This document shows, in pieces, positions 1 through 64,000 of a DNA stretch of 64,000 bases. Positions within the stretch are counted from its first letter, which is position 1; each line of letters opens with the position of its first letter. The notes below the pieces were generated by a model. The model saw nothing but the letters and a program-made list of their open reading frames with translations, was not told the DNA's origin and made no database searches. The translations under genes were made by a program, and so were the position numbers. The stretch is from Thermococcus sp. EP1. GTDB lineage: Archaea > Methanobacteriota_B > Thermococci > Thermococcales > Thermococcaceae. The DNA lies in the NCBI RefSeq assembly GCF_001317345.1, contig NZ_JXCG01000003.1:186001-250000 (forward strand). Direction: 5' to 3'.

Positions 1-41
1 CACCAAAAAATTTAAGTAATAATTTGATTACATGTTATTAA

Positions 42-350
42 GTGATAACAGTGACTCAAGATATTGAAAGACTCGCCAAGAAACTTGATGCATTAGGACA
101 CCCATTGCGGCTGAGGATAGTTAGCCTCCTTGCCAGGGAAGATAGACCCATGTACTTAAATGAGATAGCTAATGCTCTTGAAATAAACAGAGCTCTTGCA
201 AAGGTTCACCTCAAAAAGCTCGAGGCAGCAGGAATCGTCAAGAGCAAGGTTATACTTGATGAGGAGAGGGGAAAAGCTCTGAGATTTTATGAGCTTGTAC
301 CTTTTGACCTCCATCTCTCACCTGAGATCTTGAAGGAGGTGGTGGAATGA
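42..350 (+). CDS. ArsR-type winged-helix transcriptional regulator
   Basis: A 102-residue protein that is almost entirely one winged helix-turn-helix domain (about residues 8-90). The opening segment LDALGHPLRLRIVSLLA is typical of ArsR-like repressors, followed by a recognition-helix region (residues about 40-60) and a charged wing. No metal-binding cysteine motif is visible, so it need not sense metals. An AT-rich TATA-like element lies near position 10-17, about 25 bases before the GTG start, which suggests a leaderless message; a second in-frame GTG at 51 is possible. It overlaps the next gene by 4 bases, so the two are probably co-transcribed and functionally linked. The ligand is unknown. 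Confidence 0.85.
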   Translation: MITVTQDIERLAKKLDALGHPLRLRIVSLLAREDRPMYLNEIANALEINRALAKVHLKKLEAAGIVKSKVILDEERGKALRFYELVPFDLHLSPEILKEVVE

Positions 351-637
351 GAACCCGAGACGTTGTGATTTTAGCAAGTTGGATAACTGCAGTGGTTATC
401 TCAACCGTCATAATCCTGAAAGGCGGAGTGACATACACAAACCTAGGAATAGCGCTGTTCCTGGTTTTCATGGCAGGTGGAATATCTTTCGCTGTGGGTT
501 ATTCACTACATGATACCGAGGAGCTAAAGCTGTCTAAAGAGATTTCATCACTAACTTTAAAGCTTGAGGAAATTGAGAAAAAGATTAACAGCGTAGAAGA
601 GAAAGTTAAAAAGATAGAGAGGTTTTTGGAAGAGTAA
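347..637 (+). CDS. Small membrane protein with C-terminal coiled coil
   Basis: A 96-residue protein of unknown family. Two hydrophobic helices (about residues 8-25 and 32-52) are followed by a strongly charged heptad-like segment (about residues 55-96, rich in E, K and L) that should form a cytoplasmic coiled coil. The ATG follows a strong GGAGGTGG site and overlaps the stop of the upstream winged-helix gene. This translational coupling suggests the membrane protein works with the regulator, for example by holding it at the membrane or reporting envelope state; that is inference only. Confidence 0.8.
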   Translation: MRTRDVVILASWITAVVISTVIILKGGVTYTNLGIALFLVFMAGGISFAVGYSLHDTEELKLSKEISSLTLKLEEIEKKINSVEEKVKKIERFLEE

Positions 638-779
638 TTCTTGGCGAGTTTTTGTTTACTTTCAATTTATTGGTCTGATTTCCAATTACTCGAAGCTTTT
701 ATTCCTCAGAACAAGGGATTGGAGTTCATTTTCTCTTGCTAACAAAGTATTTTTAAGGCTTCGAATTTAGTCTTTTTTA

Positions 780-1502
780 ATGATAAGAAGAGCAAAAATT
801 GAGGACAGAAATATTTTAGAAGAAATACACGATGGAGAACCTCCATGGGAAAACTTTGAAGTTTACCTAAAAGTCGTTAGGGACTCTGGTGGAGATATAT
901 TTCTTTACGAGGATAAGGGAGAGATTGAGCTTTTACCGTTCAATGGGAAAGCCCACATTCACGTTCTTTGGGTGCGAGAAGAATGTAGAGGCGGAGGAAT
1001 AGGTTCAAAGCTTTTGGCATTTGCCAAAGAGTGGGCAAAGGAGCGGGGTCTAAGAGGGTTAAGTGTCATTCCAGAAGATGAGAATGCTATGCGATTTTAT
1101 ATGAAAAATGGATTTGAAGTTAGAAATTGGCAGGTGAAGAGTATAAAAGATGTTGAAGACTGTGACATAAAAGTAAGCCCCTATTATGATAATCCGCCAA
1201 AGTTTCCGAACCTTTCAGCCGTTTATACTTCTGGTCTGTTCCTTTGGAACCTCTATAAAAGATCTCCTCGATTTAGACTTAGGGACTTTACAATACTTCT
1301 GATTGATGAGGAGAGTTGCATAAATGTTGTTATCTATGGGAAGAGACTCAACAGAAAAATTGTGAAAGTTGCTGAGTGTCTTGCTGGAAAAATCAGAAAA
1401 AGAATGTTCCTTCAGGTTTGGATGAAAGACTGGGAGATTTTAGAGGAAGAAGGTTTTAAGAAAATCGGTGAAGTTGAGTGGATGGAAAAGGTTTTCACTT
1501 AA
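780..1502 (+). CDS. GNAT-family N-acetyltransferase, probable tandem domain
   Basis: A 240-residue protein. The N-terminal half is a GNAT domain: the acetyl-CoA pyrophosphate loop is visible as RGGGIGSKLL (about residue 80), followed by the ENAMRFYMKNGFEV signature near residue 105. The C-terminal 110 residues end in EEEGFKKIGEVEWM, which resembles the end of a second, degenerate GNAT fold, so a tandem-GNAT arrangement is inferred. The substrate cannot be predicted. A TATA-like TTTTTAAGG lies about 30 bases before the ATG, giving a nearly leaderless message. It is the first of three GNAT genes within 5 kb. Confidence 0.85.
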   Translation: MIRRAKIEDRNILEEIHDGEPPWENFEVYLKVVRDSGGDIFLYEDKGEIELLPFNGKAHIHVLWVREECRGGGIGSKLLAFAKEWAKERGLRGLSVIPEDENAMRFYMKNGFEVRNWQVKSIKDVEDCDIKVSPYYDNPPKFPNLSAVYTSGLFLWNLYKRSPRFRLRDFTILLIDEESCINVVIYGKRLNRKIVKVAECLAGKIRKRMFLQVWMKDWEILEEEGFKKIGEVEWMEKVFT

Positions 1503-1523
1503 GCCGTTCTTTTAGTGGCCTGT

Positions 1524-2711
1524 TCACACTTCCTCTTTTGTGAAACCCATCTTTTTGATGCTATGCACCAAAATGAAAAAGCCCACTGTGCTCAAAACAC
1601 CAAATCCAAACACTCCAACAGCCAGCATTGAAACACCAACGTCATGCTCAATCAGCCATGCAAAAGTCAGCTGTGATAAAGGTATGATAAGGGTAGCCAA
1701 TGCATCAAAAATTCCTCTGTAAGTGCCGAGCTTTTCAAGCGGGATTACCCTCTGAAACAGACTGTCAAAGGAAATATTTAGAAGCTGTCTACCAAAGTTC
1801 AAGAGCAAAATTCCGGCAAAGAGCAGAACTAACGAAGGCAAGCCCAAAAGCAGAACCGCCAGGCTTTCAAGCAGCATTCCAATGATAAGGGGTTTTGAGA
1901 TTCCAATTTTACGCTTGTGGGCAAAGATAGCTATTCCAGCAGCACCAGCTAAACTTCCTAAGGTGCCAACTGAGTTGAGCAGACCATAAACAATCTCCCC
2001 TGTGGTCAAATTTTTGAGAGCACTGAAGACAAAAATCCTCGCTGGGGCTATTGCAAAGTTGAAGAGCAGAACTAACGCAATTCCGACAAAAACGGTTATG
2101 TTAGAAATTCTGGATTGAACCAATTCACTTCTCTCTCCAATTGTCTCTTCTCGTCTCACTGCGATGTTGATGTATGGAATGAGAAGTAGAGCTCCAATTA
2201 AGAGAAAAACCGCATCCAAAAGCATGAGCTTAATCCCAAAAAGGTAAGCAAGATAACCCACAACGGGAAACACAACAAGAGAAGTTACCTCTCCGACGGT
2301 TTGTACTTTTGCGTTGAGCTTTTGAAGCTCAGACTCTTCAAGAGTCATGGAAGCTATAAGCGTAAAGCCGAAGTATCTATGAAGAACATCAAGAGCCGAG
2401 ATTAGTGAAATTAAAACGTAAAATGCCCAAATATTTGAAGCAAACTTTATTATTGTCAGAGCAAAGAAAGACTGAATAAGCAATGCAAGAAAAGCGAGCC
2501 TAACTTTTTTCTCAGTCTTATCAAGAAAGCGGCCCATTAAAGGTGGTGCTATGACCCAAGGAAGCATGGAGGCTAAAGAATAGCCCGCCACGCTAAGGAG
2601 TGAAGTGGTCTCGTTGAGGAGGTGCCACGGCAGAGCTATGCTTTCAATTGCATCCCCAATGACTCTAAGCACAGTCGTGAAAAGTAAAAGGGCGTAAAGT
2701 CTCTGCTTCAT
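1524..2711 (-). CDS. MFS-family transporter
   Basis: A 395-residue protein with about 12 hydrophobic helices in two halves separated by a charged loop (about residues 190-205, RREETIGERSE). The loop between helices 2 and 3, GRFLDKTEKKVRL, matches the family motif A of major facilitator transporters (G-x-x-x-D-x-x-x-R-R/K). The small, hydrophobic-substrate-like architecture is that of drug/proton antiporters, but substrate and direction are unknown. It is divergent from the methyltransferase at 2764 and shares its promoter region. Confidence 0.85.
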   Translation of the reverse strand: MKQRLYALLLFTTVLRVIGDAIESIALPWHLLNETTSLLSVAGYSLASMLPWVIAPPLMGRFLDKTEKKVRLAFLALLIQSFFALTIIKFASNIWAFYVLISLISALDVLHRYFGFTLIASMTLEESELQKLNAKVQTVGEVTSLVVFPVVGYLAYLFGIKLMLLDAVFLLIGALLLIPYINIAVRREETIGERSELVQSRISNITVFVGIALVLLFNFAIAPARIFVFSALKNLTTGEIVYGLLNSVGTLGSLAGAAGIAIFAHKRKIGISKPLIIGMLLESLAVLLLGLPSLVLLFAGILLLNFGRQLLNISFDSLFQRVIPLEKLGTYRGIFDALATLIIPLSQLTFAWLIEHDVGVSMLAVGVFGFGVLSTVGFFILVHSIKKMGFTKEEV

Positions 2712-2724
2712 GAATTATCATGGG

Positions 2725-2760
2725 GAAGAAGGTTTTAAAAATTTATGAACGTACCCTCAT
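2725..2760. promoter_or_regulatory. Shared divergent promoter between MFS transporter and methyltransferase
   Basis: An AT-rich block GGTTTTAAAAATTTAT (about 2731-2746) reads as an archaeal TATA box on both strands. It sits about 25-30 bases from the ATG of each flanking gene, giving two nearly leaderless, back-to-back messages from one short region. Confidence 0.5.
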
Positions 2761-2763
2761 ACT

Positions 2764-3357
2764 ATGAAGTGGGACTTTGACAGATGGGCTGAAACCTACG
2801 ACGAGGATGTGGCTAGGAAAGACTGGATACACAGGAATTACGAGAAAGTTCTTAAACTCGTCGCAGAGAAAGCAAAAGGAGTTGTAGTTGATATCGGCTG
2901 TGGTACGGGAAACATTCTAAGATTTATTAAGTGTGAGCAGTACATCGGTGTTGAACCCTCAGGAGAAATGAGGAAAGTTTTCAAGGAGAAATGGGGCTTC
3001 GAACCTGTAAACGGCCACTTTTTGAACATCCCTCTGCCCGATGGAATTGCGAATACTGTGATAACGACCTACGCGTTTCACCACGTGCCCGACGAAGAAA
3101 AGGAGAAAGCAATAAAGGAGATGTTCCGGGTTCTAAAACCTGATGGGAGGCTTATTATAGCTGATGTTATGTTTAAGTCCGAGAAGGAAAAGCGACGTAT
3201 CGGTGAGGAGGACGGTATAACTGAGGAGATTGAGGATGAGTACTTCGCGACCATAGAGCATTTGCGGAAGGTATGTGAGAGAGGGGAGCTTGTGTTTACA
3301 TTTGAGCAGGTAACTAGGTATGTGTGGGTTGTTGAGGTGAAAAGAACTACTCGATGA
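2764..3357 (+). CDS. Class I SAM-dependent methyltransferase
   Basis: A 197-residue UbiE-like methyltransferase. Motif I is visible as VVDIGCGTGN (about residue 41), the acidic post-I residue lies in YIGVEPSGEM, and motifs II and III follow (TVITTYAFHHVPD; VLKPDGRLIIADV). It should bind S-adenosylmethionine and methylate a small molecule; nothing indicates which. It stands alone between divergent and convergent neighbours, paired only through its shared promoter with the MFS exporter, which could mean that modification and export of a compound are linked (inference). Confidence 0.85.
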   Translation: MKWDFDRWAETYDEDVARKDWIHRNYEKVLKLVAEKAKGVVVDIGCGTGNILRFIKCEQYIGVEPSGEMRKVFKEKWGFEPVNGHFLNIPLPDGIANTVITTYAFHHVPDEEKEKAIKEMFRVLKPDGRLIIADVMFKSEKEKRRIGEEDGITEEIEDEYFATIEHLRKVCERGELVFTFEQVTRYVWVVEVKRTTR

Positions 3358-3425
3358 TAATGAGACCATCCTCCATTATGGGCTCTCTGTTCACAAACAC
3401 CTTTGGATTCAGCAGGACGAAGTCA

Positions 3426-4244
3426 CTACAGTTCCTTCCTAAACACCAAGACATCCGGCTCCTTAAAACCTGTCCAGTTCTTAAAACCGAGCTCCTTTAA
3501 AGGCTCAATTAAATCTTGCTTCTCTTCAGGGAGCATTATGTCGATGCTGTCGTAGCCTATGTTTCTGACCTCAAAGCTCATTGCAGGTAAAATGTTTTTT
3601 ATAGTCTCAGTTGAGAGCTTGAAGGGTGTGAACGCAGGTTCATTTTCATGTATTAAAGCATAAAAGAATTTATAGCCTTTGTATTCCCTAACTTCTGCCT
3701 TTTTGTTTAGCCACTTAAGGCTTTCCTCACATCTATGTAAGAACTTCCAGCCATAGGGGATATATTCTTCATAATCGAGCTCATCTAAAGAGTTGATTCT
3801 TGAAAGTGTTGGTTCTTCTCCCTCTCCAAGCGCTCTCTGAATATAGTAAAACCGCTCTACAATCCTAAACCCATCTTTCTTTGCCATTGCAATGCTCTCT
3901 TTATTGAGGAAGTATGTTGAGAACTCCAGTGTATTAATAATACCTTTTTCTGCTAGTTCTTTCCCCTTATGAAGCATAAAGTTTTGGATTAATCTTCCAA
4001 GGCCTCGTTTTTGGTAATTGGGGTGAACTCTAAGACCTTCAAGCCAGCCGACTTTATCAGGTAAAATTGTAAGCTTTGCTGTTCCAATAACTTTTCCTTC
4101 CAGCTCAAGAACATAGAAGTTTCCATCCCTCAGCCAGTTCTCAAAAACTCTTCCGAGGTAGTCTTCACCTTCCCAGGTCAACTTTGCAATTTCCTCAATG
4201 AAGGGTTTATCTCCAAGTTTAGCTTCTCTTATTATTGGCCTCAT
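3426..4244 (-). CDS. GNAT-family N-acetyltransferase, tandem type
   Basis: A 272-residue protein. The N-terminal GNAT domain shows the acetyl-CoA loop YQKRGLGRLIQNFML (about residues 75-90) and the later IAMAKKDGFRIVERFYYIQ segment. Residues about 150-272 form a second domain ending ELGFKNWTGFKEPDVLVFRKEL, which looks like a degenerate GNAT half. The ATG at 4244 follows GGTGAGCAAT; a GTG 12 bases upstream lies inside that site and was rejected. Substrate unknown. Same strand and similar size as the GNAT at 4822-5742. Confidence 0.85.
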   Translation of the reverse strand: MRPIIREAKLGDKPFIEEIAKLTWEGEDYLGRVFENWLRDGNFYVLELEGKVIGTAKLTILPDKVGWLEGLRVHPNYQKRGLGRLIQNFMLHKGKELAEKGIINTLEFSTYFLNKESIAMAKKDGFRIVERFYYIQRALGEGEEPTLSRINSLDELDYEEYIPYGWKFLHRCEESLKWLNKKAEVREYKGYKFFYALIHENEPAFTPFKLSTETIKNILPAMSFEVRNIGYDSIDIMLPEEKQDLIEPLKELGFKNWTGFKEPDVLVFRKEL

Positions 4245-4338
4245 ATTGCTCACCACTCAGGAGTATTGCACACTAAGAATCTGCAACTTCCAAAGATTTT
4301 TATGAAGTGAAGCTATATAAAACCTTAGAGGTGCTGAG

Positions 4339-4821
4339 ATGATTCCCCAAATCCACCTTCAAGTCCTGCGCAAACTGTATGAGAGGTTAAAGGATAGCAA
4401 TGTGAACTGGGTCGTTACCGGAAGTCTTGGCTTTGCGCTCCAAGGAGTTCCTATTGAGCCCCATGATATTGATATCCAGACGGACAAAGAAGGAGCTTAT
4501 GAAATCGAGCGCTTCTTTCCTGAGTTTGTAGTTGAGCCTGTGAGATTCAAGGAAAGTGAGAGAATCCGCTCGCACTTTGGAGCGCTGATGATTGAAGGCG
4601 TTAAGGTCGAGATAATGGGGGACATTCAAAAGAAAGTTAATGAGGAGTGGGAGCCGCCGGTGGACATAGACAAATACAAACGCTTTGTGCAGATCGAAGG
4701 TATGAAGATTCCAGTTTTGGATTTAGAATATGAGTATCAAGCTTATCTCAAGCTGGGAAGAGTTGAAAAAGCGAAGATGCTGAAGAAGTTCCTAGAAAAG
4801 AGAAGAAGAGACAACGTTTGA
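4339..4821 (+). CDS. Nucleotidyltransferase-fold protein
   Basis: A 160-residue protein with the signature of the DNA polymerase beta-like nucleotidyltransferase superfamily: TGSLGFALQG (about residues 27-36) followed by HDIDIQTD, i.e. G-S then D-x-D that would hold two metal ions. The third acidic residue may be in VKVEIMGD (about residue 95). Such proteins transfer NMP to small molecules, RNA ends or proteins, or serve as the antitoxin/toxin partner of HEPN proteins; no HEPN gene is next to it. Promoter CTATATAAAACC lies about 25 bases upstream. Its stop codon directly abuts that of the convergent GNAT gene. Confidence 0.75.
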   Translation: MIPQIHLQVLRKLYERLKDSNVNWVVTGSLGFALQGVPIEPHDIDIQTDKEGAYEIERFFPEFVVEPVRFKESERIRSHFGALMIEGVKVEIMGDIQKKVNEEWEPPVDIDKYKRFVQIEGMKIPVLDLEYEYQAYLKLGRVEKAKMLKKFLEKRRRDNV

Positions 4822-5742
4822 CTATCTACAATCTTTCCCTATCGAAATCACAAATTTTTCGTTTATTCTAAATGAAGCAACGATCGTTCTGAATGAGAGA
4901 TAGTCGAGAGGGGTATCAAAGTCTCTAGTTTTCTTAAAATCTATCTTCACTCTTTCGTTTTGGTTCCTGGAGAGCTTTAAAATTTGTTTCTCAATGAAAA
5001 CTTCCAAACCTTTTGGGCTTAAAGGCTCTATCTTTAAGCTTACCCCCTCTCCGTAATTGAAGATTCCAAGCTCAAATGGAGTCTCATAGGCAACTAAATC
5101 AAAGGTCTTTTTCCCTTCCATAAAAGAGATTCCTGCAATTCTTGGCATTGTCCCTTCTTGCCCTGGCTGGCCCCTAAAGTAAACTTTCAAGCGCGCATTG
5201 CTCATAATATCAGCAAAAGAAATCTCATAGAATTTCTCACCGTGAAAGCTAACCTTCTTTCTGGAAACTTTGAACTCAAAGAGAGAATGAGCTTTGAGAA
5301 AGTTTTCGACAAAACTGCCCTTTCCAAACCTAAAAAGCCAGAGTTGCTTCCTTTTAGAGAGTATCGCTGGATAAAAGTTGAACTTTCTGTAAAGATTTAG
5401 AGCAGGGATATTATCGTATTCTGTCATTAAAAATTGAATATTGTGTCCTTTGCTTTCAGATATTTTGATGCACTCCTCTATGAGCTTTGTTCCAATCCCC
5501 TTTCCGTGGTATTCGGGATGCACTATTAAATTGACGATTTCCGCATAAGGCGGAAAGGCTACATCGAGAGTTACCTTTCCAACGACTCTATCATCAGACA
5601 ACGCTACTAGGACTTTTGAATAGTTCCTCAGGCTCTTCCAAATATTAATAAGTTTTGGGCTGAATTTCCAGCCTAATGTATTATAAAGCTCCTCAACACC
5701 TTCTGCAAACTTCTCTTCAAACTCAAGGACTTGAACTTTCAT
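4822..5742 (-). CDS. GNAT-family N-acetyltransferase, long form
   Basis: A 306-residue protein. Residues about 1-140 form a GNAT domain with acetyl-CoA loop HGKGIGTKLIEECIK (about residue 80) and the NIPALNLYRKFNFYPA signature. The remaining 160 residues are not recognised; they look like a mixed alpha/beta domain with no obvious motif. It is the third GNAT gene of the region. Upstream lies a decayed methyltransferase gene in the same orientation, so the two may once have formed one operon. Confidence 0.8.
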   Translation of the reverse strand: MKVQVLEFEEKFAEGVEELYNTLGWKFSPKLINIWKSLRNYSKVLVALSDDRVVGKVTLDVAFPPYAEIVNLIVHPEYHGKGIGTKLIEECIKISESKGHNIQFLMTEYDNIPALNLYRKFNFYPAILSKRKQLWLFRFGKGSFVENFLKAHSLFEFKVSRKKVSFHGEKFYEISFADIMSNARLKVYFRGQPGQEGTMPRIAGISFMEGKKTFDLVAYETPFELGIFNYGEGVSLKIEPLSPKGLEVFIEKQILKLSRNQNERVKIDFKKTRDFDTPLDYLSFRTIVASFRINEKFVISIGKDCR

Positions 5743-5808
5743 TTGCCACTACCTCAATTTCTTTCTTTTTAGCTTGACTGCTTAAAGACGTATTACTAGT
5801 TGGGTATA

Positions 5809-6172
5809 TTACACATCTATTAATTCAAACTTTTGGGTGACAACTATTATCCTTGGGCCGTTCAGCGTTACAGAACTCGCCACACGCTTTTATATCGAAA
5901 TCATAAAGGTTTATTATTTTTTGCCACTCTTTTGGAAGCTTCTCTAATTATCTCGTCAAAGTCGTAAACGCTAGAGTGTGGCAAAGGAGACCCGAGTAAA
6001 GCCACAAGATCAAAGCTGTCATCCTCAAATTCCAGTCTTTTGACATCCATAAAATAAAACTTGGCTTTTGAACCTCTTTCCTTTGTAATTTCCTTAGCTT
6101 TTTGGATTGCATCTTTTTTAATGTCTACTCCAATGACCTTAAAGCCGAGTTCTTCTAAAGCAAAAGAGTTTA
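5809..6172 (-). pseudogene. Decayed class I SAM-dependent methyltransferase
   Basis: No intact ORF lies here, but the reverse strand translates over 6172-5909 as FALEELGFKVIGVDIKK...FYFMDVKRLEFEDDSFDLVALLG, which are the post-I, II and III motifs of a UbiE-like methyltransferase. A stop then follows; after a frame change the reading resumes as NGPRIIVVTQKFELIDV and ends at a TAA (5809-5811). The N terminus with the glycine-rich SAM loop is missing. This is a truncated, frameshifted gene remnant that fills most of the 460-base gap between 5743 and 6206. Confidence 0.7.
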
Positions 6173-6206
6173 AATCTTTATTGATAAATTAAAATTTGGT
6201 GGTTAT

Positions 6207-6719
6207 ATGAAAAAGGTCTTATCTTTTCTCTTCATTGCATTACTCTTAGTTTCAACCTTTTCAACATATTCCTGGTGGCAATGCAGGGAAGAGAAGAAGA
6301 AAATGCTGGTGCAGATATACAATGAATTTGAAGTGAACAGGTGGGAACTTGAGCACATGGGAGAAACTTTTCAGCATTTACTTCAGAACAATATCTCTAA
6401 TGATATTCTTCTGCTTTATCTTGAGAAGTACCAACATCACGTACTAGTTTTAGATAACGTTTTTGAAATCTTAAATTCCCACAGCGGAGAGGAAAAATAC
6501 TGGAAGCTACATATTGCAATGGTGAATTTATTCGATGCTCTGAATAGTATGCGTGATAATCCCGAAAGCCTTAGAGAAAATCTGCAAGGCAATCTTGGAG
6601 CATTGAGGAAGTTTGACAAACTTTTCAAAGAGCTTTCACATTATCAGAGCCCAAATGAGATTCCAAACGAGTTGGTGGAGAATTTTCTTGAGGTTTCGAA
6701 AGAGTTAAGTGAAAAGTAA
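6207..6719 (+). CDS. Secreted or membrane-anchored helical protein, unknown family
   Basis: A 170-residue protein starting with a basic MKK and a hydrophobic stretch VLSFLFIALLLVSTFSTYSWW (here residues 4-24), a signal peptide or anchor. The rest is predicted almost wholly alpha-helical, with many leucines, asparagines and glutamates and one Cys right after the hydrophobic segment (WWQC). I do not recognise a family. The start is preceded by GGTGGTTAT, and an AT-rich TTTAAATC/TTATTGATAA promoter lies in the preceding 40 bases. The next gene begins 11 bases downstream, so an operon with the methyltransferase is likely. Confidence 0.7.
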   Translation: MKKVLSFLFIALLLVSTFSTYSWWQCREEKKKMLVQIYNEFEVNRWELEHMGETFQHLLQNNISNDILLLYLEKYQHHVLVLDNVFEILNSHSGEEKYWKLHIAMVNLFDALNSMRDNPESLRENLQGNLGALRKFDKLFKELSHYQSPNEIPNELVENFLEVSKELSEK

Positions 6720-6730
6720 GAGGTGGTTCT

Positions 6731-7348
6731 ATGAGCTTTCTCCAGCTATATCACGATGAGGCCATCAAAGTTTTTTATGAGAAGGGTGGAGATGAAGAGG
6801 ATCTTTATTGGCTTGTTAGCAGCATCTTGATTAGATATCCGGAACACAGAGACGAGCTTGAAGTTAGAAAGAGACTGATGGATTTAATAGTTCAAGAGGT
6901 TGGTGGAAAAGTTCTGGATGTTGGCTGTGGTCTTGGAATTCTGACGTTCAGAATGGCACTTAAAGGTGAAGTCAAAAAAGCTGTGGGCATCGATAATAGT
7001 TGTGAAGTAATCAACTTCTGCAATCGTTTGAGAAATAGAATCACAGAGAAAGCAGAATTCTTATGCGGTGATTTCCTGAGCATAGAAATTAATGAGGAAT
7101 TTAACTGTGTTGTCTTTCTCTACACGCTTCATGACTATGAACCGGAGCCATTTTTAGAAAAAGCTCTCAAAATATTGAGACACGAAGGGAGAATAATAAT
7201 CGGCGATTTTGATATTAAGGGACTTAGAAAGAAAGTTAAGGCATTCGCACAAGAAAATGGGCTGGAAATCGTTAAAGATATTGCCATTGGAAGGGCAAAG
7301 ACACATGGGGATTTCTATGAAGCATTTTTAATCACTGCCCGGAGGTGA
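6731..7348 (+). CDS. Class I SAM-dependent methyltransferase
   Basis: A 205-residue protein. Motif I is VLDVGCGLGILTFRM (about residues 59-73), motif post-I VGIDNSCEVINF, motif II NCVVFLYTLHDYEPEPF and motif III LRHEGRIIIGDF. A 55-residue helical N-terminal cap precedes the fold. Substrate unknown. It lies 11 bases after the secreted protein gene and its stop overlaps the ribosome-binding site of the next gene, so a three-gene operon (6207-7725) is likely. Confidence 0.85.
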   Translation: MSFLQLYHDEAIKVFYEKGGDEEDLYWLVSSILIRYPEHRDELEVRKRLMDLIVQEVGGKVLDVGCGLGILTFRMALKGEVKKAVGIDNSCEVINFCNRLRNRITEKAEFLCGDFLSIEINEEFNCVVFLYTLHDYEPEPFLEKALKILRHEGRIIIGDFDIKGLRKKVKAFAQENGLEIVKDIAIGRAKTHGDFYEAFLITARR

Positions 7349-7353
7349 AAAGT

Positions 7354-7725
7354 ATGAGAGTCTTCATATCATCTTCTCTAAAGAATAAGGAGCTTAACAA
7401 GAGGATAGCTGAGGTTTTTGAAGAGGAGGGGTTTGAAGTATATCTTCCTCAGAGAGATACTCCACAATCTAACGATATAGAGACTGTCTTTAGGGCAAAT
7501 GTGGAGGGTATTAAAAAAGCAGATGTTGTAGTTGCTGTCATAATCAATTATGGGCGTGACCTTGGATTTGAAGTTGGCTTTGCTTATGGGCTTGGGAAGC
7601 CAATAATTGGCCTAATAAATGATGAAAGTTATAAAGAGGACAAGATGATTGCAGGAGCACTTACAGATACGGCAAAAAGCCTAGAAGAGTTAGTCTATAA
7701 AATGGAAGAGATCAGTAAGGGCTAA
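7354..7725 (+). CDS. Nucleoside 2-deoxyribosyltransferase-like protein
   Basis: A 123-residue protein with the Rossmann-like fold of the nucleoside 2-deoxyribosyltransferase superfamily: MRVFISSSLKNKELNKRIAE at the start, VYLPQRDTPQ, then KKADVVVAVI and GRDLGFEVGFAYGLGKPIIGL, where the E of FEVG is the usual nucleophile. The family cleaves or swaps the base of deoxynucleosides or hydrolyses dNMPs (DNPH1/Rcl type), giving a salvage or house-cleaning role. The ATG at 7354 follows GGAGGTGAAAAGT; the in-frame GTG at 7345 is inside that site. Confidence 0.8.
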   Translation: MRVFISSSLKNKELNKRIAEVFEEEGFEVYLPQRDTPQSNDIETVFRANVEGIKKADVVVAVIINYGRDLGFEVGFAYGLGKPIIGLINDESYKEDKMIAGALTDTAKSLEELVYKMEEISKG

Positions 7726-7779
7726 ATAGCTAATAGTAAGACCGTCACACTTATATCCTAATCCCGCTTAATTAAAGAT

Positions 7780-8469
7780 ATGAAGCGTGATTTGTACGTA
7801 ATCTCAGCCTTTATCCTGCTTGCTAATATCTTTAAGCGCTCGCTTATTTACAACCTCTTTTATCTTCTTGCAATGATTGTTGCTTCCCAACGGCTCTGGA
7901 GGGACTTTCTAAGGTTCCTCGCAATCTCCGCCCTCGTGGGATTTTTTGCGGAGGTGCTCGGCACTCACATATGCACGCCATTCGGGTGCTACTATTACGA
8001 GAACCTAAAGCCCCAGGTGTTTGGTGTACCCCCTTTTGTTCCCTTTGCATGGACAATTTTTGGCTTCGTGTCCTATCTGACAGCACGCCATTTTTTTGAG
8101 CACAAAACTGGCAGGATAGCTTTTGCGTCGGTTTTAATGGTTATTTTTGACTTGTCAATTGATCCCATCATGACGTCGTGGAGGGCTTGGGTCTGGGAGA
8201 CCACGACAAAAATAAACTGGTTTGGGATTCCTTGGACAAACTATCTGGGTTGGTTCATAGTGTCCCTAACGTTTTTCTACCTCTATGAGCGTCTTTCAAA
8301 GGCCAAAATTGAGAGGGAGCTTTTAAAGCTCGGCCCTCCAGTTTACCTTTTGGAGATGTTCACATTCATGATTTATGCCCCAGCAAGTGTGAAAACTCCC
8401 ACAACTCTTGCGTTTTTGATCTCCGTCGCTGTGCTTCTCCCGCTATATTTCTGGAGGTGGAAGTCATGA
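7780..8469 (+). CDS. DUF422 / carotenoid-biosynthesis-type integral membrane protein
   Basis: A 229-residue protein with about seven hydrophobic helices. Conserved-looking membrane-face segments are AEVLGTHICTPFGCYYY (about residue 57) and FDLSIDPIMTSWRAWVW (about residue 125), which match what I remember of the DUF422 family that includes haloarchaeal carotenoid hydratase (CruF). No other carotenoid gene is in the window, so a role in C50 carotenoids is unproven here and another lipid substrate is possible. Its end overlaps the start of the next gene by 4 bases. Confidence 0.7.
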   Translation: MKRDLYVISAFILLANIFKRSLIYNLFYLLAMIVASQRLWRDFLRFLAISALVGFFAEVLGTHICTPFGCYYYENLKPQVFGVPPFVPFAWTIFGFVSYLTARHFFEHKTGRIAFASVLMVIFDLSIDPIMTSWRAWVWETTTKINWFGIPWTNYLGWFIVSLTFFYLYERLSKAKIERELLKLGPPVYLLEMFTFMIYAPASVKTPTTLAFLISVAVLLPLYFWRWKS

Positions 8470-9185
8470 GGGTCGCTCTAATCCCGATGAGGGTTAAAGT
8501 CAACGACTTTGAAACAAACTGGCAGGAGTTTAAACAAAGATTTAAAGAAGCTTTGGAATACAATCCTGACATCCTAGTTTTCCCCGAGTACTGCCTTACA
8601 GGCTTTGAGGAGTGGGACTTTAGCGGAGCGAAGCTTTATGGTGAAATCGTCAATAGGGTCAGCAAACTTGCAAAGGAGAACTCAGTTTATGTGATCTTCG
8701 GCCTCCTTGAACCCTACAAAAACTGCATCTATAACTCTGCCCTTTTAATAAACCGTGAAGGAGAGGTAATTCTCAAGCACCGCAAATTTCAAGAACCTAT
8801 GAAATTTTGCACTGGCAACACAGTAAAAACTGCTTGGACAGAGTTTGGAAAGCTCGCCATAATTATCTGTGGTGATCTCTACAACAAGCGTATAGCCAAA
8901 TGGATTAAGCGCAAAAGACCCGACTATATTTTTATACCAATGGATCGTTCTCCATGGGGCGATTTTAATTTAGAAGAAGAAATCAAATGCATGAGTGGAA
9001 GGGTTAAACTGTTGGGTGTTAAGACATTTATAGTGAATTCCTACTCCCACTGTGACAGTTTCGGCGGTGCATGGATCTTTGATGAAAATGGAGATCTTTT
9101 AGCTCAGAGTACTGGAGATAACATCCTAGTTTTTGAGTATTTCTTCAAGTCCAATCGTTTAGAACGAAATATAGCTCAGACATAG
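8466..9185 (+). CDS. Carbon-nitrogen hydrolase (nitrilase superfamily)
   Basis: A 239-residue amidase/nitrilase-fold protein with the Glu-Lys-Cys triad visible: E41 in VFPEYCLTGF, K107 in LKHRKFQEP and C135 in IIICGDLYN. The C-terminal part is shortish and lacks a longer oligomerisation tail. Members hydrolyse or transfer acyl groups of amides; the substrate is not evident. ATG at 8466 follows GGAGGTGGAAGTC and overlaps the stop of the DUF422 gene; the upstream GTG at 8457 is part of the Shine-Dalgarno. Translationally coupled to the membrane protein. Confidence 0.85.
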   Translation: MRVALIPMRVKVNDFETNWQEFKQRFKEALEYNPDILVFPEYCLTGFEEWDFSGAKLYGEIVNRVSKLAKENSVYVIFGLLEPYKNCIYNSALLINREGEVILKHRKFQEPMKFCTGNTVKTAWTEFGKLAIIICGDLYNKRIAKWIKRKRPDYIFIPMDRSPWGDFNLEEEIKCMSGRVKLLGVKTFIVNSYSHCDSFGGAWIFDENGDLLAQSTGDNILVFEYFFKSNRLERNIAQT

Positions 9186-9250
9186 TATGCAAAAAAGTAC
9201 ATTGAGTTTCAAATACGTTTTGTTCATGTGATGTTTTAGTTTGAGTTTGA

Positions 9251-9299
9251 AAAATTTTATATTGTCGTACCTGTTCATAGTATACGGAGACATACTATG
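9251..9299 (+). promoter_or_regulatory. Promoter and inverted repeat over the start of the ABC permease operon
   Basis: A TATA-like TTTTATATT (9255-9263) is followed by a perfect 8-base inverted repeat CATAGTAT (9276-9283) / ATACTATG (9292-9299). The right arm contains the start codon ATG and the 8-base spacer contains the GGAG ribosome site. The repeat sits where transcription should start, so it may be an operator or an RNA hairpin hiding the start site. Confidence 0.5.
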
Positions 9300-10328
9300 A
9301 AAGTTCCTTACAAAGCTGCAGTTAGATTATTTGCAATTTATCTCTGTGTGTTGCTTGTAATAACAACCACAGCTGGGCTGGCCAATGAAAAATTGGCTCG
9401 AAAAGAAGCTGAAGAAACTGTAGTTATTCTTCAATATACAAATCCTACATTTTATGAGTTACTAAAGGAAAACGCCACAAAAGAGAATAAAACTGTTGTT
9501 CAGTATTATTACGAAAAATTAATAGAAGTGAGAGGGTTAAATAAAAATGTAATTATTCAGGGAATTCAACTTTTAAAGCAAAGCTGGGAAGAACTAAAGC
9601 CAATAAAAACTGTTAAATTGGGAAGGGCTGTTTTAATAACCTTAGGTGTATTACTATCTTCAATGCTTTTAATAATTTTTACAAGCATTACAGTTGGGAT
9701 GAAGATATCAACAAAACCTTCTCTTTTAGATTTCGTAGAAAGTCTCGCTAGATTTTTCAATGGAATCCCCTCTTGGTGGATTGCTGTTCTTTTTGTGTTT
9801 ATTTTTGTCATTAAATATAATATTCTTCCTGCAAGTGGCTTAATGAGTATTCCACCAGAAGAGGGGATTGGGCTGGCGTTTGATATTTTGAAGCATCTGA
9901 TTCTACCAGTTGCTACAATAGTTTTTGTTTTTGTTTGGGAATTTATAGTCATAGTAGCTAGAGAAACTCAAAGGGAATTTGGGGAAGTTTATATAATTAC
10001 TGAAATCGCCAAAGGAATGCCTAATAAGGTTATCTATTGGAAACACATTCTTAAAAATATCGGAATAACCTTGAGCTCATTCACTGGTCAAAAGTTTATG
10101 GAGATGTTTACGGATTACCTTGTATTGGATGCGTTCTTTTCCCTTCAGGGTTTGGGCTTACTATTGAAGAGTAGCTTCGTTAGGGAAGTTGTTCCAAATG
10201 TGGGAGTTGTAGTAAATTTCAGGCCTTATCTATTCTTTCCACTTACAATAATCATAGCCACGTTATTCTTTGTGATATCTTTAGTTATTGAGCTGATTAA
10301 AGGGATGCTTGATCCAAGGGTGAGTTAA
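9297..10328 (+). CDS. Peptide-type ABC transporter permease (DppB-like)
   Basis: A 343-residue integral membrane protein. An N-terminal helix (about residues 10-28) is followed by a polar region of about 80 residues, then five to six helices. The cytoplasmic EAA-type loop is seen around residues 230-250 (EIAKGMPNKVIYWKHIL), which contacts the ATPase subunit. The segment FFNGIPSWWIAVLFVFIF is typical of DppB/OppB. The next gene, the partner permease, starts right after the stop. No substrate-binding protein or ATPase gene is adjacent, so the transporter must borrow these or be incomplete. Confidence 0.85.
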   Translation: MKVPYKAAVRLFAIYLCVLLVITTTAGLANEKLARKEAEETVVILQYTNPTFYELLKENATKENKTVVQYYYEKLIEVRGLNKNVIIQGIQLLKQSWEELKPIKTVKLGRAVLITLGVLLSSMLLIIFTSITVGMKISTKPSLLDFVESLARFFNGIPSWWIAVLFVFIFVIKYNILPASGLMSIPPEEGIGLAFDILKHLILPVATIVFVFVWEFIVIVARETQREFGEVYIITEIAKGMPNKVIYWKHILKNIGITLSSFTGQKFMEMFTDYLVLDAFFSLQGLGLLLKSSFVREVVPNVGVVVNFRPYLFFPLTIIIATLFFVISLVIELIKGMLDPRVS

Positions 10329-11630
10329 ATGAAGTTAAAACTACGTCAAAAAGTAGGACTTGTAATCTTAATCCTCTTTGCTGGTTTTGTTTTACTTAGT
10401 GAATTGAGTGTGCCCAAAGAAAAGCTCAATAACTGGGAAAATCCATTATACTGGAGTAAATATCCCAAAAAAGCGGATCCAGTATGGTTCTCCATGTTGG
10501 ATAAGGAAACTCCTACAGTTGTTCTTTCTCTTTCGGAAGTTACAGAGATTGGGAACGATTACTGGCTTTTCACATATGTTTATACACACACTTATCCTCG
10601 CCCTCCAAATGATATAGTATTTCGCAGAATTGAGCCAGCATATTATATAATTGAAATTACACGGCCAGATGGTATTAAAATAAGAGTTTATGATGACGAA
10701 CTCAAAGAGGATGTCAATTTGAATACTGACCCTAAAATGACTATGCAAATATTTTCAGCCATGAGATCAAAGCTCAATCTTAATGAAGAAGATAAAGCTA
10801 TGGTGTATCCAATAGAAATCCTCTTTGCGAAAGATCCTAATTTTACGGTACTAAATGGCCCATATACAATAGAGGTGCTATGTAGTTGCAGAAAGCCCCC
10901 ACAAATCATAGTTCAAGGGAATGCTTATGGAATCTTGGGAACTGACAATTACGGAAGGGATATATGGGTTGGTTTTGTTAAAAGCATGAGAAATACCCTT
11001 TATTTAGCTTTAGTTACTTCTACTATTATAGTTCTTCTTGGTTTGTTGATAGGATCTCTCTCAGGATACTTTGATAACAGGCTTTCAAAAATAATCACAT
11101 TCATGCTTGAGGTTCTCACATCGCTTCCTATTCTTCCAATTTTGGTCGTTATTACTTGGGTAATGTCAACCCAAGGATTTGGAGAAAGGATTAATGTCCC
11201 TCCACTAAAATTCATGTTGATCCTAGCGTTTCTCTTAATGGGAAAATTTGCTAAAACAATACGAATGATCACAATAAAAGAGAAAGCTAAAGAATACATA
11301 ACAGCTGAAGTAGCTATAGGAGCTAGTGGATTTTACATCCTAAGACGACATATTGGCCCGATTATCCTAGAGCATGCACTAAGACATTTCACATTCCTAA
11401 TGCCTAGAATTGTTGCCCTAATTTCCCTCTTTGGATTCTTTGGGATGATCCCTGGAACCAATTGGGGTTCTTTTATGATTGAAGCAATGGAGCAAGGGGC
11501 ATTATATGGAAGCAAATGGTGGTGGATTCTTTCACCTGGAGTAGCGATGGCATTCTTGAGTTTGGGGTTTACTCTCTTATCTTTAGGGCCTAGTTATGAA
11601 GAGGAGGGCATGGGGATATGGCTAACATGA
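10329..11630 (+). CDS. Peptide-type ABC transporter permease (DppC-like) with large extracytoplasmic insert
   Basis: A 433-residue membrane protein, about 130 residues longer than usual DppC. Helix 1 (about residues 9-26) is followed by some 180 polar residues with beta-strand character, then the family signature YGILGTDNYGRDIWVGF (about residue 198) and five helices. The EAA loop is EVAIGASGFYILRRHIGP (about residue 325). The insert should face outside the cell and could stand in for part of a binding protein. Start ATG immediately follows the upstream TAA. A terminator-like hairpin lies after the stop. Confidence 0.85.
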   Translation: MKLKLRQKVGLVILILFAGFVLLSELSVPKEKLNNWENPLYWSKYPKKADPVWFSMLDKETPTVVLSLSEVTEIGNDYWLFTYVYTHTYPRPPNDIVFRRIEPAYYIIEITRPDGIKIRVYDDELKEDVNLNTDPKMTMQIFSAMRSKLNLNEEDKAMVYPIEILFAKDPNFTVLNGPYTIEVLCSCRKPPQIIVQGNAYGILGTDNYGRDIWVGFVKSMRNTLYLALVTSTIIVLLGLLIGSLSGYFDNRLSKIITFMLEVLTSLPILPILVVITWVMSTQGFGERINVPPLKFMLILAFLLMGKFAKTIRMITIKEKAKEYITAEVAIGASGFYILRRHIGPIILEHALRHFTFLMPRIVALISLFGFFGMIPGTNWGSFMIEAMEQGALYGSKWWWILSPGVAMAFLSLGFTLLSLGPSYEEEGMGIWLT

Positions 11631-11633
11631 ACT

Positions 11634-11660
11634 ACCCCGCCCCTCTGGACGGGGTTTTGT
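11634..11660 (+). terminator. GC hairpin with T-run after the permease operon
   Basis: CCCCG (11635-11639) pairs with CGGGG (11650-11654) and is followed by TTTT. This GC stem in an AT-rich gap right after the stop codon looks like a terminator. Similar short GC hairpins also mark ends of IS200/IS605 elements, but no transposase remnant is present. Confidence 0.45.
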
Positions 11661-11730
11661 GAGAGGTCACTGGAATGGATTTAAGAGAAAACTCTAAATA
11701 TCCCCCTACCTAATAATTTTGGTGTTGAAT

Positions 11731-12060
11731 ATGGAACTCTATGACGTTAATGAATTCTGGAAGTTTGATCTTAGGGTTGGATTGGTAAAGAAAGCTGAGA
11801 AATTAAAAAGAACTAAAAAGCTCATAAAACTTGAAGTTGACTTTGGAAGCGAACAAAGGACTATAATAACAGGGCTAGCTGATCAATACAGTCCTGAAGA
11901 TCTTGAGGGAAAGAAACTCATTTTTGTCTTAAACTTAAAGCCTAAAAAACTCTCTGGAATAGAGAGCCAAGGAATGCTTATTGTAGCTGAAAGTGAGGAT
12001 GGGAAAGTTTACCTTCTACCTGTCCCAGATGAAGTACCCATCGGTACAAAGGTGTGGTAA
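11731..12060 (+). CDS. Methionyl-tRNA synthetase beta subunit / tRNA-binding domain protein
   Basis: A 109-residue protein consisting of one OB-fold tRNA-binding domain. KFDLRVGLVKKAEKL, LIKLEVDFG, RTIITGLADQY, LKPKKLSGIESQGMLIVA are hallmarks of the MetRS C-terminal/Trbp111 family. In Thermococcales this domain is a separate polypeptide that binds the MetRS catalytic chain, not encoded here, and raises tRNA affinity. The ATG at 11731 follows GGTG; upstream in-frame TTG and GTG codons (11719, 11722) are less likely. Its TAA directly precedes the agmatinase ATG, so the two are co-transcribed. Confidence 0.85.
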   Translation: MELYDVNEFWKFDLRVGLVKKAEKLKRTKKLIKLEVDFGSEQRTIITGLADQYSPEDLEGKKLIFVLNLKPKKLSGIESQGMLIVAESEDGKVYLLPVPDEVPIGTKVW

Positions 12061-12900
12061 ATGTTTTTTGGGATTCCGCACTCAAAAACTCCCAATTTGT
12101 ATATTCTCGGGGTGCCATGGGATGGGTCTTCTTCTTACAGGAAAGGATCTAAAGACGGCCCCAACGCAATAAGGGAGGCTACTTCGGGAGAACTCTATAA
12201 CAGCTTTAGTGAGGGGCTTGTGGACCTTGCAAAGTACTGGCGATACAAGGATCTTGGAGATGTTACGGCTGAGAGTTTTGAAGAACTCGTGAATCAGGTT
12301 GATGACATCGTCACAGCTCATTATAATGGAGAACTTTTTCTTTTCCTAGGCGGAGATCATTCAATAACCTATGCGACTATTAAGGCTATTAAAGAAGCCT
12401 CTGGAGAGAGTTTTGGATTAATGTACTTCGATGCCCATCCAGATCTATACTCTGAGTATGATGGAGACAAATATTCCCATGCATGCACTGTAAGGCGTCT
12501 TGTAGAGGAGGGTTTAGTAAGAGGGAGTGAAGTTATTCAGATTGGAGTTAGAGCTCCTACTAAAGAACAGATTGAATTTGCGAAAGATTATGGAATAAGG
12601 ATAATTTCTGCTTCAGAAATATATCGTTCTCCAAGAGTGCGAGTTCCATTTGAAAAAGCATACCTTTCCTTTGACATGGATGTTCTTGATCCAGCGTTTG
12701 CTCCAGGGGTTGGAAATCCTGAACCAGGTGGTTTAACCACGAGAGAGCTTGTTGAAATAATAAAAAGCTTAAACGTGAGTGTAATAGCCTTTGATATAGT
12801 AGAGCTCAATCCAAAGTATGATTATAAGGGAATAACGGCCTTTGCTGCTGCGAAAATAATAAGAGAAGTACTTGGAAAAGTGACCAAAAATGTGGTGTGA
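12061..12900 (+). CDS. speB: Agmatinase / aminopropylagmatine ureohydrolase
   Basis: A 279-residue member of the arginase/agmatinase family. The two-manganese site is visible: GGDHSITYA (about residue 97), FDAHPDLYSEYDG (about 121), and SFDMDVLDPAFAPG (about 203). It hydrolyses a guanidino group to urea. In Thermococcus the polyamine route runs through N1-aminopropylagmatine, so the real substrate may be that compound rather than agmatine (established for T. kodakarensis, inferred here). The ATG follows the upstream stop with no gap. Confidence 0.85.
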   Translation: MFFGIPHSKTPNLYILGVPWDGSSSYRKGSKDGPNAIREATSGELYNSFSEGLVDLAKYWRYKDLGDVTAESFEELVNQVDDIVTAHYNGELFLFLGGDHSITYATIKAIKEASGESFGLMYFDAHPDLYSEYDGDKYSHACTVRRLVEEGLVRGSEVIQIGVRAPTKEQIEFAKDYGIRIISASEIYRSPRVRVPFEKAYLSFDMDVLDPAFAPGVGNPEPGGLTTRELVEIIKSLNVSVIAFDIVELNPKYDYKGITAFAAAKIIREVLGKVTKNVV

Positions 12901-12932
12901 GATCTCGTAAAAAAAGAAGCAAGGTGATTTTC

Positions 12933-14081
12933 ATGTTAAAATGCACGTCCTGTGGAAGAGAATATTCTCTAAGGAAACCATATCAAAGATGTGAATGTGG
13001 TGAACCACTTGAATTAGAGCTATTTAAGAGCACTCCAGGCATAGGGAGGAGAGTGTGGGAGAGATTTTCTGGATTTTTCCCCTTTGAACTTAATCTTGAG
13101 CTTAGTCTCGGAGAAGGAGATACCCTACTAACTAAGGCAAAAAAGCTTTCGAAAGAACTTGGAGTCAAGCTTTATCTCAAAAATGAAACTCTCAACCCAA
13201 CATGGAGCTTTAAAGATAGAGGGACTTATTTGGGTATTCATAGGGCTCTTCAGTTGGGGTTTAAAAAAATTGGCACTGTTTCGACTGGCAATATGGCTGC
13301 GAGTGTTGCGGCTTATGGAGCAAGAGCTGGGCTTGAGACATACGTTCTGGTTTCATCAGACATAGCAGAAGAAAAATTGAAAGCTCTTGCCCTTTATGGA
13401 GCTAGGATTATCAAAGTTCAGGGCGATTATGGGGAGCTCTACTACAAAAGCCTTAAAATAGGGAGGGAAAAGGGAATATACTTCATAAATTCGGACGATC
13501 CTTTCCGAGTTGAAGGATACAAGAGCATGAGCTTTGAGATAATTGAGGAAGTAACCCCGGACTACGTTGTTGTGCCAACGTCATCAGGAGGGCTTTTCAG
13601 AGGAATTGTGAAGGGTTTTCTGGAACTTAAGGAAAGTGAACTCATTGAGAGACTTCCTTGTTTTGTGGTGGTTCAAGCTGAAGGCTGTTCTCCAATATGC
13701 AAGACATTTAATGAAGGAAAAGAGAAGATAGAGCGGTTTGAAAGTCCACATACAATAGCCCATGCCATAGAGAATCCATATCCTCCGAGTGGAAATGCCG
13801 TTTTGAGACTTTTGAAGGAACTTAGGGGCTTATGTGTTACAGTTAGTGATGAAGAGATTTTGGATGCTCAAAGAGATCTTGGTAGAGAAGGCCTCTTTGT
13901 CCAGCCAGCATCTGCAACAGGAATAGCTGCAATAAAAAAGCTTAGAGGGAGAGGAATTATCGAAGAAGAAGCAAAAGTCGTTAGCATTCTTACAGGTGCT
14001 GGATTAAAAACTCTTAGCCATGTTGCTCTAAGCACTATTGAAGAATGTTCCTTGGGGACTCTTGGGGAATGCTTTCCATAA
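12933..14081 (+). CDS. thrC: Threonine synthase
   Basis: A 382-residue fold-type II PLP enzyme. An N-terminal zinc ribbon (C4, C7, C20, C22) precedes the catalytic domain; the PLP lysine is K94 in NPTWSFKDRGTYL, and the phosphate-binding and serine-rich loops are TVSTGNMAASVAAYG and VPTSSGGLFRG. It converts O-phosphohomoserine to threonine. The ATG at 12933 follows AAGGTGATTTTC and matches the zinc-ribbon start; a GTG at 12897 overlapping the upstream stop would add 12 unrelated basic residues. No homoserine kinase is in the window. Confidence 0.85.
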   Translation: MLKCTSCGREYSLRKPYQRCECGEPLELELFKSTPGIGRRVWERFSGFFPFELNLELSLGEGDTLLTKAKKLSKELGVKLYLKNETLNPTWSFKDRGTYLGIHRALQLGFKKIGTVSTGNMAASVAAYGARAGLETYVLVSSDIAEEKLKALALYGARIIKVQGDYGELYYKSLKIGREKGIYFINSDDPFRVEGYKSMSFEIIEEVTPDYVVVPTSSGGLFRGIVKGFLELKESELIERLPCFVVVQAEGCSPICKTFNEGKEKIERFESPHTIAHAIENPYPPSGNAVLRLLKELRGLCVTVSDEEILDAQRDLGREGLFVQPASATGIAAIKKLRGRGIIEEEAKVVSILTGAGLKTLSHVALSTIEECSLGTLGECFP

Positions 14082-14093
14082 GGAGGTGAGGAT

Positions 14094-14882
14094 ATGCTAA
14101 TCGGGGCAGCGATGATGCCTCATGGAAATGATGTTCTCGACCCGAAGGATGAGGACACAAAACGACTTGCTGGACTCTTAAAAGATATTGGTAGGGAATT
14201 CTCAAAGGCAGATTTGTACGTTCTCATAAGTCCTCACAACGTCCGCATGAGTGAAGCCTTTGGAGTTATAATGGCTGAAAATCTTGTTTCATGGCTTAGT
14301 TTTGGGGGAATCGAACTTCCTGGTGATTACCAAACTGAAAGAGAACTCGCCAGAGAAATATATGAGAGGGCAAAAGCTAAGGGACTTCCTGTGGTTGATA
14401 TAAACTTTGCTTCAGTGGGCGGGGAATATTCACTTTTTCCCCTAACATGGGGAGAACTTATACCTCTCCATTTCCTCGAAAAGAGGCCCCTTGTCGTGTT
14501 AACTCCAGCACGAAAAGTTCCAAGGAAAATCCTTGTTGGATTTGGAGAAGTTATTGCCGAAGTTCTTGAAGAAGATGAAAAGAGAATTGCATTTATAGCA
14601 AGTGCTGATCATGGCCATGCACATGATCCAAATGGCCCGTATGGTTATGCTCCAGAGGCAAAAGAATACGATGAGCGCATTATGCAACTCATTAAAGAGA
14701 ACAAACTTGAAAAGCTCCTAAGTATTTCGGATGAACTGATAAACAAAGCCCTTCCTGATAGCTACTGGCAGCTGCTTGTTCTCTATGGGGTGCTCAAAAA
14801 AGTACCAATGAAAGTAAAAGCAACAGCTTATGCTTGTCCAAGCTACTTTGGTATGGGTGCTGCTTTGTTTGTCCGATCCTGA
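14094..14882 (+). CDS. LigB-type (class III extradiol dioxygenase fold) protein
   Basis: A 262-residue protein of the LigB/extradiol ring-cleavage dioxygenase subunit B fold. Likely iron ligands are in AAMMPHGND (H about 10), VLISPHNVRM (H about 49) and the C-terminal catalytic SADHGHAHDPNG (about residue 165). An archaeon of this type has no known aromatic-ring cleavage route, so it may act on another catechol-like or dihydroxy compound. It lies 12 bases after thrC with an AAGGAGGTGAGGAT ribosome site, ending the 11731-14882 forward cluster. Confidence 0.75.
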   Translation: MLIGAAMMPHGNDVLDPKDEDTKRLAGLLKDIGREFSKADLYVLISPHNVRMSEAFGVIMAENLVSWLSFGGIELPGDYQTERELAREIYERAKAKGLPVVDINFASVGGEYSLFPLTWGELIPLHFLEKRPLVVLTPARKVPRKILVGFGEVIAEVLEEDEKRIAFIASADHGHAHDPNGPYGYAPEAKEYDERIMQLIKENKLEKLLSISDELINKALPDSYWQLLVLYGVLKKVPMKVKATAYACPSYFGMGAALFVRS

Positions 14883-14893
14883 GATAGTTTAAC

Positions 14894-15301
14894 TCAAGAT
14901 CTCTCACCTATTATGTGTCGAATTCCATAGTAGATGACCATTCCTAGAAGGAAAGAAGCCACAGGGAAAAGGTAAAAGAGAAAGAAAATAAAAAACGCCG
15001 GGTCATCACTGTGATAAGAATTAGAGTGAAGATCTGTAATCGTACTTAGTATGGAAAGGGTTACTGCTACTATGAGTGGGGCAAAACCCACCATTATACT
15101 AAACTCTGGGAGAGAAACTCTCAGCTTCCATAGAAAAAGTGCGGTTATTAGGGCTACAATGAGAGTTGGATAAATAAAGAAAAGAATTTCAGGAGAAATT
15201 TTTCCATATATGCTTTCAAGTTTCTCTATCCCAAAAGCTATTAGTGTCCACAAAGGGGTTGCAAAGAGGAGAAAGAGGAAAACCTTGATGTTCTCTTTCA
15301 T
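14894..15301 (-). CDS. Four-helix integral membrane protein, unknown
   Basis: A 135-residue protein with four hydrophobic helices: residues about 6-22, 36-54, 63-83 and 100-125. The loop between helices 3 and 4 carries polar residues HSNSYHSDDP. No family is recognised. The ATG at 15301 gives a normal MKEN start; an in-frame GTG at 15319 would add six residues. It is the last gene of a reverse cluster of envelope proteins (17489 to 14894). Confidence 0.65.
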   Translation of the reverse strand: MKENIKVFLFLLFATPLWTLIAFGIEKLESIYGKISPEILFFIYPTLIVALITALFLWKLRVSLPEFSIMVGFAPLIVAVTLSILSTITDLHSNSYHSDDPAFFIFFLFYLFPVASFLLGMVIYYGIRHIIGERS

Positions 15302-15330
15302 CCGAGATCCCAAAATCACTATAGTTAGGC

Positions 15331-15894
15331 CTAATATTTATTTTTTGCCATAACCATCCACAAATCTTTTTCTCCTGTATGCATGAAGACGAAGGTTATT
15401 TCTTCATCTGGGAGCTTTAAGCTCTTAGTATGAATTGTAACGCAATATGAATCTAATTGAAATGGTATGTACCAGTACACAAGCGACCCAATAAGTGAGC
15501 TTTCTCTGTAAATCTTAAAATCAATTCTCTGTCCTCCTGTAGTTGTGAGATTCTTTGGAGTGCTCCATGTTATTCTGTATCCTTTAAATGATGTTTCTCC
15601 TGAGAAGTTGACGCTCTGGACACCCAAAACTATATATTCGTATAATTCTCCGTTTACTTTAAGTATTGTTTCGTTTAGGATGGTTATGTTAAGGTATGCA
15701 GGATCACTCTGAGGACTTAAAGGTGATTTCAATGTAGTGTTGCATTTATTGAGGTTTTCTTTGGCTTCAGTTAAAAAAGAAACGACATCTGAAATTGAAA
15801 TTGTTGGAGAAGCAAGTTTGGTTGAGGGCTGATTTATGCAGAGGGAAACTAAGACCATCAAAGGAATAAGAAAAACAAAAAAGCCCCTTTTCAT
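15331..15894 (-). CDS. Lipoprotein of unknown function
   Basis: A 187-residue protein with a signal peptide and a lipobox-like LVSLC (cysteine about residue 19), indicating a lipid-anchored protein outside the membrane. The mature part begins with a Ser/Pro/Thr stretch, is predicted largely beta-strand and contains several N-x-T/S sites. The ATG at 15894 follows GGGATGAGAAAC; an earlier ATG at 15903 is possible. It follows the 527-residue membrane protein by 11 bases and is probably expressed with it. Confidence 0.7.
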   Translation of the reverse strand: MKRGFFVFLIPLMVLVSLCINQPSTKLASPTISISDVVSFLTEAKENLNKCNTTLKSPLSPQSDPAYLNITILNETILKVNGELYEYIVLGVQSVNFSGETSFKGYRITWSTPKNLTTTGGQRIDFKIYRESSLIGSLVYWYIPFQLDSYCVTIHTKSLKLPDEEITFVFMHTGEKDLWMVMAKNKY

Positions 15895-15905
15895 GTTTCT
15901 CATCC

Positions 15906-17489
15906 CTAGCTTTTCTCAATTTCTACAACTCTTCCTTCGCTCATTTTTACAGTCATATTATCACCTTCTTTTAGGTTGAGCACTTTAAAGATGAGTTCGT
16001 CGTTCAGCTGATCTGCGCTTAAATAGAGGGTTCTATCACCAATAATTAGTATCCAGTGGGTGTTTCCGTCTTTGATGTAGGAGTAAATTCCCCTAACTGT
16101 CCCACTAACTTCTTCAACTTTAGCTCCAATTTGACCATAAAGAAGGAATGCTCTTACGTCATCTTCATTTTCGAATATCTCGACTTCTTTAGTCTCTGCA
16201 TTTACAAAGGCTATCTTAGCAACTCCTGAGCCACTTTGGGGTATGATGGCTATCCTCCACCAGAGTTTACCATTCAAGAAGATAGGAATAGGTTCAACCG
16301 CCATGAACTGACTCCAGTCAAAGGTTGGTAGGGCCTTTTTAACGTAATCTATTGCTTTAACCGGCCCGGTTAGAGGGGTTTCAAACTTTACTTGGCTCAT
16401 TTCTCCACTTTGTGCATTTATTAGGTAAATGGCCGCTAGTCCGTGAGCCCTTCCGTATGGTTCAACGGCAATCATCCAGTATTCTCTCCCATCGTTGGCA
16501 ATAACCAAGAAAGGTTGTCTGTTTCCTTGTCCGCTTACATCAATGAGTTCTATCTGGTTTTCGTGGTGTAACCAGAGATTTTTTATGTTTGAGAATACGT
16601 TTTCTTTCCAATAATTTTGAGCATAGATAATTCTTCTCGTCAAAAGTTCTGGGAATATTGGGAAATCCTTGAGCCGTTCATCTTTAAGAGCCTCTTCTGG
16701 AGTTAGATCCTCAACGTTACCATCTTCATCAACTATTAATACTCCTCCCCATTTTGGAACAGTGTAAAAAACGCGAAAGCTGTACGATATGTATGGAATA
16801 ACAATGTAGATCTTTCCATCGTAATAAAGTGCCCTTGGAATATCAAGGTCTATTAGGTAGTGCTTTTTGTAAAGATTCCATTCTAAATTATCAAAAATCT
16901 GCATTCCAGGGCCAACTTGAAGTTCGTTTTCCATTCTCTCCATTTTTGCTTGAGTAGTATTCATCTCAACAAAAAGAACTCCCTTATCTTTGAGTCTTAT
17001 TGCATTCCATGCTCCATCGGGTATTATAAAGAATCCCCAAACTGGTGTGCCATCTCTAATAGTCAAATGGGAGGAACCGAGTGTATATCTAGCGTACTCA
17101 ATAGTATCAACAGCATACCGGTATGCGGTTAACTTTGGGAGTATCCTTATTTTACTACTCGAGAGTTCAAGCTCTTTTGAAACCTCGGTTGGGTGATGCT
17201 CTTTGTATAAGGCAGTGTTGGAGAGTGCACCAGTTAGTACTGAAACAAATATCAACAGAAGGAGCATCAACGCAAAGATTCCACTTATAGTGATGTTCTT
17301 TCTGTTGTATTCCTCCAACTTCTTTTTTGAGCTATATTTTGCTAATAATAGTAGGGTAAGTATGAGATAGATTATTGATGGATTTCTGTATAAACTCATT
17401 ACAATTCCGTGAAACCATGGTCTGAAGAACCACAAAATCAATATAAAAATCCCGATTGGGGGGAATAACTTAAGAATCTCTTTTTTCAT
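15906..17489 (-). CDS. Membrane protein with large extracytoplasmic beta domain
   Basis: A 527-residue protein. Three N-terminal hydrophobic helices (about residues 9-28, 36-49, 65-85) are followed by some 430 residues that should lie outside the cell and look beta-rich, with repeated segments such as GGVLIVDEDGN, PFLVIANDGREYW, LWWRIAIIPQSG and THWILIIGDRTLYL suggestive of a propeller- or PepSY-like repeat fold. The last 30 residues (LNLKEGDNMTVKMSEGRVVEIEK) resemble a small OB-type barrel. No catalytic motif seen. The ATG at 17489 follows GAGGGTGAGAAAA; the ATG at 17504 precedes that site. Confidence 0.75.
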   Translation of the reverse strand: MKKEILKLFPPIGIFILILWFFRPWFHGIVMSLYRNPSIIYLILTLLLLAKYSSKKKLEEYNRKNITISGIFALMLLLLIFVSVLTGALSNTALYKEHHPTEVSKELELSSSKIRILPKLTAYRYAVDTIEYARYTLGSSHLTIRDGTPVWGFFIIPDGAWNAIRLKDKGVLFVEMNTTQAKMERMENELQVGPGMQIFDNLEWNLYKKHYLIDLDIPRALYYDGKIYIVIPYISYSFRVFYTVPKWGGVLIVDEDGNVEDLTPEEALKDERLKDFPIFPELLTRRIIYAQNYWKENVFSNIKNLWLHHENQIELIDVSGQGNRQPFLVIANDGREYWMIAVEPYGRAHGLAAIYLINAQSGEMSQVKFETPLTGPVKAIDYVKKALPTFDWSQFMAVEPIPIFLNGKLWWRIAIIPQSGSGVAKIAFVNAETKEVEIFENEDDVRAFLLYGQIGAKVEEVSGTVRGIYSYIKDGNTHWILIIGDRTLYLSADQLNDELIFKVLNLKEGDNMTVKMSEGRVVEIEKS

Positions 17490-17561
17490 TTTTCTCACCC
17501 TCATGTATATTTAACAGAAGGATTTATAACTTATCCGGTAATTTTGTCTAGGGGGATTTCA

Positions 17562-18020
17562 GTGGTCTATCCGAAGTTTGTTGACAGTAATGTGGCATTT
17601 TCACCGATGCCGTATCCTGAGGATATTCCTAATCTTGCAAAAGAATTTGATGCTGTCGTTGTTCTAGCCTACGAACACGAATTGTATTATACACTAGAAG
17701 AATGGACTAACCATCGCCTCGACGTGCTTTATTCTCCAATAGAAGACTTTACTGCACCAAGTTTAGAGGAACTGCTTGATATTTTGGGATGGATTGAGGA
17801 AAGAGTCAAAAAAGGTAAGAAAATCTTGATTCACTGTTTTGGAGGAAGTGGAAGAAGTGGGAGTGTGGCCGTTGCTTATTTGATGTATTTGTATGGCTTG
17901 TCTTTAAGGGAGGCTTTGCTAAGAGTGCGTTCCCTTAAGCCCTCTGCTGTTGAAACAGAGGAGCAAATGGAGGTTTTAGAGAATCTTGAGAAATATTTAA
18001 AATCAAAACGATTCGTATAA
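17562..18020 (+). CDS. Dual-specificity protein phosphatase
   Basis: A 152-residue cysteine phosphatase. The P-loop is HCFGGSGRSG (C92, R98) and the general acid is in YSPIEDFTAPS (D62). It resembles the characterised T. kodakarensis Tk-PTP, which removes phosphate from tyrosine and serine. The GTG at 17562 follows an AGGGGGATT ribosome site; an in-frame TTG at 17544 lies before that site and is unlikely. A TATA element GGATTTATAAC (17520-17530) drives it, divergent from the 527-residue membrane protein. Confidence 0.9.
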   Translation: MVYPKFVDSNVAFSPMPYPEDIPNLAKEFDAVVVLAYEHELYYTLEEWTNHRLDVLYSPIEDFTAPSLEELLDILGWIEERVKKGKKILIHCFGGSGRSGSVAVAYLMYLYGLSLREALLRVRSLKPSAVETEEQMEVLENLEKYLKSKRFV

Positions 18021-18118
18021 AATATCAAATCTCATGGTTCAATATTGAAACGATTTTCGATTAATTTTGATTTTAAGCTGGAGGACATTGAGGTAAAGGA
18101 AATCGAATGGGTTCTCGT

Positions 18119-18682
18119 CTATTCAAATTTTTCGAAGGTTACAACCTCTTCTAAACTTTTTCTTTTATATTTTGGTTTGTCATCATTTGGATAGCCTATA
18201 GGGAGAATTGTTTGAAGGCGATAATGTTCTGGAGCATTCAAGAGTTTTTCAATTTCCCTTGGATTTGGAGGGGTGTAAGTCACTGTTCCTAAACCTTCTT
18301 CTTCAAGAGCAAGGAGAAGATATCCTATAGCAAGCCATGTTGATTGGATTGCGAAGGGCGCTCTGATATCGGTAAATACTAGCACTAGATATGGAGCATC
18401 ACTTAGGAATGGTTTTTCCCACGTAAAGCCTTTTTCGTGAAGCCATTCTCCAAGTTTTCCTTTCATCTTTTCATAGAACTTTATTTCATCTTTCTCACAA
18501 ATTCCCCTGATTTTTCTCTTTTTCTCAGAACTTTCTATTAAAAGAAAGTGCCATGGCTGAGCGTTCATTCCAGAAGGAGCCTCTTTTGCAACTTCAATGG
18601 CGTTTAAAACACTCTCAAGGGGTGGTTTTTCTGTTTTAAACTTTCTCACGGTTTTCCGTTTTTTGGCAAGTTCAACTATCAT
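18119..18682 (-). CDS. Nitroreductase-family FMN protein
   Basis: A 187-residue protein of the nitroreductase fold: RKTVRKFKTEKPP (phosphate-binding start), KEAPSGMNAQPWHFLLI (about residue 35), LGTVTYTPPNPREIEKLL and LQTILPIGYPNDD are family hallmarks. It should bind FMN and reduce substrates with NAD(P)H. Physiological substrate not known. The ATG follows GAGGTGAGAAA and lies 10 bases after the beta-lactamase-fold gene, so the two form an operon. Confidence 0.85.
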   Translation of the reverse strand: MIVELAKKRKTVRKFKTEKPPLESVLNAIEVAKEAPSGMNAQPWHFLLIESSEKKRKIRGICEKDEIKFYEKMKGKLGEWLHEKGFTWEKPFLSDAPYLVLVFTDIRAPFAIQSTWLAIGYLLLALEEEGLGTVTYTPPNPREIEKLLNAPEHYRLQTILPIGYPNDDKPKYKRKSLEEVVTFEKFE

Positions 18683-18691
18683 TTTCTCACC

Positions 18692-19438
18692 TCACACATA
18701 AAAGAGCATCCCATCATAGGCAACAAGAACTTTTCCATTGTATTTCTTTCTGACATACTCATCAAGCTTCAAAAATGAGAGATTTTTGTGGGATATATGA
18801 CTCAACATAGTTCTTTCAGCTAATTGGAGCCCTGTTTCAGCACCCTCATCAACGTTATTGTGATACGGATCATCAACACCTGGAGCGTAAGTAGCATCTA
18901 CTATGGCAAGGCGAAGTTTTTTCTTTTCTAATAATTTAAAAGTCTCCTCAGGAAGCCCTTTGGTATCATAAAGGATTGCCACACTTTTATTATCCTCTTC
19001 TATCAGGTATCCAAGAGTCTCTACTTGATGATTAAGTTTTAGAGCTGTTATTTTAAGGGAGTCTATTTTAAGCACATCTCCGGCCTTGATGAATTCTACT
19101 TGGATGTTTTTGGGATCATGAATCATTAACCAATCTGCATCGCCTTTTGGACCATAAAGCCTAGTTTTCTTTGCAATCCACCTGAGTTTATATAGCCCAT
19201 AAATATGATCGTGATGCCAGTGAGTAAGAAGGATCCCCTCAAGAGGTACATGTAATAGATCCCTGATGTCTGTTCCTACATCTATGAGTATTGCCTTTTT
19301 GTTTTTGCTAATGATTGCTAAAGTAGAAGGCTTTCGTTGTGCAAAACCAAGTTTACGAGCTTCTTCACATGTTTCACATGTGCACAAATGAGCTGGGATA
19401 CCCTCACTGCCTCCAGTGCCAATGAAATAGACTATCAT
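18692..19438 (-). CDS. Metallo-beta-lactamase-fold hydrolase (PhnP-like)
   Basis: A 248-residue protein. The metal site motif is LTHWHHDHIYGL (H-x-H-x-D-H), with a further ligand pattern in TMLSHISHKN. A cysteine cluster near the N terminus, AHLCTCETCEEA (C19, C21, C24), resembles the structural zinc site of PhnP-type cyclic phosphodiesterases. A cyclic phosphodiester is a plausible substrate, not shown here. The ATG at 19438 follows GGGGTGAAACAA; the upstream GTG is inside that site. Confidence 0.85.
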   Translation of the reverse strand: MIVYFIGTGGSEGIPAHLCTCETCEEARKLGFAQRKPSTLAIISKNKKAILIDVGTDIRDLLHVPLEGILLTHWHHDHIYGLYKLRWIAKKTRLYGPKGDADWLMIHDPKNIQVEFIKAGDVLKIDSLKITALKLNHQVETLGYLIEEDNKSVAILYDTKGLPEETFKLLEKKKLRLAIVDATYAPGVDDPYHNNVDEGAETGLQLAERTMLSHISHKNLSFLKLDEYVRKKYNGKVLVAYDGMLFYV

Positions 19439-19523
19439 TTGTTTCACCCCACTTAAAAAATGTTAGGATGGTTATAAGGTTTCTTCCAAAAGAGCTTTAT
19501 TATCTTCTTCCAAGTTAGAGTTG

Positions 19524-20009
19524 ATGAGGGGAAAAAACACAAAGTTTATCGCTGATATGATGCTTGGTCGTTTAGCTAGGTGGCTTCGACTTTATGGATA
19601 TGATACTATTTATGGGGTAGAGGAGGATAGTGAGATTTTAAGAATTTCACGGGAGGAGAATAGAATAATCCTAACTCGGGATGAAGATCTTGCAAAACGA
19701 TCAGAAAATACTATCTTAATAAGATCGAACAAGTTTGAGGAGCAAGTGAGACAACTTATGGAACTTGGTTTTAATTTTGATGATCTTTTTCCTGAAAATG
19801 CTAGGTGTCCAAAGTGCAACGGCCTGATAAGGAGGGTTAGCAAGGAAGAAATCAAAGATCGAGTTCCAAAAGGGGTTTATGAAGACTACGATGAGTTTTA
19901 CGTGTGTGTCCAATGTGGTCAAGTTTATTGGCCTGGGAGGCAGTGGAGAGAAATGGTAAAAATTGATAGAAGGTTAAGGAATCTGAGGGAGTCCAATGAA
20001 ATGGAGTGA
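19524..20009 (+). CDS. Mut7-C RNase domain protein with zinc ribbon
   Basis: A 161-residue protein. The N-terminal half (FIADMMLGRLARWLRLYGYDT, then ILTRDEDLAKR) is the Mut7-C/DUF82 domain, a PIN-like fold with acidic active-site residues expected to cut RNA. The C-terminal half has a zinc ribbon CPKC...CVQC ending WPGRQW. The same fused arrangement is common in archaea. Function in RNA processing is inferred from the fold. Its end overlaps mptE by 14 bases. Confidence 0.85.
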   Translation: MRGKNTKFIADMMLGRLARWLRLYGYDTIYGVEEDSEILRISREENRIILTRDEDLAKRSENTILIRSNKFEEQVRQLMELGFNFDDLFPENARCPKCNGLIRRVSKEEIKDRVPKGVYEDYDEFYVCVQCGQVYWPGRQWREMVKIDRRLRNLRESNEME

Positions 20010-20685
20010 GTGGGAACCTTTTTATCAGTATATCCTTGAGGTCATGGGTTATGATAGAGAGGCAGACAAAAAAGCCGCCCTGCTCTTGAGAGAACTCTTG
20101 TTAAAGAGTAAGAACTATGTTTCACCCACAGAACTTAAAGAACGAATTAGAGAACAAGTTTATGTTTTTGGTCCGGGTCCAAGCCTAGATGAAAAACTAA
20201 ACCGAAAATTTGATGGAACGTTAATAGCCTCTGATGGTGCTACTTCCGCTTTGCTTGAAAATAACATTATTCCCCACATTATTGTAACGGATTTAGATGG
20301 TAGGTTTGAAGACATAAAAAGGGCCAATGAGTTGGGTTCCATTGTAGTCGTTCATGCTCATGGAGATAACATGGATAAGCTTAGAATGTATGTTCCAAGG
20401 CTTAAGAACGTTCTAGGAACGTGTCAAACAGAGTCTTTAGACATAATTTATAACTTTGGTGGCTTCACTGATGGGGATAGGGCCGCTTTTCTCGCTGAAG
20501 AGCTCGGAGCAAAAAGAATATTTCTCGTTGGGTTTGATTTTGGTGACGTCGTTGGAAAATGGAGTAAACCTTATTTAAAAGAGCACACTCCAGTATGGGA
20601 AACCAAGAGAAAGAAATTTGAAATCGCTCAGATGCTCTTGGAATGGCTTAAAAAGAATGGACGGGCAAAGATAGTGGAGCTTTAA
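19996..20685 (+). CDS. mptE: 6-hydroxymethyl-7,8-dihydropterin pyrophosphokinase (MptE)
   Basis: A 229-residue protein of the DUF115 family; MptE of methanogens and Pyrococcus adds pyrophosphate to 6-hydroxymethyl-dihydropterin on the route to tetrahydromethanopterin-like cofactors. Visible hallmarks: FGPGPSLDE (about residue 57), ATSALLENNIIPHIIVTDLDG (here split across about residues 80-100), VVHAHGDNMDKL and NFGGFTDGDRAAFLAEELGA. The start overlaps the Mut7-C gene, which gives translational coupling. No other pterin gene is in the window. Confidence 0.85.
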   Translation: MKWSEWEPFYQYILEVMGYDREADKKAALLLRELLLKSKNYVSPTELKERIREQVYVFGPGPSLDEKLNRKFDGTLIASDGATSALLENNIIPHIIVTDLDGRFEDIKRANELGSIVVVHAHGDNMDKLRMYVPRLKNVLGTCQTESLDIIYNFGGFTDGDRAAFLAEELGAKRIFLVGFDFGDVVGKWSKPYLKEHTPVWETKRKKFEIAQMLLEWLKKNGRAKIVEL

Positions 20686-20687
20686 GC

Positions 20688-20736
20688 TCGACCACTCCCG
20701 TATTCATCACTTTTCAGAGGGTTAGAGTCTCATCTT
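20688..20736 (-). ncRNA. Possible C/D box guide RNA (weak)
   Basis: Reading the reverse strand from 20736: AAGATGA (one change from box C RUGAUGA), 12 bases, CTGA (perfect box D', 20717-20714), 4 bases, TGATGA (perfect box C', 20709-20704), 12 bases, TCGA (poor box D). The spacing is right for an archaeal C/D RNA, but box D is imperfect and no properly placed promoter is seen; it may be processed from a longer transcript or be chance. Confidence 0.25.
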
Positions 20737-20874
20737 TGTCTTTATAGTTCAAAGAAGACTGATCTCCTCCTTTTCCTTGAACAGTTTACCACATCCCCAC
20801 ACTAAAAGACGAGACTTTCAGGTAGGTAAATTTTTAAATAAACTTTTGTGGAATATATATGAAAGGTGGGGAGC

Positions 20875-21471
20875 ATGCAAAAAGAATTCTTTTTTGCTTT
20901 TGGGATTTCTTTGGTTCTTGTTTTAGCAGGCTTTTATTATACTACTCACGATAGTAAGAGGTCATTTTGGCAGACAGTGGATACGGCCGAATTCTATCTT
21001 AAAGATAACAGCACTGATTCGATATTTACAGGAACTGTTTTTGCCCAAACTAATGGAGCGTTGAAACGAGTTATCTTGGTTGGTTGGGTTAATATAACGA
21101 AGTTAGATTTTGCAGGGGCGCTTGTTGGTGTACCTCATGGGTGGAGATTGACAAGTGCGGGAACAAGCTATAAAGACAGGAATATTACAAGCATCTCTGA
21201 TTGGATGAATATTCTCGTGACGGAGGACCCACAATCTCCAGTGAGATATCGTGTGTTTATAGGGCCCGCAGGACATGATATTTCCTTCTGCATAGAGCAT
21301 TCTTGTGCTGGAGGAATGGGGACTATTTTTCTTGAATTAGTGCCGGAGGAAGGTTTCAAAAACTTAACGTTGACATTGGGTGTAGGTAGTGGCTTTAAAG
21401 TTCTTGATGAGGGAAGGAAAGTTTTAGCGGTTGCAACAACTTCTAAAAATATAACCATCCGATTTAGTTAG
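20875..21471 (+). CDS. Membrane-anchored extracytoplasmic protein, unknown
   Basis: A 198-residue protein with one N-terminal hydrophobic helix (about residues 6-22, FAFGISLVLVLAGFYYTT) and an outside domain predicted as beta-sandwich. It holds two cysteines (CIEHSCAGG) that could form a disulfide and several N-x-T/S sites. No family recognised. The ATG at 20875 follows AAAGGTGGGGAGC; the upstream GTG at 20866 is within it. A TATA element TTTTTAAATAAAC lies at about 20830-20842. It faces the convergent S9 peptidase gene. Confidence 0.7.
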   Translation: MQKEFFFAFGISLVLVLAGFYYTTHDSKRSFWQTVDTAEFYLKDNSTDSIFTGTVFAQTNGALKRVILVGWVNITKLDFAGALVGVPHGWRLTSAGTSYKDRNITSISDWMNILVTEDPQSPVRYRVFIGPAGHDISFCIEHSCAGGMGTIFLELVPEEGFKNLTLTLGVGSGFKVLDEGRKVLAVATTSKNITIRFS

Positions 21472-21512
21472 TGGCAAAAACAATCAAATGCCTTAAAAAA
21501 TTAAGAGAGAGA

Positions 21513-23405
21513 TTATTTTTCGTTTTCGCTTTTCTCTAAGATCTTTTCCACATCAAATCCCTCTTCGTATTTCTTGAGCTTCCTTTCGAAGAACTCCATG
21601 AAGAGTTTGTACCTTTTTGCCCTATGTTTAGGACTGCCTCTTAAACTATGTCCATGTGCTCCTTTTTTGAATATTGCTATGTAAACTTCTTTTCCTAGAT
21701 CTTTGAGCACGTGGTAAAACATAACACTCTGGTCGAGTGGACAACGATAATCTTCTAGGCTGTGTATGAGTAGTAAGGGAGCTTTAACATTTTGGGCATA
21801 GAAAAGTGGGCTGAGCTTTTTGTAGTTTTCATTTTCAAGTGGGTTTTCGCCAATTACTTCTTTGTCAAACCATAGACCAATATCGGAAAATGCATAGCTT
21901 GTAAGCCAATAACTTATGCCGTTTTCACTTATTCCCGCTTTAAATAAGGCACTTTGTGTTAATGCCCAGTTTGTCATAAATCCTCCATAGCTTATCCCTG
22001 TTATTCCAACTCTCTCCCTATCTGCATTGGGTTCGATTTCAAAGAACTTTTCAACGCCATTAAGGATATCTTGGAAGTCTTCTAGGCCTGTTCGCTCGAG
22101 TACTTTCAAAGCGAACTCTTCATCATAACCGTTACTTCCCCGTGGATTCACAAAGACAATGTAATATCCTTTATCGGCCATTAACTGCATTTCATATTTG
22201 AAATAATAGCCGTACATCCCCTTTGGCCCACCGTGAACAAAGACTATTACTGGGGCCTTTTCTTCAGTTTCAGGTTTGATATACCATCCATCTAGTTCTA
22301 AGCCAAGACTCTTAAAGCGGAAGTGTTGGAGAGGTCGTGTTTTCAATCGCTCAAATATTGGTCCGTTATAATCTGTGAGTTGTTGCAATTCTTTATCCCA
22401 TATAAATAGCTCTCTCAAGCGGGTATCTGTCTCCTTTAGCAAGATAACTTTTCCATTATTACTTACATCAAATCCTATTACCCACGAATTTTCATCAACT
22501 ATTGGGATTAGTTCCCCTTCTTCAAGTTTATATAAACTAACTCTCCCCTCTCTTGCCATAGTGAAGTATACGTTTCCCTTTTCATCGAGTTTTCCTTCCC
22601 AGTTATTGTAAACAAAACGTTCTGTTAATGGTTTAATTTCTGACCCATCCCAAGTGTAGAGGTAGTCATGCTCACTTATTTTTTCTTTCTTTGGTTTTCC
22701 ATGGAGGAGGAGAACATCTCCATTGGAGTCTACAGCTACATATGAAACTCTCTCAAAAAGCTTTTCACTTTCTCCATCTTTCCAGAGATAAATGTCATAG
22801 AACTTGAAGAATTGTGGTTTTTCGTCCTCTCTATGTGGTACATTGTAAATTATGTTATCTCCATGCCAAATTCCAAAGGAGAACTTTTCTGTTGTGAATT
22901 CATCTAGGATTTCCTCGCTTTCTGTGTCCACTATCCAAAAGGTTGTCTTTTCTCCATCAAAGAATCCCTTATTATCAAACCACACTGGCACATCATCCTC
23001 AAAAATAAACTCTTCATCATCCCTCCTCTTGAACCCAGTCACCAAGATTCTTCTGTTGTCTCTGTTCCAGCTGATATTAAGGATATTTTTTGCCTCGAGG
23101 ATTTTCTTTCCGCTCATTGATGTTAGGTCATAGAGCCAAACTTCAGCACTTTTCTTTTCTTCGTTTGGCTTAACGAGTGCGAGTTTTCTTCCAGTTGGTG
23201 AGAACCTTGGCATTGAGGCGTTTTCAATAAATTTTCTCCCCTTGCTTTCAAGTTCTTCAATAACAACTGTATTTTCGTATTTGTTTTGCTTCAAATTGGT
23301 TTTTGTTAATACATAAGCAATACTTTTTCCATCTTTTGCGATTCGTGGATCGCTTAGATAGGCGAATTTAGAAAAGGTGTTTTCGTTCCATTCGATTTTG
23401 TTCAT
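21513..23405 (-). CDS. Prolyl oligopeptidase (S9) family acyl-peptide hydrolase
   Basis: A 630-residue cytoplasmic serine peptidase. Residues 1-370 form a beta-propeller with repeats such as ISWNRDNRRILVTG and LYKLEEGELIPIVD; residues about 380-615 form the alpha/beta hydrolase domain with the nucleophile in GITGISYGGFMTNW, the acid in HSLEDYRCPLDQS and the histidine in FKKGAHGHSLRGSP. It probably trims short or N-acylated peptides, fitting peptide-based growth in Thermococcales. No signal peptide. Confidence 0.9.
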   Translation of the reverse strand: MNKIEWNENTFSKFAYLSDPRIAKDGKSIAYVLTKTNLKQNKYENTVVIEELESKGRKFIENASMPRFSPTGRKLALVKPNEEKKSAEVWLYDLTSMSGKKILEAKNILNISWNRDNRRILVTGFKRRDDEEFIFEDDVPVWFDNKGFFDGEKTTFWIVDTESEEILDEFTTEKFSFGIWHGDNIIYNVPHREDEKPQFFKFYDIYLWKDGESEKLFERVSYVAVDSNGDVLLLHGKPKKEKISEHDYLYTWDGSEIKPLTERFVYNNWEGKLDEKGNVYFTMAREGRVSLYKLEEGELIPIVDENSWVIGFDVSNNGKVILLKETDTRLRELFIWDKELQQLTDYNGPIFERLKTRPLQHFRFKSLGLELDGWYIKPETEEKAPVIVFVHGGPKGMYGYYFKYEMQLMADKGYYIVFVNPRGSNGYDEEFALKVLERTGLEDFQDILNGVEKFFEIEPNADRERVGITGISYGGFMTNWALTQSALFKAGISENGISYWLTSYAFSDIGLWFDKEVIGENPLENENYKKLSPLFYAQNVKAPLLLIHSLEDYRCPLDQSVMFYHVLKDLGKEVYIAIFKKGAHGHSLRGSPKHRAKRYKLFMEFFERKLKKYEEGFDVEKILEKSENEK

Positions 23406-23469
23406 AACGCTATCACCTAAATATACTCAGGCCCTAAATTATTTAAAGTTAATTGTCAAATCTTGGGAT

Positions 23470-23778
23470 ATGAAAGACGAATATGCTGTGTTTGGCATTT
23501 TATTAGCGGGTCTTTTGGTATCAGTGGTTTTTAAAAGCTATATAGGAGTTGTTTTAGCAGCTTTGGGGATTCCCCTCTATCTAGCTTACGTATCAAAAGA
23601 GAGGAATATTCTTGCAAAATCACGAATATTTGACAAAGATCTCTTTATAATGATTGGAATAACGATTGTTGTGATTTTAGTTTTTGAATATTTTTTGGAT
23701 CCTAGGATTGGTCTTATATTAGCGGCTTTTTTGATCCCTTTAGCTATCTGGGGATGGGATAGATTAAAGGCTAGATAG
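23470..23778 (+). CDS. Small integral membrane protein
   Basis: A 102-residue protein with four hydrophobic helices arranged as two similar pairs (about 5-22, 24-38, 56-72, 76-92), separated by a basic loop KERNILAKSR. No family recognised. The ATG at 23470 is preferred; an in-frame ATG at 23377 would add 31 residues that lie over the S9 gene start. Its last 15 bases overlap the end of the convergent kinase gene. Confidence 0.65.
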   Translation: MKDEYAVFGILLAGLLVSVVFKSYIGVVLAALGIPLYLAYVSKERNILAKSRIFDKDLFIMIGITIVVILVFEYFLDPRIGLILAAFLIPLAIWGWDRLKAR

Positions 23779-24414
23779 TAGCTCTTTCAGTTTCTTGATA
23801 TCATGTGTTTCTTTATATTTTTGGAGCTCCTCTTGGAGAGTCGTTAGAAATTCTTTGTCTATCTCAAACTTCTCTCGAACTCTTCTTGAAATGGAGTTTT
23901 CATTAAGGAAGATCATTGCCATTGCGGAGGTGAGGTTTTTGGTTTTTCTCTTAAGGCTTGCTTTTTCAAAGTCAATTACCCACACGTCATTTCCAATTAT
24001 GATGTGCTTTCCTCCCTGTATTTGGCCATGATCAACCCCAAGGGTGTCAAGTTTGTACATCTTTTCGAGGATTTTTAGGAGATGCTTCTTCTCAGGTATT
24101 GCATAGAGTATGGGCTCTCCCTTTGCGAATTCTCTCACTAAGAACTCTCTATTTTCAAAGGTTCCATAATCGATCAAATGGGGGGTTATTCCTTTCCCCT
24201 CGAGAAATCTTAGAATCTTCACCTCTCTTTGGAAATTTCTTCTAGGCGCATCTCTTCTTTCTAACTTTATAATGACGTCTTTATCTTCCAGCCTCCCAAG
24301 GAAAATTAAGCTTGTGGTTCCCTTTGAATAAACATCTAAATTCTCAATGCCTCTCACGTGCATAAAGTGCTTGAATCTTTCAAGCTCTTCTTTGCTTATT
24401 AGATGATCAATCAT
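23764..24414 (-). CDS. Protein kinase-like protein (COG2112/Bud32-like)
   Basis: A 216-residue eukaryotic-type kinase fold. The ATP lysine is K50 (DVIIKLERRD), the helix-C glutamate is in QREVKILRFL and the metal-binding motif is D148 in VIDFEKASL. The catalytic loop reads VDHGQIQGGKHIII, so the usual Asp after HG is Gln (residue 131). Either catalysis uses another acid (D128) or the protein is a pseudokinase. Strong promoter TTTTAAATACTC (about 24446-24457) on the reverse strand. Three-base start context GGGGAGAAGG-ATG. Confidence 0.75.
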   Translation of the reverse strand: MIDHLISKEELERFKHFMHVRGIENLDVYSKGTTSLIFLGRLEDKDVIIKLERRDAPRRNFQREVKILRFLEGKGITPHLIDYGTFENREFLVREFAKGEPILYAIPEKKHLLKILEKMYKLDTLGVDHGQIQGGKHIIIGNDVWVIDFEKASLKRKTKNLTSAMAMIFLNENSISRRVREKFEIDKEFLTTLQEELQKYKETHDIKKLKELLSSL

Positions 24415-24833
24415 CCTTCTCCCCGAGGGGTTAATTAGCTTCGCAGAGTATTTAAAATGGTGGGTTCCAAGATAGCTCCCATAGACAAAAGCAAAGATAT
24501 ATATTCTAGGTGCAATTTGAGATCTAGGCGTCTTTCGAACACTTAAAGATTAACCCGTGGTGGATTCAGGGATTAATACTCAGCAGGATGTGGTCAATTT
24601 GAAATAAGAAGATAATATATGCTCGCAAGTCTTATTTTAGAACTCGAAATTAAACTACTTGTTGATCCAGAAACCCGATTAAAGGCAGGATACCAAAGGT
24701 TTACATGCCCCTAAAAAAGGGTTTACAAGCACTATTGGCAAAGTAAATTAGCTTCCCCTAATTCGTCATTTTTTCTTTATCGACGGCGATAAGCTTAAAT
24801 ACTCAAAAGACCAAATATTATTGGTGGTAAGCT
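24415..24833. other. 419-base intergenic region with promoters and a possible coding remnant
   Basis: It holds the reverse-strand promoter of the kinase gene (about 24446) and the forward promoter of the Lrp-like gene, a TATA box GCTTAAATAC at 24793-24802 with a GGTGGT site at 24823. Between them, 24619-24714 reads as 31 residues (LILELEIKLLVDPETRLKAG in the middle) that look protein-like but have no ribosome site; it may be a gene fragment. No transposon end or RNA fold was seen. Confidence 0.45.
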
Positions 24834-25061
24834 ATGGTGACGGCGTTTATTTTGATGGTGACAGCCGCTGGGAAGGAAAGAGAAGTTATGGAAAAACTTC
24901 TTACATATCCAGAGGTAAAGGAAGCCTATGTGGTTTATGGGGAATATGACCTCATAGTCAAGGTTGAAACCGAAACCCTAAAGGATCTTGACCATTTCAT
25001 AACTGAAAGAATAAGAAAAATGCCAGAAATACAAATGACTTCAACAATGATAGCCATTTGA
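24834..25061 (+). CDS. Stand-alone Lrp/AsnC ligand-binding (RAM) domain
   Basis: A 75-residue protein that is only the C-terminal alpha/beta sandwich of Lrp/AsnC regulators, with no DNA-binding helix-turn-helix. Signature elements: VTAAGKEREVMEKLL, EAYVVYGEYDLIVKVE and a closing TSTMIAI. Such free domains bind amino acids and assemble into rings, and may form mixed oligomers with full-length Lrp proteins. Single gene with its own promoter (24793) and GGTGGTAAGCT site. Confidence 0.85.
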   Translation: MVTAFILMVTAAGKEREVMEKLLTYPEVKEAYVVYGEYDLIVKVETETLKDLDHFITERIRKMPEIQMTSTMIAI

Positions 25062-25112
25062 GGTTTTTCTATCTTTTCTTCTGAAAGCTTTGCCCTTTAG
25101 GGCAAAAGTATG

Positions 25113-25799
25113 TCATTTGTTCATCATTAGCCTTATTCTTTCTGCTGCATCTTTTGCTTTATCAGAGATATTGCTTAGAGTCTTTGCTATATTAAGAAGG
25201 TACATTCCGAGGCCCCATTCTAGTTTTGAGGAGTTTTTGAATATTATCTCCATAAATTCGGTGTCGAGTTCATCTATTTTGTGTTCTACGCTTTCAATCT
25301 CTCTGATGAGTTCATATTCTTTCTCGATCTCTTTCTCTCCAAAACCACTCTCTATCACTGTGTCCATCTGAACAATAGCTTCATATACGAGTTTAGCAGC
25401 TTTAATACTTTCTTGACTCATTTTCATTATCAGACTTTTTATTTCCTCTTTGATGTCTTCTGGCATGTCATTGGGATCTCTAACAAGAAGCCACTTGGCT
25501 GTGTTTTCAGCAGCATCAGCTATTTTGTCTTGCATGTGTAAATATCTCAAAATGTCACCCCTATTCACAGGCATAAATAACTTTGAACTTAAACTGTCCC
25601 TGATCTCTTCTTTAATCCTATCGGCAAAATCTTCGAGGTCATCAACTTTTCGAGCGTAATTTCTCATTGTTTCATAGTCTCCTATTTCCCACGCTTCAAG
25701 AGCTTTTTCTAAAACCTCTACAGTTTCCAAAACAACCTCTGCGTGTTTTATCAATGGCTTAAATGGACTTTTAGCAAATAATTTCGTCCAAACCTGCAT
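25113..25799 (-). CDS. PhoU-like protein (DUF47)
   Basis: A 228-residue all-helical protein of the DUF47/PhoU-like family. Landmarks: FKPLIKHAEVVLETVE, YETMRNYARKVDDLEDFADRI with a repeated E/D-rich metal-binding pattern, FMPVNRGDILRYLHMQDKIAD and a C-terminal LSNISDKAKDAAERI. It lies directly after the PiT phosphate permease (stop-start overlap zone) and probably controls its activity. The ATG at 25799 follows GGGGTGATTATA; the upstream GTG is in that site. Confidence 0.85.
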   Translation of the reverse strand: MQVWTKLFAKSPFKPLIKHAEVVLETVEVLEKALEAWEIGDYETMRNYARKVDDLEDFADRIKEEIRDSLSSKLFMPVNRGDILRYLHMQDKIADAAENTAKWLLVRDPNDMPEDIKEEIKSLIMKMSQESIKAAKLVYEAIVQMDTVIESGFGEKEIEKEYELIREIESVEHKIDELDTEFMEIIFKNSSKLEWGLGMYLLNIAKTLSNISDKAKDAAERIRLMMNK

Positions 25800-25804
25800 T
25801 ATAA

Positions 25805-27031
25805 TCACCCCAATACCATTAATATCTTAAATATGACTCCCGCAATTATAGCTGCAACGGGCACTGTGACAAACCACGAGATTACTATATCTTTAACGAT
25901 ATCTTTGTTTATTGCTTTTACTCCTCTGGCTAATCCTACACCTATCACTGCGCCAACTACGGTGTGGGTGGTTGAAATTGGTAATCCCATCCAAGATGCT
26001 ACTAAAACGACTGTGGCCGCTGAAAAATCTATACTAAATCCTCTAGTATTTGTCAGTTCGGTAATTTTCTTTCCAACAGTTTCCATGACTTTGTATCCAT
26101 ATGTCGCTACACCTATTGCTATACCTAATCCTCCCATTGCTAAAATCCACTTTGGCACTGGAACTTTCATTCCTGCTAGCCCCATGGTTGCCACAGCATA
26201 AACTGCTGCCACAGGACCTATGGCATTTGCTACGTCGTTTGCTCCATGGGATAGGGCTACATAGGCAGAAGTTAATACTTGAACTTTTTTGAATATTGCT
26301 TCTACGCCCAAATACGGGTCTTTTGTTCTAAAGTTCCTTTTTAGCAGAACGAAGCTTATTACAAATGTGATTAGTCCTGCTGTAGCTCCATACCTTGTTA
26401 TTGCTACAAAGAGGGACTTTCCATGCATAACTTTTATGTAAAACATTGATCCTATAACAATAAAGGCTAGGCCTATCCATACAGGGGCCCACCGTCTAGC
26501 ACTTTTTATTGGGTTGTCCTTCTGGAGAATCGTTTTAGACACTAATTTAATAACGGTAAAAGCAACAATTGCCCCGAAGATTGGGGATAATATCCAGCTT
26601 GCAACAACTTGGGCCATCTTACTCCAGTTCACTATAGAGATTCCAGCATATACAATTCCATACCCCACGATTCCGCCTATGATAGAGTGGGTAGTTGAGA
26701 CAGGTAAACCAAACTTAGTGGCAAAAACCAACCATAGGGAGGCAGCAAGAAGAGCTGCAATGGATCCATAAACAATAACATGAGGATCACTTATTTGAGA
26801 TGCATCTATTATACCTTTTCTAATAGTTTCAGTGACGCTCTTTCCGAAGAGATATGCACCAGTGAATTCGAGTATACCTGCAATTATAACAGCTTGCTTG
26901 GGTGTTATTGCTCCAGCACCAACAGCAGTACTCATTGAATTTGCAGCATCATTTGCTCCTATTGCCCATGCCATAAATAGACCTACAGCTATTGTGATAA
27001 AGAGCCATGGATCACTAAGCATCTCAATCAT
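25805..27031 (-). CDS. PiT-family phosphate permease
   Basis: A 408-residue membrane protein of the inorganic phosphate transporter family with about 10-12 helices. The duplicated PiT signature is visible: GANDAANSMSTAVGAGAITP (about residue 25) and HGANDVANAIGPVAAVYAV (about residue 265), together with two GLPVSTTHSIIG-type motifs (about 130 and 350). It should import phosphate with H+ or Na+. It forms a two-gene operon with the downstream PhoU-like gene. Start site is preceded by GGTGGTAAAAA. Confidence 0.9.
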   Translation of the reverse strand: MIEMLSDPWLFITIAVGLFMAWAIGANDAANSMSTAVGAGAITPKQAVIIAGILEFTGAYLFGKSVTETIRKGIIDASQISDPHVIVYGSIAALLAASLWLVFATKFGLPVSTTHSIIGGIVGYGIVYAGISIVNWSKMAQVVASWILSPIFGAIVAFTVIKLVSKTILQKDNPIKSARRWAPVWIGLAFIVIGSMFYIKVMHGKSLFVAITRYGATAGLITFVISFVLLKRNFRTKDPYLGVEAIFKKVQVLTSAYVALSHGANDVANAIGPVAAVYAVATMGLAGMKVPVPKWILAMGGLGIAIGVATYGYKVMETVGKKITELTNTRGFSIDFSAATVVLVASWMGLPISTTHTVVGAVIGVGLARGVKAINKDIVKDIVISWFVTVPVAAIIAGVIFKILMVLG

Positions 27032-27142
27032 TTTTTACCACCGAAACCAGCTACTTGGGAGTGTATAAATACTTTACCGCAGTAGAATATAGTTGGCTAC
27101 ATTGATCTATATAGAATATGTAGAAAAGAAAAAAAGAAGATG

Positions 27143-28867
27143 TCACTCTACCTTCACGGGCTCTACAGTTAAGGTATCTCCAGCGGTTATTTTTACGTAA
27201 TGGTAGAAGCCTCCTTCTTCAGGTTTTGCATAGACTGGTGCTCCTCCTCCACCGGTTATTATGAGCTCTACACCGTCTTTTTCTCCATACCAGTAAATGT
27301 GGATATGACCAAAGACTCCAAATGCATTATATACTTTCATTAGCTCCAAGAGTTTCTTTGCGTGAGTGGGGTTCATAGTGTGGCCTCCCTCAGGCCTGGG
27401 ATCTATTGGAGGAGCATGCATTACGATAACTGGTCTCTTACCAAGCTCTTTTGCCTTTTCGAGTTCTTTTTCCAACCAATTCCATTGGGCAGAGGTAAGC
27501 TGATAATTTCTCTCAACATTATTAGCGAAGATGAAATAATAGTTACCTAAGACAAACGAGTAGTCTGTAGGCCCAAAGAACTTGTGATATACATTTATTC
27601 CTTCCCCTTGGTACTCATGATTGCCTGGGGCAACAAATACAGGTTTGTTGAAATTCCAGACTTTTAATAATTCGGCCCACTCTTCCACTTTTCCAGAGTA
27701 CACTAAATCACCGCTATCAATTATGAAGGCTCCCTCTTCTTGGTTCATGAGATCCCTTATTTTGAAGAAGACTTCTGGCTGTTTTGTGCCACTTCCTGGC
27801 CTGTGATCCCCAAAAGCTAGAAAAGTAAAGTTGTTCACGTCTTTTGGTATGAGAGAAAAGCCTTCGCTTGTAGTCAGTTTTATCCAAGTCTCCCCAGTTT
27901 CCGCATTTTCCGGGAATTCAACAAGCTCTGGGTTGGTATTCTCAACAATATATGTGATCTGCGCATGAGTTGTGCCAATTACTTTAACACTCACATTAAA
28001 GCCCAGTGCCCTTATATATACTGTAGATCCATTTACTAATCTTATAAAGCCCCCACTAACGGTCACGTTTTCTCCATTGACTATTCTCCAAGTATAGACA
28101 AATGGTTCTTTTACGAAAATTTCCTTTACAATCCAGTATTCATCGTCGTCTTCGATCCCGTCCCAGTCGTTATCTCCTATTACTTTTACAATTATTCCCT
28201 CAAACTCTCCTCTTCTAAGTACATAGCTAGGATTTAGTTTTCTTCCCTCACTTAACTCCTTGGCGAGTGCTAAAGCAGCACCAATACCTGAAACATCGTT
28301 ACCTGTGAAGATGAGTCTGTCTTTGCCATCTTCTTTATATGCTATTATTGTTCCCATTTCTCCCCCAACGAACTTAGTCCCTACTTTGTAGAGAACATAT
28401 CCAAAGTAATCTCTTGGTGTTGTAAGGATTGGTTTTCCTCTCAAAAGCTCTCTAGCATCGGATGGAGATAAAATCGCTATACCACTGTCAAATTTGTCTT
28501 TACTCTTTATCTCAGCATTAGGGAAATAATGCTTGGCCAGTTCTTCGTATCCTTCGCTTACATAAATTATTTTTCGACTAAAAAGGCTTGTCCAGTTTTG
28601 TAGAATCTCTCCAGTTTTGTAAGAACTAAAATCAATGCCAGGCTTTTCTGGGACTGTGGCTGTTGTTGTAGTGGTTGTAACTGTGGTTTGAGGTTCTGTT
28701 GTGGTTGTGGTAGTGGTAGGAGTAGTGGTTTCCACTGGAGAGGAAGTTGTTTGACTTTCAGAACTCGTCGTTTCACTGGGAGTAGTTTGAGTAGTAGTGG
28801 GTGATTGGGTACAGCCGCTTGCAAAAATTATAACTCCTATCAGAATGAGGACCCATACTTTTTTCAT
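27143..28867 (-). CDS. Secreted lipoprotein metallophosphoesterase
   Basis: A 574-residue extracellular protein. A signal peptide with lipobox IFASGC (cysteine about 19) is followed by a Thr/Ser/Pro-rich linker of about 50 residues, probably O-glycosylated, then an S-layer-like/unknown domain (about 75-340) and a calcineurin-type phosphoesterase domain with FGDHRPGSG, DSGDLVYSG, APGNHEYQG, VMHAPPIDP and FGHIHIYWYG. It may release phosphate from organic compounds outside the cell, which fits its place upstream of the phosphate permease on the same strand. Confidence 0.85.
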   Translation of the reverse strand: MKKVWVLILIGVIIFASGCTQSPTTTQTTPSETTSSESQTTSSPVETTTPTTTTTTTEPQTTVTTTTTTATVPEKPGIDFSSYKTGEILQNWTSLFSRKIIYVSEGYEELAKHYFPNAEIKSKDKFDSGIAILSPSDARELLRGKPILTTPRDYFGYVLYKVGTKFVGGEMGTIIAYKEDGKDRLIFTGNDVSGIGAALALAKELSEGRKLNPSYVLRRGEFEGIIVKVIGDNDWDGIEDDDEYWIVKEIFVKEPFVYTWRIVNGENVTVSGGFIRLVNGSTVYIRALGFNVSVKVIGTTHAQITYIVENTNPELVEFPENAETGETWIKLTTSEGFSLIPKDVNNFTFLAFGDHRPGSGTKQPEVFFKIRDLMNQEEGAFIIDSGDLVYSGKVEEWAELLKVWNFNKPVFVAPGNHEYQGEGINVYHKFFGPTDYSFVLGNYYFIFANNVERNYQLTSAQWNWLEKELEKAKELGKRPVIVMHAPPIDPRPEGGHTMNPTHAKKLLELMKVYNAFGVFGHIHIYWYGEKDGVELIITGGGGAPVYAKPEEGGFYHYVKITAGDTLTVEPVKVE

Positions 28868-29199
28868 ATTTTCACCATCTATAGTTTACTCCGATCTTTA
28901 AATCACTTTTGAATATGTTATCTTTTCTTAAGTTAGCAAGAGAAGTTCTGTTTTCCGTTTGAAAGCCTCGCTCTTCCTGTCAAGAAGAAGTATGAAGAAT
29001 CTAATTTTCACATTCCCCATAACACCATTCTAAAGTGTTTATGCTTAAAGTAGAAGGGTTTGTCATTTGCAAACGTTTATAAACCCAAGAGATTTAAGCA
29101 GTTTGTAAGGAAATCCAATTAGAGCGCGGAACGTTAAAAATCCAACACTAATCGGCAGTTCTGTTCTCTAATGAGTAGAATGTTAAGGAGAATGCGAAA
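28868..29199. other. 332-base intergenic region with long leader of the helicase gene
   Basis: The left part holds the upstream region of the phosphoesterase gene on the reverse strand. A good forward TATA box GTTTATAAAC (29075-29084) predicts transcription from about 29108, giving an untranslated leader of some 90 bases before the helicase ATG. Leaders in this window are otherwise very short. No coding sequence or clear RNA fold was recognised. Confidence 0.45.
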
Positions 29200-30375
29200 A
29201 TGAGTTTTGAAAAATTAGGACTCTCAGAAAACAGCTTAAATGCTGTAAAAAGAAAGGGCTTTGTGAAGCCCACCGATATTCAAAGAGAAGTAATTCCGAG
29301 ACTTTTGGGTGGAAATAAAGATATAATTGGGCAGTCCCAAACTGGAACTGGCAAAACTGCTGCATTTGCTCTTCCACTTATAGATCTTATAGATGAAGAG
29401 ATGAGAAATGTCCAAGCGATAGTGATAACACCTACTAGAGAACTTGCAATCCAAGTTGCAAATGAAATAAATTCCTTAAAAGGGAGGAAAAAGATAAGAG
29501 TACTCTCCGTCTATGGAGGTCAGCCAATCGGGCCCCAGATCCGAAACTTAAGGAGAGGCGTGCATATAGTTGTGGGCACTCCAGGGAGGGTGATTGATCA
29601 TATAGAGAGGGGCACACTATCCTTAAGTGAAGTTGATTATTTTATCCTAGATGAAGCAGATAGAATGCTGGATATGGGTTTCATAGAAGATATTGAACAC
29701 ATTTTGAGGCACACAAGCGAGGAAAAGAGAGTTTTGATGTTTTCTGCTACAATTCCAAGAGAGATACTTCGTTTGGCAAGGAGGTATTTAAGGAACTATG
29801 AAGTTATCAAGATTCAGGACAAGAGTTTGGCTCCAGAGTTAGTTGAGCAGGGCTACTTTGAAGTACTCCCAAATAAGAAGTTTAGTCTTTTGTGTAGGAT
29901 TTTGGATGATGAGGAATTCTATGGCATAGTATTCTGCCAAACGAAGAAAGAAACAAGAGAATTGACATCAAGGCTTATAGCTAGGGGGTACAATGCAGAG
30001 GCTTTGAATGGTGATATTCCACAAAGAGGAAGAGAAAGAATTTTGAAACGTTTCAGAAGAAGAAAAACAAGGATACTTGTTGCCACAGACGTTGCTGCAA
30101 GAGGAATAGACATTAATGAGTTAACACATGTGGTAAACTACTCTTTACCTCAGAATCCAGAGGCCTACGTACACAGGATTGGAAGAACAGGTAGAGCTAA
30201 GAAGAAAGGTAAAGCAATAACCTTCATAGTGCCCGGTGAATATAGAAAATTACAATACATTAAAAGAGTTGCAAGGGTAGATATCAAAAGAGGCAAAAGT
30301 CCAAATCCAATGACTAAAAGAAAATACTCGGAAAAGGCACAAAATTATCGTAAAAGGTCTTTTGAGGGGGCATGA
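29200..30375 (+). CDS. DEAD-box ATP-dependent RNA helicase
   Basis: A 391-residue minimal DEAD-box helicase. All core motifs are seen: Q motif (FVKPTDIQREVIP), I SQTGTGKTAAF, Ia PTRELAIQ, II DEADRMLD, III SATIPRE, V TDVAARGID and VI YVHRIGRTGRAKKKG, then a short basic tail. It unwinds short RNA duplexes in ribosome assembly or mRNA turnover; homologues in Thermococcus are cold-induced. The predicted leader of about 90 bases may carry that control (inference). ATG preceded by AAGGAG. Confidence 0.9.
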   Translation: MSFEKLGLSENSLNAVKRKGFVKPTDIQREVIPRLLGGNKDIIGQSQTGTGKTAAFALPLIDLIDEEMRNVQAIVITPTRELAIQVANEINSLKGRKKIRVLSVYGGQPIGPQIRNLRRGVHIVVGTPGRVIDHIERGTLSLSEVDYFILDEADRMLDMGFIEDIEHILRHTSEEKRVLMFSATIPREILRLARRYLRNYEVIKIQDKSLAPELVEQGYFEVLPNKKFSLLCRILDDEEFYGIVFCQTKKETRELTSRLIARGYNAEALNGDIPQRGRERILKRFRRRKTRILVATDVAARGIDINELTHVVNYSLPQNPEAYVHRIGRTGRAKKKGKAITFIVPGEYRKLQYIKRVARVDIKRGKSPNPMTKRKYSEKAQNYRKRSFEGA

Positions 30376-30490
30376 CTATAAGTCTGGTTGCTATGGGATA
30401 AGGCATAATGATAATGGTAGTAATGATTAACTCTTCTAGACTGCAAAACAAAAAGGTGAAAACAGGAAGCTTAAGATTTTTATTTTTTCT

Positions 30491-30640
30491 TCAATGCATC
30501 ATGGATCCAAAGCCACCCATCATACCGCCAACTAGCAATAATGTAATCACTAGTATGATTATATAAAATACCAATCCTGCCGTGAAAAAGCCGAGTCCGA
30601 ACCAAAACCCGTCATTAAAATTAAGCTTCTTCTCTTCCAT
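30491..30640 (-). CDS. Small single-helix membrane protein
   Basis: A 49-residue protein: a charged N terminus (MEEKKLNFNDGFWFG), one or two close hydrophobic stretches and a glycine/methionine-rich tail GGMMGGFGSMMH. The ATG at 30640 has a perfect GGAGGTGGAAAA site; a longer ATG at 30691 would be without one. No family recognised. The tail with Met, His and Gly could bind copper or another soft metal, but that is only suggestive. Confidence 0.7.
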   Translation of the reverse strand: MEEKKLNFNDGFWFGLGFFTAGLVFYIIILVITLLLVGGMMGGFGSMMH

Positions 30641-30691
30641 TTTTCCACCTCCACATACGTTATTATTTATGTAAATATTACCTTCGAACAT

Positions 30692-31028
30692 AATAAGTTT
30701 TTCGCTACACTATTGGAAGTGTGGACAACAAATTATCTATACAAGCAAAAATATGATATACGTTCGTAATCAGAGAGATCGAAAAACAGTGACAAGTAGC
30801 GAAACTTCTAGCGAAGTTCATTATTTATTGAGTTTACAACTTTTAGAGAAAAACTCTTTCCGTGCTTAGTTACTCTAACTAGCGTACTCGTAGGCCCTTC
30901 ACACAATGATAAGACATGAAGCACCTTCTTCAACAAGCCAGTGTTGATGAAATAAAGGACAATCCTCCCTCATTCCGGATAAAAGAGGAAATCGAATTCC
31001 GAGTTCCAACGTATGCAAGGGGATTTGT
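30692..31028. other. 337-base intergenic region with inverted repeats and a possible gene remnant
   Basis: Contains a perfect hairpin AACTTC-TAGC-GAAGTT (30803-30818) and an imperfect 12-base inverted pair, AAGTTTTTCGCTAC (about 30690-30703) against GTAGCGAAACTT (about 30796-30807). A 44-residue ORF (30916-31050) with protein-like composition (DNPPSFRIKEEIEFRVPTYA inside) runs into the tRNA gene and has no ribosome site. It may be the trace of a lost element; nothing else is recognisable. Confidence 0.35.
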
Positions 31029-31106
31029 TGGCGGGCCCGGCGGGATTTGAACCCGCGACCTTCGCCTCCGGAGGGCGACGCTCTATCCAGACTAAGCCAC
31101 GGGCCC
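31029..31106 (-). tRNA. tRNA-Arg (anticodon CCG)
   Basis: Reverse strand gives a complete cloverleaf: acceptor GGGCCCG pairs with CGGGCCC, anticodon stem TCGCC/GGCGA encloses loop CTCCGGA with anticodon CCG, and the T arm is GCGGGTTCAAATCCCGC. CCA is encoded (31029-31031). It reads CGG arginine codons. No intron is present. Confidence 0.95.
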
Positions 31107-31207
31107 TCATTAGTTATCCCAAAGTTTCAAATTAAAAACCTTTCTCAAAGGTAAGCAAAAATATTTTTAAATACGTATTCTAAGAGAGAGTAAGTTGCTA
31201 GGGGTTT

Positions 31208-32293
31208 GTGGTGCTTGAGGCGTTAGGCATGTATGAAAATGGAATACTTCAAGTCGCATGTTTATGGAGTGTGGCAGTTGCAGCGGGGACACTGGGTGTT
31301 CTTGTATATACTTACCTGAGACATAAAATTAAGGTTCTTGGGATTTGGGCGATCTCATGGATGTTTTTTATCTTGATGCAAATCTCTTTTTATATAGGGA
31401 GCAAAGATGGGGTGGCAGCATTTTATTCATTTTTTTCTGGGACATTATTGTATGGTGTTCTGTTATATTTTAGAGATCACGCTGATGTGAGAAACTCTTT
31501 AAAGCTTGAAATAATCGGAATTACCCCTCCTCTGTTTGTTGTATATATTCTCACTTTGAAACATCTGGGAATTTCAGAGGGATTACTCTCCAATGAGGCT
31601 CCATATGTTGTTCTTTCAGGTATCTTTTTCTTATTCTCTGGTCTTGTCTTTTTGACTATGGAAAGAGAGTGGAAAAGAAATGTGTTTTATCTTGGTATTC
31701 TTCTAATGATCTTTGGTTTGTTTGTCATTACATATCCGCTAAGGATCTCAAGTGAAACTCCATTGGTTTGGATTTCTGTTGGGAGTGTGTTATCAGTAGT
31801 AATTGCATTCTTTATGATCACGTTGGCTACATCAAAAGAGTTCTTATTTTTTGAGAAACAAGTGGGAGTTAGAGTTACTTTGGAACCAGGAGGGAGATTA
31901 ATAACTTTAGATGAGTATCAGGTTCTTAAAGAGGAACTCAAGGAGTTTCCTGTCCTTGCATTTGTTAGAAGCTTAAATATTCCAGAACCTTGGAAGGCCT
32001 ACTTCTTGAGCACAGAAGAAAGGAAAAATTCGATTTATCCAACAAATCTGGCATATATGGCTCAATTAGCCAGTGAATACTTCAAGGAGGCAGAAAAGAA
32101 AGGTTTAAGGGGAGTTGTGGTAATTGATTGTCCTGAATATCTTCTCATGTATAATGGGTTTGAATCTATTGCAAAATTTTTGGCTTCTTTGAAAGATTTT
32201 GCCATAAGCTATGGGGGTGTGTTGCTTATAGTGATTGATGAGAGTGCGTGGAATACATATCAACTTGCAATATTAAAACGAGTGTTGGAGTGA
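31208..32293 (+). CDS. DUF835 protein with multi-helix membrane domain
   Basis: A 361-residue protein. Residues 1-215 hold seven hydrophobic helices (from about 12-32 to 195-212); residues about 225-361 form a cytoplasmic DUF835-type domain, with VLAFVRSLNIPEPWKAYFLS, GLRGVVVIDCPEYLLMYNGF and VLLIVIDESAWNTYQLAILK matching the family pattern as I remember it. DUF835 proteins are abundant in Thermococcales and suspected to be signalling components; function unknown. GTG at 31208 or 31211 (after AGGGGTT) is the start. Confidence 0.75.
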   Translation: MVLEALGMYENGILQVACLWSVAVAAGTLGVLVYTYLRHKIKVLGIWAISWMFFILMQISFYIGSKDGVAAFYSFFSGTLLYGVLLYFRDHADVRNSLKLEIIGITPPLFVVYILTLKHLGISEGLLSNEAPYVVLSGIFFLFSGLVFLTMEREWKRNVFYLGILLMIFGLFVITYPLRISSETPLVWISVGSVLSVVIAFFMITLATSKEFLFFEKQVGVRVTLEPGGRLITLDEYQVLKEELKEFPVLAFVRSLNIPEPWKAYFLSTEERKNSIYPTNLAYMAQLASEYFKEAEKKGLRGVVVIDCPEYLLMYNGFESIAKFLASLKDFAISYGGVLLIVIDESAWNTYQLAILKRVLE

Positions 32294-32380
32294 AAAGGTA
32301 GAACTTTTAACTTATAAGTTATACCTTTGAGGAGAGGTTAAACTTAAGAGAAGATAAGGGCATTATTTTTTGGTGAGTTA

Positions 32381-33283
32381 ATGAAGGTTATTCCTTTAGC
32401 CTCGGAAAGCTTGGGAGTGAGAAGCTTAGCTACTTTCATAAAACTTGGAAGTATAGGAATTTTAATAGATCCAGGGGTAGCACTGGGACCAAAACGGTAC
32501 TCTTTGCCCCCTGCAAAGGTAGAATTGGAGGCACTAATGGGGGCGAGAAGAAAAATACAAGAGTATTCAAAAGAAGCGGATATAATAACAATCTCTCATT
32601 ATCATTATGACCATCATACACCTTTTTTTGAGGGAATTTACGAGAGTTCTTCACCTGATAAAGCAAAAGAACTCTATGAGGGCAAAACTCTTCTTATAAA
32701 ACATCCAAGAGAGAACATAAATTTCAGCCAAAGGAAGAGGGCTTGGGTGTTTCTCAAGAAAGCAGAAAAAATAACTAAAAATATTGAACACGCTGATGGG
32801 AAGTTTTTTGATTTTGGTGATTTTATAATAGAATTCTCTCCTGCAGTTCCTCATGGGAATGAAGGTTCGAAGCTTGGCTTTGTGATAATGGTTATGATAG
32901 ACGATGGGAAGAAGAGAGTGATTCATGCTAGTGACATTCAGCTTTTGAATCGGATGTCTAAAGAGTGGATAATAAAACAAATGCCTGATTTGCTAATTAC
33001 TGGAGGTCCTCCGACATATCTCGAGGGGTATAGAGTTAAAGAAGCATGGACTACGGGTCTTAAAAATTTAAAAGAAATAATAAAAGAAACTAATACTGAG
33101 ATAATCCTGGATCACCATCTCATTAGAGACAAACGTTATCCAGAATTTTTTGTACAGCTTGAAAAGGAACCTCTTACATTTGCTGGGTTTTTAAAGGAGA
33201 AAGATAGGCCACTTGAAGCTTATAGGAAAGAGCTTCATATGATTGAAAAGGGGGAAGAGGTAGAGGTGCCCTTTAAGATTTGA
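32381..33283 (+). CDS. Metallo-beta-lactamase-fold protein, UPF0282 family
   Basis: A 300-residue archaeal UPF0282 protein. The metal-binding motif is ISHYHYDHHTPFF (about residues 72-84), followed by further ligand-like VPHGNEGSKLG, HASDIQLL and LDHHLIRDKRY. The last part contains KEKDRPLEAYRKELH. Conserved in Thermococcales as a stand-alone hydrolase without known substrate. ATG follows TTGGTGAGTTA. The next small membrane-protein gene starts 11 bases after the stop. Confidence 0.85.
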   Translation: MKVIPLASESLGVRSLATFIKLGSIGILIDPGVALGPKRYSLPPAKVELEALMGARRKIQEYSKEADIITISHYHYDHHTPFFEGIYESSSPDKAKELYEGKTLLIKHPRENINFSQRKRAWVFLKKAEKITKNIEHADGKFFDFGDFIIEFSPAVPHGNEGSKLGFVIMVMIDDGKKRVIHASDIQLLNRMSKEWIIKQMPDLLITGGPPTYLEGYRVKEAWTTGLKNLKEIIKETNTEIILDHHLIRDKRYPEFFVQLEKEPLTFAGFLKEKDRPLEAYRKELHMIEKGEEVEVPFKI

Positions 33284-33293
33284 GGTGAGGAGT

Positions 33294-33485
33294 ATGAGGT
33301 TCCTAGAGGAGTTTGGCACTCTTATGTTAATTTTGGGATTTGCCATAGCTATGGGATTTCTCATCATACTAGCTAGAATCCTTGCAACCTATACAAATTT
33401 TCTGATAACAATCATTGGTATATTCGCTTATGTGAGTATGCTGGGAATTATTTTGTGGATTTTGGATAAAAGATCAAGGATTTAG
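33294..33485 (+). CDS. Small two-helix membrane protein
   Basis: A 63-residue protein with two hydrophobic helices (about 10-30 and 36-56) and a short basic C terminus DKRSRI. No family recognised. ATG at 33294 follows GAGGTGAGGAGT, right behind the UPF0282 stop, so it is co-transcribed with it. Confidence 0.65.
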   Translation: MRFLEEFGTLMLILGFAIAMGFLIILARILATYTNFLITIIGIFAYVSMLGIILWILDKRSRI

Positions 33486-33571
33486 TAAGTTGTTATTTTT
33501 CTTTATTCGATTTTTAAGTATCCCATCTATAAACCATAGTCTTTTTAAATGCTTCAAAAGATTGGATTGCG

Positions 33572-34846
33572 ATGAGAGTCTATTTAGAAACTTACGGTTG
33601 CACAAGGAATAAAGCAGATGCTGAAATGATAGAGGCTCTACTCCTTAGAGCAAATCATGAAATAGTTGATTTGGATAGTGCAGAGTATGCTATTGTAAAC
33701 ACATGTGCTGTTAAAGATCCAACGGAAAAGCACATGGTTAGAAGAATCAAAGAGCTTCTTGACAGTGGAAAGAAAGTTATAGTGACAGGGTGTTTACCTC
33801 ACATTAACCTTGAGGCTATAGATGACAGGGTTTCTGGAATTCTTGGAGTTAAAAGTTTGGATAGAATTGTTGAAGCGATAGAGATTGCGGAAAGGGGAGG
33901 AAAGCTCGTTAGTGTTGAGGGATGGAAAGATAGGAAGATCGACAAACTTGAACTTCCAAGAGTGTGGAAAAGTGGAGTTGTTTTTGTAGTTCCTATAAGT
34001 GAGGGGTGTTTAAATGCTTGCACTTACTGTGCAACTCGTTTTGCACGAGGTGTTTTGAGAAGTTATAAGCCAGAGCTCATAGTGAAATGGGTAAAAGATG
34101 CGATAAATAGGGGATACAAAGAGATACAACTTTCAAGTGAAGACACCGGATGTTATGGGTTTGATATAGGTACAAACTTAGCTGAGCTTTTAGACGAAAT
34201 TACAGCAATAGAGGGGGACTTTAGAGTCAGAGTGGGCATGATGAACCCAAACAATGCGATAAAAATACTTGACGAGATCATAGAAGTTTATAAAAATGAA
34301 AAGATCTACAAATTCCTTCATCTTCCAGTTCAAAGTGGGGATAATGAAATTTTGAGGAAAATGGGGAGAACCTACACTGTAGAAGAGTTCGAGGAAATAG
34401 TTAGGGAGTTCAGGAAGCACATAGATAATCTCAACTTAAACACTGATATAATTGTAGGGTTTCCAGGCGAGAACGAAGAGGCTTTTCAAAATACAGTGAG
34501 GCTTATTGAGAAGATAAAGCCTGATAAAATAAATGTCTCGCGCTTCTCGCCAAGACCTGGTACCTTGGCTGCTAAGATGCAGGACCAGATTGTGGGATGG
34601 AGAGTAAAGGAGCGATCTAGATATCTCCATAGGCTTAGATTGGCCATAAGCTACGAAATAAACAAAAAGTACGTTGGTAAGGAGATTCTAGTCTTAACAC
34701 ATAACGAAGGGAAGAAGGGTGGAATAGAAGGAAGAACCATGAACTATAAGGATATCATTCTTCCCGAAGCTCCAGTTGGAGAATTCATAAAAGTGAAAGT
34801 TACAAAAGCTACCTCTACATATCTATTAGGGGAGATAATAAAATAA
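33572..34846 (+). CDS. tRNA N6-threonylcarbamoyladenosine (t6A37) methylthiotransferase, MtaB type
   Basis: A 424-residue radical SAM methylthiotransferase. The N-terminal UPF0004 domain has three cysteines for an auxiliary cluster (ETYGCTRNK, NTCAVKD, VTGCLPH); the radical SAM cluster is in EGCLNACTYCATRFARG (C-x3-C-x2-C); the C-terminal TRAM domain binds tRNA (IEGRTMNYKDIIL). It turns t6A into ms2t6A at position 37 of tRNAs reading ANN codons. Promoter TTTTTAAATGC lies about 25 bases before the ATG, so the message is nearly leaderless. Confidence 0.9.
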   Translation: MRVYLETYGCTRNKADAEMIEALLLRANHEIVDLDSAEYAIVNTCAVKDPTEKHMVRRIKELLDSGKKVIVTGCLPHINLEAIDDRVSGILGVKSLDRIVEAIEIAERGGKLVSVEGWKDRKIDKLELPRVWKSGVVFVVPISEGCLNACTYCATRFARGVLRSYKPELIVKWVKDAINRGYKEIQLSSEDTGCYGFDIGTNLAELLDEITAIEGDFRVRVGMMNPNNAIKILDEIIEVYKNEKIYKFLHLPVQSGDNEILRKMGRTYTVEEFEEIVREFRKHIDNLNLNTDIIVGFPGENEEAFQNTVRLIEKIKPDKINVSRFSPRPGTLAAKMQDQIVGWRVKERSRYLHRLRLAISYEINKKYVGKEILVLTHNEGKKGGIEGRTMNYKDIILPEAPVGEFIKVKVTKATSTYLLGEIIK

Positions 34847-34850
34847 AAAA

Positions 34851-35894
34851 CTAAATAAGCTCTCTCTCGGTTTTTGTTAGTCTTTTTGCACCGTTTTTTG
34901 TGATAACTACAGTATCTTCAATTCTAACTCCGCCAAACTTTGGAATATATATTCCAGGCTCTATGGTGATTACCATACCCTCTTTTAGAACAGTTTCGTC
35001 GTGTTGAGAAACTCTAGGCCATTCGTGTACTTGAAGACCAAGTCCGTGGCCAAGGGAGTGTATAAATTTATCACCATATCCGTATTCTGATATTATATCT
35101 CTTGCAATGCTGTCAAGTTCTTTGGTTGTCATTCCAGGCTTAGCAGAGTCTACAGCCTTTTTCTGGGCTTCAAGGACTATTTCATAAATTTCTTTTTGCT
35201 TCTCATTTGGAGAACCAACTACAATAGTTCTCGTTATGTCAGAATTGTAATGCCGATAAAAGGCTCCAAGATCCATAACAACAAGATCTCCTTTTGTAAT
35301 CCGTTTGTCACTTGCAGTTCCGTGTGGAAGGGCAGAGCGATAACCACTTGCTATTATAGTATCAAAGGCAGCTTTTTCAGCACCTTCCATTTTCATAATA
35401 TACTCAACTTTAGCGGCTACTTCCCTTTCTTTTTTTCCTTCACTAACCTCTTCTATTGCAGTCATTACTCCAATGTCAGCTAATCTGCAAGCGTCTTCAA
35501 TAACTCTTATCTCTTCTTCAGTTTTTATCATTCTGAGTTCTTTTATAATTTCATCCAAGAATTTAAACTCCTTAATTTCCGATTTTTCTTTTAGACCTTT
35601 ACTAAATGAGAGACTCATAGAACCTTCTACTGCAACTGTGTTAAATCGTTTTAAATATTCGTAAACCTCGTCTATTTTTTTGAACTTCTCAACGGGGATT
35701 TTTGACTCTTCTTTTGCCTGTTCATACTCAAGCTCTGGTACGAGGAGTATTTCTTCATCAGAGTCTATAACTAGGTATCCCCCAATGAGCGGTGCACTCC
35801 CAGTGAAGTAGAAAAGATTTGGAGCGCTCATGATTAAAGCTGCATCTATTCCATTTTCTTTGAGATATCCCCTGATCTTTTCAATCCTTATCAT
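34851..35894 (-). CDS. pepQ: Xaa-Pro dipeptidase (prolidase)
   Basis: A 347-residue M24 metallopeptidase, almost the length of the well-studied P. furiosus prolidase and alike across its whole length. Metal ligands are visible in VVMDLGAFYRHYNSDITRT (two Asp), HSLGHGLGLQVHEWP (His), ITIEPGIYIP (Glu) and GGVRIEDTVV (Glu). It cleaves dipeptides with C-terminal proline in the cytoplasm, finishing peptide degradation. The ATG at 35894 follows GGTGAAAAAC; a GTG at 35906 is inside that site. Confidence 0.95.
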   Translation of the reverse strand: MIRIEKIRGYLKENGIDAALIMSAPNLFYFTGSAPLIGGYLVIDSDEEILLVPELEYEQAKEESKIPVEKFKKIDEVYEYLKRFNTVAVEGSMSLSFSKGLKEKSEIKEFKFLDEIIKELRMIKTEEEIRVIEDACRLADIGVMTAIEEVSEGKKEREVAAKVEYIMKMEGAEKAAFDTIIASGYRSALPHGTASDKRITKGDLVVMDLGAFYRHYNSDITRTIVVGSPNEKQKEIYEIVLEAQKKAVDSAKPGMTTKELDSIARDIISEYGYGDKFIHSLGHGLGLQVHEWPRVSQHDETVLKEGMVITIEPGIYIPKFGGVRIEDTVVITKNGAKRLTKTERELI

Positions 35895-36018
35895 GTTTTT
35901 CACCAATTGAGATGTATTTCGAAATAATAAAACCCTTTCGCTAAGGTATTCCCAATTCTGAAGAGAAAGTCAAAAACTTCAAAAACCCAGTACTTTAACT
36001 AGTAATGGTGATCAAAAA

Positions 36019-36426
36019 ATGTTTGAAGAAATTGAGGTAGAAGCTTACGTTTACCCTACGGAAGACATAGAAAAAGTAAAAAAAGCAATGCTTAACTTAG
36101 TGTCTCCCTTGGAGTTTGATGCGTTTGATAAGGGCGAATACATATTATTGGTGGGTAAAACGAAGGATAAAAAGGCCCTACAAAGGCTTTATGAACTCTT
36201 TAGAGGCCAACAGATATTGGATACAGCAAGAGCGATGCTTGAAGAGGGATATTTTGGTGAAGAAATAATAATAAAAGTTCACAAGCAAGTTGCCTATGTT
36301 GGGAAAGTCAACTTTAATGAAGAATCCCCGTTAGGACCAATAACAATCATAATAAGAACAAAAGATCCACAACGACTCATGAAATGGCTCGCCCCTAGGA
36401 CAAAGGATGGAGTTCCAATAGAATAG
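36019..36426 (+). CDS. UPF0201 (DUF54) RNA-binding-like protein
   Basis: A 135-residue archaeal UPF0201 protein: [20 protein letters not shown] at the start, LRG-like [14 protein letters not shown] in the middle and [24 protein letters not shown] at the end are family landmarks. The fold is related to ribosomal L5/RNA-binding proteins; the role is unknown. GGTGATC precedes the ATG by 6 bases. It is convergent with hflX, with no gap between the stops. Confidence 0.85.
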
Positions 36427-37701
36427 CTAGCTTGGGTGTTTCAATTCTACTCCCATTCTCGTTAAGCTTTTTATCATACCAACTTGAATATAAGCAAAAA
36501 TCTGAGTGGTTTCTCCGTACTTTACATCTAGGATTTCTCCAATAGAGTTTATCAGAGCCATGACTTTGGGGACTTTCTCTTTGTCCTTTATTAAAATTTC
36601 AAATAACCTATATTTTGGAAGAGTAAACATTATCTCCTCTAAGGAAGCTTGAAGTTCGTTTAAGTCGTTCTTCTTCGCTGATATTGAGACGATACTATGT
36701 ACGACTATCCCTTTCCTCTTGATGAGCTCTTTTAAGGCCTTCTTTTTATCCTGAACGTCTTCTTTACTAGTTAGGTCATTTTTATTTAGAGCAATTATAA
36801 GGGGCTTATCTAAGGCTTTTAGCTCCTTTAGGACTTCAATTGAAGCTAAAAACTTCCGTTTTATTTCACTCCATGGCTCGCTGACGTCAAGAACTAACAA
36901 GACGATATCTGCTCTAATAATCTCTTCTAAGGTGGAGTGAAAAGCTTCAACTATAAACGGCGGAAGGTCATCTATAAATCCAACGGTATCAGTTACCAAC
37001 GCCCTCTTTCCATTTATTGTAAATCTTCTTGTCGTTGTATCTAGCGTTGTAAACATCTGCATTCTAGCCTCGATTTCTTCATCTGCTAAAGCATTGAGAA
37101 GAGTTGATTTGCCAGCATTCGTGTAACCGGCTAAGGCAACGAGTATAAATCCTACCTCTTCTCTCCTTTTTCTTTTGACCTCTCTATCTGCCTTTACTTT
37201 CTCAAGCTCTTTTCTTATCCTTCCCATACGGTAACGTATGTGTTTGAGATATTGTTGTGTCTGGTATTCACCCATACCCTTGAAACCAGCTCTGTCTCCA
37301 AGTTTAATTCTTCTAATGGCTTCTTTAACAAGAGGAAGCTCGTATTGAAGGTTAGCGAGTTCTACTTGTAACTTTGCCTCTTTTGAGTGAGCTCGTTGTT
37401 CAAATATTTCCAGAACTAGCTGCCATTTATCAATAACATCTATCTTGAGTTCTTTTGTGATGTTGAATGATTGTGATGGCGTCAGGGGATTGGCAAATAT
37501 TATTCTATCTGGATTTAGTTCTGCTATTAGTTTTTTAATCTCTTGAAGCTTTCCAGGCCCTACATTGTACTTGGGATGTTCTTCCCTAACTTGCTCTACT
37601 ATTGCTAGAATTTCATAGCCTGCACTTTTCAGAAGCTCCTCGAACTCTTCTCTATTCACTACTTTTCTTGGTGAATGTCTTATTACTCCAATTGCCTTCA
37701 T
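36427..37701 (-). CDS. hflX: GTPase HflX
   Basis: A 424-residue ribosome-associated GTPase. The N-terminal HflX domain (about 1-175) ends in the coiled-coil linker; then come the G motifs GYTNAGKSTLLNAL (G1, about 194), DTTTRR (G2), DTVGFIDDLP (G3) and LNKNDLT (G4). A C-terminal extension of about 60 residues follows. HflX splits stalled ribosomes or helps ribosome recycling. Reverse-strand TATA CTATATAAACCC lies about 30 bases upstream. Confidence 0.9.
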   Translation of the reverse strand: MKAIGVIRHSPRKVVNREEFEELLKSAGYEILAIVEQVREEHPKYNVGPGKLQEIKKLIAELNPDRIIFANPLTPSQSFNITKELKIDVIDKWQLVLEIFEQRAHSKEAKLQVELANLQYELPLVKEAIRRIKLGDRAGFKGMGEYQTQQYLKHIRYRMGRIRKELEKVKADREVKRKRREEVGFILVALAGYTNAGKSTLLNALADEEIEARMQMFTTLDTTTRRFTINGKRALVTDTVGFIDDLPPFIVEAFHSTLEEIIRADIVLLVLDVSEPWSEIKRKFLASIEVLKELKALDKPLIIALNKNDLTSKEDVQDKKKALKELIKRKGIVVHSIVSISAKKNDLNELQASLEEIMFTLPKYRLFEILIKDKEKVPKVMALINSIGEILDVKYGETTQIFAYIQVGMIKSLTRMGVELKHPS

Positions 37702-37792
37702 CGAGGAAAGCTAAACTAAAAGGGTTTATATAGTTTTATATCATGATATTTTAGGGCAAGGTAGCTCTCCTTCAAGAGAAATGAAAGAACCA

Positions 37793-38134
37793 TTAAGATT
37801 CTTGGAGTTTTAGAATAGCTTCGGCTAAATCTCCCTTTGTTTCTTCTAACGCTTTTTTAGCTGTTTCGTAATCCGTTCCTGTTTGCTCCATTACCAGTTT
37901 GATGTCTTCTTCTGGAATATTGAGGACTTCTCTGACTTCTTCTTTACCAACGATCTGGTAACTCTTCTCTCCCATGGCTACTATACTGGTAACAGTGGGA
38001 TTTGTAATGACAATTTCCTTATTCTCAAATCTTATTATGACCTCTTTGACTCCTTCGAGCTCTTCCATTTTTATTCCAAGTTGCTTCATGAGTTTTTGCA
38101 TTTGCTTAGGATTCATACCCTTCATTGGCATCAT
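37793..38134 (-). CDS. Nascent polypeptide-associated complex protein (archaeal NAC)
   Basis: A 113-residue protein with the NAC domain (about 15-65: [33 protein letters not shown]) and a C-terminal UBA domain ([20 protein letters not shown]). The archaeal NAC homodimer binds ribosomes and nascent chains. The start ATG at 38134 follows GGTGATAAA; the ATG at 38158 lacks a site. Confidence 0.95.
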
Positions 38135-38195
38135 TTTTATCACCAAAAAAGAATTCAAAAAGGAATATATAACAGTTTCTCAAATCCTCTAGAAA

Positions 38196-39233
38196 TCAGT
38201 TGTTGGACTCTTTTTCTTCTTCTGGAAAGTTTGAAGTCTCCTCATTAGTTATCATAATCTTTTTTCTGTACTCCTCATATTTTTGCCTTGCCTCTTCGGC
38301 TTTTTCTTTTTCATCAAGGTAGTCATAAGCCTCTGCTACGTGTTTCCACCACATAGGGTCTTCTTCAACTTCTTTGAGACAGTATTCAAGGAATTTTTGA
38401 TAAGCCTCTTTCGCAAGTTTTTCGTTGCCAAGCTTTCTTGCTATGTTTCCAACGTCCTCCCAGAAGACACCTTCTTCTTGAGCTTCACCCTTGTAGTACT
38501 CTAGTGCCTTTTCCCACGCTTCTCTAGCTTTTTCTTCGTTGCCAAGTTCTTCATAGAGTTTTGCTACGTCTTCCCAGAACCACGGTTCTTCTTCAGCATA
38601 CTTTTCCAAGGCCTTTGCGGCCCTTTCCATTTTTCCTGCTTTTTTCCAATATTCGTGAGCCTCTTTCAAGTAATAAGTGTCTTTTTCTTTTTCATAAAGC
38701 TGTTCGTATATCTCAGCAGCTTTCTCATAGTTCTCTGCTTTTTCATAGGCCCATGCAGCACTTTCCATCCATCCTAGCTTTTCATACATCTGTGCAGCTT
38801 TTAGGTAATTCCCTTTTTTTTCATACTTCCTTGCAGCAGCTTTATACTTGCCGGCTTTCTCAAGATTTTCAGCACTTCTAAAGCGATCCATTAAGCTCAG
38901 GTCTGGCTCGCTTATATACCAAATCCCAAAGGCCAGTCCGAAGATAAAGAAGAGTACTATTCCTCCAACTATCTTAAGTTTTTGCCAAGTAATGGTTAGA
39001 TATGTGGCATAGGCACTAAGACCAGTGGGGATAATTAGTAACCCTGCATATTTCCAGCTTTCGGCATATAGGGTTAATGCGAGGAAAAATCCAAGCATGA
39101 GAGTCAAACCCAAGAAACCTAATCCTAAGACTATCCTTACTAACATCCAAAAACCCCATTTATATATTATGCCTGCTACTATCGCAATAATGAGGAATAG
39201 GAATCCAATTAGGTAGGCTTTCAATTTGTCCAC
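38196..39233 (-). CDS. Membrane-anchored tetratricopeptide repeat protein
   Basis: A 345-residue protein. Three to four hydrophobic helices (about residues 8-105) anchor a cytoplasmic array of TPR-like units: AAARKYEKKGNYLKAAQMYE, ESAAWAYEKAENYEKAAEIYE, ERAAKALEKYAEEEPWFWED, KAREAWEKALEYYKG, LAKEAYQKFLEYCLKEVEED. A low-complexity Glu-rich tail follows. It likely scaffolds protein complexes at the membrane. Its GTG start overlaps the end of ogt by 13 bases with GGGGTGAAAAG as ribosome site. Confidence 0.8.
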   Translation of the reverse strand: MDKLKAYLIGFLFLIIAIVAGIIYKWGFWMLVRIVLGLGFLGLTLMLGFFLALTLYAESWKYAGLLIIPTGLSAYATYLTITWQKLKIVGGIVLFFIFGLAFGIWYISEPDLSLMDRFRSAENLEKAGKYKAAARKYEKKGNYLKAAQMYEKLGWMESAAWAYEKAENYEKAAEIYEQLYEKEKDTYYLKEAHEYWKKAGKMERAAKALEKYAEEEPWFWEDVAKLYEELGNEEKAREAWEKALEYYKGEAQEEGVFWEDVGNIARKLGNEKLAKEAYQKFLEYCLKEVEEDPMWWKHVAEAYDYLDEKEKAEEARQKYEEYRKKIMITNEETSNFPEEEKESNN

Positions 39234-39748
39234 CTTTTCACCCCCTCAATCTCAAGTAAAAATCTTTTATACTCTCTTTTTGGTGTATAATTTCCAATGT
39301 TATTTGAAGCAATTACTCGGTGGCAAGGAACTATTATCGGGTAGGGGTTCCTTTTCATGGCTCCACCAATAGCTCTCGGTGAGCTCCTAAGCATCTTAGC
39401 TAACTCACCATATGTTATGACTTCTCCTCTTTTAACCTTTTTTGTAAGTGTATCGTAAACTTTCTTCTCAAATGTAGTAGTTCCTTCAAAGCTTAAATGC
39501 TTGAGACCCTTTTTATTCTCGACATCTCCAATAAGGATTTTGTAAACAACCTCTGGAAATAGACTTTCTTTTTCTTTAAGTTCAACATTTACTCTTCTTT
39601 TTTGAAGATACTGCGTTAGGGAAGCTATTCTTTCCTGAAGGAAGTCTCTCCCGTCAAAAGAAAATGTTATCCCTTGAATTTTCTTATCAAATATAACTGC
39701 TATTAAAATCTCCTTGTTTTTTATCTTGAAAGACTTAATCGTTATCAT
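39221..39748 (-). CDS. ogt: O6-alkylguanine-DNA alkyltransferase
   Basis: A 175-residue suicide DNA-repair protein, the same size as the characterised Pyrococcus/Thermococcus enzymes. The active-site cysteine is C142 in IIVPCHRVIAS, the DNA-binding helix-turn-helix is ITYGELAKMLRSSPRAIGGA and the Asn-hinge segment lies just before it. It removes O6-alkyl groups from guanine. The ATG at 39748 follows GAGAGGTGTAAAA and overlaps the trmJ stop by 14 bases; a longer ATG at 39817 was rejected because it has no site and runs inside trmJ. Confidence 0.9.
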   Translation of the reverse strand: MITIKSFKIKNKEILIAVIFDKKIQGITFSFDGRDFLQERIASLTQYLQKRRVNVELKEKESLFPEVVYKILIGDVENKKGLKHLSFEGTTTFEKKVYDTLTKKVKRGEVITYGELAKMLRSSPRAIGGAMKRNPYPIIVPCHRVIASNNIGNYTPKREYKRFLLEIEGVKRWTN

Positions 39749-40475
39749 TTTTACACCTCTCAAGAATCTCAGTAGCTTTCCGTAGGGGTCCATAAATTGA
39801 ATGAACTTCTTTTGCATATATAAAGCCTCTTCCTAAAAAGCGTTTAAACATCAACACATAAAGTTTCCTTTTTTCTAAATCCTTGGGATATTGAAGGACA
39901 TCCAAGAATCGGGCCCAAAGATTTACTGCTCTTTCCCTCTCATCTCGTGTAGATTTTCTCAACTTGTCTTTAATTTCAGGAGGTGAGACTTTTAATCGCT
40001 GTTTATATATCTCATAAAGAATAATACCAACCGCATGACTTAAATTCATCACAGGGTATTCCTGGCTTGTAGGTATTGTCACAGTGAAATCCAGCATTTT
40101 AAGTTCTTTGTTGTCTAATCCCCTGCTTTCTCGTCCAAATACTATCCCAATACTTCCAGCATAAAGGAAAAGCCGTTTTGCAAAGTCTTCTGGATTTATA
40201 GGGGTTCTTTCGGGAATGTAGTCCTCTCCAGCTAGACCGGTTGTACCTATGGCTAAGTCAATACTGTTTAGGGCCTCTTCAAGTGTTTCTACTATTTGAG
40301 CATTTTCTAATATTTCTACTGCATGCACTGCAAACTTTCTTGCTATTTCATTATCTGGGCTAACCTTAGGATTTACAAGAATGAGATCTTTCACTCCAAA
40401 GTTCTTCATGACCCTTGCAATAGCCCCTAGGTTTATGGGATATTCCGGTTCAACGAGTATTACTTTTAGCTCCAT
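39735..40475 (-). CDS. trmJ: tRNA 2'-O-methyltransferase, TrmJ/SpoU family
   Basis: A 246-residue SPOUT methyltransferase. The trefoil-knot motifs are NLGAIARVMKNFG (motif 1, about residue 16), GIVFGRESRGLDN (motif 2, about 130) and TIPTSQEYPVMNLSHAVGI (motif 3, about 155). It should add a methyl group to ribose 32 in tRNA. A helical C-terminal tail follows. ATG at 40475 lies about 20 bases after a TATA box CTTTAAATATC on the reverse strand, so the message is nearly leaderless. Confidence 0.85.
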   Translation of the reverse strand: MELKVILVEPEYPINLGAIARVMKNFGVKDLILVNPKVSPDNEIARKFAVHAVEILENAQIVETLEEALNSIDLAIGTTGLAGEDYIPERTPINPEDFAKRLFLYAGSIGIVFGRESRGLDNKELKMLDFTVTIPTSQEYPVMNLSHAVGIILYEIYKQRLKVSPPEIKDKLRKSTRDERERAVNLWARFLDVLQYPKDLEKRKLYVLMFKRFLGRGFIYAKEVHSIYGPLRKATEILERCKNDND

Positions 40476-40483
40476 GACTGCAA

Positions 40484-40500
40484 GATATTTAAAGACAAGC
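40484..40500. promoter_or_regulatory. Shared TATA region between trmJ and the panE leader
   Basis: GATATTTAAAGAC reads as a TATA box on both strands. Reverse it serves trmJ (start 40475); forward it predicts transcription from about 40515-40520, leaving a panE leader of about 100 bases that contains short ORFs. Confidence 0.45.
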
Positions 40501-40523
40501 ATTAAAATGCTTACGGTGGAACG

Positions 40524-40619
40524 ATGGGTAATGTTGAAGATACTTATGTTTTTTATGTATCCAATTGTGGGAGTAGTTTATACTGGCAAATTTCCTTTTG
40601 TGAGGTGAAAGAGGCATGA
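40524..40619 (+). other. Possible leader ORF upstream of ketopantoate reductase
   Basis: A 31-residue ORF with start ATG preceded by GGTGGA (40515-40520) and a stop codon that overlaps the panE start as ATGA. In another frame, 40531-40608 encodes a hydrophobic 25-residue peptide (MLKILMFFMYPIVGVVYTGK at its start), whose last codons form the panE ribosome site. At most one is likely translated; either could couple translation into panE. Confidence 0.3.
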
Positions 40620-41518
40620 GGATTTATGTTCTTGGAGCGGGTTCAATTGGTTCTCTTTTTGGAGCTCTCCTATCAGAGGCTGGTGAGGATGTAACCTTGA
40701 TAGGAAGGCCCGAACATATGAAAGAGATAAATGAGAGAGGCCTTAAGATAGTTGGAATTAAAGAATTTACAACTTATCCAAAGGCACTTACTGAAATGCC
40801 CCCTGAACCTCCAGATTTGTTAATTTTATCTACAAAATCTCACTCTACAGCATATGCTCTTGAATGTGCTAAGGGAAGTATTGGGCCCAACACTTGGATA
40901 TTAAGCATCCAGAATGGTCTTGGTAATGAAGAAGAAGCATTAAAATATACTGAGAATGTTCTAGGAGGGATAACCACAAATGGTGCAGTACTAGAGAAGT
41001 GGGGAGTGGTGAGGTGGGTCGGAGAGGGAATAACTATAGTTGGTCAGTATCCAAAGGGAAGGGAGATATTTGCAGATGAGGTCGTAAAAATATTCAACAG
41101 GGCTGGTTTGAAAACAAAATTAAGTGAAAACATTGTCGGATGGAAGTGGGTAAAAGCAATAGTAAATTCTGCAATAAATCCAATAGGTGCAGTTCTAGAA
41201 GTTAAAAATGGGAAAATTCTTGAGGAGGAATACCTCCTAGAACTCGCTAAGAGAGTTGTAAAAGAAGGGTGTCAAGTTGCAACCCAACTTGGAATAGAAT
41301 TCGAAAAACATCCTATCGAATTCTTGATTGAAACTTTGGAAAATACACAAGAAAATTATAATTCCATGCTTCAGGACATCAAAAGAAGGAAAAAAACTGA
41401 AATAGATTTTATAAACGGAAAAATAGTCGAATATGGTAGAGAAATCGGGTTAGAAACACCATTAAATTTTGCCCTCTGGAGTTTAGTGAAAGCTAAGGAG
41501 AACCCACAAATTAAATAA
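40616..41518 (+). CDS. panE: 2-dehydropantoate 2-reductase (ketopantoate reductase)
   Basis: A 300-residue NAD(P)-dependent enzyme. Rossmann motif GAGSIGSLFGALL (residues about 7-19), substrate region LSIQNGLGNEEEAL, catalytic lysine in VGWKWVKAIVNSAINPIGA (about residue 180) and the C-terminal helical domain with SMLQDIKRRKKTEIDFINGK. It reduces ketopantoate to pantoate in CoA synthesis; in Thermococcus this step is inhibited by CoA. ATG follows GAGGTGAAAGAGGC. The PhoU-like gene follows 34 bases after the stop. Confidence 0.9.
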   Translation: MRIYVLGAGSIGSLFGALLSEAGEDVTLIGRPEHMKEINERGLKIVGIKEFTTYPKALTEMPPEPPDLLILSTKSHSTAYALECAKGSIGPNTWILSIQNGLGNEEEALKYTENVLGGITTNGAVLEKWGVVRWVGEGITIVGQYPKGREIFADEVVKIFNRAGLKTKLSENIVGWKWVKAIVNSAINPIGAVLEVKNGKILEEEYLLELAKRVVKEGCQVATQLGIEFEKHPIEFLIETLENTQENYNSMLQDIKRRKKTEIDFINGKIVEYGREIGLETPLNFALWSLVKAKENPQIK

Positions 41519-41552
41519 GGAGTTAACAGTCATTATATTGAGGGGAGAGAAA

Positions 41553-42200
41553 ATGCCTATATTTGGGGGTAAAGAAAACAATGTCTTTAAGACAATAGAT
41601 GAACATCTTAAAGCCGTTGAACTTACGATAGAAAAACTCCGTATATTAATGGAAACTTATCTTGCAGGGGATTTGGAAAAAGCTGAAACCTTAATGAAGG
41701 AAGTTGAAGATCAAGAAAGAGTAGCCGATGAGCTTAGAAGAAAAATTGAGGTAATGTTATATCAGGGCGCATTCTTACCTGTAAATAGAGGAGACTATGC
41801 TAGATTGTCCGAACTTATAGATAGCGTTGCAGATGCAGCGGAGAGTGCAGCTCATGCGTTAATCTTAGCTAAGCCTAAAACGCCTGTGGATTTGAAGGAG
41901 GAGATCTTAGAGTTTGTAAATACTTCCTTAGAGACATATAAATTGTTTGCGCAGTCAGTAAAAATGCTTAACACTAACGTTGATGGGGCGATAGAGTATG
42001 CAAAGAAAACAGAGCTTGCAGAAGAAGACGCTGATAGGATAGAGTACGAACTAGTGAGAAAAGTTTTTGAGAGCGAGAAGATAACAACTTTTGCAAAACT
42101 TGTATGGAACCAAGTCCTTACTAAAATCGGAGACATAGCCGATAGGGCTGAAGATGCCTCCGATCAAGTATTGTTGATCGCATTAAAGAGGAGGGGTTGA
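41553..42200 (+). CDS. PhoU-like protein (DUF47), second copy
   Basis: A 215-residue helical DUF47 protein, paralogue of the one at 25113-25799; shared features are the central LPVNRGDYARLSELIDSVAD and the closing IGDIADRAEDASDQVL. It has no phosphate permease beside it, so its partner transporter is elsewhere or it acts with the PiT protein at 25805. ATG at 41553 follows GGGGAGAGAAA. The next gene starts two bases after the stop codon, so an operon panE-phoU-like-serA is plausible. Confidence 0.8.
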   Translation: MPIFGGKENNVFKTIDEHLKAVELTIEKLRILMETYLAGDLEKAETLMKEVEDQERVADELRRKIEVMLYQGAFLPVNRGDYARLSELIDSVADAAESAAHALILAKPKTPVDLKEEILEFVNTSLETYKLFAQSVKMLNTNVDGAIEYAKKTELAEEDADRIEYELVRKVFESEKITTFAKLVWNQVLTKIGDIADRAEDASDQVLLIALKRRG

Positions 42201-42202
42201 AA

Positions 42203-43120
42203 ATGAAGGTGTTAGTTGCTGCACCGTTGCATGAAAAAGCAATTGATGTTTTAAAAAATGCCGGATTGGAAGTGGTTTATGAAGAGTATCCCAACCAGGA
42301 TAGACTTAAAGAACTCGTGAAAGATGTAAGTGGAATAATTGTTAGAAGCAAACCAAAAGTTACGAAAGAGATTATAGACGCTGCTCCAAACCTTAAGGTA
42401 ATAGCAAGAGCAGGTGTTGGGTTGGATAATGTAGATGTAGAATATGCAAAGAGTAAAGGGATAGAGGTTGTTAATTCTCCTGGGGCTTCAAGCAGAAGTG
42501 TTGCTGAACTTGCTGTGGCCTTAATGTTTAATGTTGCTAGAAAAGTGGCTTTTGCCGATAGGAAGATGAGGGAAGGAGTTTGGGCTAAAAAACAGAGCAT
42601 GGGCTTCGAACTTGAGGGCAAGACACTTGGAATAATCGGTTTTGGAAGGATAGGATATAATGTTGGGAAAATCGCAAAGACCATAGGAATGAACGTTCTT
42701 CTCTACGATGTATACAAAAATTATGAACGAGCAAAGGAAATAGGAGCAGAGTTTGTTGAACTTGAATATCTCTTAAAGAATAGTGATGTCATTACAATCC
42801 ATGTTCCTCTCTTGGAGAGCACCTATCACCTGATTAATGAAGAGAAATTAAGGCTCATGAAACCCACTGCAGTGCTTATCAATACATCAAGAGGGCCAAT
42901 TATTGATACTAATGCTTTAGTAAAGGCACTTGAAGAAGGATGGATTGCAGGAGCAGCCTTAGATGTCTTTGAGGAGGAACCCCTTCCAAAGGACCACCCA
43001 TTAACAAAACTTGACAATGTAGTACTTACTCCTCATATAGGTGCATCTACAGTTGAGGCTCAAGCGAGAGCAGGCATAGAAGTTGCAGAGAAAGTCGTCA
43101 AAGTTCTTAAAGGGGAATAA
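42203..43120 (+). CDS. serA: D-3-phosphoglycerate dehydrogenase-like 2-hydroxyacid dehydrogenase
   Basis: A 305-residue NAD-dependent dehydrogenase without the C-terminal ACT regulatory domain. NAD motif LGIIGFGRIGYNVGKIA (about residue 145), catalytic Arg in NTSRGPIIDTNAL (about 232), Glu in FEEEPLP (about 262) and His in LTPHIGAST (about 280). It probably oxidises 3-phosphoglycerate for serine synthesis; a glyoxylate/hydroxypyruvate role is possible. ATG at 42203 follows GGAGGGGTTGAAA. Confidence 0.85.
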   Translation: MKVLVAAPLHEKAIDVLKNAGLEVVYEEYPNQDRLKELVKDVSGIIVRSKPKVTKEIIDAAPNLKVIARAGVGLDNVDVEYAKSKGIEVVNSPGASSRSVAELAVALMFNVARKVAFADRKMREGVWAKKQSMGFELEGKTLGIIGFGRIGYNVGKIAKTIGMNVLLYDVYKNYERAKEIGAEFVELEYLLKNSDVITIHVPLLESTYHLINEEKLRLMKPTAVLINTSRGPIIDTNALVKALEEGWIAGAALDVFEEEPLPKDHPLTKLDNVVLTPHIGASTVEAQARAGIEVAEKVVKVLKGE

Positions 43121-43179
43121 GCCCTCTGTTTTCTTTATTCTTATTTCTAAGTTAGAACTTATAAGTTAAAAGTAAAAAG

Positions 43180-44181
43180 TTAGAGGAGCTTTACTTCTTT
43201 AATTGGTTTTATCTTTAACACGTCCTTATTGACAAGATTCTCTGGTATCTCCCCTTTAAATATCGAAATTAGGTTTTGGACTGCTTGGAATCCCATATCT
43301 TTCATAGCTTCTTCTGCTAGTCCAGCATGATGGGGAGTTAATACTGTTTCCCATTCCATCTCGAAAAGTTCACTTTCTTGAATGGGCTCTTTTTCAAAAA
43401 CATCTGTGGCAAAGCCTTTTAATTTTCCTTCTTCTAGAGCTTTGACAAGTGCTTTTTCGTCTATTAGTGTTCCCCTTCCAATATTGACTAGGTATTTTCC
43501 TTCTAGCAGTTTAAGTCTCTTCTCGTCAATTATGTGATATGTCTCCGGAGTAGACGGGAGTGCTAGGATTATGATGTTGCTTTCTTTTATTACTTCATCC
43601 AGAGGTAGCCACTTTGCATTAACTTCCCTTTCGATGTCTTCTTTTCTACTTCTGCTCCAATAATAAATCTCAGCACCAAGGGCCTTCATTCTTCTTGCTA
43701 TCCCCTTCCCAATCGGTCCCATACCTAAAATCCCAACTTTCTTACCATAGACAGTTTCTATATCTTTATACCAAGCCCACACTGTTTTATGGGAATCCCA
43801 ACGGCCTTTTCTAATGAATTTATCGGAATAGACAATCTTTCTTAGAAGTGCTATTGTAAGTCCTACGGCGAATTCTGCGACTGCCTCACTTAGAACACCA
43901 CTCACCTTTGTTACGTATATTCCTTTTTTGGTTGCTGCATCAATGTTTATATGATCATAACCAGCTGAATGAGTACTTATCACTTTGAGGTTCTCACCCC
44001 TTTCTATAATCTCTTCATCCACAAGGTTTAAGGGAGAGACTATTAGCCCATCATATTCTTCAATAATTTCAAGTATTTGGCTTTTCTCTGGATATACCAT
44101 GACATTTACATCACAGGACTCTTTCAGAAGCTTTAGGGGCTCAGTTTTCATGTTAAACAGAACTAAAACCTTTGGTCGCAT
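43180..44181 (-). CDS. D-2-hydroxyacid dehydrogenase
   Basis: A 333-residue member of the same superfamily as the convergent serA-like gene. NAD motif KVGILGMGPIGKGIARRM (about residue 148), Arg in VNIGRGTLIDEKAL, Glu in FEKEPIQ, His in LTPHHAGLAE; a C-terminal tail is longer. Substrate could be glyoxylate/hydroxypyruvate or another 2-oxoacid. ATG at 44181 follows GGTGGAAGTC; an in-frame ATG at 44205 lies before that site. Confidence 0.8.
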   Translation of the reverse strand: MRPKVLVLFNMKTEPLKLLKESCDVNVMVYPEKSQILEIIEEYDGLIVSPLNLVDEEIIERGENLKVISTHSAGYDHINIDAATKKGIYVTKVSGVLSEAVAEFAVGLTIALLRKIVYSDKFIRKGRWDSHKTVWAWYKDIETVYGKKVGILGMGPIGKGIARRMKALGAEIYYWSRSRKEDIEREVNAKWLPLDEVIKESNIIILALPSTPETYHIIDEKRLKLLEGKYLVNIGRGTLIDEKALVKALEEGKLKGFATDVFEKEPIQESELFEMEWETVLTPHHAGLAEEAMKDMGFQAVQNLISIFKGEIPENLVNKDVLKIKPIKEVKLL

Positions 44182-44289
44182 GACTTCCACCATTAAAACC
44201 CTCATCGAAGCATGTTAATAAACTTTTCCTCTTTTATTTGCGAAAGATTAAAAAATATTGGATGATTTTAATGGATAGGTGGTGATTTT

Positions 44290-45756
44290 ATGGAAAATGT
44301 TAGCAAAACAGCAAATGTAAAACGAGAGAGAGTGATGAATGAGTTTAGCGACTGGTACAATGAGATGATAGAACTTGCTGAGATACAAGATAAGAGATAT
44401 CCAGTAAAAGGTATGAACGTATGGTTGCCATACGGCCTTAGAATTATGAGGAATATCGAGAACTTAATACATGAAGAGATGGTGAGGACAGGCCATAATG
44501 AAGTTCTCTTCCCAGCATTAATCCCTGAGACTGAATTTGAAAAAGAAGCTGAGCATATAGCGGGTTTCCATGGTGAAGTTTTATGGGTTACTCATGCTGG
44601 TGAAAAACCCCTCGAAGTAAAACTAATTCTGAGACCAACAAGCGAGACTGCCATGTACCCCATGTTTAACTTATGGATTAGATCTCATGCAGACCTGCCA
44701 TTTAAAATCTATCAAATAGTTAATGTTTATCGTTATGAGACAAAGCATACCAGACCTTTAATTAGAGTTAGAGAAATAAGTAGGTTCTTTGAGTCTCACA
44801 CAGCCCATGATAGCTTTGAGGATGCTGAAAGACAAATAAGAGAGGACTTGGAGATATTTGATAATCTTGCCAAGAATCTTGCTCTCCCATATATAGTCTC
44901 TAAACGACCTGATTGGGACAAATTCCCAGGAGCATTCTATTCACTTGGGGCAGAAGTTATAATGCCAGATGGAAGGACATTGCAAATTGGAACTATGCAC
45001 AACTACAAGCAGAACTTTGCCAAAGCATATGAAATAACGTATGAAACAGAAGAAGGAACTCATGAATATGTTCACCAAACAACATTCGGAATGAGTGAGA
45101 GACTCTTAGCAGCCGTCATGGGAATTCATGGAGATGATAGTGGTCTTGTATTGCCTCCAGCCATAGCTCCAATACAAGTGGTGATAGTTCCAATTCCAAT
45201 GAAGGATTCCCCCTATGACGTAAATGCATATGCTAAAGAGATAGCTGAAGAACTTAGAACAGCAGGTATAAGAGTTTATGTTGATGATAGAGAGGATATA
45301 AGGCCAGGAAGGAAGTTCTACGATTGGGAGATTAAGGGTGTGCCCTTGAGAATTGAGGTTGGTCCAAGAGACGTTGAAGGAAACAAGGCAGTATTTGCTA
45401 GAAGGGATACCTTTGAAAAGTTCAGTGTTGATAAAGATAAGATTGTTGAAGAAGCCAGAAAGACCCTTGATGCAATCATGGAAAATCTATATGCACGAGC
45501 AAGGGAATTCTTAGAGACTCACATAAAGAGGGTAGATACGGTAGAAGATGCTAAGAAAGTCTTTGAAGACAGAAGAGGAGTAGTAGAACTCCCCTGGTGT
45601 GGTGAGGAGAGCTGTGGTGTGGAAATGGAGGAAATCCTTGATGCTAGCATGCTTGGAATTCCATATCCCGAAGAAACAGCCAAAATTGAAGGAAAGAAGT
45701 GTGCCAACTGTGGAAGAGATGCAAAATATATAGCAAGATTTGCAAGAACATATTAA
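44290..45756 (+). CDS. proS: Prolyl-tRNA synthetase
   Basis: A 488-residue class II aminoacyl-tRNA synthetase of the archaeal/eukaryotic type. Motif 1 lies near the start ([20 protein letters not shown]), motif 2 is [20 protein letters not shown], motif 3 near [17 protein letters not shown]; the anticodon domain follows, then a C-terminal zinc-binding-like domain with [11 protein letters not shown] and [18 protein letters not shown] ending in Tyr. No editing insert. GGTGGTGATTTT precedes the ATG. Its last 4 bases overlap the end of the convergent pcp. Confidence 0.95.
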
Positions 45757-46355
45757 CCCTTTATACTTTCTTTTATTGCTATTTCTAGTGCCCTTCTTAT
45801 CATTTCTAAGCTCATTGAGGGCTGGGGTTTTTCTAAAACTTGCTCTGGGATGTAAGGTACATGTATGAACCCTGCTTTTATATTCAAGTTGTTTATTGCT
45901 ATGTGGTGAAGAGCAACATACATCGCTGTGTTGCACACGTAAGTTCCAGCACTATTTGAAATTGTGGCAGGGATTTTGTTATTTCTTAAAGCCTTCACGA
46001 TTCTTTTGATTGGTAACGTTGAAAAGTATGCTGCAGGTGCTTCTTTAAAAATTGGTTCATCCTCGGGTTTGTAACCGTCGTTGTCTTCTTTCTTCGAGTC
46101 CATAATGTTTATTGCCACTCTTTCAATAGTAATGTTTGTTCTTCCCCCTGCTTGTCCAGTCAAAATTACAATATCTGGCATTGTCTTGTTTATAATTTGT
46201 GGAAGTTTCTCTTTGACGCCCTTGAAGCTAACAGGAAGTTCTTTTTTTAGAACTTTTACTCCATCTATCTTTTCAGGAAGGTCTTTAACTGCTTCCCAAG
46301 AGGGATTTATTTTTTCTCCTCCAAAGGGTTCAAAACCTGTGATCAAAACTCTCAT
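45753..46355 (-). CDS. pcp: Pyrrolidone-carboxylate peptidase
   Basis: A 200-residue cysteine peptidase (C15) that removes N-terminal pyroglutamate. Catalytic Glu79 ([11 protein letters not shown]), Cys141 ([12 protein letters not shown]) and His165 ([11 protein letters not shown]) are all present. Size and sequence match the characterised P. furiosus enzyme closely. It fits peptide catabolism alongside prolidase, carboxypeptidase and the S9 peptidase of this window. ATG follows GGTGGCAAACA. Confidence 0.95.
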
Positions 46356-46419
46356 TGTTTGCCACCAAAAACTAAAAGTTTAATTAGGATTTAAAGCTTA
46401 CACCTTTTTGGTGAGGTTA

Positions 46420-47535
46420 ATGAAATATGATGTTGCGATAATTGGTGGGGGTCCAGTAGGGAACTATTTGGCAAACCTTCTTGCAAGCGAGTTTAAAGTT
46501 GCTGTTGTGGAAGCGAAAAACTCTTTTGGAGGCAAAGCCTGTACTGGGATTCTGGGAGCAGAAAACTATGAAAAACTCAACCTTCCAAAAGAAGCCATTG
46601 TAAATAAGTTAAGAGGAGCAGTATTTTATTCAAGAATTCAGAGTTTTGAGATAGAACGCCCGGCCTCTCAAGCTTATGTAGTAGATAGAAAAATCTTGGA
46701 AAGGAAACTTGCAGAAAATGCTATTAAGAAAGGTGCCGAATATTATATGGGAACTAGGTTTTTAGAATTTAAGAATGGGAAAGCTATTGTTCAGAGGTTT
46801 AATGAGAGATTTGAAATTGAAGCAGATTTTTATGTAGGGGCTGATGGTGTCGGAAGCAAAGTTGCTCAAGAGATAGGGGCAAAGACTGATGCCGAGTTTT
46901 TGAGTGGATATGAAGTGGAAGTTGTGGGCGACTTTAAGAAGACAGACTTTGTGGAAATTTGGGTCAACAAAGAGATTAATAATGAATTTTTTATGTGGCT
47001 TGCTCCTATAGATGAATCCACTGCAAGGCTCGGAACTTTTGGCACATACGATGCTCTTCTTAGATTTGTGAGGCTTAGGCTTCTTAAGGAGACTAATATT
47101 GTGGAGATCAAAACAGGCAATGTGGGGTTAGGGGTTAGAAAGCCTTGGGTAAGAGGAAATGTTGCTCTAGTTGGTGATGCAGCATTACAGATAAAACCCC
47201 TAACTGCAGGAGGGATTGTCTATGGGATGCTCTGTGCTCATGCCCTTAGGTACTCGATTAGAAGAGGAAACCTAAATGTGTATGAAGATCTATGTAAAGA
47301 TATAAAGAAACAGATAACGTTTGGTTTGAGAATTAGACGGTTATTCAAGGCCCTCAATCAAGACCAAATAGAAAAATTCTTTGAGATATTCTCCAGTAAA
47401 GAGGCCAAGGAGGTCATTGAAAGTTACGCGGACTTTGACGATCATAAGAAAACCATAACTGCACTTGTAAAGAACCCTAAACTGCTTGCTAGAGGTTTGA
47501 GGGTTTTCCCAATGCTTTTGAGGTATCTTGTATAG
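46420..47535 (+). CDS. FAD-dependent geranylgeranyl reductase-family flavoprotein
   Basis: A 371-residue flavoprotein. FAD-binding dinucleotide motif YDVAIIGGGPVGNYLANLL at the N terminus, the FADYVVDRKIL-like region (AYVVDRKILERKL), GADGVGSKVAQEIG and the family GD motif ALVGDAALQIKPLTAGGIVYG. Related to the lipid reductase at 60507 but shares only the family pattern, so its substrate may be another isoprenoid. ATG at 46420 follows GGTGAGGTTA; the longer ATG at 46408 is not preceded by a site. The ASCH gene follows 8 bases after the stop. Confidence 0.8.
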   Translation: MKYDVAIIGGGPVGNYLANLLASEFKVAVVEAKNSFGGKACTGILGAENYEKLNLPKEAIVNKLRGAVFYSRIQSFEIERPASQAYVVDRKILERKLAENAIKKGAEYYMGTRFLEFKNGKAIVQRFNERFEIEADFYVGADGVGSKVAQEIGAKTDAEFLSGYEVEVVGDFKKTDFVEIWVNKEINNEFFMWLAPIDESTARLGTFGTYDALLRFVRLRLLKETNIVEIKTGNVGLGVRKPWVRGNVALVGDAALQIKPLTAGGIVYGMLCAHALRYSIRRGNLNVYEDLCKDIKKQITFGLRIRRLFKALNQDQIEKFFEIFSSKEAKEVIESYADFDDHKKTITALVKNPKLLARGLRVFPMLLRYLV

Positions 47536-47543
47536 GTGAGAGC

Positions 47544-47873
47544 ATGGAATGGGAAATGGGTCTACAGGAAGAGTATCTAAGGTTAATCAAAGAAGGAAAA
47601 AAGAAAATTGAAGGCAGACTTTATGATGAAAAACGGAGACAAGTAAAACCTGGGGACACGATAATATTTGAAGGGAAGCTAAAGGTTAAAGTAAAAGCTC
47701 TTCGAGTATATCCTTCCTTTAAAGAAATGCTTAGTGAAGAAGGACTTGAAAATGTTTTACCAGGGGTTGAAACTATTGAAGAAGGAATCCAAATTTATAG
47801 GCAGTTTTACACTGAAAAAGAGGAGAAAAAATACGGTGTTGTTGCAATTGAAATAGAGCCAATAAAAGAATGA
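47544..47873 (+). CDS. ASCH-domain protein
   Basis: A 109-residue protein that is one ASCH domain, a beta-barrel with RNA or nucleotide binding. The usual N-terminal WEMGLQEEYLRLIKEGKKKIEGRLYDE and the strand pair VKPGDTIIFEGKLKVKVKAL are clear; the G-x-K-x-x-E-x-R motif (GKKKIEGR) is the family signature. It may act in RNA metabolism or amidohydrolysis of modified nucleosides; unproven. ATG follows GGTGAGAGC; co-transcribed with the flavoprotein. Confidence 0.85.
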   Translation: MEWEMGLQEEYLRLIKEGKKKIEGRLYDEKRRQVKPGDTIIFEGKLKVKVKALRVYPSFKEMLSEEGLENVLPGVETIEEGIQIYRQFYTEKEEKKYGVVAIEIEPIKE

Positions 47874-47884
47874 AAAGAAACGGT

Positions 47885-49390
47885 TCAGCCCAAATATTTC
47901 TCTTTTATATATTTAATGAAGTATTCTGGGGTTATCCCTTCTCCAAAGCTCTTCTCTAGCAGTTCTTTTGGTGAATATACGCTTCCGTATCTGTGGACCT
48001 TTTGCTTTAGCCACTCCCTTATTGGGGCAAATTCTCCTGTTATTATTTTCTCATAAAAGTCAGGTATGTCCTTAAGGATGTAGTTCTTGATTTGTGCTGC
48101 TAATAATGTTCCAAGGCTATATGTGGGGAAATATCCAACAGTAGCATGAGCCCAGTGTATATCTTGAAGGATTCCTTCTTTATAGTTCTTGGGTCGTATG
48201 CCAAGGAGTCTTTCAAGCTCATCGTTCCATAGCTCTGGTAGTTCTCTTGCTTTTACTTCTTCATTTATCATAAGCTTCTCAAGCTTGTACCTGAGGAGAA
48301 TGTGCATGTTATAAGTTACTTCATCAGCTTCTACCCTGATGTAATCTGGTCTTACCATATTGAGGTAAGCATATAGGTCCTCGGTAGTATAGTTTCTTAC
48401 AAAGGGTAGCTTTTCTTTTAATAGTGGATAGATAAGTTCTGCAAATTCTTTACTTCTTCCGATTATATTTTCCCAAAATCTGCTTTGGCTTTCGTGGATT
48501 CCAAGGGAAACTCCTCCGGCTATTGGTGAGAACATGAGCCTTTCATCTACCTGCAGCTCATATAATGCATGTCCAAATTCATGAACCACTGCAAGGAGAG
48601 TCCTCCTGAAGTCAAAGCCCTCATATCTTGTAGTAACTCTAACATCATTAATTCCAAATCCGGATGTGAAGGGGTGGGGAGAAACATCGAGCCTTCCTTT
48701 TACTCCGAGGGGATATCCTAACAATTCGAGAATTCTTAAGTTGACTTCTTCCATGGCTTTGATTTCATATTTTTCCCTTTCTAGAGGGTGTTCGTTTGGA
48801 ATTTTTCCTGCTTCGAGAATCTGCTCTAATATTGGCTTTAGGTCTTTTTCAAGTTTTTCAAAAATAGGTTCGAGATCTTTTGTCCTGAGTCCCTCTTCAT
48901 AGAGGTCCAATAACGCATCATATGGATATTCGTCGTACCCCAAATACTCTGCAGCTTTTTTTGAGAGTTCGATTATCTTGTCGAGCCAAGGTTCGAACTT
49001 TCCAAAGTTATCTTTTTCTTTAGCTTCGGTCCAAGCCATTGTAGCTTTGCTTCTTACTTCACTGAGCTCTCTAACGAATTCGGGGGGAAAAGCCTTAGCG
49101 ATTTTTATTTCTCTTTGGAGAACTCTAATAACACCTTTTTCGTAATCGTTCAATGTTTCTAAAGCGGAAGCTTTCTCAACTAGACCAAGAAACTTTGGAT
49201 CTAATATTAGACTTTGAGCCAAGACAGAGAGTTCTCCTTTAGCAACGCTTCTCTCTGTGATTCCCATCTTGGGCATGTTGACTTCCATGTCCCATCCAAG
49301 AAGACTTTGAGCATGTTCTATTGCCCATATCTTTCTATAATGCTTTAAAATATTCATCACAACTTCATTTTGGAAGACTTCTTCTGTCAC
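47885..49390 (-). CDS. Carboxypeptidase Taq (M32)
   Basis: A 501-residue metallocarboxypeptidase closely resembling P. furiosus carboxypeptidase (499 residues). The zinc motif is VVHEFGHALYE (about residue 270) with a downstream GIHESQSRFWENIIGRS that supplies the third ligand. The family signature DVRVTTRYEGFDFRRT is intact. It removes residues from peptide C termini in the cytoplasm. GTG start at 49390 with GGTGAATAGAA upstream. Confidence 0.95.
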   Translation of the reverse strand: MTEEVFQNEVVMNILKHYRKIWAIEHAQSLLGWDMEVNMPKMGITERSVAKGELSVLAQSLILDPKFLGLVEKASALETLNDYEKGVIRVLQREIKIAKAFPPEFVRELSEVRSKATMAWTEAKEKDNFGKFEPWLDKIIELSKKAAEYLGYDEYPYDALLDLYEEGLRTKDLEPIFEKLEKDLKPILEQILEAGKIPNEHPLEREKYEIKAMEEVNLRILELLGYPLGVKGRLDVSPHPFTSGFGINDVRVTTRYEGFDFRRTLLAVVHEFGHALYELQVDERLMFSPIAGGVSLGIHESQSRFWENIIGRSKEFAELIYPLLKEKLPFVRNYTTEDLYAYLNMVRPDYIRVEADEVTYNMHILLRYKLEKLMINEEVKARELPELWNDELERLLGIRPKNYKEGILQDIHWAHATVGYFPTYSLGTLLAAQIKNYILKDIPDFYEKIITGEFAPIREWLKQKVHRYGSVYSPKELLEKSFGEGITPEYFIKYIKEKYLG

Positions 49391-49507
49391 TTCTATTCAC
49401 CGGTGTATACTTCAGAGTTAACCTTTTAATTTTTTCGATAAATATCTGAACGGAAAAAGATGTTTAGAATGTGCCCAAAGCTTTTAGAATTTGGGTAATA
49501 ATATTAT

Positions 49508-50800
49508 ATGAGAAAAATGAAAGCAGTTATTCTTGCAGCGGGTTTAGGTATCAGAATGGGTGACTTAGCAAAGGGGATGCCAAAATGTTTAATAAAAGTG
49601 GCTGGACGAGAAATACTTTACAGAACAATGAAGCTTCTTGAAGAACAAGGCATTGAAGAGTTTATTGTAGTCACCAACCCTCATTATATGGGAAAGCTAA
49701 AAGACTTCTTAGAAAAAAATAGGTTTAATTACAGAATTCTTGTAAACCCATATCCAGAAAAAGGTAATGGGTACAGTCTATATTTGAGTAAAAATTATGT
49801 CTCTGGAAAATTTGTATTGGTAATGAGTGATCACATATACGAGGAGGAGTTTATAAAAGTGGCTCTAAAAGGGGAGGGAATTATAGTTGACAAAGTTGGA
49901 AAATTCACAAACAAAGAGGAAGCTACGAAAGTAAAAATCAAGGAAGGTAAAATAGCAGATATTGGAAAAAATATTAAAGAATATGATGCTTTTGATACAG
50001 GATTCTTTCTTCTAAGACCCAATATATTTGATATAGCTGAAAAATTGCTTGAGAAAAATGATGTTTTGGAGTTAACGGAAGTGGCCAAAGAGGCTAGATT
50101 AAAAGTAACTGAAGTAAATGGGTTCTTTTGGACGGATATTGATACTCCAGAAGACGTAAAGAAAGCTAAAAGACTCTTAATAAAGAATGCTGTAAAAGAT
50201 ACGGGAGATGGGCTAGTTTCAAGATATGTAAATAGGAAAATTTCCACAAGAATTAGTGAACTCCTTGTTGATTATGTTGAACCATTCCACATGACTTTCT
50301 TTTCCTTTTTAGTAGGGATTAGTGCAGGCCTACTTGGACTTTTCAACCCGCCACTTGCAGGGGTTGTGTATCAGGTGAGTTCTATTCTCGATGGCGTGGA
50401 TGGGGAAATCGCAAGGAGTGCAATGAAAAAAAGCAGATTCGGCGGCTATCTTGACTCTATTCTAGATAGGTACGTGGACTTTTTTGTTCTTTGGGCCCTT
50501 GCTATTTATATGAAACCAAGCCCTCAGATGTGGTTGGTAATACTGCTTGCTATATTTGGTTCTTTCATGGTGAGTTATTCTACCGAACGCTACAAAGGAG
50601 AGTACTTTGTTAGCGCTTACACTTCAGTACCTGTTCTGAAATATCTTATTGGAAAGAGAGACGAAAGAGTGTTTATGACAATGCTCTTATGTTTGGTAGG
50701 AAGACTGGATATTTTGTTCTTTCTCCTAGCATTAATAACTCATTTAAGGGTTTTAGTTACGGTATACCTTATTTGGAGAAAGAAAGAGACTAATTCATAA
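49508..50800 (+). CDS. Bifunctional CTP:inositol-1-phosphate cytidylyltransferase / di-myo-inositol-phosphate-phosphate synthase
   Basis: A 430-residue two-domain enzyme. Residues 1-225 form a nucleotidyltransferase (VILAAGLGIRMGD then KGMPKCLIKVAG); residues about 235-425 form a CDP-alcohol phosphotransferase with the D-G-x2-D/A-R-G-D-D motif seen as DGVDGEIARSAMKKSRFGGY and LDSILDRYVD, plus five to six helices. It makes CDP-inositol and joins it to inositol-1-phosphate on the route to di-myo-inositol phosphate, the heat-stress osmolyte of hyperthermophiles. Inositol-1-phosphate synthase is not in the window. ATG at 49508 is probably leaderless. Confidence 0.85.
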   Translation: MRKMKAVILAAGLGIRMGDLAKGMPKCLIKVAGREILYRTMKLLEEQGIEEFIVVTNPHYMGKLKDFLEKNRFNYRILVNPYPEKGNGYSLYLSKNYVSGKFVLVMSDHIYEEEFIKVALKGEGIIVDKVGKFTNKEEATKVKIKEGKIADIGKNIKEYDAFDTGFFLLRPNIFDIAEKLLEKNDVLELTEVAKEARLKVTEVNGFFWTDIDTPEDVKKAKRLLIKNAVKDTGDGLVSRYVNRKISTRISELLVDYVEPFHMTFFSFLVGISAGLLGLFNPPLAGVVYQVSSILDGVDGEIARSAMKKSRFGGYLDSILDRYVDFFVLWALAIYMKPSPQMWLVILLAIFGSFMVSYSTERYKGEYFVSAYTSVPVLKYLIGKRDERVFMTMLLCLVGRLDILFFLLALITHLRVLVTVYLIWRKKETNS

Positions 50801-50904
50801 GGTAAAAATATTATCCTTTGGAAAGTATCTGAGTAAAAGAGTGTGCTTTTTTGTTAGAAATCTTTTTGACTTTAGTCCATTCTACACCATAGATGTACTG
50901 GAAA

Positions 50905-50978
50905 GTTTTAAATAATTCTTTGACGTTAATTCTAATGCTATGGTGCACTTTATAGTGCCAACTACAGGAGGTGCCTGA
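50905..50978 (+). promoter_or_regulatory. Promoter and leader of the alanine symporter gene
   Basis: TATA box GTTTTAAATA (50905-50914) predicts a start near 50938 and a leader of about 40 bases that ends with a strong CAGGAGGTGCCTGA site before the ATG. The leader contains an imperfect hairpin TGGTGCACT/AGTGCCA. Confidence 0.4.
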
Positions 50979-52526
50979 ATGAGTGCCATTATGGACTTTA
51001 TAAACTGGCTTGATGGTATGGTGTGGGGCCCCCCAATAATGATTTTACTGGTGGGCACTGGACTGTTGCTAACAATATACCTTGGGGGTATACAGTTCCG
51101 CAGACTTGGATGGTCTATAAAGTTTACCCTCTTTGAGGGAAGAAAGAAACAGGGAGAAGGAGACATTACTCCGTTCCAGGCATTAATGGCAACTATTGCT
51201 GGAACGGTAGGTATAGGAAACATTGCTGGTGTTGCAACTGCAATAGCGGCTGGAGGTCCTGGTGCACTATTCTGGATGTGGGTCACAGCTTTAGTTGGAA
51301 TGGCCACTAGGTATTCAGAAGGTCTTTTGGGAGTTGCATTTAGAGGCAAATTGCCCGATGGGACAATGATTGGAGGTACATTCAACTTCCTTGAGAGAGG
51401 CCTTAGTGAAGAGGAAATATCCCCAACGTTCAGGACAATAGCAGGTATATTTATTATCCTGTTTGCACTCTTCATAGGCTATGAGGCCACGAAACTCAGC
51501 GGTGGACTTATGATGCTTGCAGTAATAATTGCAATCTTGTTCTTGATACTAGCACTATATCTTATCTCAGGACGCGCTCTTCCAAGCCTTGGGAAGACCC
51601 TTGCAATATTATTTGCATTGTTTGCAGCAATCTCTGCATTTGGAATTGGAAACATGACCCAAGCGAACTCATTAGCACTAGGAATGAAGCAGGCTTTCAA
51701 TGTCCCAACATGGATAACAGGAGCATTCTTCGCATTCATAACATTCATAGTCATCGTCGGTGGAATTAAGAGAATAGGTGAAGTTGCAGAAGCATTGGTC
51801 CCCTTAATGGCAATAGTCTACTTTATCTTTGCAATTGGAGTTTGGATTAAGTATGCTGGCCAATTACCAAGTGCAATTAGTCTTGTCTTCAGAGATGCGT
51901 TTACTGGCCAAGCTGTGGCTGGAGGTGCCGTAGGTACAGTGATCAGGTGGGGTGTGGCAAGAGGTCTCTTCTCTAACGAGGCTGGTCTTGGAACTGCTAC
52001 ACTTGCCCACGCTGCAGCAAGAACAGACCACCCATCAAGACAGGCCCACGTAGCTATGCTTGGTCCATTCATTGACACAATCCTTATCTGTTCACTTACC
52101 GGTATCTCAATTGTGGCTACAGGTGCATGGGAAACCGGAAAGACGAGCACTCCATTGACCCAAGAGGCCTTTGCTAGAGCATTTGGCCACATAGGTGAAG
52201 TAATGGTTGTTATAGGTGTTATCCTCTTCGCATATTCTACAGTGCTTGCATGGTCATTCTACGGAAGACAGAACATCATGTATTTAGCAAAGTGGATCGA
52301 GGGTGATCCAGAGAAGTTCGCAAAGCTATATCCCAAACTTCACTTGGTCTATAACCTACTCTTCGTAGTGTTCATCTTCATCGGAGCTACAACAGCCCTT
52401 GAAAACGTATGGACATTTTCAGATATGATGAACGGTCTCATGGCAATACCAAACCTCGTTGGATTACTCCTGTTAGCCACTGTAGTTAAGAGGTACACAA
52501 GTGAATTTGTCTCAGCCAATCCATGA
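50979..52526 (+). CDS. Sodium:alanine symporter (AGCS family)
   Basis: A 515-residue permease with about 11 hydrophobic helices. The family signature is visible: FQALMATIAGTVGIGNIAGVATAIAAGGPGA (here split: about residues 68-98), ATRYSEGLLGVAFR, RGLFSNEAGLGTATLAHAAA and the GAWETGKTSTPLTQEAF region. It imports alanine or glycine with Na+. The class III PLP enzyme follows after 48 bases, so uptake and conversion of alanine-like amino acids are probably linked. Confidence 0.9.
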   Translation: MSAIMDFINWLDGMVWGPPIMILLVGTGLLLTIYLGGIQFRRLGWSIKFTLFEGRKKQGEGDITPFQALMATIAGTVGIGNIAGVATAIAAGGPGALFWMWVTALVGMATRYSEGLLGVAFRGKLPDGTMIGGTFNFLERGLSEEEISPTFRTIAGIFIILFALFIGYEATKLSGGLMMLAVIIAILFLILALYLISGRALPSLGKTLAILFALFAAISAFGIGNMTQANSLALGMKQAFNVPTWITGAFFAFITFIVIVGGIKRIGEVAEALVPLMAIVYFIFAIGVWIKYAGQLPSAISLVFRDAFTGQAVAGGAVGTVIRWGVARGLFSNEAGLGTATLAHAAARTDHPSRQAHVAMLGPFIDTILICSLTGISIVATGAWETGKTSTPLTQEAFARAFGHIGEVMVVIGVILFAYSTVLAWSFYGRQNIMYLAKWIEGDPEKFAKLYPKLHLVYNLLFVVFIFIGATTALENVWTFSDMMNGLMAIPNLVGLLLLATVVKRYTSEFVSANP

Positions 52527-52574
52527 TTTCTTTTTCTATTTTTGCTCTTTTTTAGCTTTGTGAGGTGAGTTAAG

Positions 52575-53951
52575 ATGGAATATCCAAAGTTAGTTGTTAC
52601 TCCTCCTGGACCCAAAGCTAAAGAACTTGTAGAAAGAGAGAAGAAAGTAATTTCTCAAGGTTTAGGGGTTAAACTCTTCCCAGTTGTACCCGAGAGGGGA
52701 TATGGAGCACTCATTGAAGATGTAGATGGGAATATCTTTATTGATTTCCTTGCTGGAGCTGCCGCTGCTTCTACAGGTTATGCTCATCCAAGACTTGTCA
52801 AGGAAGTTCAAGAACAGGTGGCTAAAATTCAGCATTCAATGATAGGTTACACTTATAGCAAGAGAGCTATAGAAGTGGCTGAGATTTTGGCCAAGAAAGC
52901 TCCACTAGATAATCCCAAAATACTCTTTGGTCTTAGTGGTAGTGACTCAATAGACTTGCTTATGAAAGTCGTTCGTTTTGCTACGAGACGACCTTGGATC
53001 GTAGCGTTTATTGGAGCTTATCATGGTCAAACTTATGGAGCTACCTCTGTGGCCGCTTTTCAGAGTTCTCAAAAGAGAGGTTTTTCTCCCTTAGTCCCAA
53101 ATGTAGTGTGGATTCCTTATCCCAATCCTTACAGGAATATCTGGAACATTGACGGCTATGAGGAGCCTCATGAACTAATCAATGCGTTCATAGACTATCT
53201 TGAGAAATATGTTTTTGCTCACGTAGTCCCCCCTGATGAGGTTAGTGTGCTTTTGGCAGAACCGATTCAAGGTGATGCAGGGATAGTTGTTCCTCCAGAA
53301 GACTTTTTCAAAGAACTCAAGAAAATGCTTGATGAGCATGGAATCTTTCTGGCAATGGATGAAGTTCAAACTGGTATTGGAAGAACAGGAAAGTGGTTTG
53401 CAAGTGAGTGGTTCGATGTAAAGCCTGATTTTATCTCCTTTGGGAAAGGTGTTGCAAGTGGAATGGGACTAAGTGGGGTCATTGGAAAAAGTGAACTTAT
53501 GGAAATGACAAGTGGCTCCGCTTTATTAACCCCTGCAGCTAATCCCGTAATTTCAGCCGCAGCATACGCAACGTTAAGAATAATAGAAGAGGAAAACCTT
53601 CTTAAAAATGCCCTAGAAGTTGGAAAGTTCATAAAAGAGCGTTTGCTTGAGTTAAAAGAACAGTATGAAGTAATCGGGGACGTGAGAGGGAAGGGACTAA
53701 TGATAGGGGCTGAAATTGTAAAACCCGGAACAAAGATGCCAGACCCAGAGCTCACAGGAAAGATATGCTGGCGGGCATTCGAGTTGGGCCTAATTTTGCC
53801 GAGCTATGGGATGTTTGGAAACGTTATAAGAATAACTCCCCCACTTGTAATAACAAAAGAGATAGCAGAGAAAGGTTTGGAAATAGTGGAACAAGCTTTA
53901 AAAGATGCCCTAGCAGGTAAAGTGACACACAAGACGGTCACGTGGCATTAG
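52575..53951 (+). CDS. Class III aminotransferase-fold PLP enzyme, possible amino acid racemase
   Basis: A 458-residue fold-type I enzyme of the GABA/ornithine aminotransferase class. Seen: FLAGAAAASTGYAHPRLV, SGSDSIDLLMKVVRFATRRP, AYHGQTYG, FLAMDEVQTGIGRTGKWFA and the PLP lysine in SFGKGVASGMGLSG. In Pyrococcus and Thermococcus several members of this class are amino acid racemases rather than transaminases. Being next to an alanine symporter favours an alanine/serine-type racemase or alanine transaminase here (inference). ATG follows GAGGTGAGTTAAG. Confidence 0.8.
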   Translation: MEYPKLVVTPPGPKAKELVEREKKVISQGLGVKLFPVVPERGYGALIEDVDGNIFIDFLAGAAAASTGYAHPRLVKEVQEQVAKIQHSMIGYTYSKRAIEVAEILAKKAPLDNPKILFGLSGSDSIDLLMKVVRFATRRPWIVAFIGAYHGQTYGATSVAAFQSSQKRGFSPLVPNVVWIPYPNPYRNIWNIDGYEEPHELINAFIDYLEKYVFAHVVPPDEVSVLLAEPIQGDAGIVVPPEDFFKELKKMLDEHGIFLAMDEVQTGIGRTGKWFASEWFDVKPDFISFGKGVASGMGLSGVIGKSELMEMTSGSALLTPAANPVISAAAYATLRIIEEENLLKNALEVGKFIKERLLELKEQYEVIGDVRGKGLMIGAEIVKPGTKMPDPELTGKICWRAFELGLILPSYGMFGNVIRITPPLVITKEIAEKGLEIVEQALKDALAGKVTHKTVTWH

Positions 53952-53972
53952 CTTTTCTTTTTTAAACCTTTT

Positions 53973-53981
53973 GTTAGAAAC
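53973..53981 (+). promoter_or_regulatory. GTTnnnAAC (SurR-type) site upstream of hypA
   Basis: GTTAGAAAC matches the GTTn3AAC core recognised by SurR and sits 7 bases before the hypA TATA box TTTATAAAC (53989-53997). A site just upstream of TATA is where SurR acts as activator in Pyrococcus. The second half of the extended motif (n5-GTT) is missing. Confidence 0.45.
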
Positions 53982-54029
53982 ACTACAATTTATAAACTCT
54001 TTTATTTAGACCTTTTTGGAGGGGATAAA

Positions 54030-54446
54030 ATGCACGAGTGGGCACTTGCCGATGGAATAGTTAGAACTGCCATTGAGTTTGCGAAGCAGCATGGAAAAGA
54101 AAAGGTTCTCGCTTTAAGGATAGTCCTTGGAGAACTCCAGGATGTTAATCAAGAGATTTTGGAATTTGCTATCGACGAGATAAAGAGAGGAACTATTGCA
54201 GAAGAAGCAGAACTAGAATTTGTTATTGAAGAGGCTGAGTTTAAATGTAGAAACTGTGAAACCGAGTGGAAACTCAAAGACGTAAAGAGTGGATTTGATG
54301 AGAGAATAAAGGAGGATATTCATTTCATACCAGAAGTTGTTCATGCGTTCTTGGCCTGTCCTAAATGCGGGAGCAGGGACTTTGAGGTTACAAAGGGAAG
54401 GGGAGTTTATCTAGCAGCAATAAAAGTTGAGGGTGATGAGGAGTGA
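54030..54446 (+). CDS. hypA: Hydrogenase nickel-incorporation protein HypA
   Basis: A 138-residue nickel metallochaperone. The N-terminal MHEWALADGIV carries the nickel ligands (Met1, His2), and the zinc site uses two CxxC pairs, CRNC (about residue 73) and CPKC (about residue 110), separated by the Thermococcus-type insertion VKSGFDERIKEDIHFIPEVV. HypA delivers nickel to NiFe hydrogenase large subunits. GGAGGGGATAAA precedes the ATG. Its stop overlaps the next gene by 4 bases. Confidence 0.95.
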   Translation: MHEWALADGIVRTAIEFAKQHGKEKVLALRIVLGELQDVNQEILEFAIDEIKRGTIAEEAELEFVIEEAEFKCRNCETEWKLKDVKSGFDERIKEDIHFIPEVVHAFLACPKCGSRDFEVTKGRGVYLAAIKVEGDEE

Positions 54447-55168
54447 TTGACCCTAGAATAAAGGCCGTGGAAGCAAGGCTTGAGAAAGTCAAGAGAATCA
54501 TTCCTGTAGTGAGTGGCAAAGGAGGAGTAGGTAAGTCCATGGTATCTACAACATTAGCACTAAGCTTAGCCCAAAAAGGCTACAAAGTTGGTCTTTTGGA
54601 TTTAGACTTTCATGGAGCAAGCGATCATGTTATCCTTGGTTTTGAACCCAAAGAATTCCCTGAAGAGGATAGAGGAATTATTCCACCAGAGGTTCATGGA
54701 ATTAGGTTCATGAGTATTGTATATTACTCCGAAGATAAACCGACTCCACTTAGGGGGATGGAGATAAGCGACGCTTTAATAGAGCTCTTGGCTATAACCA
54801 GATGGGAAGACTTGGACTTTTTGATCATTGACATGCCTCCTGGAATGGGAGATCAGTTCCTTGACGTTTTGAGATTTCTCAGGAAAGGAGAATTCCTTGT
54901 TGTTGCAACCCCGTCAAAGCTTGCCATTAACGTTGTCAAAAAGCTACTTGAACTTTTAAAGGAACAGAACCTCAAGATAGTGGGCATTGTGGAAAATATG
55001 ACATTTGATGGAGGAGAGGAAATCAGAAATCTTGCCAAAGAATTCGACATCCCTTACTTAGTAGAGATTCCACTTTACAAAGATTTAGATGCTAAAGTTG
55101 GTAACATTGAGGAGTTATTAAAGAGTGAATTTGCGAAGAAGATTGAAGAAGTCATCAAAGCCCTTTAA
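54443..55168 (+). CDS. Mrp/MinD-type ATPase acting as HypB
   Basis: A 241-residue P-loop ATPase. Deviant Walker A VVSGKGGVGKSMVST (about residue 22), switch I LDLDFHGASDHVIL and switch II/Walker B FLIIDMPPGMGDQFL. In T. kodakarensis this gene after hypA encodes the ATPase that binds HypA and aids nickel delivery, replacing the usual GTPase HypB. Lacks the iron-sulfur scaffold CxxC pair of typical Mrp. GTG start overlaps hypA. Confidence 0.85.
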   Translation: MIDPRIKAVEARLEKVKRIIPVVSGKGGVGKSMVSTTLALSLAQKGYKVGLLDLDFHGASDHVILGFEPKEFPEEDRGIIPPEVHGIRFMSIVYYSEDKPTPLRGMEISDALIELLAITRWEDLDFLIIDMPPGMGDQFLDVLRFLRKGEFLVVATPSKLAINVVKKLLELLKEQNLKIVGIVENMTFDGGEEIRNLAKEFDIPYLVEIPLYKDLDAKVGNIEELLKSEFAKKIEEVIKAL

Positions 55169-55195
55169 TTCTCCCTATATTTTTTGGTGATAGAG

Positions 55196-55669
55196 ATGGA
55201 ATTTAGGGAATTCTTTTCGAATGTTGAAAAAGTAGTGATATGCGGCATTGGAAACGATACTAGAGGAGACGATGCATTTGGAGTGTATGTTGTAGAAAGG
55301 TTAAAAGAAAAGGTCTTCAATCCTAAAGTAGTTTTTCTTAACTGTGCTGAAATGCCAGAGAGTTATGCAGGAAAAATCATCAGAGAAAGACCTTCTCACG
55401 TGGTTTTTATTGATGCAGTGCATTTTGAAGGGAAACCAGGCGAAATAGTTTTAGCAGACCCTGAGGGAACACTAGGAGAAGCATTTTCAACTCATAGAAT
55501 GCCATTAAAGCTTTTGGTAGGTTATTTGAAGCAAAATATAGATGCTAAATTCCTCCTTATAGGAGCACAGCCAAAGCAGATTGGATTTTTTGTAGAGATG
55601 AGTGAAGAATTGAAAGAAAGTGCAAAAAAACTTGTGGATGTATTAGAACAAATTTTGAGTGAAATTTAG
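55196..55669 (+). CDS. Hydrogenase maturation endopeptidase
   Basis: A 157-residue protease of the HycI/HyaD family (M52). Nickel-probing residues are visible in GIGNDTRGDDAFGVYV (Asp), FIDAVHFEGKPG (Asp/His) and STHRMPLKLL (His). It clips the C-terminal tail of a NiFe hydrogenase large subunit after nickel is in place. The HypA-ATPase-protease order makes a compact maturation operon. ATG at 55196 follows GGTGATAGAG; the upstream start is inside that site. Confidence 0.9.
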   Translation: MEFREFFSNVEKVVICGIGNDTRGDDAFGVYVVERLKEKVFNPKVVFLNCAEMPESYAGKIIRERPSHVVFIDAVHFEGKPGEIVLADPEGTLGEAFSTHRMPLKLLVGYLKQNIDAKFLLIGAQPKQIGFFVEMSEELKESAKKLVDVLEQILSEI

Positions 55670-55684
55670 ATTTTTCAGAAGTTT

Positions 55685-55761
<77 letters not shown>

Positions 55762-55828
55762 TCGAACTTCTATGGGCCTTAATGCATTTATAAATCTTAC
55801 GGTTTTTTGAAAATTTAAAAGAAAAACT

Positions 55829-57124
55829 CTAAGGATAAATTCTTGAAGGAGTTCTTGGGAATAGTGTGGCCCATCTAATATGGTTAAGCTTGAGAACCCA
55901 AGCTACCAATCTTTCAAGCCCGAGACCAAAACCACTATGTGGGACACTTCCATATTTCCTAAGATCGAGGTACCACTCGTAGTTCTTTGGATCCATACCC
56001 TCTTCTAGGATTCTTTGAACTAACTTGTCATAGTTATCTTCTCTCTGACTTCCGCCAATGATTTCGCCGTATCCCTCTGGTGCAAGCATGTCTGCAGCCA
56101 AGGCTTTTCTTGGATCTTCTGGGTCTTCTTTCATGTAGAATGCTTTTATGTGCTTTGGATAACCATAAACGAAGAATGGTCTGTCAAATTCTTCTGTTAA
56201 AACCCTCTCTTCATCTGCACCCATATCCTCGCCCCATTCAATTTGAATGCCCTTACTCTGAAGAATATCTATTGCCTCATCGTAGCTTATTCTTGGGAAT
56301 GGTGGTTCGGTGTTCTTGAGAGTTGTCAAGTCCTTTCTAAATGTCTCTATTTCTTTCTTTCTAAGCTCCATGGTTCTCTGTACCATGTAGCTTACAAGTT
56401 CTTCTTCTACTTTGAGAATATCCCAAAGATCCATCCATGCACCCTCAAGCTCTAAATGCCAGTATTCAGTAAGATGTCTCCTCGTTCTGCTCTTTTCAGC
56501 CCTAAAACTTGGTGTAAGTGACCATACTTTCTCCAGTCCAAATATTGCTGCCTCAAGATAAAGCTGTGCTGATTGGCTTAGATAGGCTTCTCTCTCAAAA
56601 TACTTCAATTTAAAAAGTGTTGAGCCGCCTTCAACTGCTCCAGTAACAAGGATTGGTGGGAATACTTCATACCATCCATCTTGGAGGAGCCACTCTCTCG
56701 CAGCTTGCATTAAAGTGGCTTTAACTTTCATCACACTGGCTACTTTTGGAGAATGGAGATGGAGATGCCTCACATCTAGTAGGAATTCATCACTTGCATC
56801 CTTTGTGATAGGGAAAAACTCTACGTCTTGGATTATTTCAATTTTATCTGCTTGAATCTCAACGCCTGTGGGAGCCCTTGGATCAGCTTTAACTCTTCCT
56901 TCTATTATCACACTTGATTCTATTCCAACTTGTTTTGCTCTCCTATATGCATCTTCACTCAAGTCTTTCGTAAATATGGTTTGAATTATTCCACTTGAGT
57001 CTCTAAGGACAATAAATACTTTTTTACCAACTTCTCTCTTTCTATACACCCATCCAGCAAGTCTTACCCTTTCTCCTTCCATTTTAGGTTTTACATCTGC
57101 ACAGTAAATTTTTTCAATCATCAT
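55829..57124 (-). CDS. asnS: Asparaginyl-tRNA synthetase
   Basis: A 431-residue class IIb synthetase. An N-terminal OB-fold (VRLAGWVYRKREVGKKVFIVL) binds the anticodon; catalytic motif 2 is LTPSFRAEKSRTRRHLTEYWH and motif 3 is GFGLGLERLVAWVL. The EIIGGSQREDNYD segment and overall pattern match Pyrococcus AsnRS rather than AspRS. It charges tRNA-Asn. GGAGGTGTTTT precedes two consecutive ATG codons (57124, 57121). Confidence 0.9.
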   Translation of the reverse strand: MMIEKIYCADVKPKMEGERVRLAGWVYRKREVGKKVFIVLRDSSGIIQTIFTKDLSEDAYRRAKQVGIESSVIIEGRVKADPRAPTGVEIQADKIEIIQDVEFFPITKDASDEFLLDVRHLHLHSPKVASVMKVKATLMQAAREWLLQDGWYEVFPPILVTGAVEGGSTLFKLKYFEREAYLSQSAQLYLEAAIFGLEKVWSLTPSFRAEKSRTRRHLTEYWHLELEGAWMDLWDILKVEEELVSYMVQRTMELRKKEIETFRKDLTTLKNTEPPFPRISYDEAIDILQSKGIQIEWGEDMGADEERVLTEEFDRPFFVYGYPKHIKAFYMKEDPEDPRKALAADMLAPEGYGEIIGGSQREDNYDKLVQRILEEGMDPKNYEWYLDLRKYGSVPHSGFGLGLERLVAWVLKLNHIRWATLFPRTPSRIYP

Positions 57125-57466
57125 AAAACACCTCCAATCTTGCTTGTGTTTCCATTTTAGCTTTATTAATCTATCCCAGAAGAGTCAATTATTCCAGAGG
57201 ACTTTTGGGAGGAATCTCTTGTCTTTAATTTCGAATACCACAGACATGGTAACCACATTTTTAAACCTAGTTATTGATATTTAAATCATTCGCTTTATTT
57301 ATTGTCATTTTTTATGGATTTAAATGAGGTTGATGAATAAATGCCAGTATAATATCACAGGATCATTAATGTGGCAATGGGTGGTTGGAAGTTGTTAAAT
57401 TCTCTTCTTGGCATATAGTTTAAATATCATGAGACATGAAAAATTAATCCCATGTGAGGTGAGAAC
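57125..57466. other. 342-base intergenic region between asnS and the amidohydrolase
   Basis: Divergent upstream region. The forward gene has a TATA box GTTTAAATA at 57418-57426. The rest is AT-rich and holds only very short ORFs (up to 10 codons); no RNA fold, repeat or remnant was recognised. Confidence 0.4.
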
Positions 57467-58717
57467 ATGAAGGCAATTGTAGCCGATCATATTATTGATA
57501 GTAATACTCATAGAAAGAATTTGGCAGTTTTGATAGAAGATGGAAAGATAGTTAGTATAATCCCCAGTGAGAAGTTAAAAGAATTTGATGTGGAAGTGAC
57601 TTATGGAGGAAAGGATTATCTTCTCATTCCAGGTCTTATTAATGCACATACTCATGTGGCTATGGCTAAATTTAGGGGCTTTGGAGATGATATGCCCCTT
57701 GATAGATGGCTCAATGAGGTAATCTGGCCCAACGAAAAGGAATGGAACGAGGAAGAAATTTATAAATGGGCCTTGATAGGTATTGCCGAGGCCATTGCAA
57801 GTGGCTCTACAACTATAAATGATCACTACTTTTTTGCATGGCAGATAGCAAAAGCCGCTGAAACACTTGGTGTTAGAGCATTTATTGGTCAAACGATGAT
57901 GGATCTTGTTGATATGCCAATAGCAGAGCCAAAACTCGGATTTAAATTCTTCAAAAAATGGAAAAGTAAAAATGGTTTAGTAAACGTGGTACTTGCTCCA
58001 CATGCAACTGACACGGTTTCAAGGAATCTGTTGGAAGAAGTGAGAGAGCTCACAGAGAAGGAGAATGCTTTAGTCCATATGCATGTTTCCCAGAGTAGAG
58101 AAGAGGTTCTTAGAGTCAAGGATAGAGAAGGAATGCTTCCTGTTGAATACCTTAAAAGTGCGAACATTTTAGAGTCCAATTTTATCGGAGTTCATGGAGT
58201 ATACCTATCAGAAAAGGAAGTTGGAATCTATGCAAAGAGTAATGCAACTTTGGTCCATTGCCCCATAAGCCTGGCAAAATTAGAAGGCTATGTTGCTCCG
58301 ATATTAGACCTCTGGAAACTTGGTGGGAATGTAGCCCTTGGCAACGACTGTGCAGTTTCTAATAATTCCATGGACATGATTCTTGAAATGAAGTTCGCTG
58401 CCATCTTAAATAAAGTAAAGAACAGAGATCCCACAAGGCCTACGGCAAAGGATGTCTTCTACTGGGCAACAATAGGAGGAGCGAAGGCCTTAAAGCTAAA
58501 TGCAGGCTTAATAGAACCTGGTTATCTTGCAGATCTCGTCCTCATAAACATTAAAAAGCTCCACTTTTTGCCGAAGGAGAATATACTTTCTCATCTTGTA
58601 TACTCAGCTAGGGGTAGTGATGTTGAAAAGGTATTTGTCAGTGGGGAGCTCATATACGATAATGGAATGTTCATGAAAACTGACGAGATTGAGAAGATAC
58701 TCAATGAAGAAAAATGA
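57467..58717 (+). CDS. Amidohydrolase, probable methylthioadenosine/S-adenosylhomocysteine deaminase
   Basis: A 416-residue member of the ATZ/TRZ-MtaD amidohydrolases. Metal ligands: NAHTHVAMAKFRGFGDD (two His), VHMHVSQSREEV (His), VHGVYLSEKE (His) and LGNDCAVSNNSMDM (Asp). The MtaD pattern MPLDRWLNEVIWPNEKEW is present, so deamination of 5'-methylthioadenosine or S-adenosylhomocysteine is most likely; other aminohydrolase activities cannot be excluded. ATG follows GAGGTGAGAAC. Confidence 0.85.
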   Translation: MKAIVADHIIDSNTHRKNLAVLIEDGKIVSIIPSEKLKEFDVEVTYGGKDYLLIPGLINAHTHVAMAKFRGFGDDMPLDRWLNEVIWPNEKEWNEEEIYKWALIGIAEAIASGSTTINDHYFFAWQIAKAAETLGVRAFIGQTMMDLVDMPIAEPKLGFKFFKKWKSKNGLVNVVLAPHATDTVSRNLLEEVRELTEKENALVHMHVSQSREEVLRVKDREGMLPVEYLKSANILESNFIGVHGVYLSEKEVGIYAKSNATLVHCPISLAKLEGYVAPILDLWKLGGNVALGNDCAVSNNSMDMILEMKFAAILNKVKNRDPTRPTAKDVFYWATIGGAKALKLNAGLIEPGYLADLVLINIKKLHFLPKENILSHLVYSARGSDVEKVFVSGELIYDNGMFMKTDEIEKILNEEK

Positions 58718-58783
58718 ATCTCTAGAAGATTTGTCTCAGATTATTTATTATTTTCAAAACGGCAGAAATAAAAGGGGAGAGTA

Positions 58784-59458
58784 TCACTCGAGGGCTTCAA
58801 GTAGTTTCTCGAGGAACATTTTCTCGGGGTAGGCTCCTTCGAATGAAACCTTGTCTTCACCATTTACTCTGATGACAACCTTGGGAACTGCCATGACGTT
58901 GTATTGTTCAGCAAGTCCTGGAAATTCAATAGCTTCTATCATATCACCAAGGATCTTATCATTGCCACCGAGGGCATTTTCAATTGCAAATTTGTGGGCC
59001 ATCCTAACTGCCATTGGACAGTATGGGCATGTTGGAGTGACAAAAACGTAGATCTGTACGTCTTTGTTGATCCCTCTAAGTACTTCTTTGGTTTCTTCTA
59101 AGAGGTCTGTTTCACCCTTTGAGACATCTACTATATCCTCGAGGAATGATCCAAATTCATGACCTGCTGGAAGGCCAAAGTATCTAACGCCCAGGTCTTT
59201 TCCGTCTTGGGTTATTACAACTGCAGGAGCAACATCTACTCTGTACTTTTCTGCTAGGTCTTTTTCATTATCGAAGTCGTGAATTTCGTAAGTCACAAGA
59301 TCACTTAACTCGCTTATTTCGTGGACTAGTTGTTTCAACTGGTCACAGTATTGACAGTTCTCTTTTCCGATGAACACGATTATTTTGACGGGGTTGACAA
59401 GTTTTGAAAAGAACTCCTCTTTAATTATCTTCTTATCTCCATCACTAATAAGTGCCAT
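58784..59458 (-). CDS. pdo: Protein disulfide oxidoreductase (two-thioredoxin-fold PDO)
   Basis: A 224-residue glutaredoxin-like protein with two thioredoxin folds, each with a CxxC site: C35-x2-C38 (ENCQYCDQLK) and C144-x2-C147 (TPTCPYCPMA), the same arrangement as P. furiosus PDO. It reduces and rearranges protein disulfides and in these organisms is reduced via a thioredoxin reductase-like enzyme. ATG at 59458 follows GGAGGTGTGTGAA. Divergent from surR; SurR is known to control this gene in Pyrococcus. Confidence 0.95.
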   Translation of the reverse strand: MALISDGDKKIIKEEFFSKLVNPVKIIVFIGKENCQYCDQLKQLVHEISELSDLVTYEIHDFDNEKDLAEKYRVDVAPAVVITQDGKDLGVRYFGLPAGHEFGSFLEDIVDVSKGETDLLEETKEVLRGINKDVQIYVFVTPTCPYCPMAVRMAHKFAIENALGGNDKILGDMIEAIEFPGLAEQYNVMAVPKVVIRVNGEDKVSFEGAYPEKMFLEKLLEALE

Positions 59459-59476
59459 TTCACACACCTCCAATCA

Positions 59477-59499
59477 GTTTCAAACTAAAGCTTTTTAAC
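59477..59499 (-). promoter_or_regulatory. pdo promoter with GTTnnnAAC site downstream of TATA
   Basis: Reverse strand: TATA element GTTAAAAAGC at about 59499-59490 and the palindromic GTTTGAAAC at 59485-59477, 13 bases further toward the gene. The site lies between TATA and the expected transcription start (about 59470), the position of a repressor. This agrees with SurR acting as repressor of pdo when sulfur is absent. Confidence 0.55.
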
Positions 59500-59540
59500 C
59501 TTCGGGTGCAACCTACATACGAGGTCTTTACAAATTTAGG

Positions 59541-59576
59541 GTTTTCAACCAGAGGTTAAGATGACGGTATATAAAC
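59541..59576 (+). promoter_or_regulatory. surR promoter with extended SurR motif
   Basis: GTTTTCAACCAGAGGTT (59541-59557) fits the full extended pattern GTTn3AACn5GTT. The TATA box GTATATAAAC (59567-59576) follows after 9 bases, and the surR ATG is at 59608. The position upstream of TATA suggests autoactivation by reduced SurR. Confidence 0.6.
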
Positions 59577-59607
59577 TTTACGATACAGATTTGGGTAGGT
59601 GGGCAAC

Positions 59608-60282
59608 ATGTCTGAACCAGATATATTTTACATCCTGGGCAACAAGGTGAGGAGAGACTTACTCAGTCACTTAACATGTACGGAGTGTTACTTTAGTCTG
59701 CTCAGCAGTAAGGTTAATGTATCCTCCACAGCGGTTTCTAAGCACTTAAAGATCATGGAACGAGAAGGTGTGTTAAAGTCTTATGAGAAAGAAGAAGGTT
59801 TTATTGGGCCCACAAGAAAGTATTATTCTATAGCGGTCTCTAAAACATTTCTTGTAACTGTTACCCCGAATATATTTTGGTATAAAGGGCTTGATTTGGA
59901 AACTCCAGAGAGGTTTGAAAGATTTGAAATTAAACTTAATGAACTTGAAAAATCTCCAAAGGACTTACATGCTATGGTAAAAGCATTTGTAGATGCAAAT
60001 AAAAAACTTGAACAAGTGGTTGAAGCATTGAGAACCATTGAAAGCTACAGGAACACTCTCATGAGAGACCTTAAAGATAAATATTTAAGGGAAGTAGGGG
60101 ACATGACTCAGCTTGCAATTCTCCATTATCTCTTACTTTATGATACTACCACCGTAGAAGAGCTGAGTGACGTATTAAACCTCAAAGAGAGAGAAGTAAG
60201 GGAGAAGGTCGAGGAACTTTCCAGAGTGATACCGTTAATCATAAAAGAGGATACAATTAAAATTGACAAAGAAGCGTTATAA
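59608..60282 (+). CDS. surR: Sulfur-responsive redox regulator SurR
   Basis: A 224-residue winged-helix protein matching P. furiosus SurR over its length. The N-terminal HTH (residues 7-80) contains the redox switch C24-T-E-C27 (HLTCTECYFSLLSS) and the recognition helix STAVSKHLKIMEREGV; a second wHTH-like part is near MTQLAILHYLLLYDTTTVEE. Reduced SurR activates hydrogenase genes and represses S0 reduction genes; oxidation by sulfur releases it from DNA. ATG at 59608 follows GGTAGGTGGGCAAC; a GTG at 59599 is within it. Confidence 0.95.
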   Translation: MSEPDIFYILGNKVRRDLLSHLTCTECYFSLLSSKVNVSSTAVSKHLKIMEREGVLKSYEKEEGFIGPTRKYYSIAVSKTFLVTVTPNIFWYKGLDLETPERFERFEIKLNELEKSPKDLHAMVKAFVDANKKLEQVVEALRTIESYRNTLMRDLKDKYLREVGDMTQLAILHYLLLYDTTTVEELSDVLNLKEREVREKVEELSRVIPLIIKEDTIKIDKEAL

Positions 60283-60306
60283 GACAGATAGAATGGAGGG
60301 TCCTTC

Positions 60307-60504
60307 ATGGTGGAGAAGATTAAAATCATTGTCAATGAAGATAAGTGCTATCTTTGCGGTGGATGTGCTGGAGTCTGTCCATCACTTGCAATAAAAGTGA
60401 GCTCGTCTAAATGGGAATTCTTTCAGGACAAATGTATATCATGTAAGATATGCATAAATGCATGTCCAGTTGGGGCTTTGGACTTTGAACCGTTGGAGGG
60501 ATAA
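60307..60504 (+). CDS. Two-cluster ferredoxin (2[4Fe-4S])
   Basis: A 65-residue ferredoxin with two complete 4Fe-4S motifs: C14-x2-C17-x2-C20-x3-C24 and C43-x2-C46-x2-C49-x3-C53. It lies 2 bases before the lipid reductase gene and probably donates electrons to it. GGAGGGTCCTTC before the ATG. Confidence 0.95.
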
Positions 60505-60506
60505 AC

Positions 60507-61700
60507 ATGACTGAAATAATGAAATACGATGTGGTGGTAGTTGGGGCTGGAATAGCGGGCCCTATTGTGGCCAGAAACGTTGCTAGGGAAGGATATTCTG
60601 TTCTCCTCGTGGACAAAAAACCCGCCATAGGAGCACCAAAACAATGTGCAGAGGGTATTAACATTAGCATATTTGAGAGATATGACATTCCATATGACAA
60701 ACGCTTCATTAATAGGGAAATTTATGGAGCAAGAATATATTCTCCAAGTGGATATGAACTTGAAATAAAGTACAAAAAAGTTAGTGGGGTTATCTTGGAG
60801 AGGAAGGTATTTGATAAAATGCTCGCATTTTACGCTGCGAGAAGTGGGGCCGATGTTCTGTCTAGAACTGAAGTGGAGGATGTAATAAGAGAAAATGGCA
60901 AAATTGTTGGAGTAAAAGCAAAGCATGAAGGCGAACCAGTAGAAATATACGGAGATATAATAGTAGCAGCGGATGGTGTTGAAAGCACTATAGCAAGAAA
61001 AGCAGGCATTAATACTTATGCTCCTCCACATGAATTTGATTCCGCTTATGAGTACGAGATGCTCATAGATGGCTTCGATCCTGACTTGATTCATCTCTGG
61101 TTTGGAAATGATGTAGCACCTAGGGGGTATGTGTGGGTCTTCCCAAAAGATGAAGATCGAGCAAATGTGGGGATAGGGATAAATTCCGATAACCCAAAAA
61201 CTGCAAAATATTACCTTGATAAATGGCTTAAAGAAAATAACATCCCATCTAAAAAACTCCTTGAAATTAATGTGGGAGTTGTACCAGTTGGTGGCTTCTT
61301 GAAAGAGCTTGCTAAAGAAAATGTGGTTGTTGTTGGAGATGCAGCAAGACAGGTAAATCCAATGCATGGGGGAGGCATGGCTGAGGCTATGAAAGCAGGG
61401 ACTATAGCAAGTAAGTGGATAGTTAAAGCACTTGAGGAGGAAAACCTTGAGCTCCTGAAAAACTATACTACTGAGTGGTGGGAAAAAGATGGAAAAAGAC
61501 TTGAAAGAGTATTAAAAATCAGAAAAGCTGTAGAAAAGCTGAATGATGAGGATCTAGATGTATTTATTGAAGTACTAAGCGGAACAGACGCTGAGAAGAT
61601 TGCAGAGGGCAACTATACAGAAGTGATAAAAGTCTTGCTCAAGCATCCAAAAGTGCTTATGAGTGCTCGTAGAATAAGCCTTCTTAAAGAGCTCCTTTGA
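60507..61700 (+). CDS. Digeranylgeranylglycerophospholipid reductase
   Basis: A 397-residue FAD enzyme that saturates the isoprenoid chains of archaeal lipids. FAD motif [20 protein letters not shown]; the family PxxYxWxFP-type pattern is seen as [12 protein letters not shown]; the GD motif is [20 protein letters not shown]. Paired with a 2[4Fe-4S] ferredoxin, as elsewhere in Thermococcales. ATG follows GAGGGATAAAC. Confidence 0.9.
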
Positions 61701-61714
61701 TTTTGTTTTGACTT

Positions 61715-63880
61715 TTATGATTTCTTCTTTCGGTTTTTATTACAGTTCATATCAAGGCAGACTTCATATTCTCTGTATCGTTCCTTAATTTTTACAATGG
61801 GTGCATTTCCACATTCTGGGCAAGTTTTTCCAGTTGGAATTATTTTTCCTCTTTGAAGAAGAGGGTAAGTTACGTTACACTCTGGCCAATTGGAACAACC
61901 TACAAACCTCTTCCCAGTTTTTCTATTATACCTAACAACTAAGTTTCCGCCACATTTAGGACATTTACCCACTATGATCTCAGCCTTCTTTTTTTCATCC
62001 TTTTCAACTTCTTGTTTTATGTGGGTTTCTTCCTCTGCCGTTAGCTCCTTTGCATTTTTTGATTTTTGTTTGGTTTTTCTGTTATTTTTCTGAGTGTTGA
62101 GAAACGTTTCAAGTAGTTTGGCCCCTATTTCACTTTCTTTATTTTTAAACTCTTTTAAAATTTTAATCAATGTCTTTTTCGAATCTTCTATGACTTTTTC
62201 TTTGGTTAATTTTCTTTGTATTATCTCTTCCATTTTTTGTTCAAATTCTCTAGTAAGTTCGACACTTATTATGTCTGGAACATTGCTTTCAAGGGCTTCA
62301 ACAACTTTAATACCTAGAGGGGTGACTTTTATAGTTCTTTTTCCTTCTATATATCCTCGCGAGTATAATGTTTCTAAAATTTGAGCCCTGGTTGCTTTTG
62401 TACCAATTCCTAAATCTTCCATCTTCTTGATAATGCTAGCTGGTGAGTATCTCGCAGGAGGCTTGGTTTTCTTTTTTTCTCGTTTTATCTGAAGCACGTT
62501 TATAGTTTCCCCTTTTACAAATTTAGGAAGGATAATTTCATCAAATTTCACATATTTTCCGTATATTTTGAGCCAACCTTCTTTTATGGTTCTTGAACCA
62601 CTGAGGATAAAGTGGTGATTATTGGAGTTTATGATGACCTTTACGCTCTCTCTAATGGCCGGATCAGCAAATGTTGCCAAGAATCTCCTAACAATTAGGT
62701 CATAAAGGTTTTGTTCTTCCTTGGTCAATTCTCCCGGTTTTGGAATTTCTCCTGTAGGGTATATAGCTGGATGAGCAGGATCATCTTTTTTACCTTCTAC
62801 GGGCTTTAGAATTCCTTTCCCCAAAAGCTCATGAGCATGCGGTTTATACTCTTGGATCTTTGCGAGGTTTTGGATGATGTTCTTATAGTTTAAGTTCTTT
62901 GGGAGCTTTTGAGAAGATGTTCTCGGATACGAAATGAATGCTCGCTCATACAAGCGTTGAGCAATATCTAAGGTTTTTTTAGGGCTATATTTGAAGGCCG
63001 AATATGCCTCTCTTTGAAGAGTACCAAGGTCAAATGGATGAGGGGGATAACGTTGTCTTTGTTCAACTTCTACATTTTCTACAAAGGCTGGTCCCTTTTT
63101 TGCTTCCTCAACTATTCGTTTAGCTTCCTCTTCATCAAAAATACGATCCTTTTCATAAGTGGCTGTATATTGCTCTCCGTTTTTCTCGAGGATCATTTTT
63201 ATGACCCAATATGGAATTGGGACAAAGTCTCTTATCTCCCTCTCTCTATCAACCAAGAATTTTAAGGTAGGGCCTTGAACACGCCCTGTAGAGAGGACTA
63301 CCCACTTTCCACTAGTTTTTCTTAGGGATGAACTCAAGGCTCTTGAGAGATTTACTCCCCAGTACCAATCAAGAATGTGACGTGCTATTCCAGCATCAGC
63401 CATTCCAAAGTTTATTGTGGGCTCCAAATTGTACCATGCTCTAATTAAATCTTTTTTTGTAAGGGCAGAAAATCTCATCCTTTTTGCTTTTGATGGGTCC
63501 ACTCCACAGGCATATTTTAAGGCAGTATATCCAATAACCTCACCTTCTGTGTCGTAATCACACGCTACTACGAATTCATCGGCCCGTTTGGCAAGTTCTT
63601 TGAGGGCTTTTATGTAATCTTTTGTATAACTTTTCCCTTTTTCTGCCACGTAGACTGGAACCCAATGAATATCAAAAACAGGATATCCGTAGGTTTTTTC
63701 CTTCGGGGCTAGAGAAAAAAGGTGCCCAACAGCAGGAGCAACTATTATCTTTTTGCCATCTCTGGTTAATTCATAGTAAGGGACTTTACCAATACTCTTT
63801 CTTATAGGTTTTCCCTCAGCAAGTGCATATGCGATTTTTCTGGCTACATTAGGTTTCTCTGCAATTATCAGTGTAGTCAT
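61715..63880 (-). CDS. topA: DNA topoisomerase I (type IA)
   Basis: A 721-residue type IA topoisomerase. TOPRIM acidic triad in [14 protein letters not shown] (D-x-D-x-E, about residue 108), catalytic tyrosine in [15 protein letters not shown] (about residue 318), two C-terminal zinc fingers (CPKC...CSNWPEC, CPEC...CLDMNC) after a Lys/Glu-rich linker (about residues 590-640). It relaxes negative supercoils and probably decatenates DNA. Start ATG at 63880 follows GAGAGGGATACC. Confidence 0.95.
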
Positions 63881-63935
63881 GGTATCCCTCTCTAAAGTGC
63901 TTTAGAAGAGCGGGTATAAGAATTTTTTGGAGAAT

Positions 63936-63992
63936 TGTGGGCCGGCAACAGAGGCCCGCGTTCATTTTTCGCGCGGGTGGATGCACCGGCCC
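63936..63992 (-). ncRNA. H/ACA-type pseudouridylation guide RNA
   Basis: Reverse strand from 63992: lower stem GGGCCGG/CCGGCCC (63992-63986 with 63945-63939), an internal pocket UGCAUCCA / CCUCUGUUG, upper stem CCCGCG/CGCGGG, an 11-base apical loop CGAAAAAUGAA that carries the GA...UGA sheared pairs of an archaeal kink-loop (L7Ae site), and ACA right after the lower stem. Upper stem to ACA is 16 bases, in the family's 14-16 range. All hallmarks of an archaeal H/ACA RNA are present. A further hairpin and the promoter may lie beyond the window edge. Confidence 0.75.
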
Positions 63993-64000
63993 TGTGAGCC

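Follow-up and report, generated by a model that had tools for sequence, protein, structure and literature searches.

The H/ACA hairpin at the window edge in Thermococcus sp. EP1 is the 3′ motif of the pseudouridylation guide RNA HgcF/Pab35

Introduction

Is the hairpin that lies against the end of a 64,000-nucleotide stretch of Thermococcus sp. EP1 DNA (the whole of the DNA analysed here, which we call ‘the window’) a new guide RNA, and if it guides, what does it guide? An initial annotation had read positions 63936–63992 of the minus strand as an H/ACA guide RNA that was as yet unannotated. The first part of that reading stands; the element itself, however, is far from unknown, being Rfam family RF00058 (HgcF/Pab35), for whose Pyrococcus abyssi orthologue targets have been tested. 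Taken as a whole, our explanation is that the hairpin forms the third unit, and second H/ACA motif, of HgcF; an RNA with its own promoter, U2553 of 23S rRNA as its main target and U2701 as a probable second—a reading to which we assign a probability of roughly 0.96.

Results

Architecture of the hairpin

Read from 63992 to 63936 on the minus strand, the sequence runs GGGCCGG UGCAUCCA CCCGCG CGAAAAAUGAA CGCGGG CCUCUGUUG CCGGCCC ACA, with stems, pocket, kink-loop and ACA exactly as previously described: an archaeal H/ACA architecture in which two stems surround a bipartite pocket, with a kink-loop and an ACA placed 3′ of the lower stem. The hairpin folds with an energy of −30 kcal/mol, which dinucleotide-shuffled sequences place at z = −3.2. 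Its features, and those of the gene around it, are as follows.

63925..64000, minus strand: in-window part of the HgcF/Pab35 H/ACA sRNA gene (cmscan, RF00058; full match equivalent to 63925–64094)
63993..64000, minus strand: tail of the middle H/ACA motif (Pab35.1; target in P. abyssi, L2672), whose ACA occupies 63993–63995; the remainder is outside the window
63936..63992, minus strand: Pab35.2-equivalent 3′ H/ACA motif of HgcF (sequence, covariation, and pocket pairing as published for Pa35.2-L2549)
63986..63992, minus strand: lower stem, 5′ arm GGGCCGG (partner 63939–63945)
63979..63984, minus strand: 5′ guide GCAUCC (in 87 of 90 genomes)
63972..63977, minus strand: upper stem, 5′ arm CCCGCG (partner 63955–63960)
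63962..63970, minus strand: kink-loop GA...UGA, putative L7Ae site (GA and UGA invariant)
63955..63960, minus strand: upper stem, 3′ arm CGCGGG (covariation)
63946..63953, minus strand: 3′ guide CUCUGUUG (CUCUGU in 88 of 90 genomes; pairs with UAACAGAG)
63939..63945, minus strand: lower stem, 3′ arm CCGGCCC (covariation)
63936..63938, minus strand: ACA box (invariant in 63 distinct sequences)

Two wobbles, U63985–G63946 and G63984–U63947, come after the seven pairs of the lower stem. Judging by published H/ACA structures, the kink-loop would be bound by L7Ae. In Thermococcus sp. EP1 two layers are mismatched, C-A next to this loop and A-C at the lower end of the GA stem; the GA stem reaches 10 layers only if both are counted, and because of them a 10-layer stem is only partly canonical. 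The spacing to the ACA depends on the same choice, being 16 nt from the last Watson–Crick pair of the upper stem and 15 nt with the A-C layer included, as the G-U layer is in Pyrococcus. The 16-base distance earlier taken to fit an active pocket is one nucleotide too long for the literature on productive folds, where 14 or 15 nt separate the GA stem from the ACA (PMC4652768).

The hairpin belongs to HgcF/Pab35

An Rfam scan of the 64-kb window alone returned two tRNAs only and no RF00058, because the window end at 64000 cuts the gene in two; a cut of this kind can make a known feature look new. The window corresponds to G000:C3:186001–250000. With DNA extended past the edge (G000:C3:248501–253500, locus L015), cmscan matches RF00058 over model positions 1–168 at 142.8 bits, the gathering score being 70 (E 6e-35), at L015 1425–1594 on the minus strand, where window position equals L015 position + 62500. 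The covariance-model search that the initial annotation had proposed places the element in a catalogued family, and the hairpin is no gene by itself but the 3′ third of an RNA of ~170 nt that extends beyond the window edge. Three hairpins make up the full RNA (fold z = −5.3): the 5′ one is simple, the middle one is an H/ACA motif, and the hairpin at 63936–63992 follows as the H/ACA motif at the 3′ end. The published division of Pab35 recognises three motifs, Pab35.1–3, of which Pab35.1 and Pab35.2 were matched to the HgcF motifs by their targets; the third H/ACA motif could not be placed in the 168-nt model. The hairpin is not new: in HgcF/Pab35, a guide for pseudouridylation, it is the 3′ motif known as Pab35.2.

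At its 5′ end HgcF carries the conserved simple hairpin (GCCGACAGCGAGGG...; L015:1560–1594, minus strand, equivalent to 64060–64094 and outside the window), which is without a pseudouridylation pocket; its first 14 nt hardly vary, and its loop and stem length differ between species.

Conservation and covariation

By DNA search the hairpin is found in 90 of 94 Thermococcales genomes, and with the covariance model RF00058 matches 91 of the 94, 90 over the cut-off, including all 74 good-quality genomes; in other families of the same class, none of 17 genomes has a match. In genome G016 HgcF occupies 318231–318398, which are exactly the published coordinates of P. abyssi Pab35. HgcF serves the heat-loving Thermococcales in selecting the rRNA uridines that are converted to pseudouridine, and is in this sense an ordinary housekeeping RNA.

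The 90 loci reduce to 63 distinct hairpins, whose counts are of sequences and not of independent events. Stem pairs were counted with structure-anchored arms, the MAFFT alignment misplacing the left arm of the lower stem. Counted in this way, 99% of cells in the 7-bp lower stem are paired, against 28–64% when slid by one or two positions, and 98% in the six pairs of the upper stem, against 37–62% when slid. Compensatory changes are seen in both stems, which answers the test in related genomes that had been proposed at the outset: in the lower stem, pairs 5 and 6 change jointly (CG to UA and GC to UA) in two genomes, and in the upper stem double-sided changes occur at three pairs. The layer that is A-C in EP1 is A-U in 8 and G-U in 11 of the 63 sequences. 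GA, UGA and ACA are the same in all of them.

Genome G007 (L011:1505–1560) has a one-nucleotide deletion in the 3′ guide (CUC-GUUG) and GCAUUC as its 5′ guide, with its 23S sites unchanged; its motif is either decaying or reflects a sequencing error. Weak second matches to RF00058 in seven Thermococcales genomes (24.6–36.8 bits) were considered as paralogues and set aside, the one examined (G044, L104:495–619, minus strand) being HgcE, with 79.6 bits, ~7 kb from HgcF.

Promoter and neighbours

Upstream of the conserved HgcF start, GCCGACAG, DNA could be read in 88 genomes, and every one of them has a TATA-like element within −30 to −23; in 85 the first base of this TTTAA/TTAAA element is at −27 or −28; conservation on this scale indicates that HgcF has its own promoter. 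Differential RNA-seq has revealed an HgcF transcript in T. onnurineus (PMC5316973); HgcF of EP1 may likewise be expressed as a discrete RNA.

The gene that follows HgcF in EP1 lies outside the RNA gene:

61799..63880, minus strand: topA, archaeal DNA topoisomerase I (NCBIfam TIGR01057, 949 bits)

Since the start codon of topA follows the hairpin on the same strand at a distance of ~50 nt, the hairpin might be read as a regulatory leader or attenuator of topA rather than as a guide RNA. Yet topA adjoins HgcF in 9 of 90 loci only, all of the same genus as EP1 (some loci reach only about 300–500 bases downstream, which is enough for a gene start within 50 bases), whereas HgcF itself is in nearly all genomes, accompanied by its own TATA box wherever it is located; and it is the pocket sequences, not just the stem, that are conserved. 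The changing neighbourhood thus largely refutes a role as topA leader, which we regard as highly improbable.

Upstream of HgcF in P. abyssi, ~50 nt away, is a gene for a C/D box sRNA (L039:1396–1451, minus strand); being on opposite strands, the two are divergent neighbours.

U2553 as the main target

The literal 16-nt target previously derived from the pocket, CAACAGAGG-U-N-UGGAUGCA, is absent from the 16S and 23S rRNA of EP1. The two halves of the pocket have their best matches at separate sites, CUCUGUU-G at U2553 and GCAUCC at U2701. A pattern search of the whole genome for a guide-complementary stretch found nothing.

At U2553 of the 23S rRNA, UAACAGAG lies directly 5′ of the uridine and pairs with the 3′ guide CUCUGUUG, making seven Watson–Crick pairs and one wobble, then one pair (8+1 bp by the published rules), in a 15-nt register that leaves the first C after the upper stem outside the guide. 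U2553, which we take to be E. coli U2457, is the equivalent of P. abyssi L2549, a target already validated for Pab35.2. Spacing confirms the mapping: U2553 and U2676, the L2672 equivalent, are 123 nt apart, as are L2549 and L2672; the target at U2676, read by eye against the middle H/ACA motif, is GUGAGC-U. Published rules specify a register of 14 or 15 nt, allow the 5′ duplex no more than a single wobble and bar a wobble beside the U (PMC4652768). U2553 is the one strong match under these rules, and only one other site passes them, with a 5-bp 5′ duplex in 16S; L2250, a weak published false target, also fits the EP1 pocket.

Shuffled guides find an equally long rRNA match in 157 of 1000 trials, and for this reason complementarity alone does not decide the identification, which depends on homology with a guide already tested. 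In P. abyssi, Pa35.2-L2549 is productive in vitro with a 3′ duplex of a single pair (PMC4652768, citing Muller 2008); by analogy with this orthologue, HgcF of EP1 would likewise guide pseudouridine formation.

U2701 as a possible second target

Why the 5′ guide is conserved is the question left over, and it points to a pocket with two targets: GCAUCC is nearly invariant, and L2549 does not explain this because one 3′ pair suffices there. Directly 3′ of U2701-C in the 23S rRNA of EP1 stands GGAUGC, the full complement of GCAUCC. The 5′ duplex is acceptable at 19 rRNA sites, and U2701 is the only one that then carries GGAUGC in full (P = 0.0046 for a random 6-mer). The equivalent position in P. 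abyssi would be 2697, which is reportedly a pseudouridine and may already be among the targets in Muller 2008. With moderate confidence we suggest U2701 as a second target of the Pab35.2 pocket. It seems somewhat probable, moreover, that one pocket has been conserved for two 23S sites near the peptidyl-transferase centre, serving U2553 through the 3′ guide alone in the 15-nt register and U2701 through both guides in the 14-nt register; if so, U2701 would be the reason for the invariant 5′ guide in 87 of 90 genomes, with a G-U beside the target U being tolerated.

The pairing at U2701 has precisely this wobble at n−1 and a second one besides, which published rules disfavour, a wobble beside the target U counting as an anomaly (PMC4652768). 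The motif might instead guide U2553 only, GCAUCC being conserved for some other cause, such as a protein contact or a non-ribosomal target; a one-base-pair 3′ duplex is, after all, enough for L2549, and the Pyrococcus-like genome G020 has lost GCAUCC with its 23S site unchanged. Set against this are the low chance (~0.5%) that a random 6-mer would match in full at one of 19 candidate sites, and the presence of U2701 followed by GGAUGC in all 23S genes examined, and we consider guidance of U2553 only to be a plausible but less probable account. The G020 locus (L053:1599–1656), with UCCCC in place of GCAUCC and GGAUGC retained in 23S, offers a natural test case for a second target.

Discussion

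Protein families for the modification machinery, Cbf5 (DKCLD), Nop10 and Gar1, all score over cut-off in the EP1 genome. We envisage that transcription of HgcF would start from the TATA promoter of the RNA, a short way past the window edge, and proceed on the minus strand, and that the hairpin would act within a Cbf5–Nop10–Gar1–L7Ae particle; its pocket would pair with 23S rRNA on either side of an unpaired uridine, which Cbf5 would then isomerise to pseudouridine. The main substrate would be U2553 (P. abyssi L2549), with U2701 probably held as a second in the same pocket, one nucleotide lower.

The EP1 element is, then, one more orthologue of a catalogued guide-RNA family. With HgcF RNA/Pab35 (RF00058) it has in common the full-length match, the order of hairpins, the pockets and the 23S target sites; it differs from its relatives in its loop sequences and, whereas the upper stem of Pyrococcus HgcF has a bulged nucleotide together with G-C and G-U, that of EP1 has no bulge, and C-A and A-C in those places. 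HgcE/Pab105 (RF00060) and HgcG/Pab40 (RF00064) are likewise H/ACA sRNAs of the Thermococcales, giving weak cross-matches at the HgcF locus (17.6 bits against a gathering score of 50, and 21.8 bits against 77, respectively); they share the architecture of HgcF but have other pockets and other targets.
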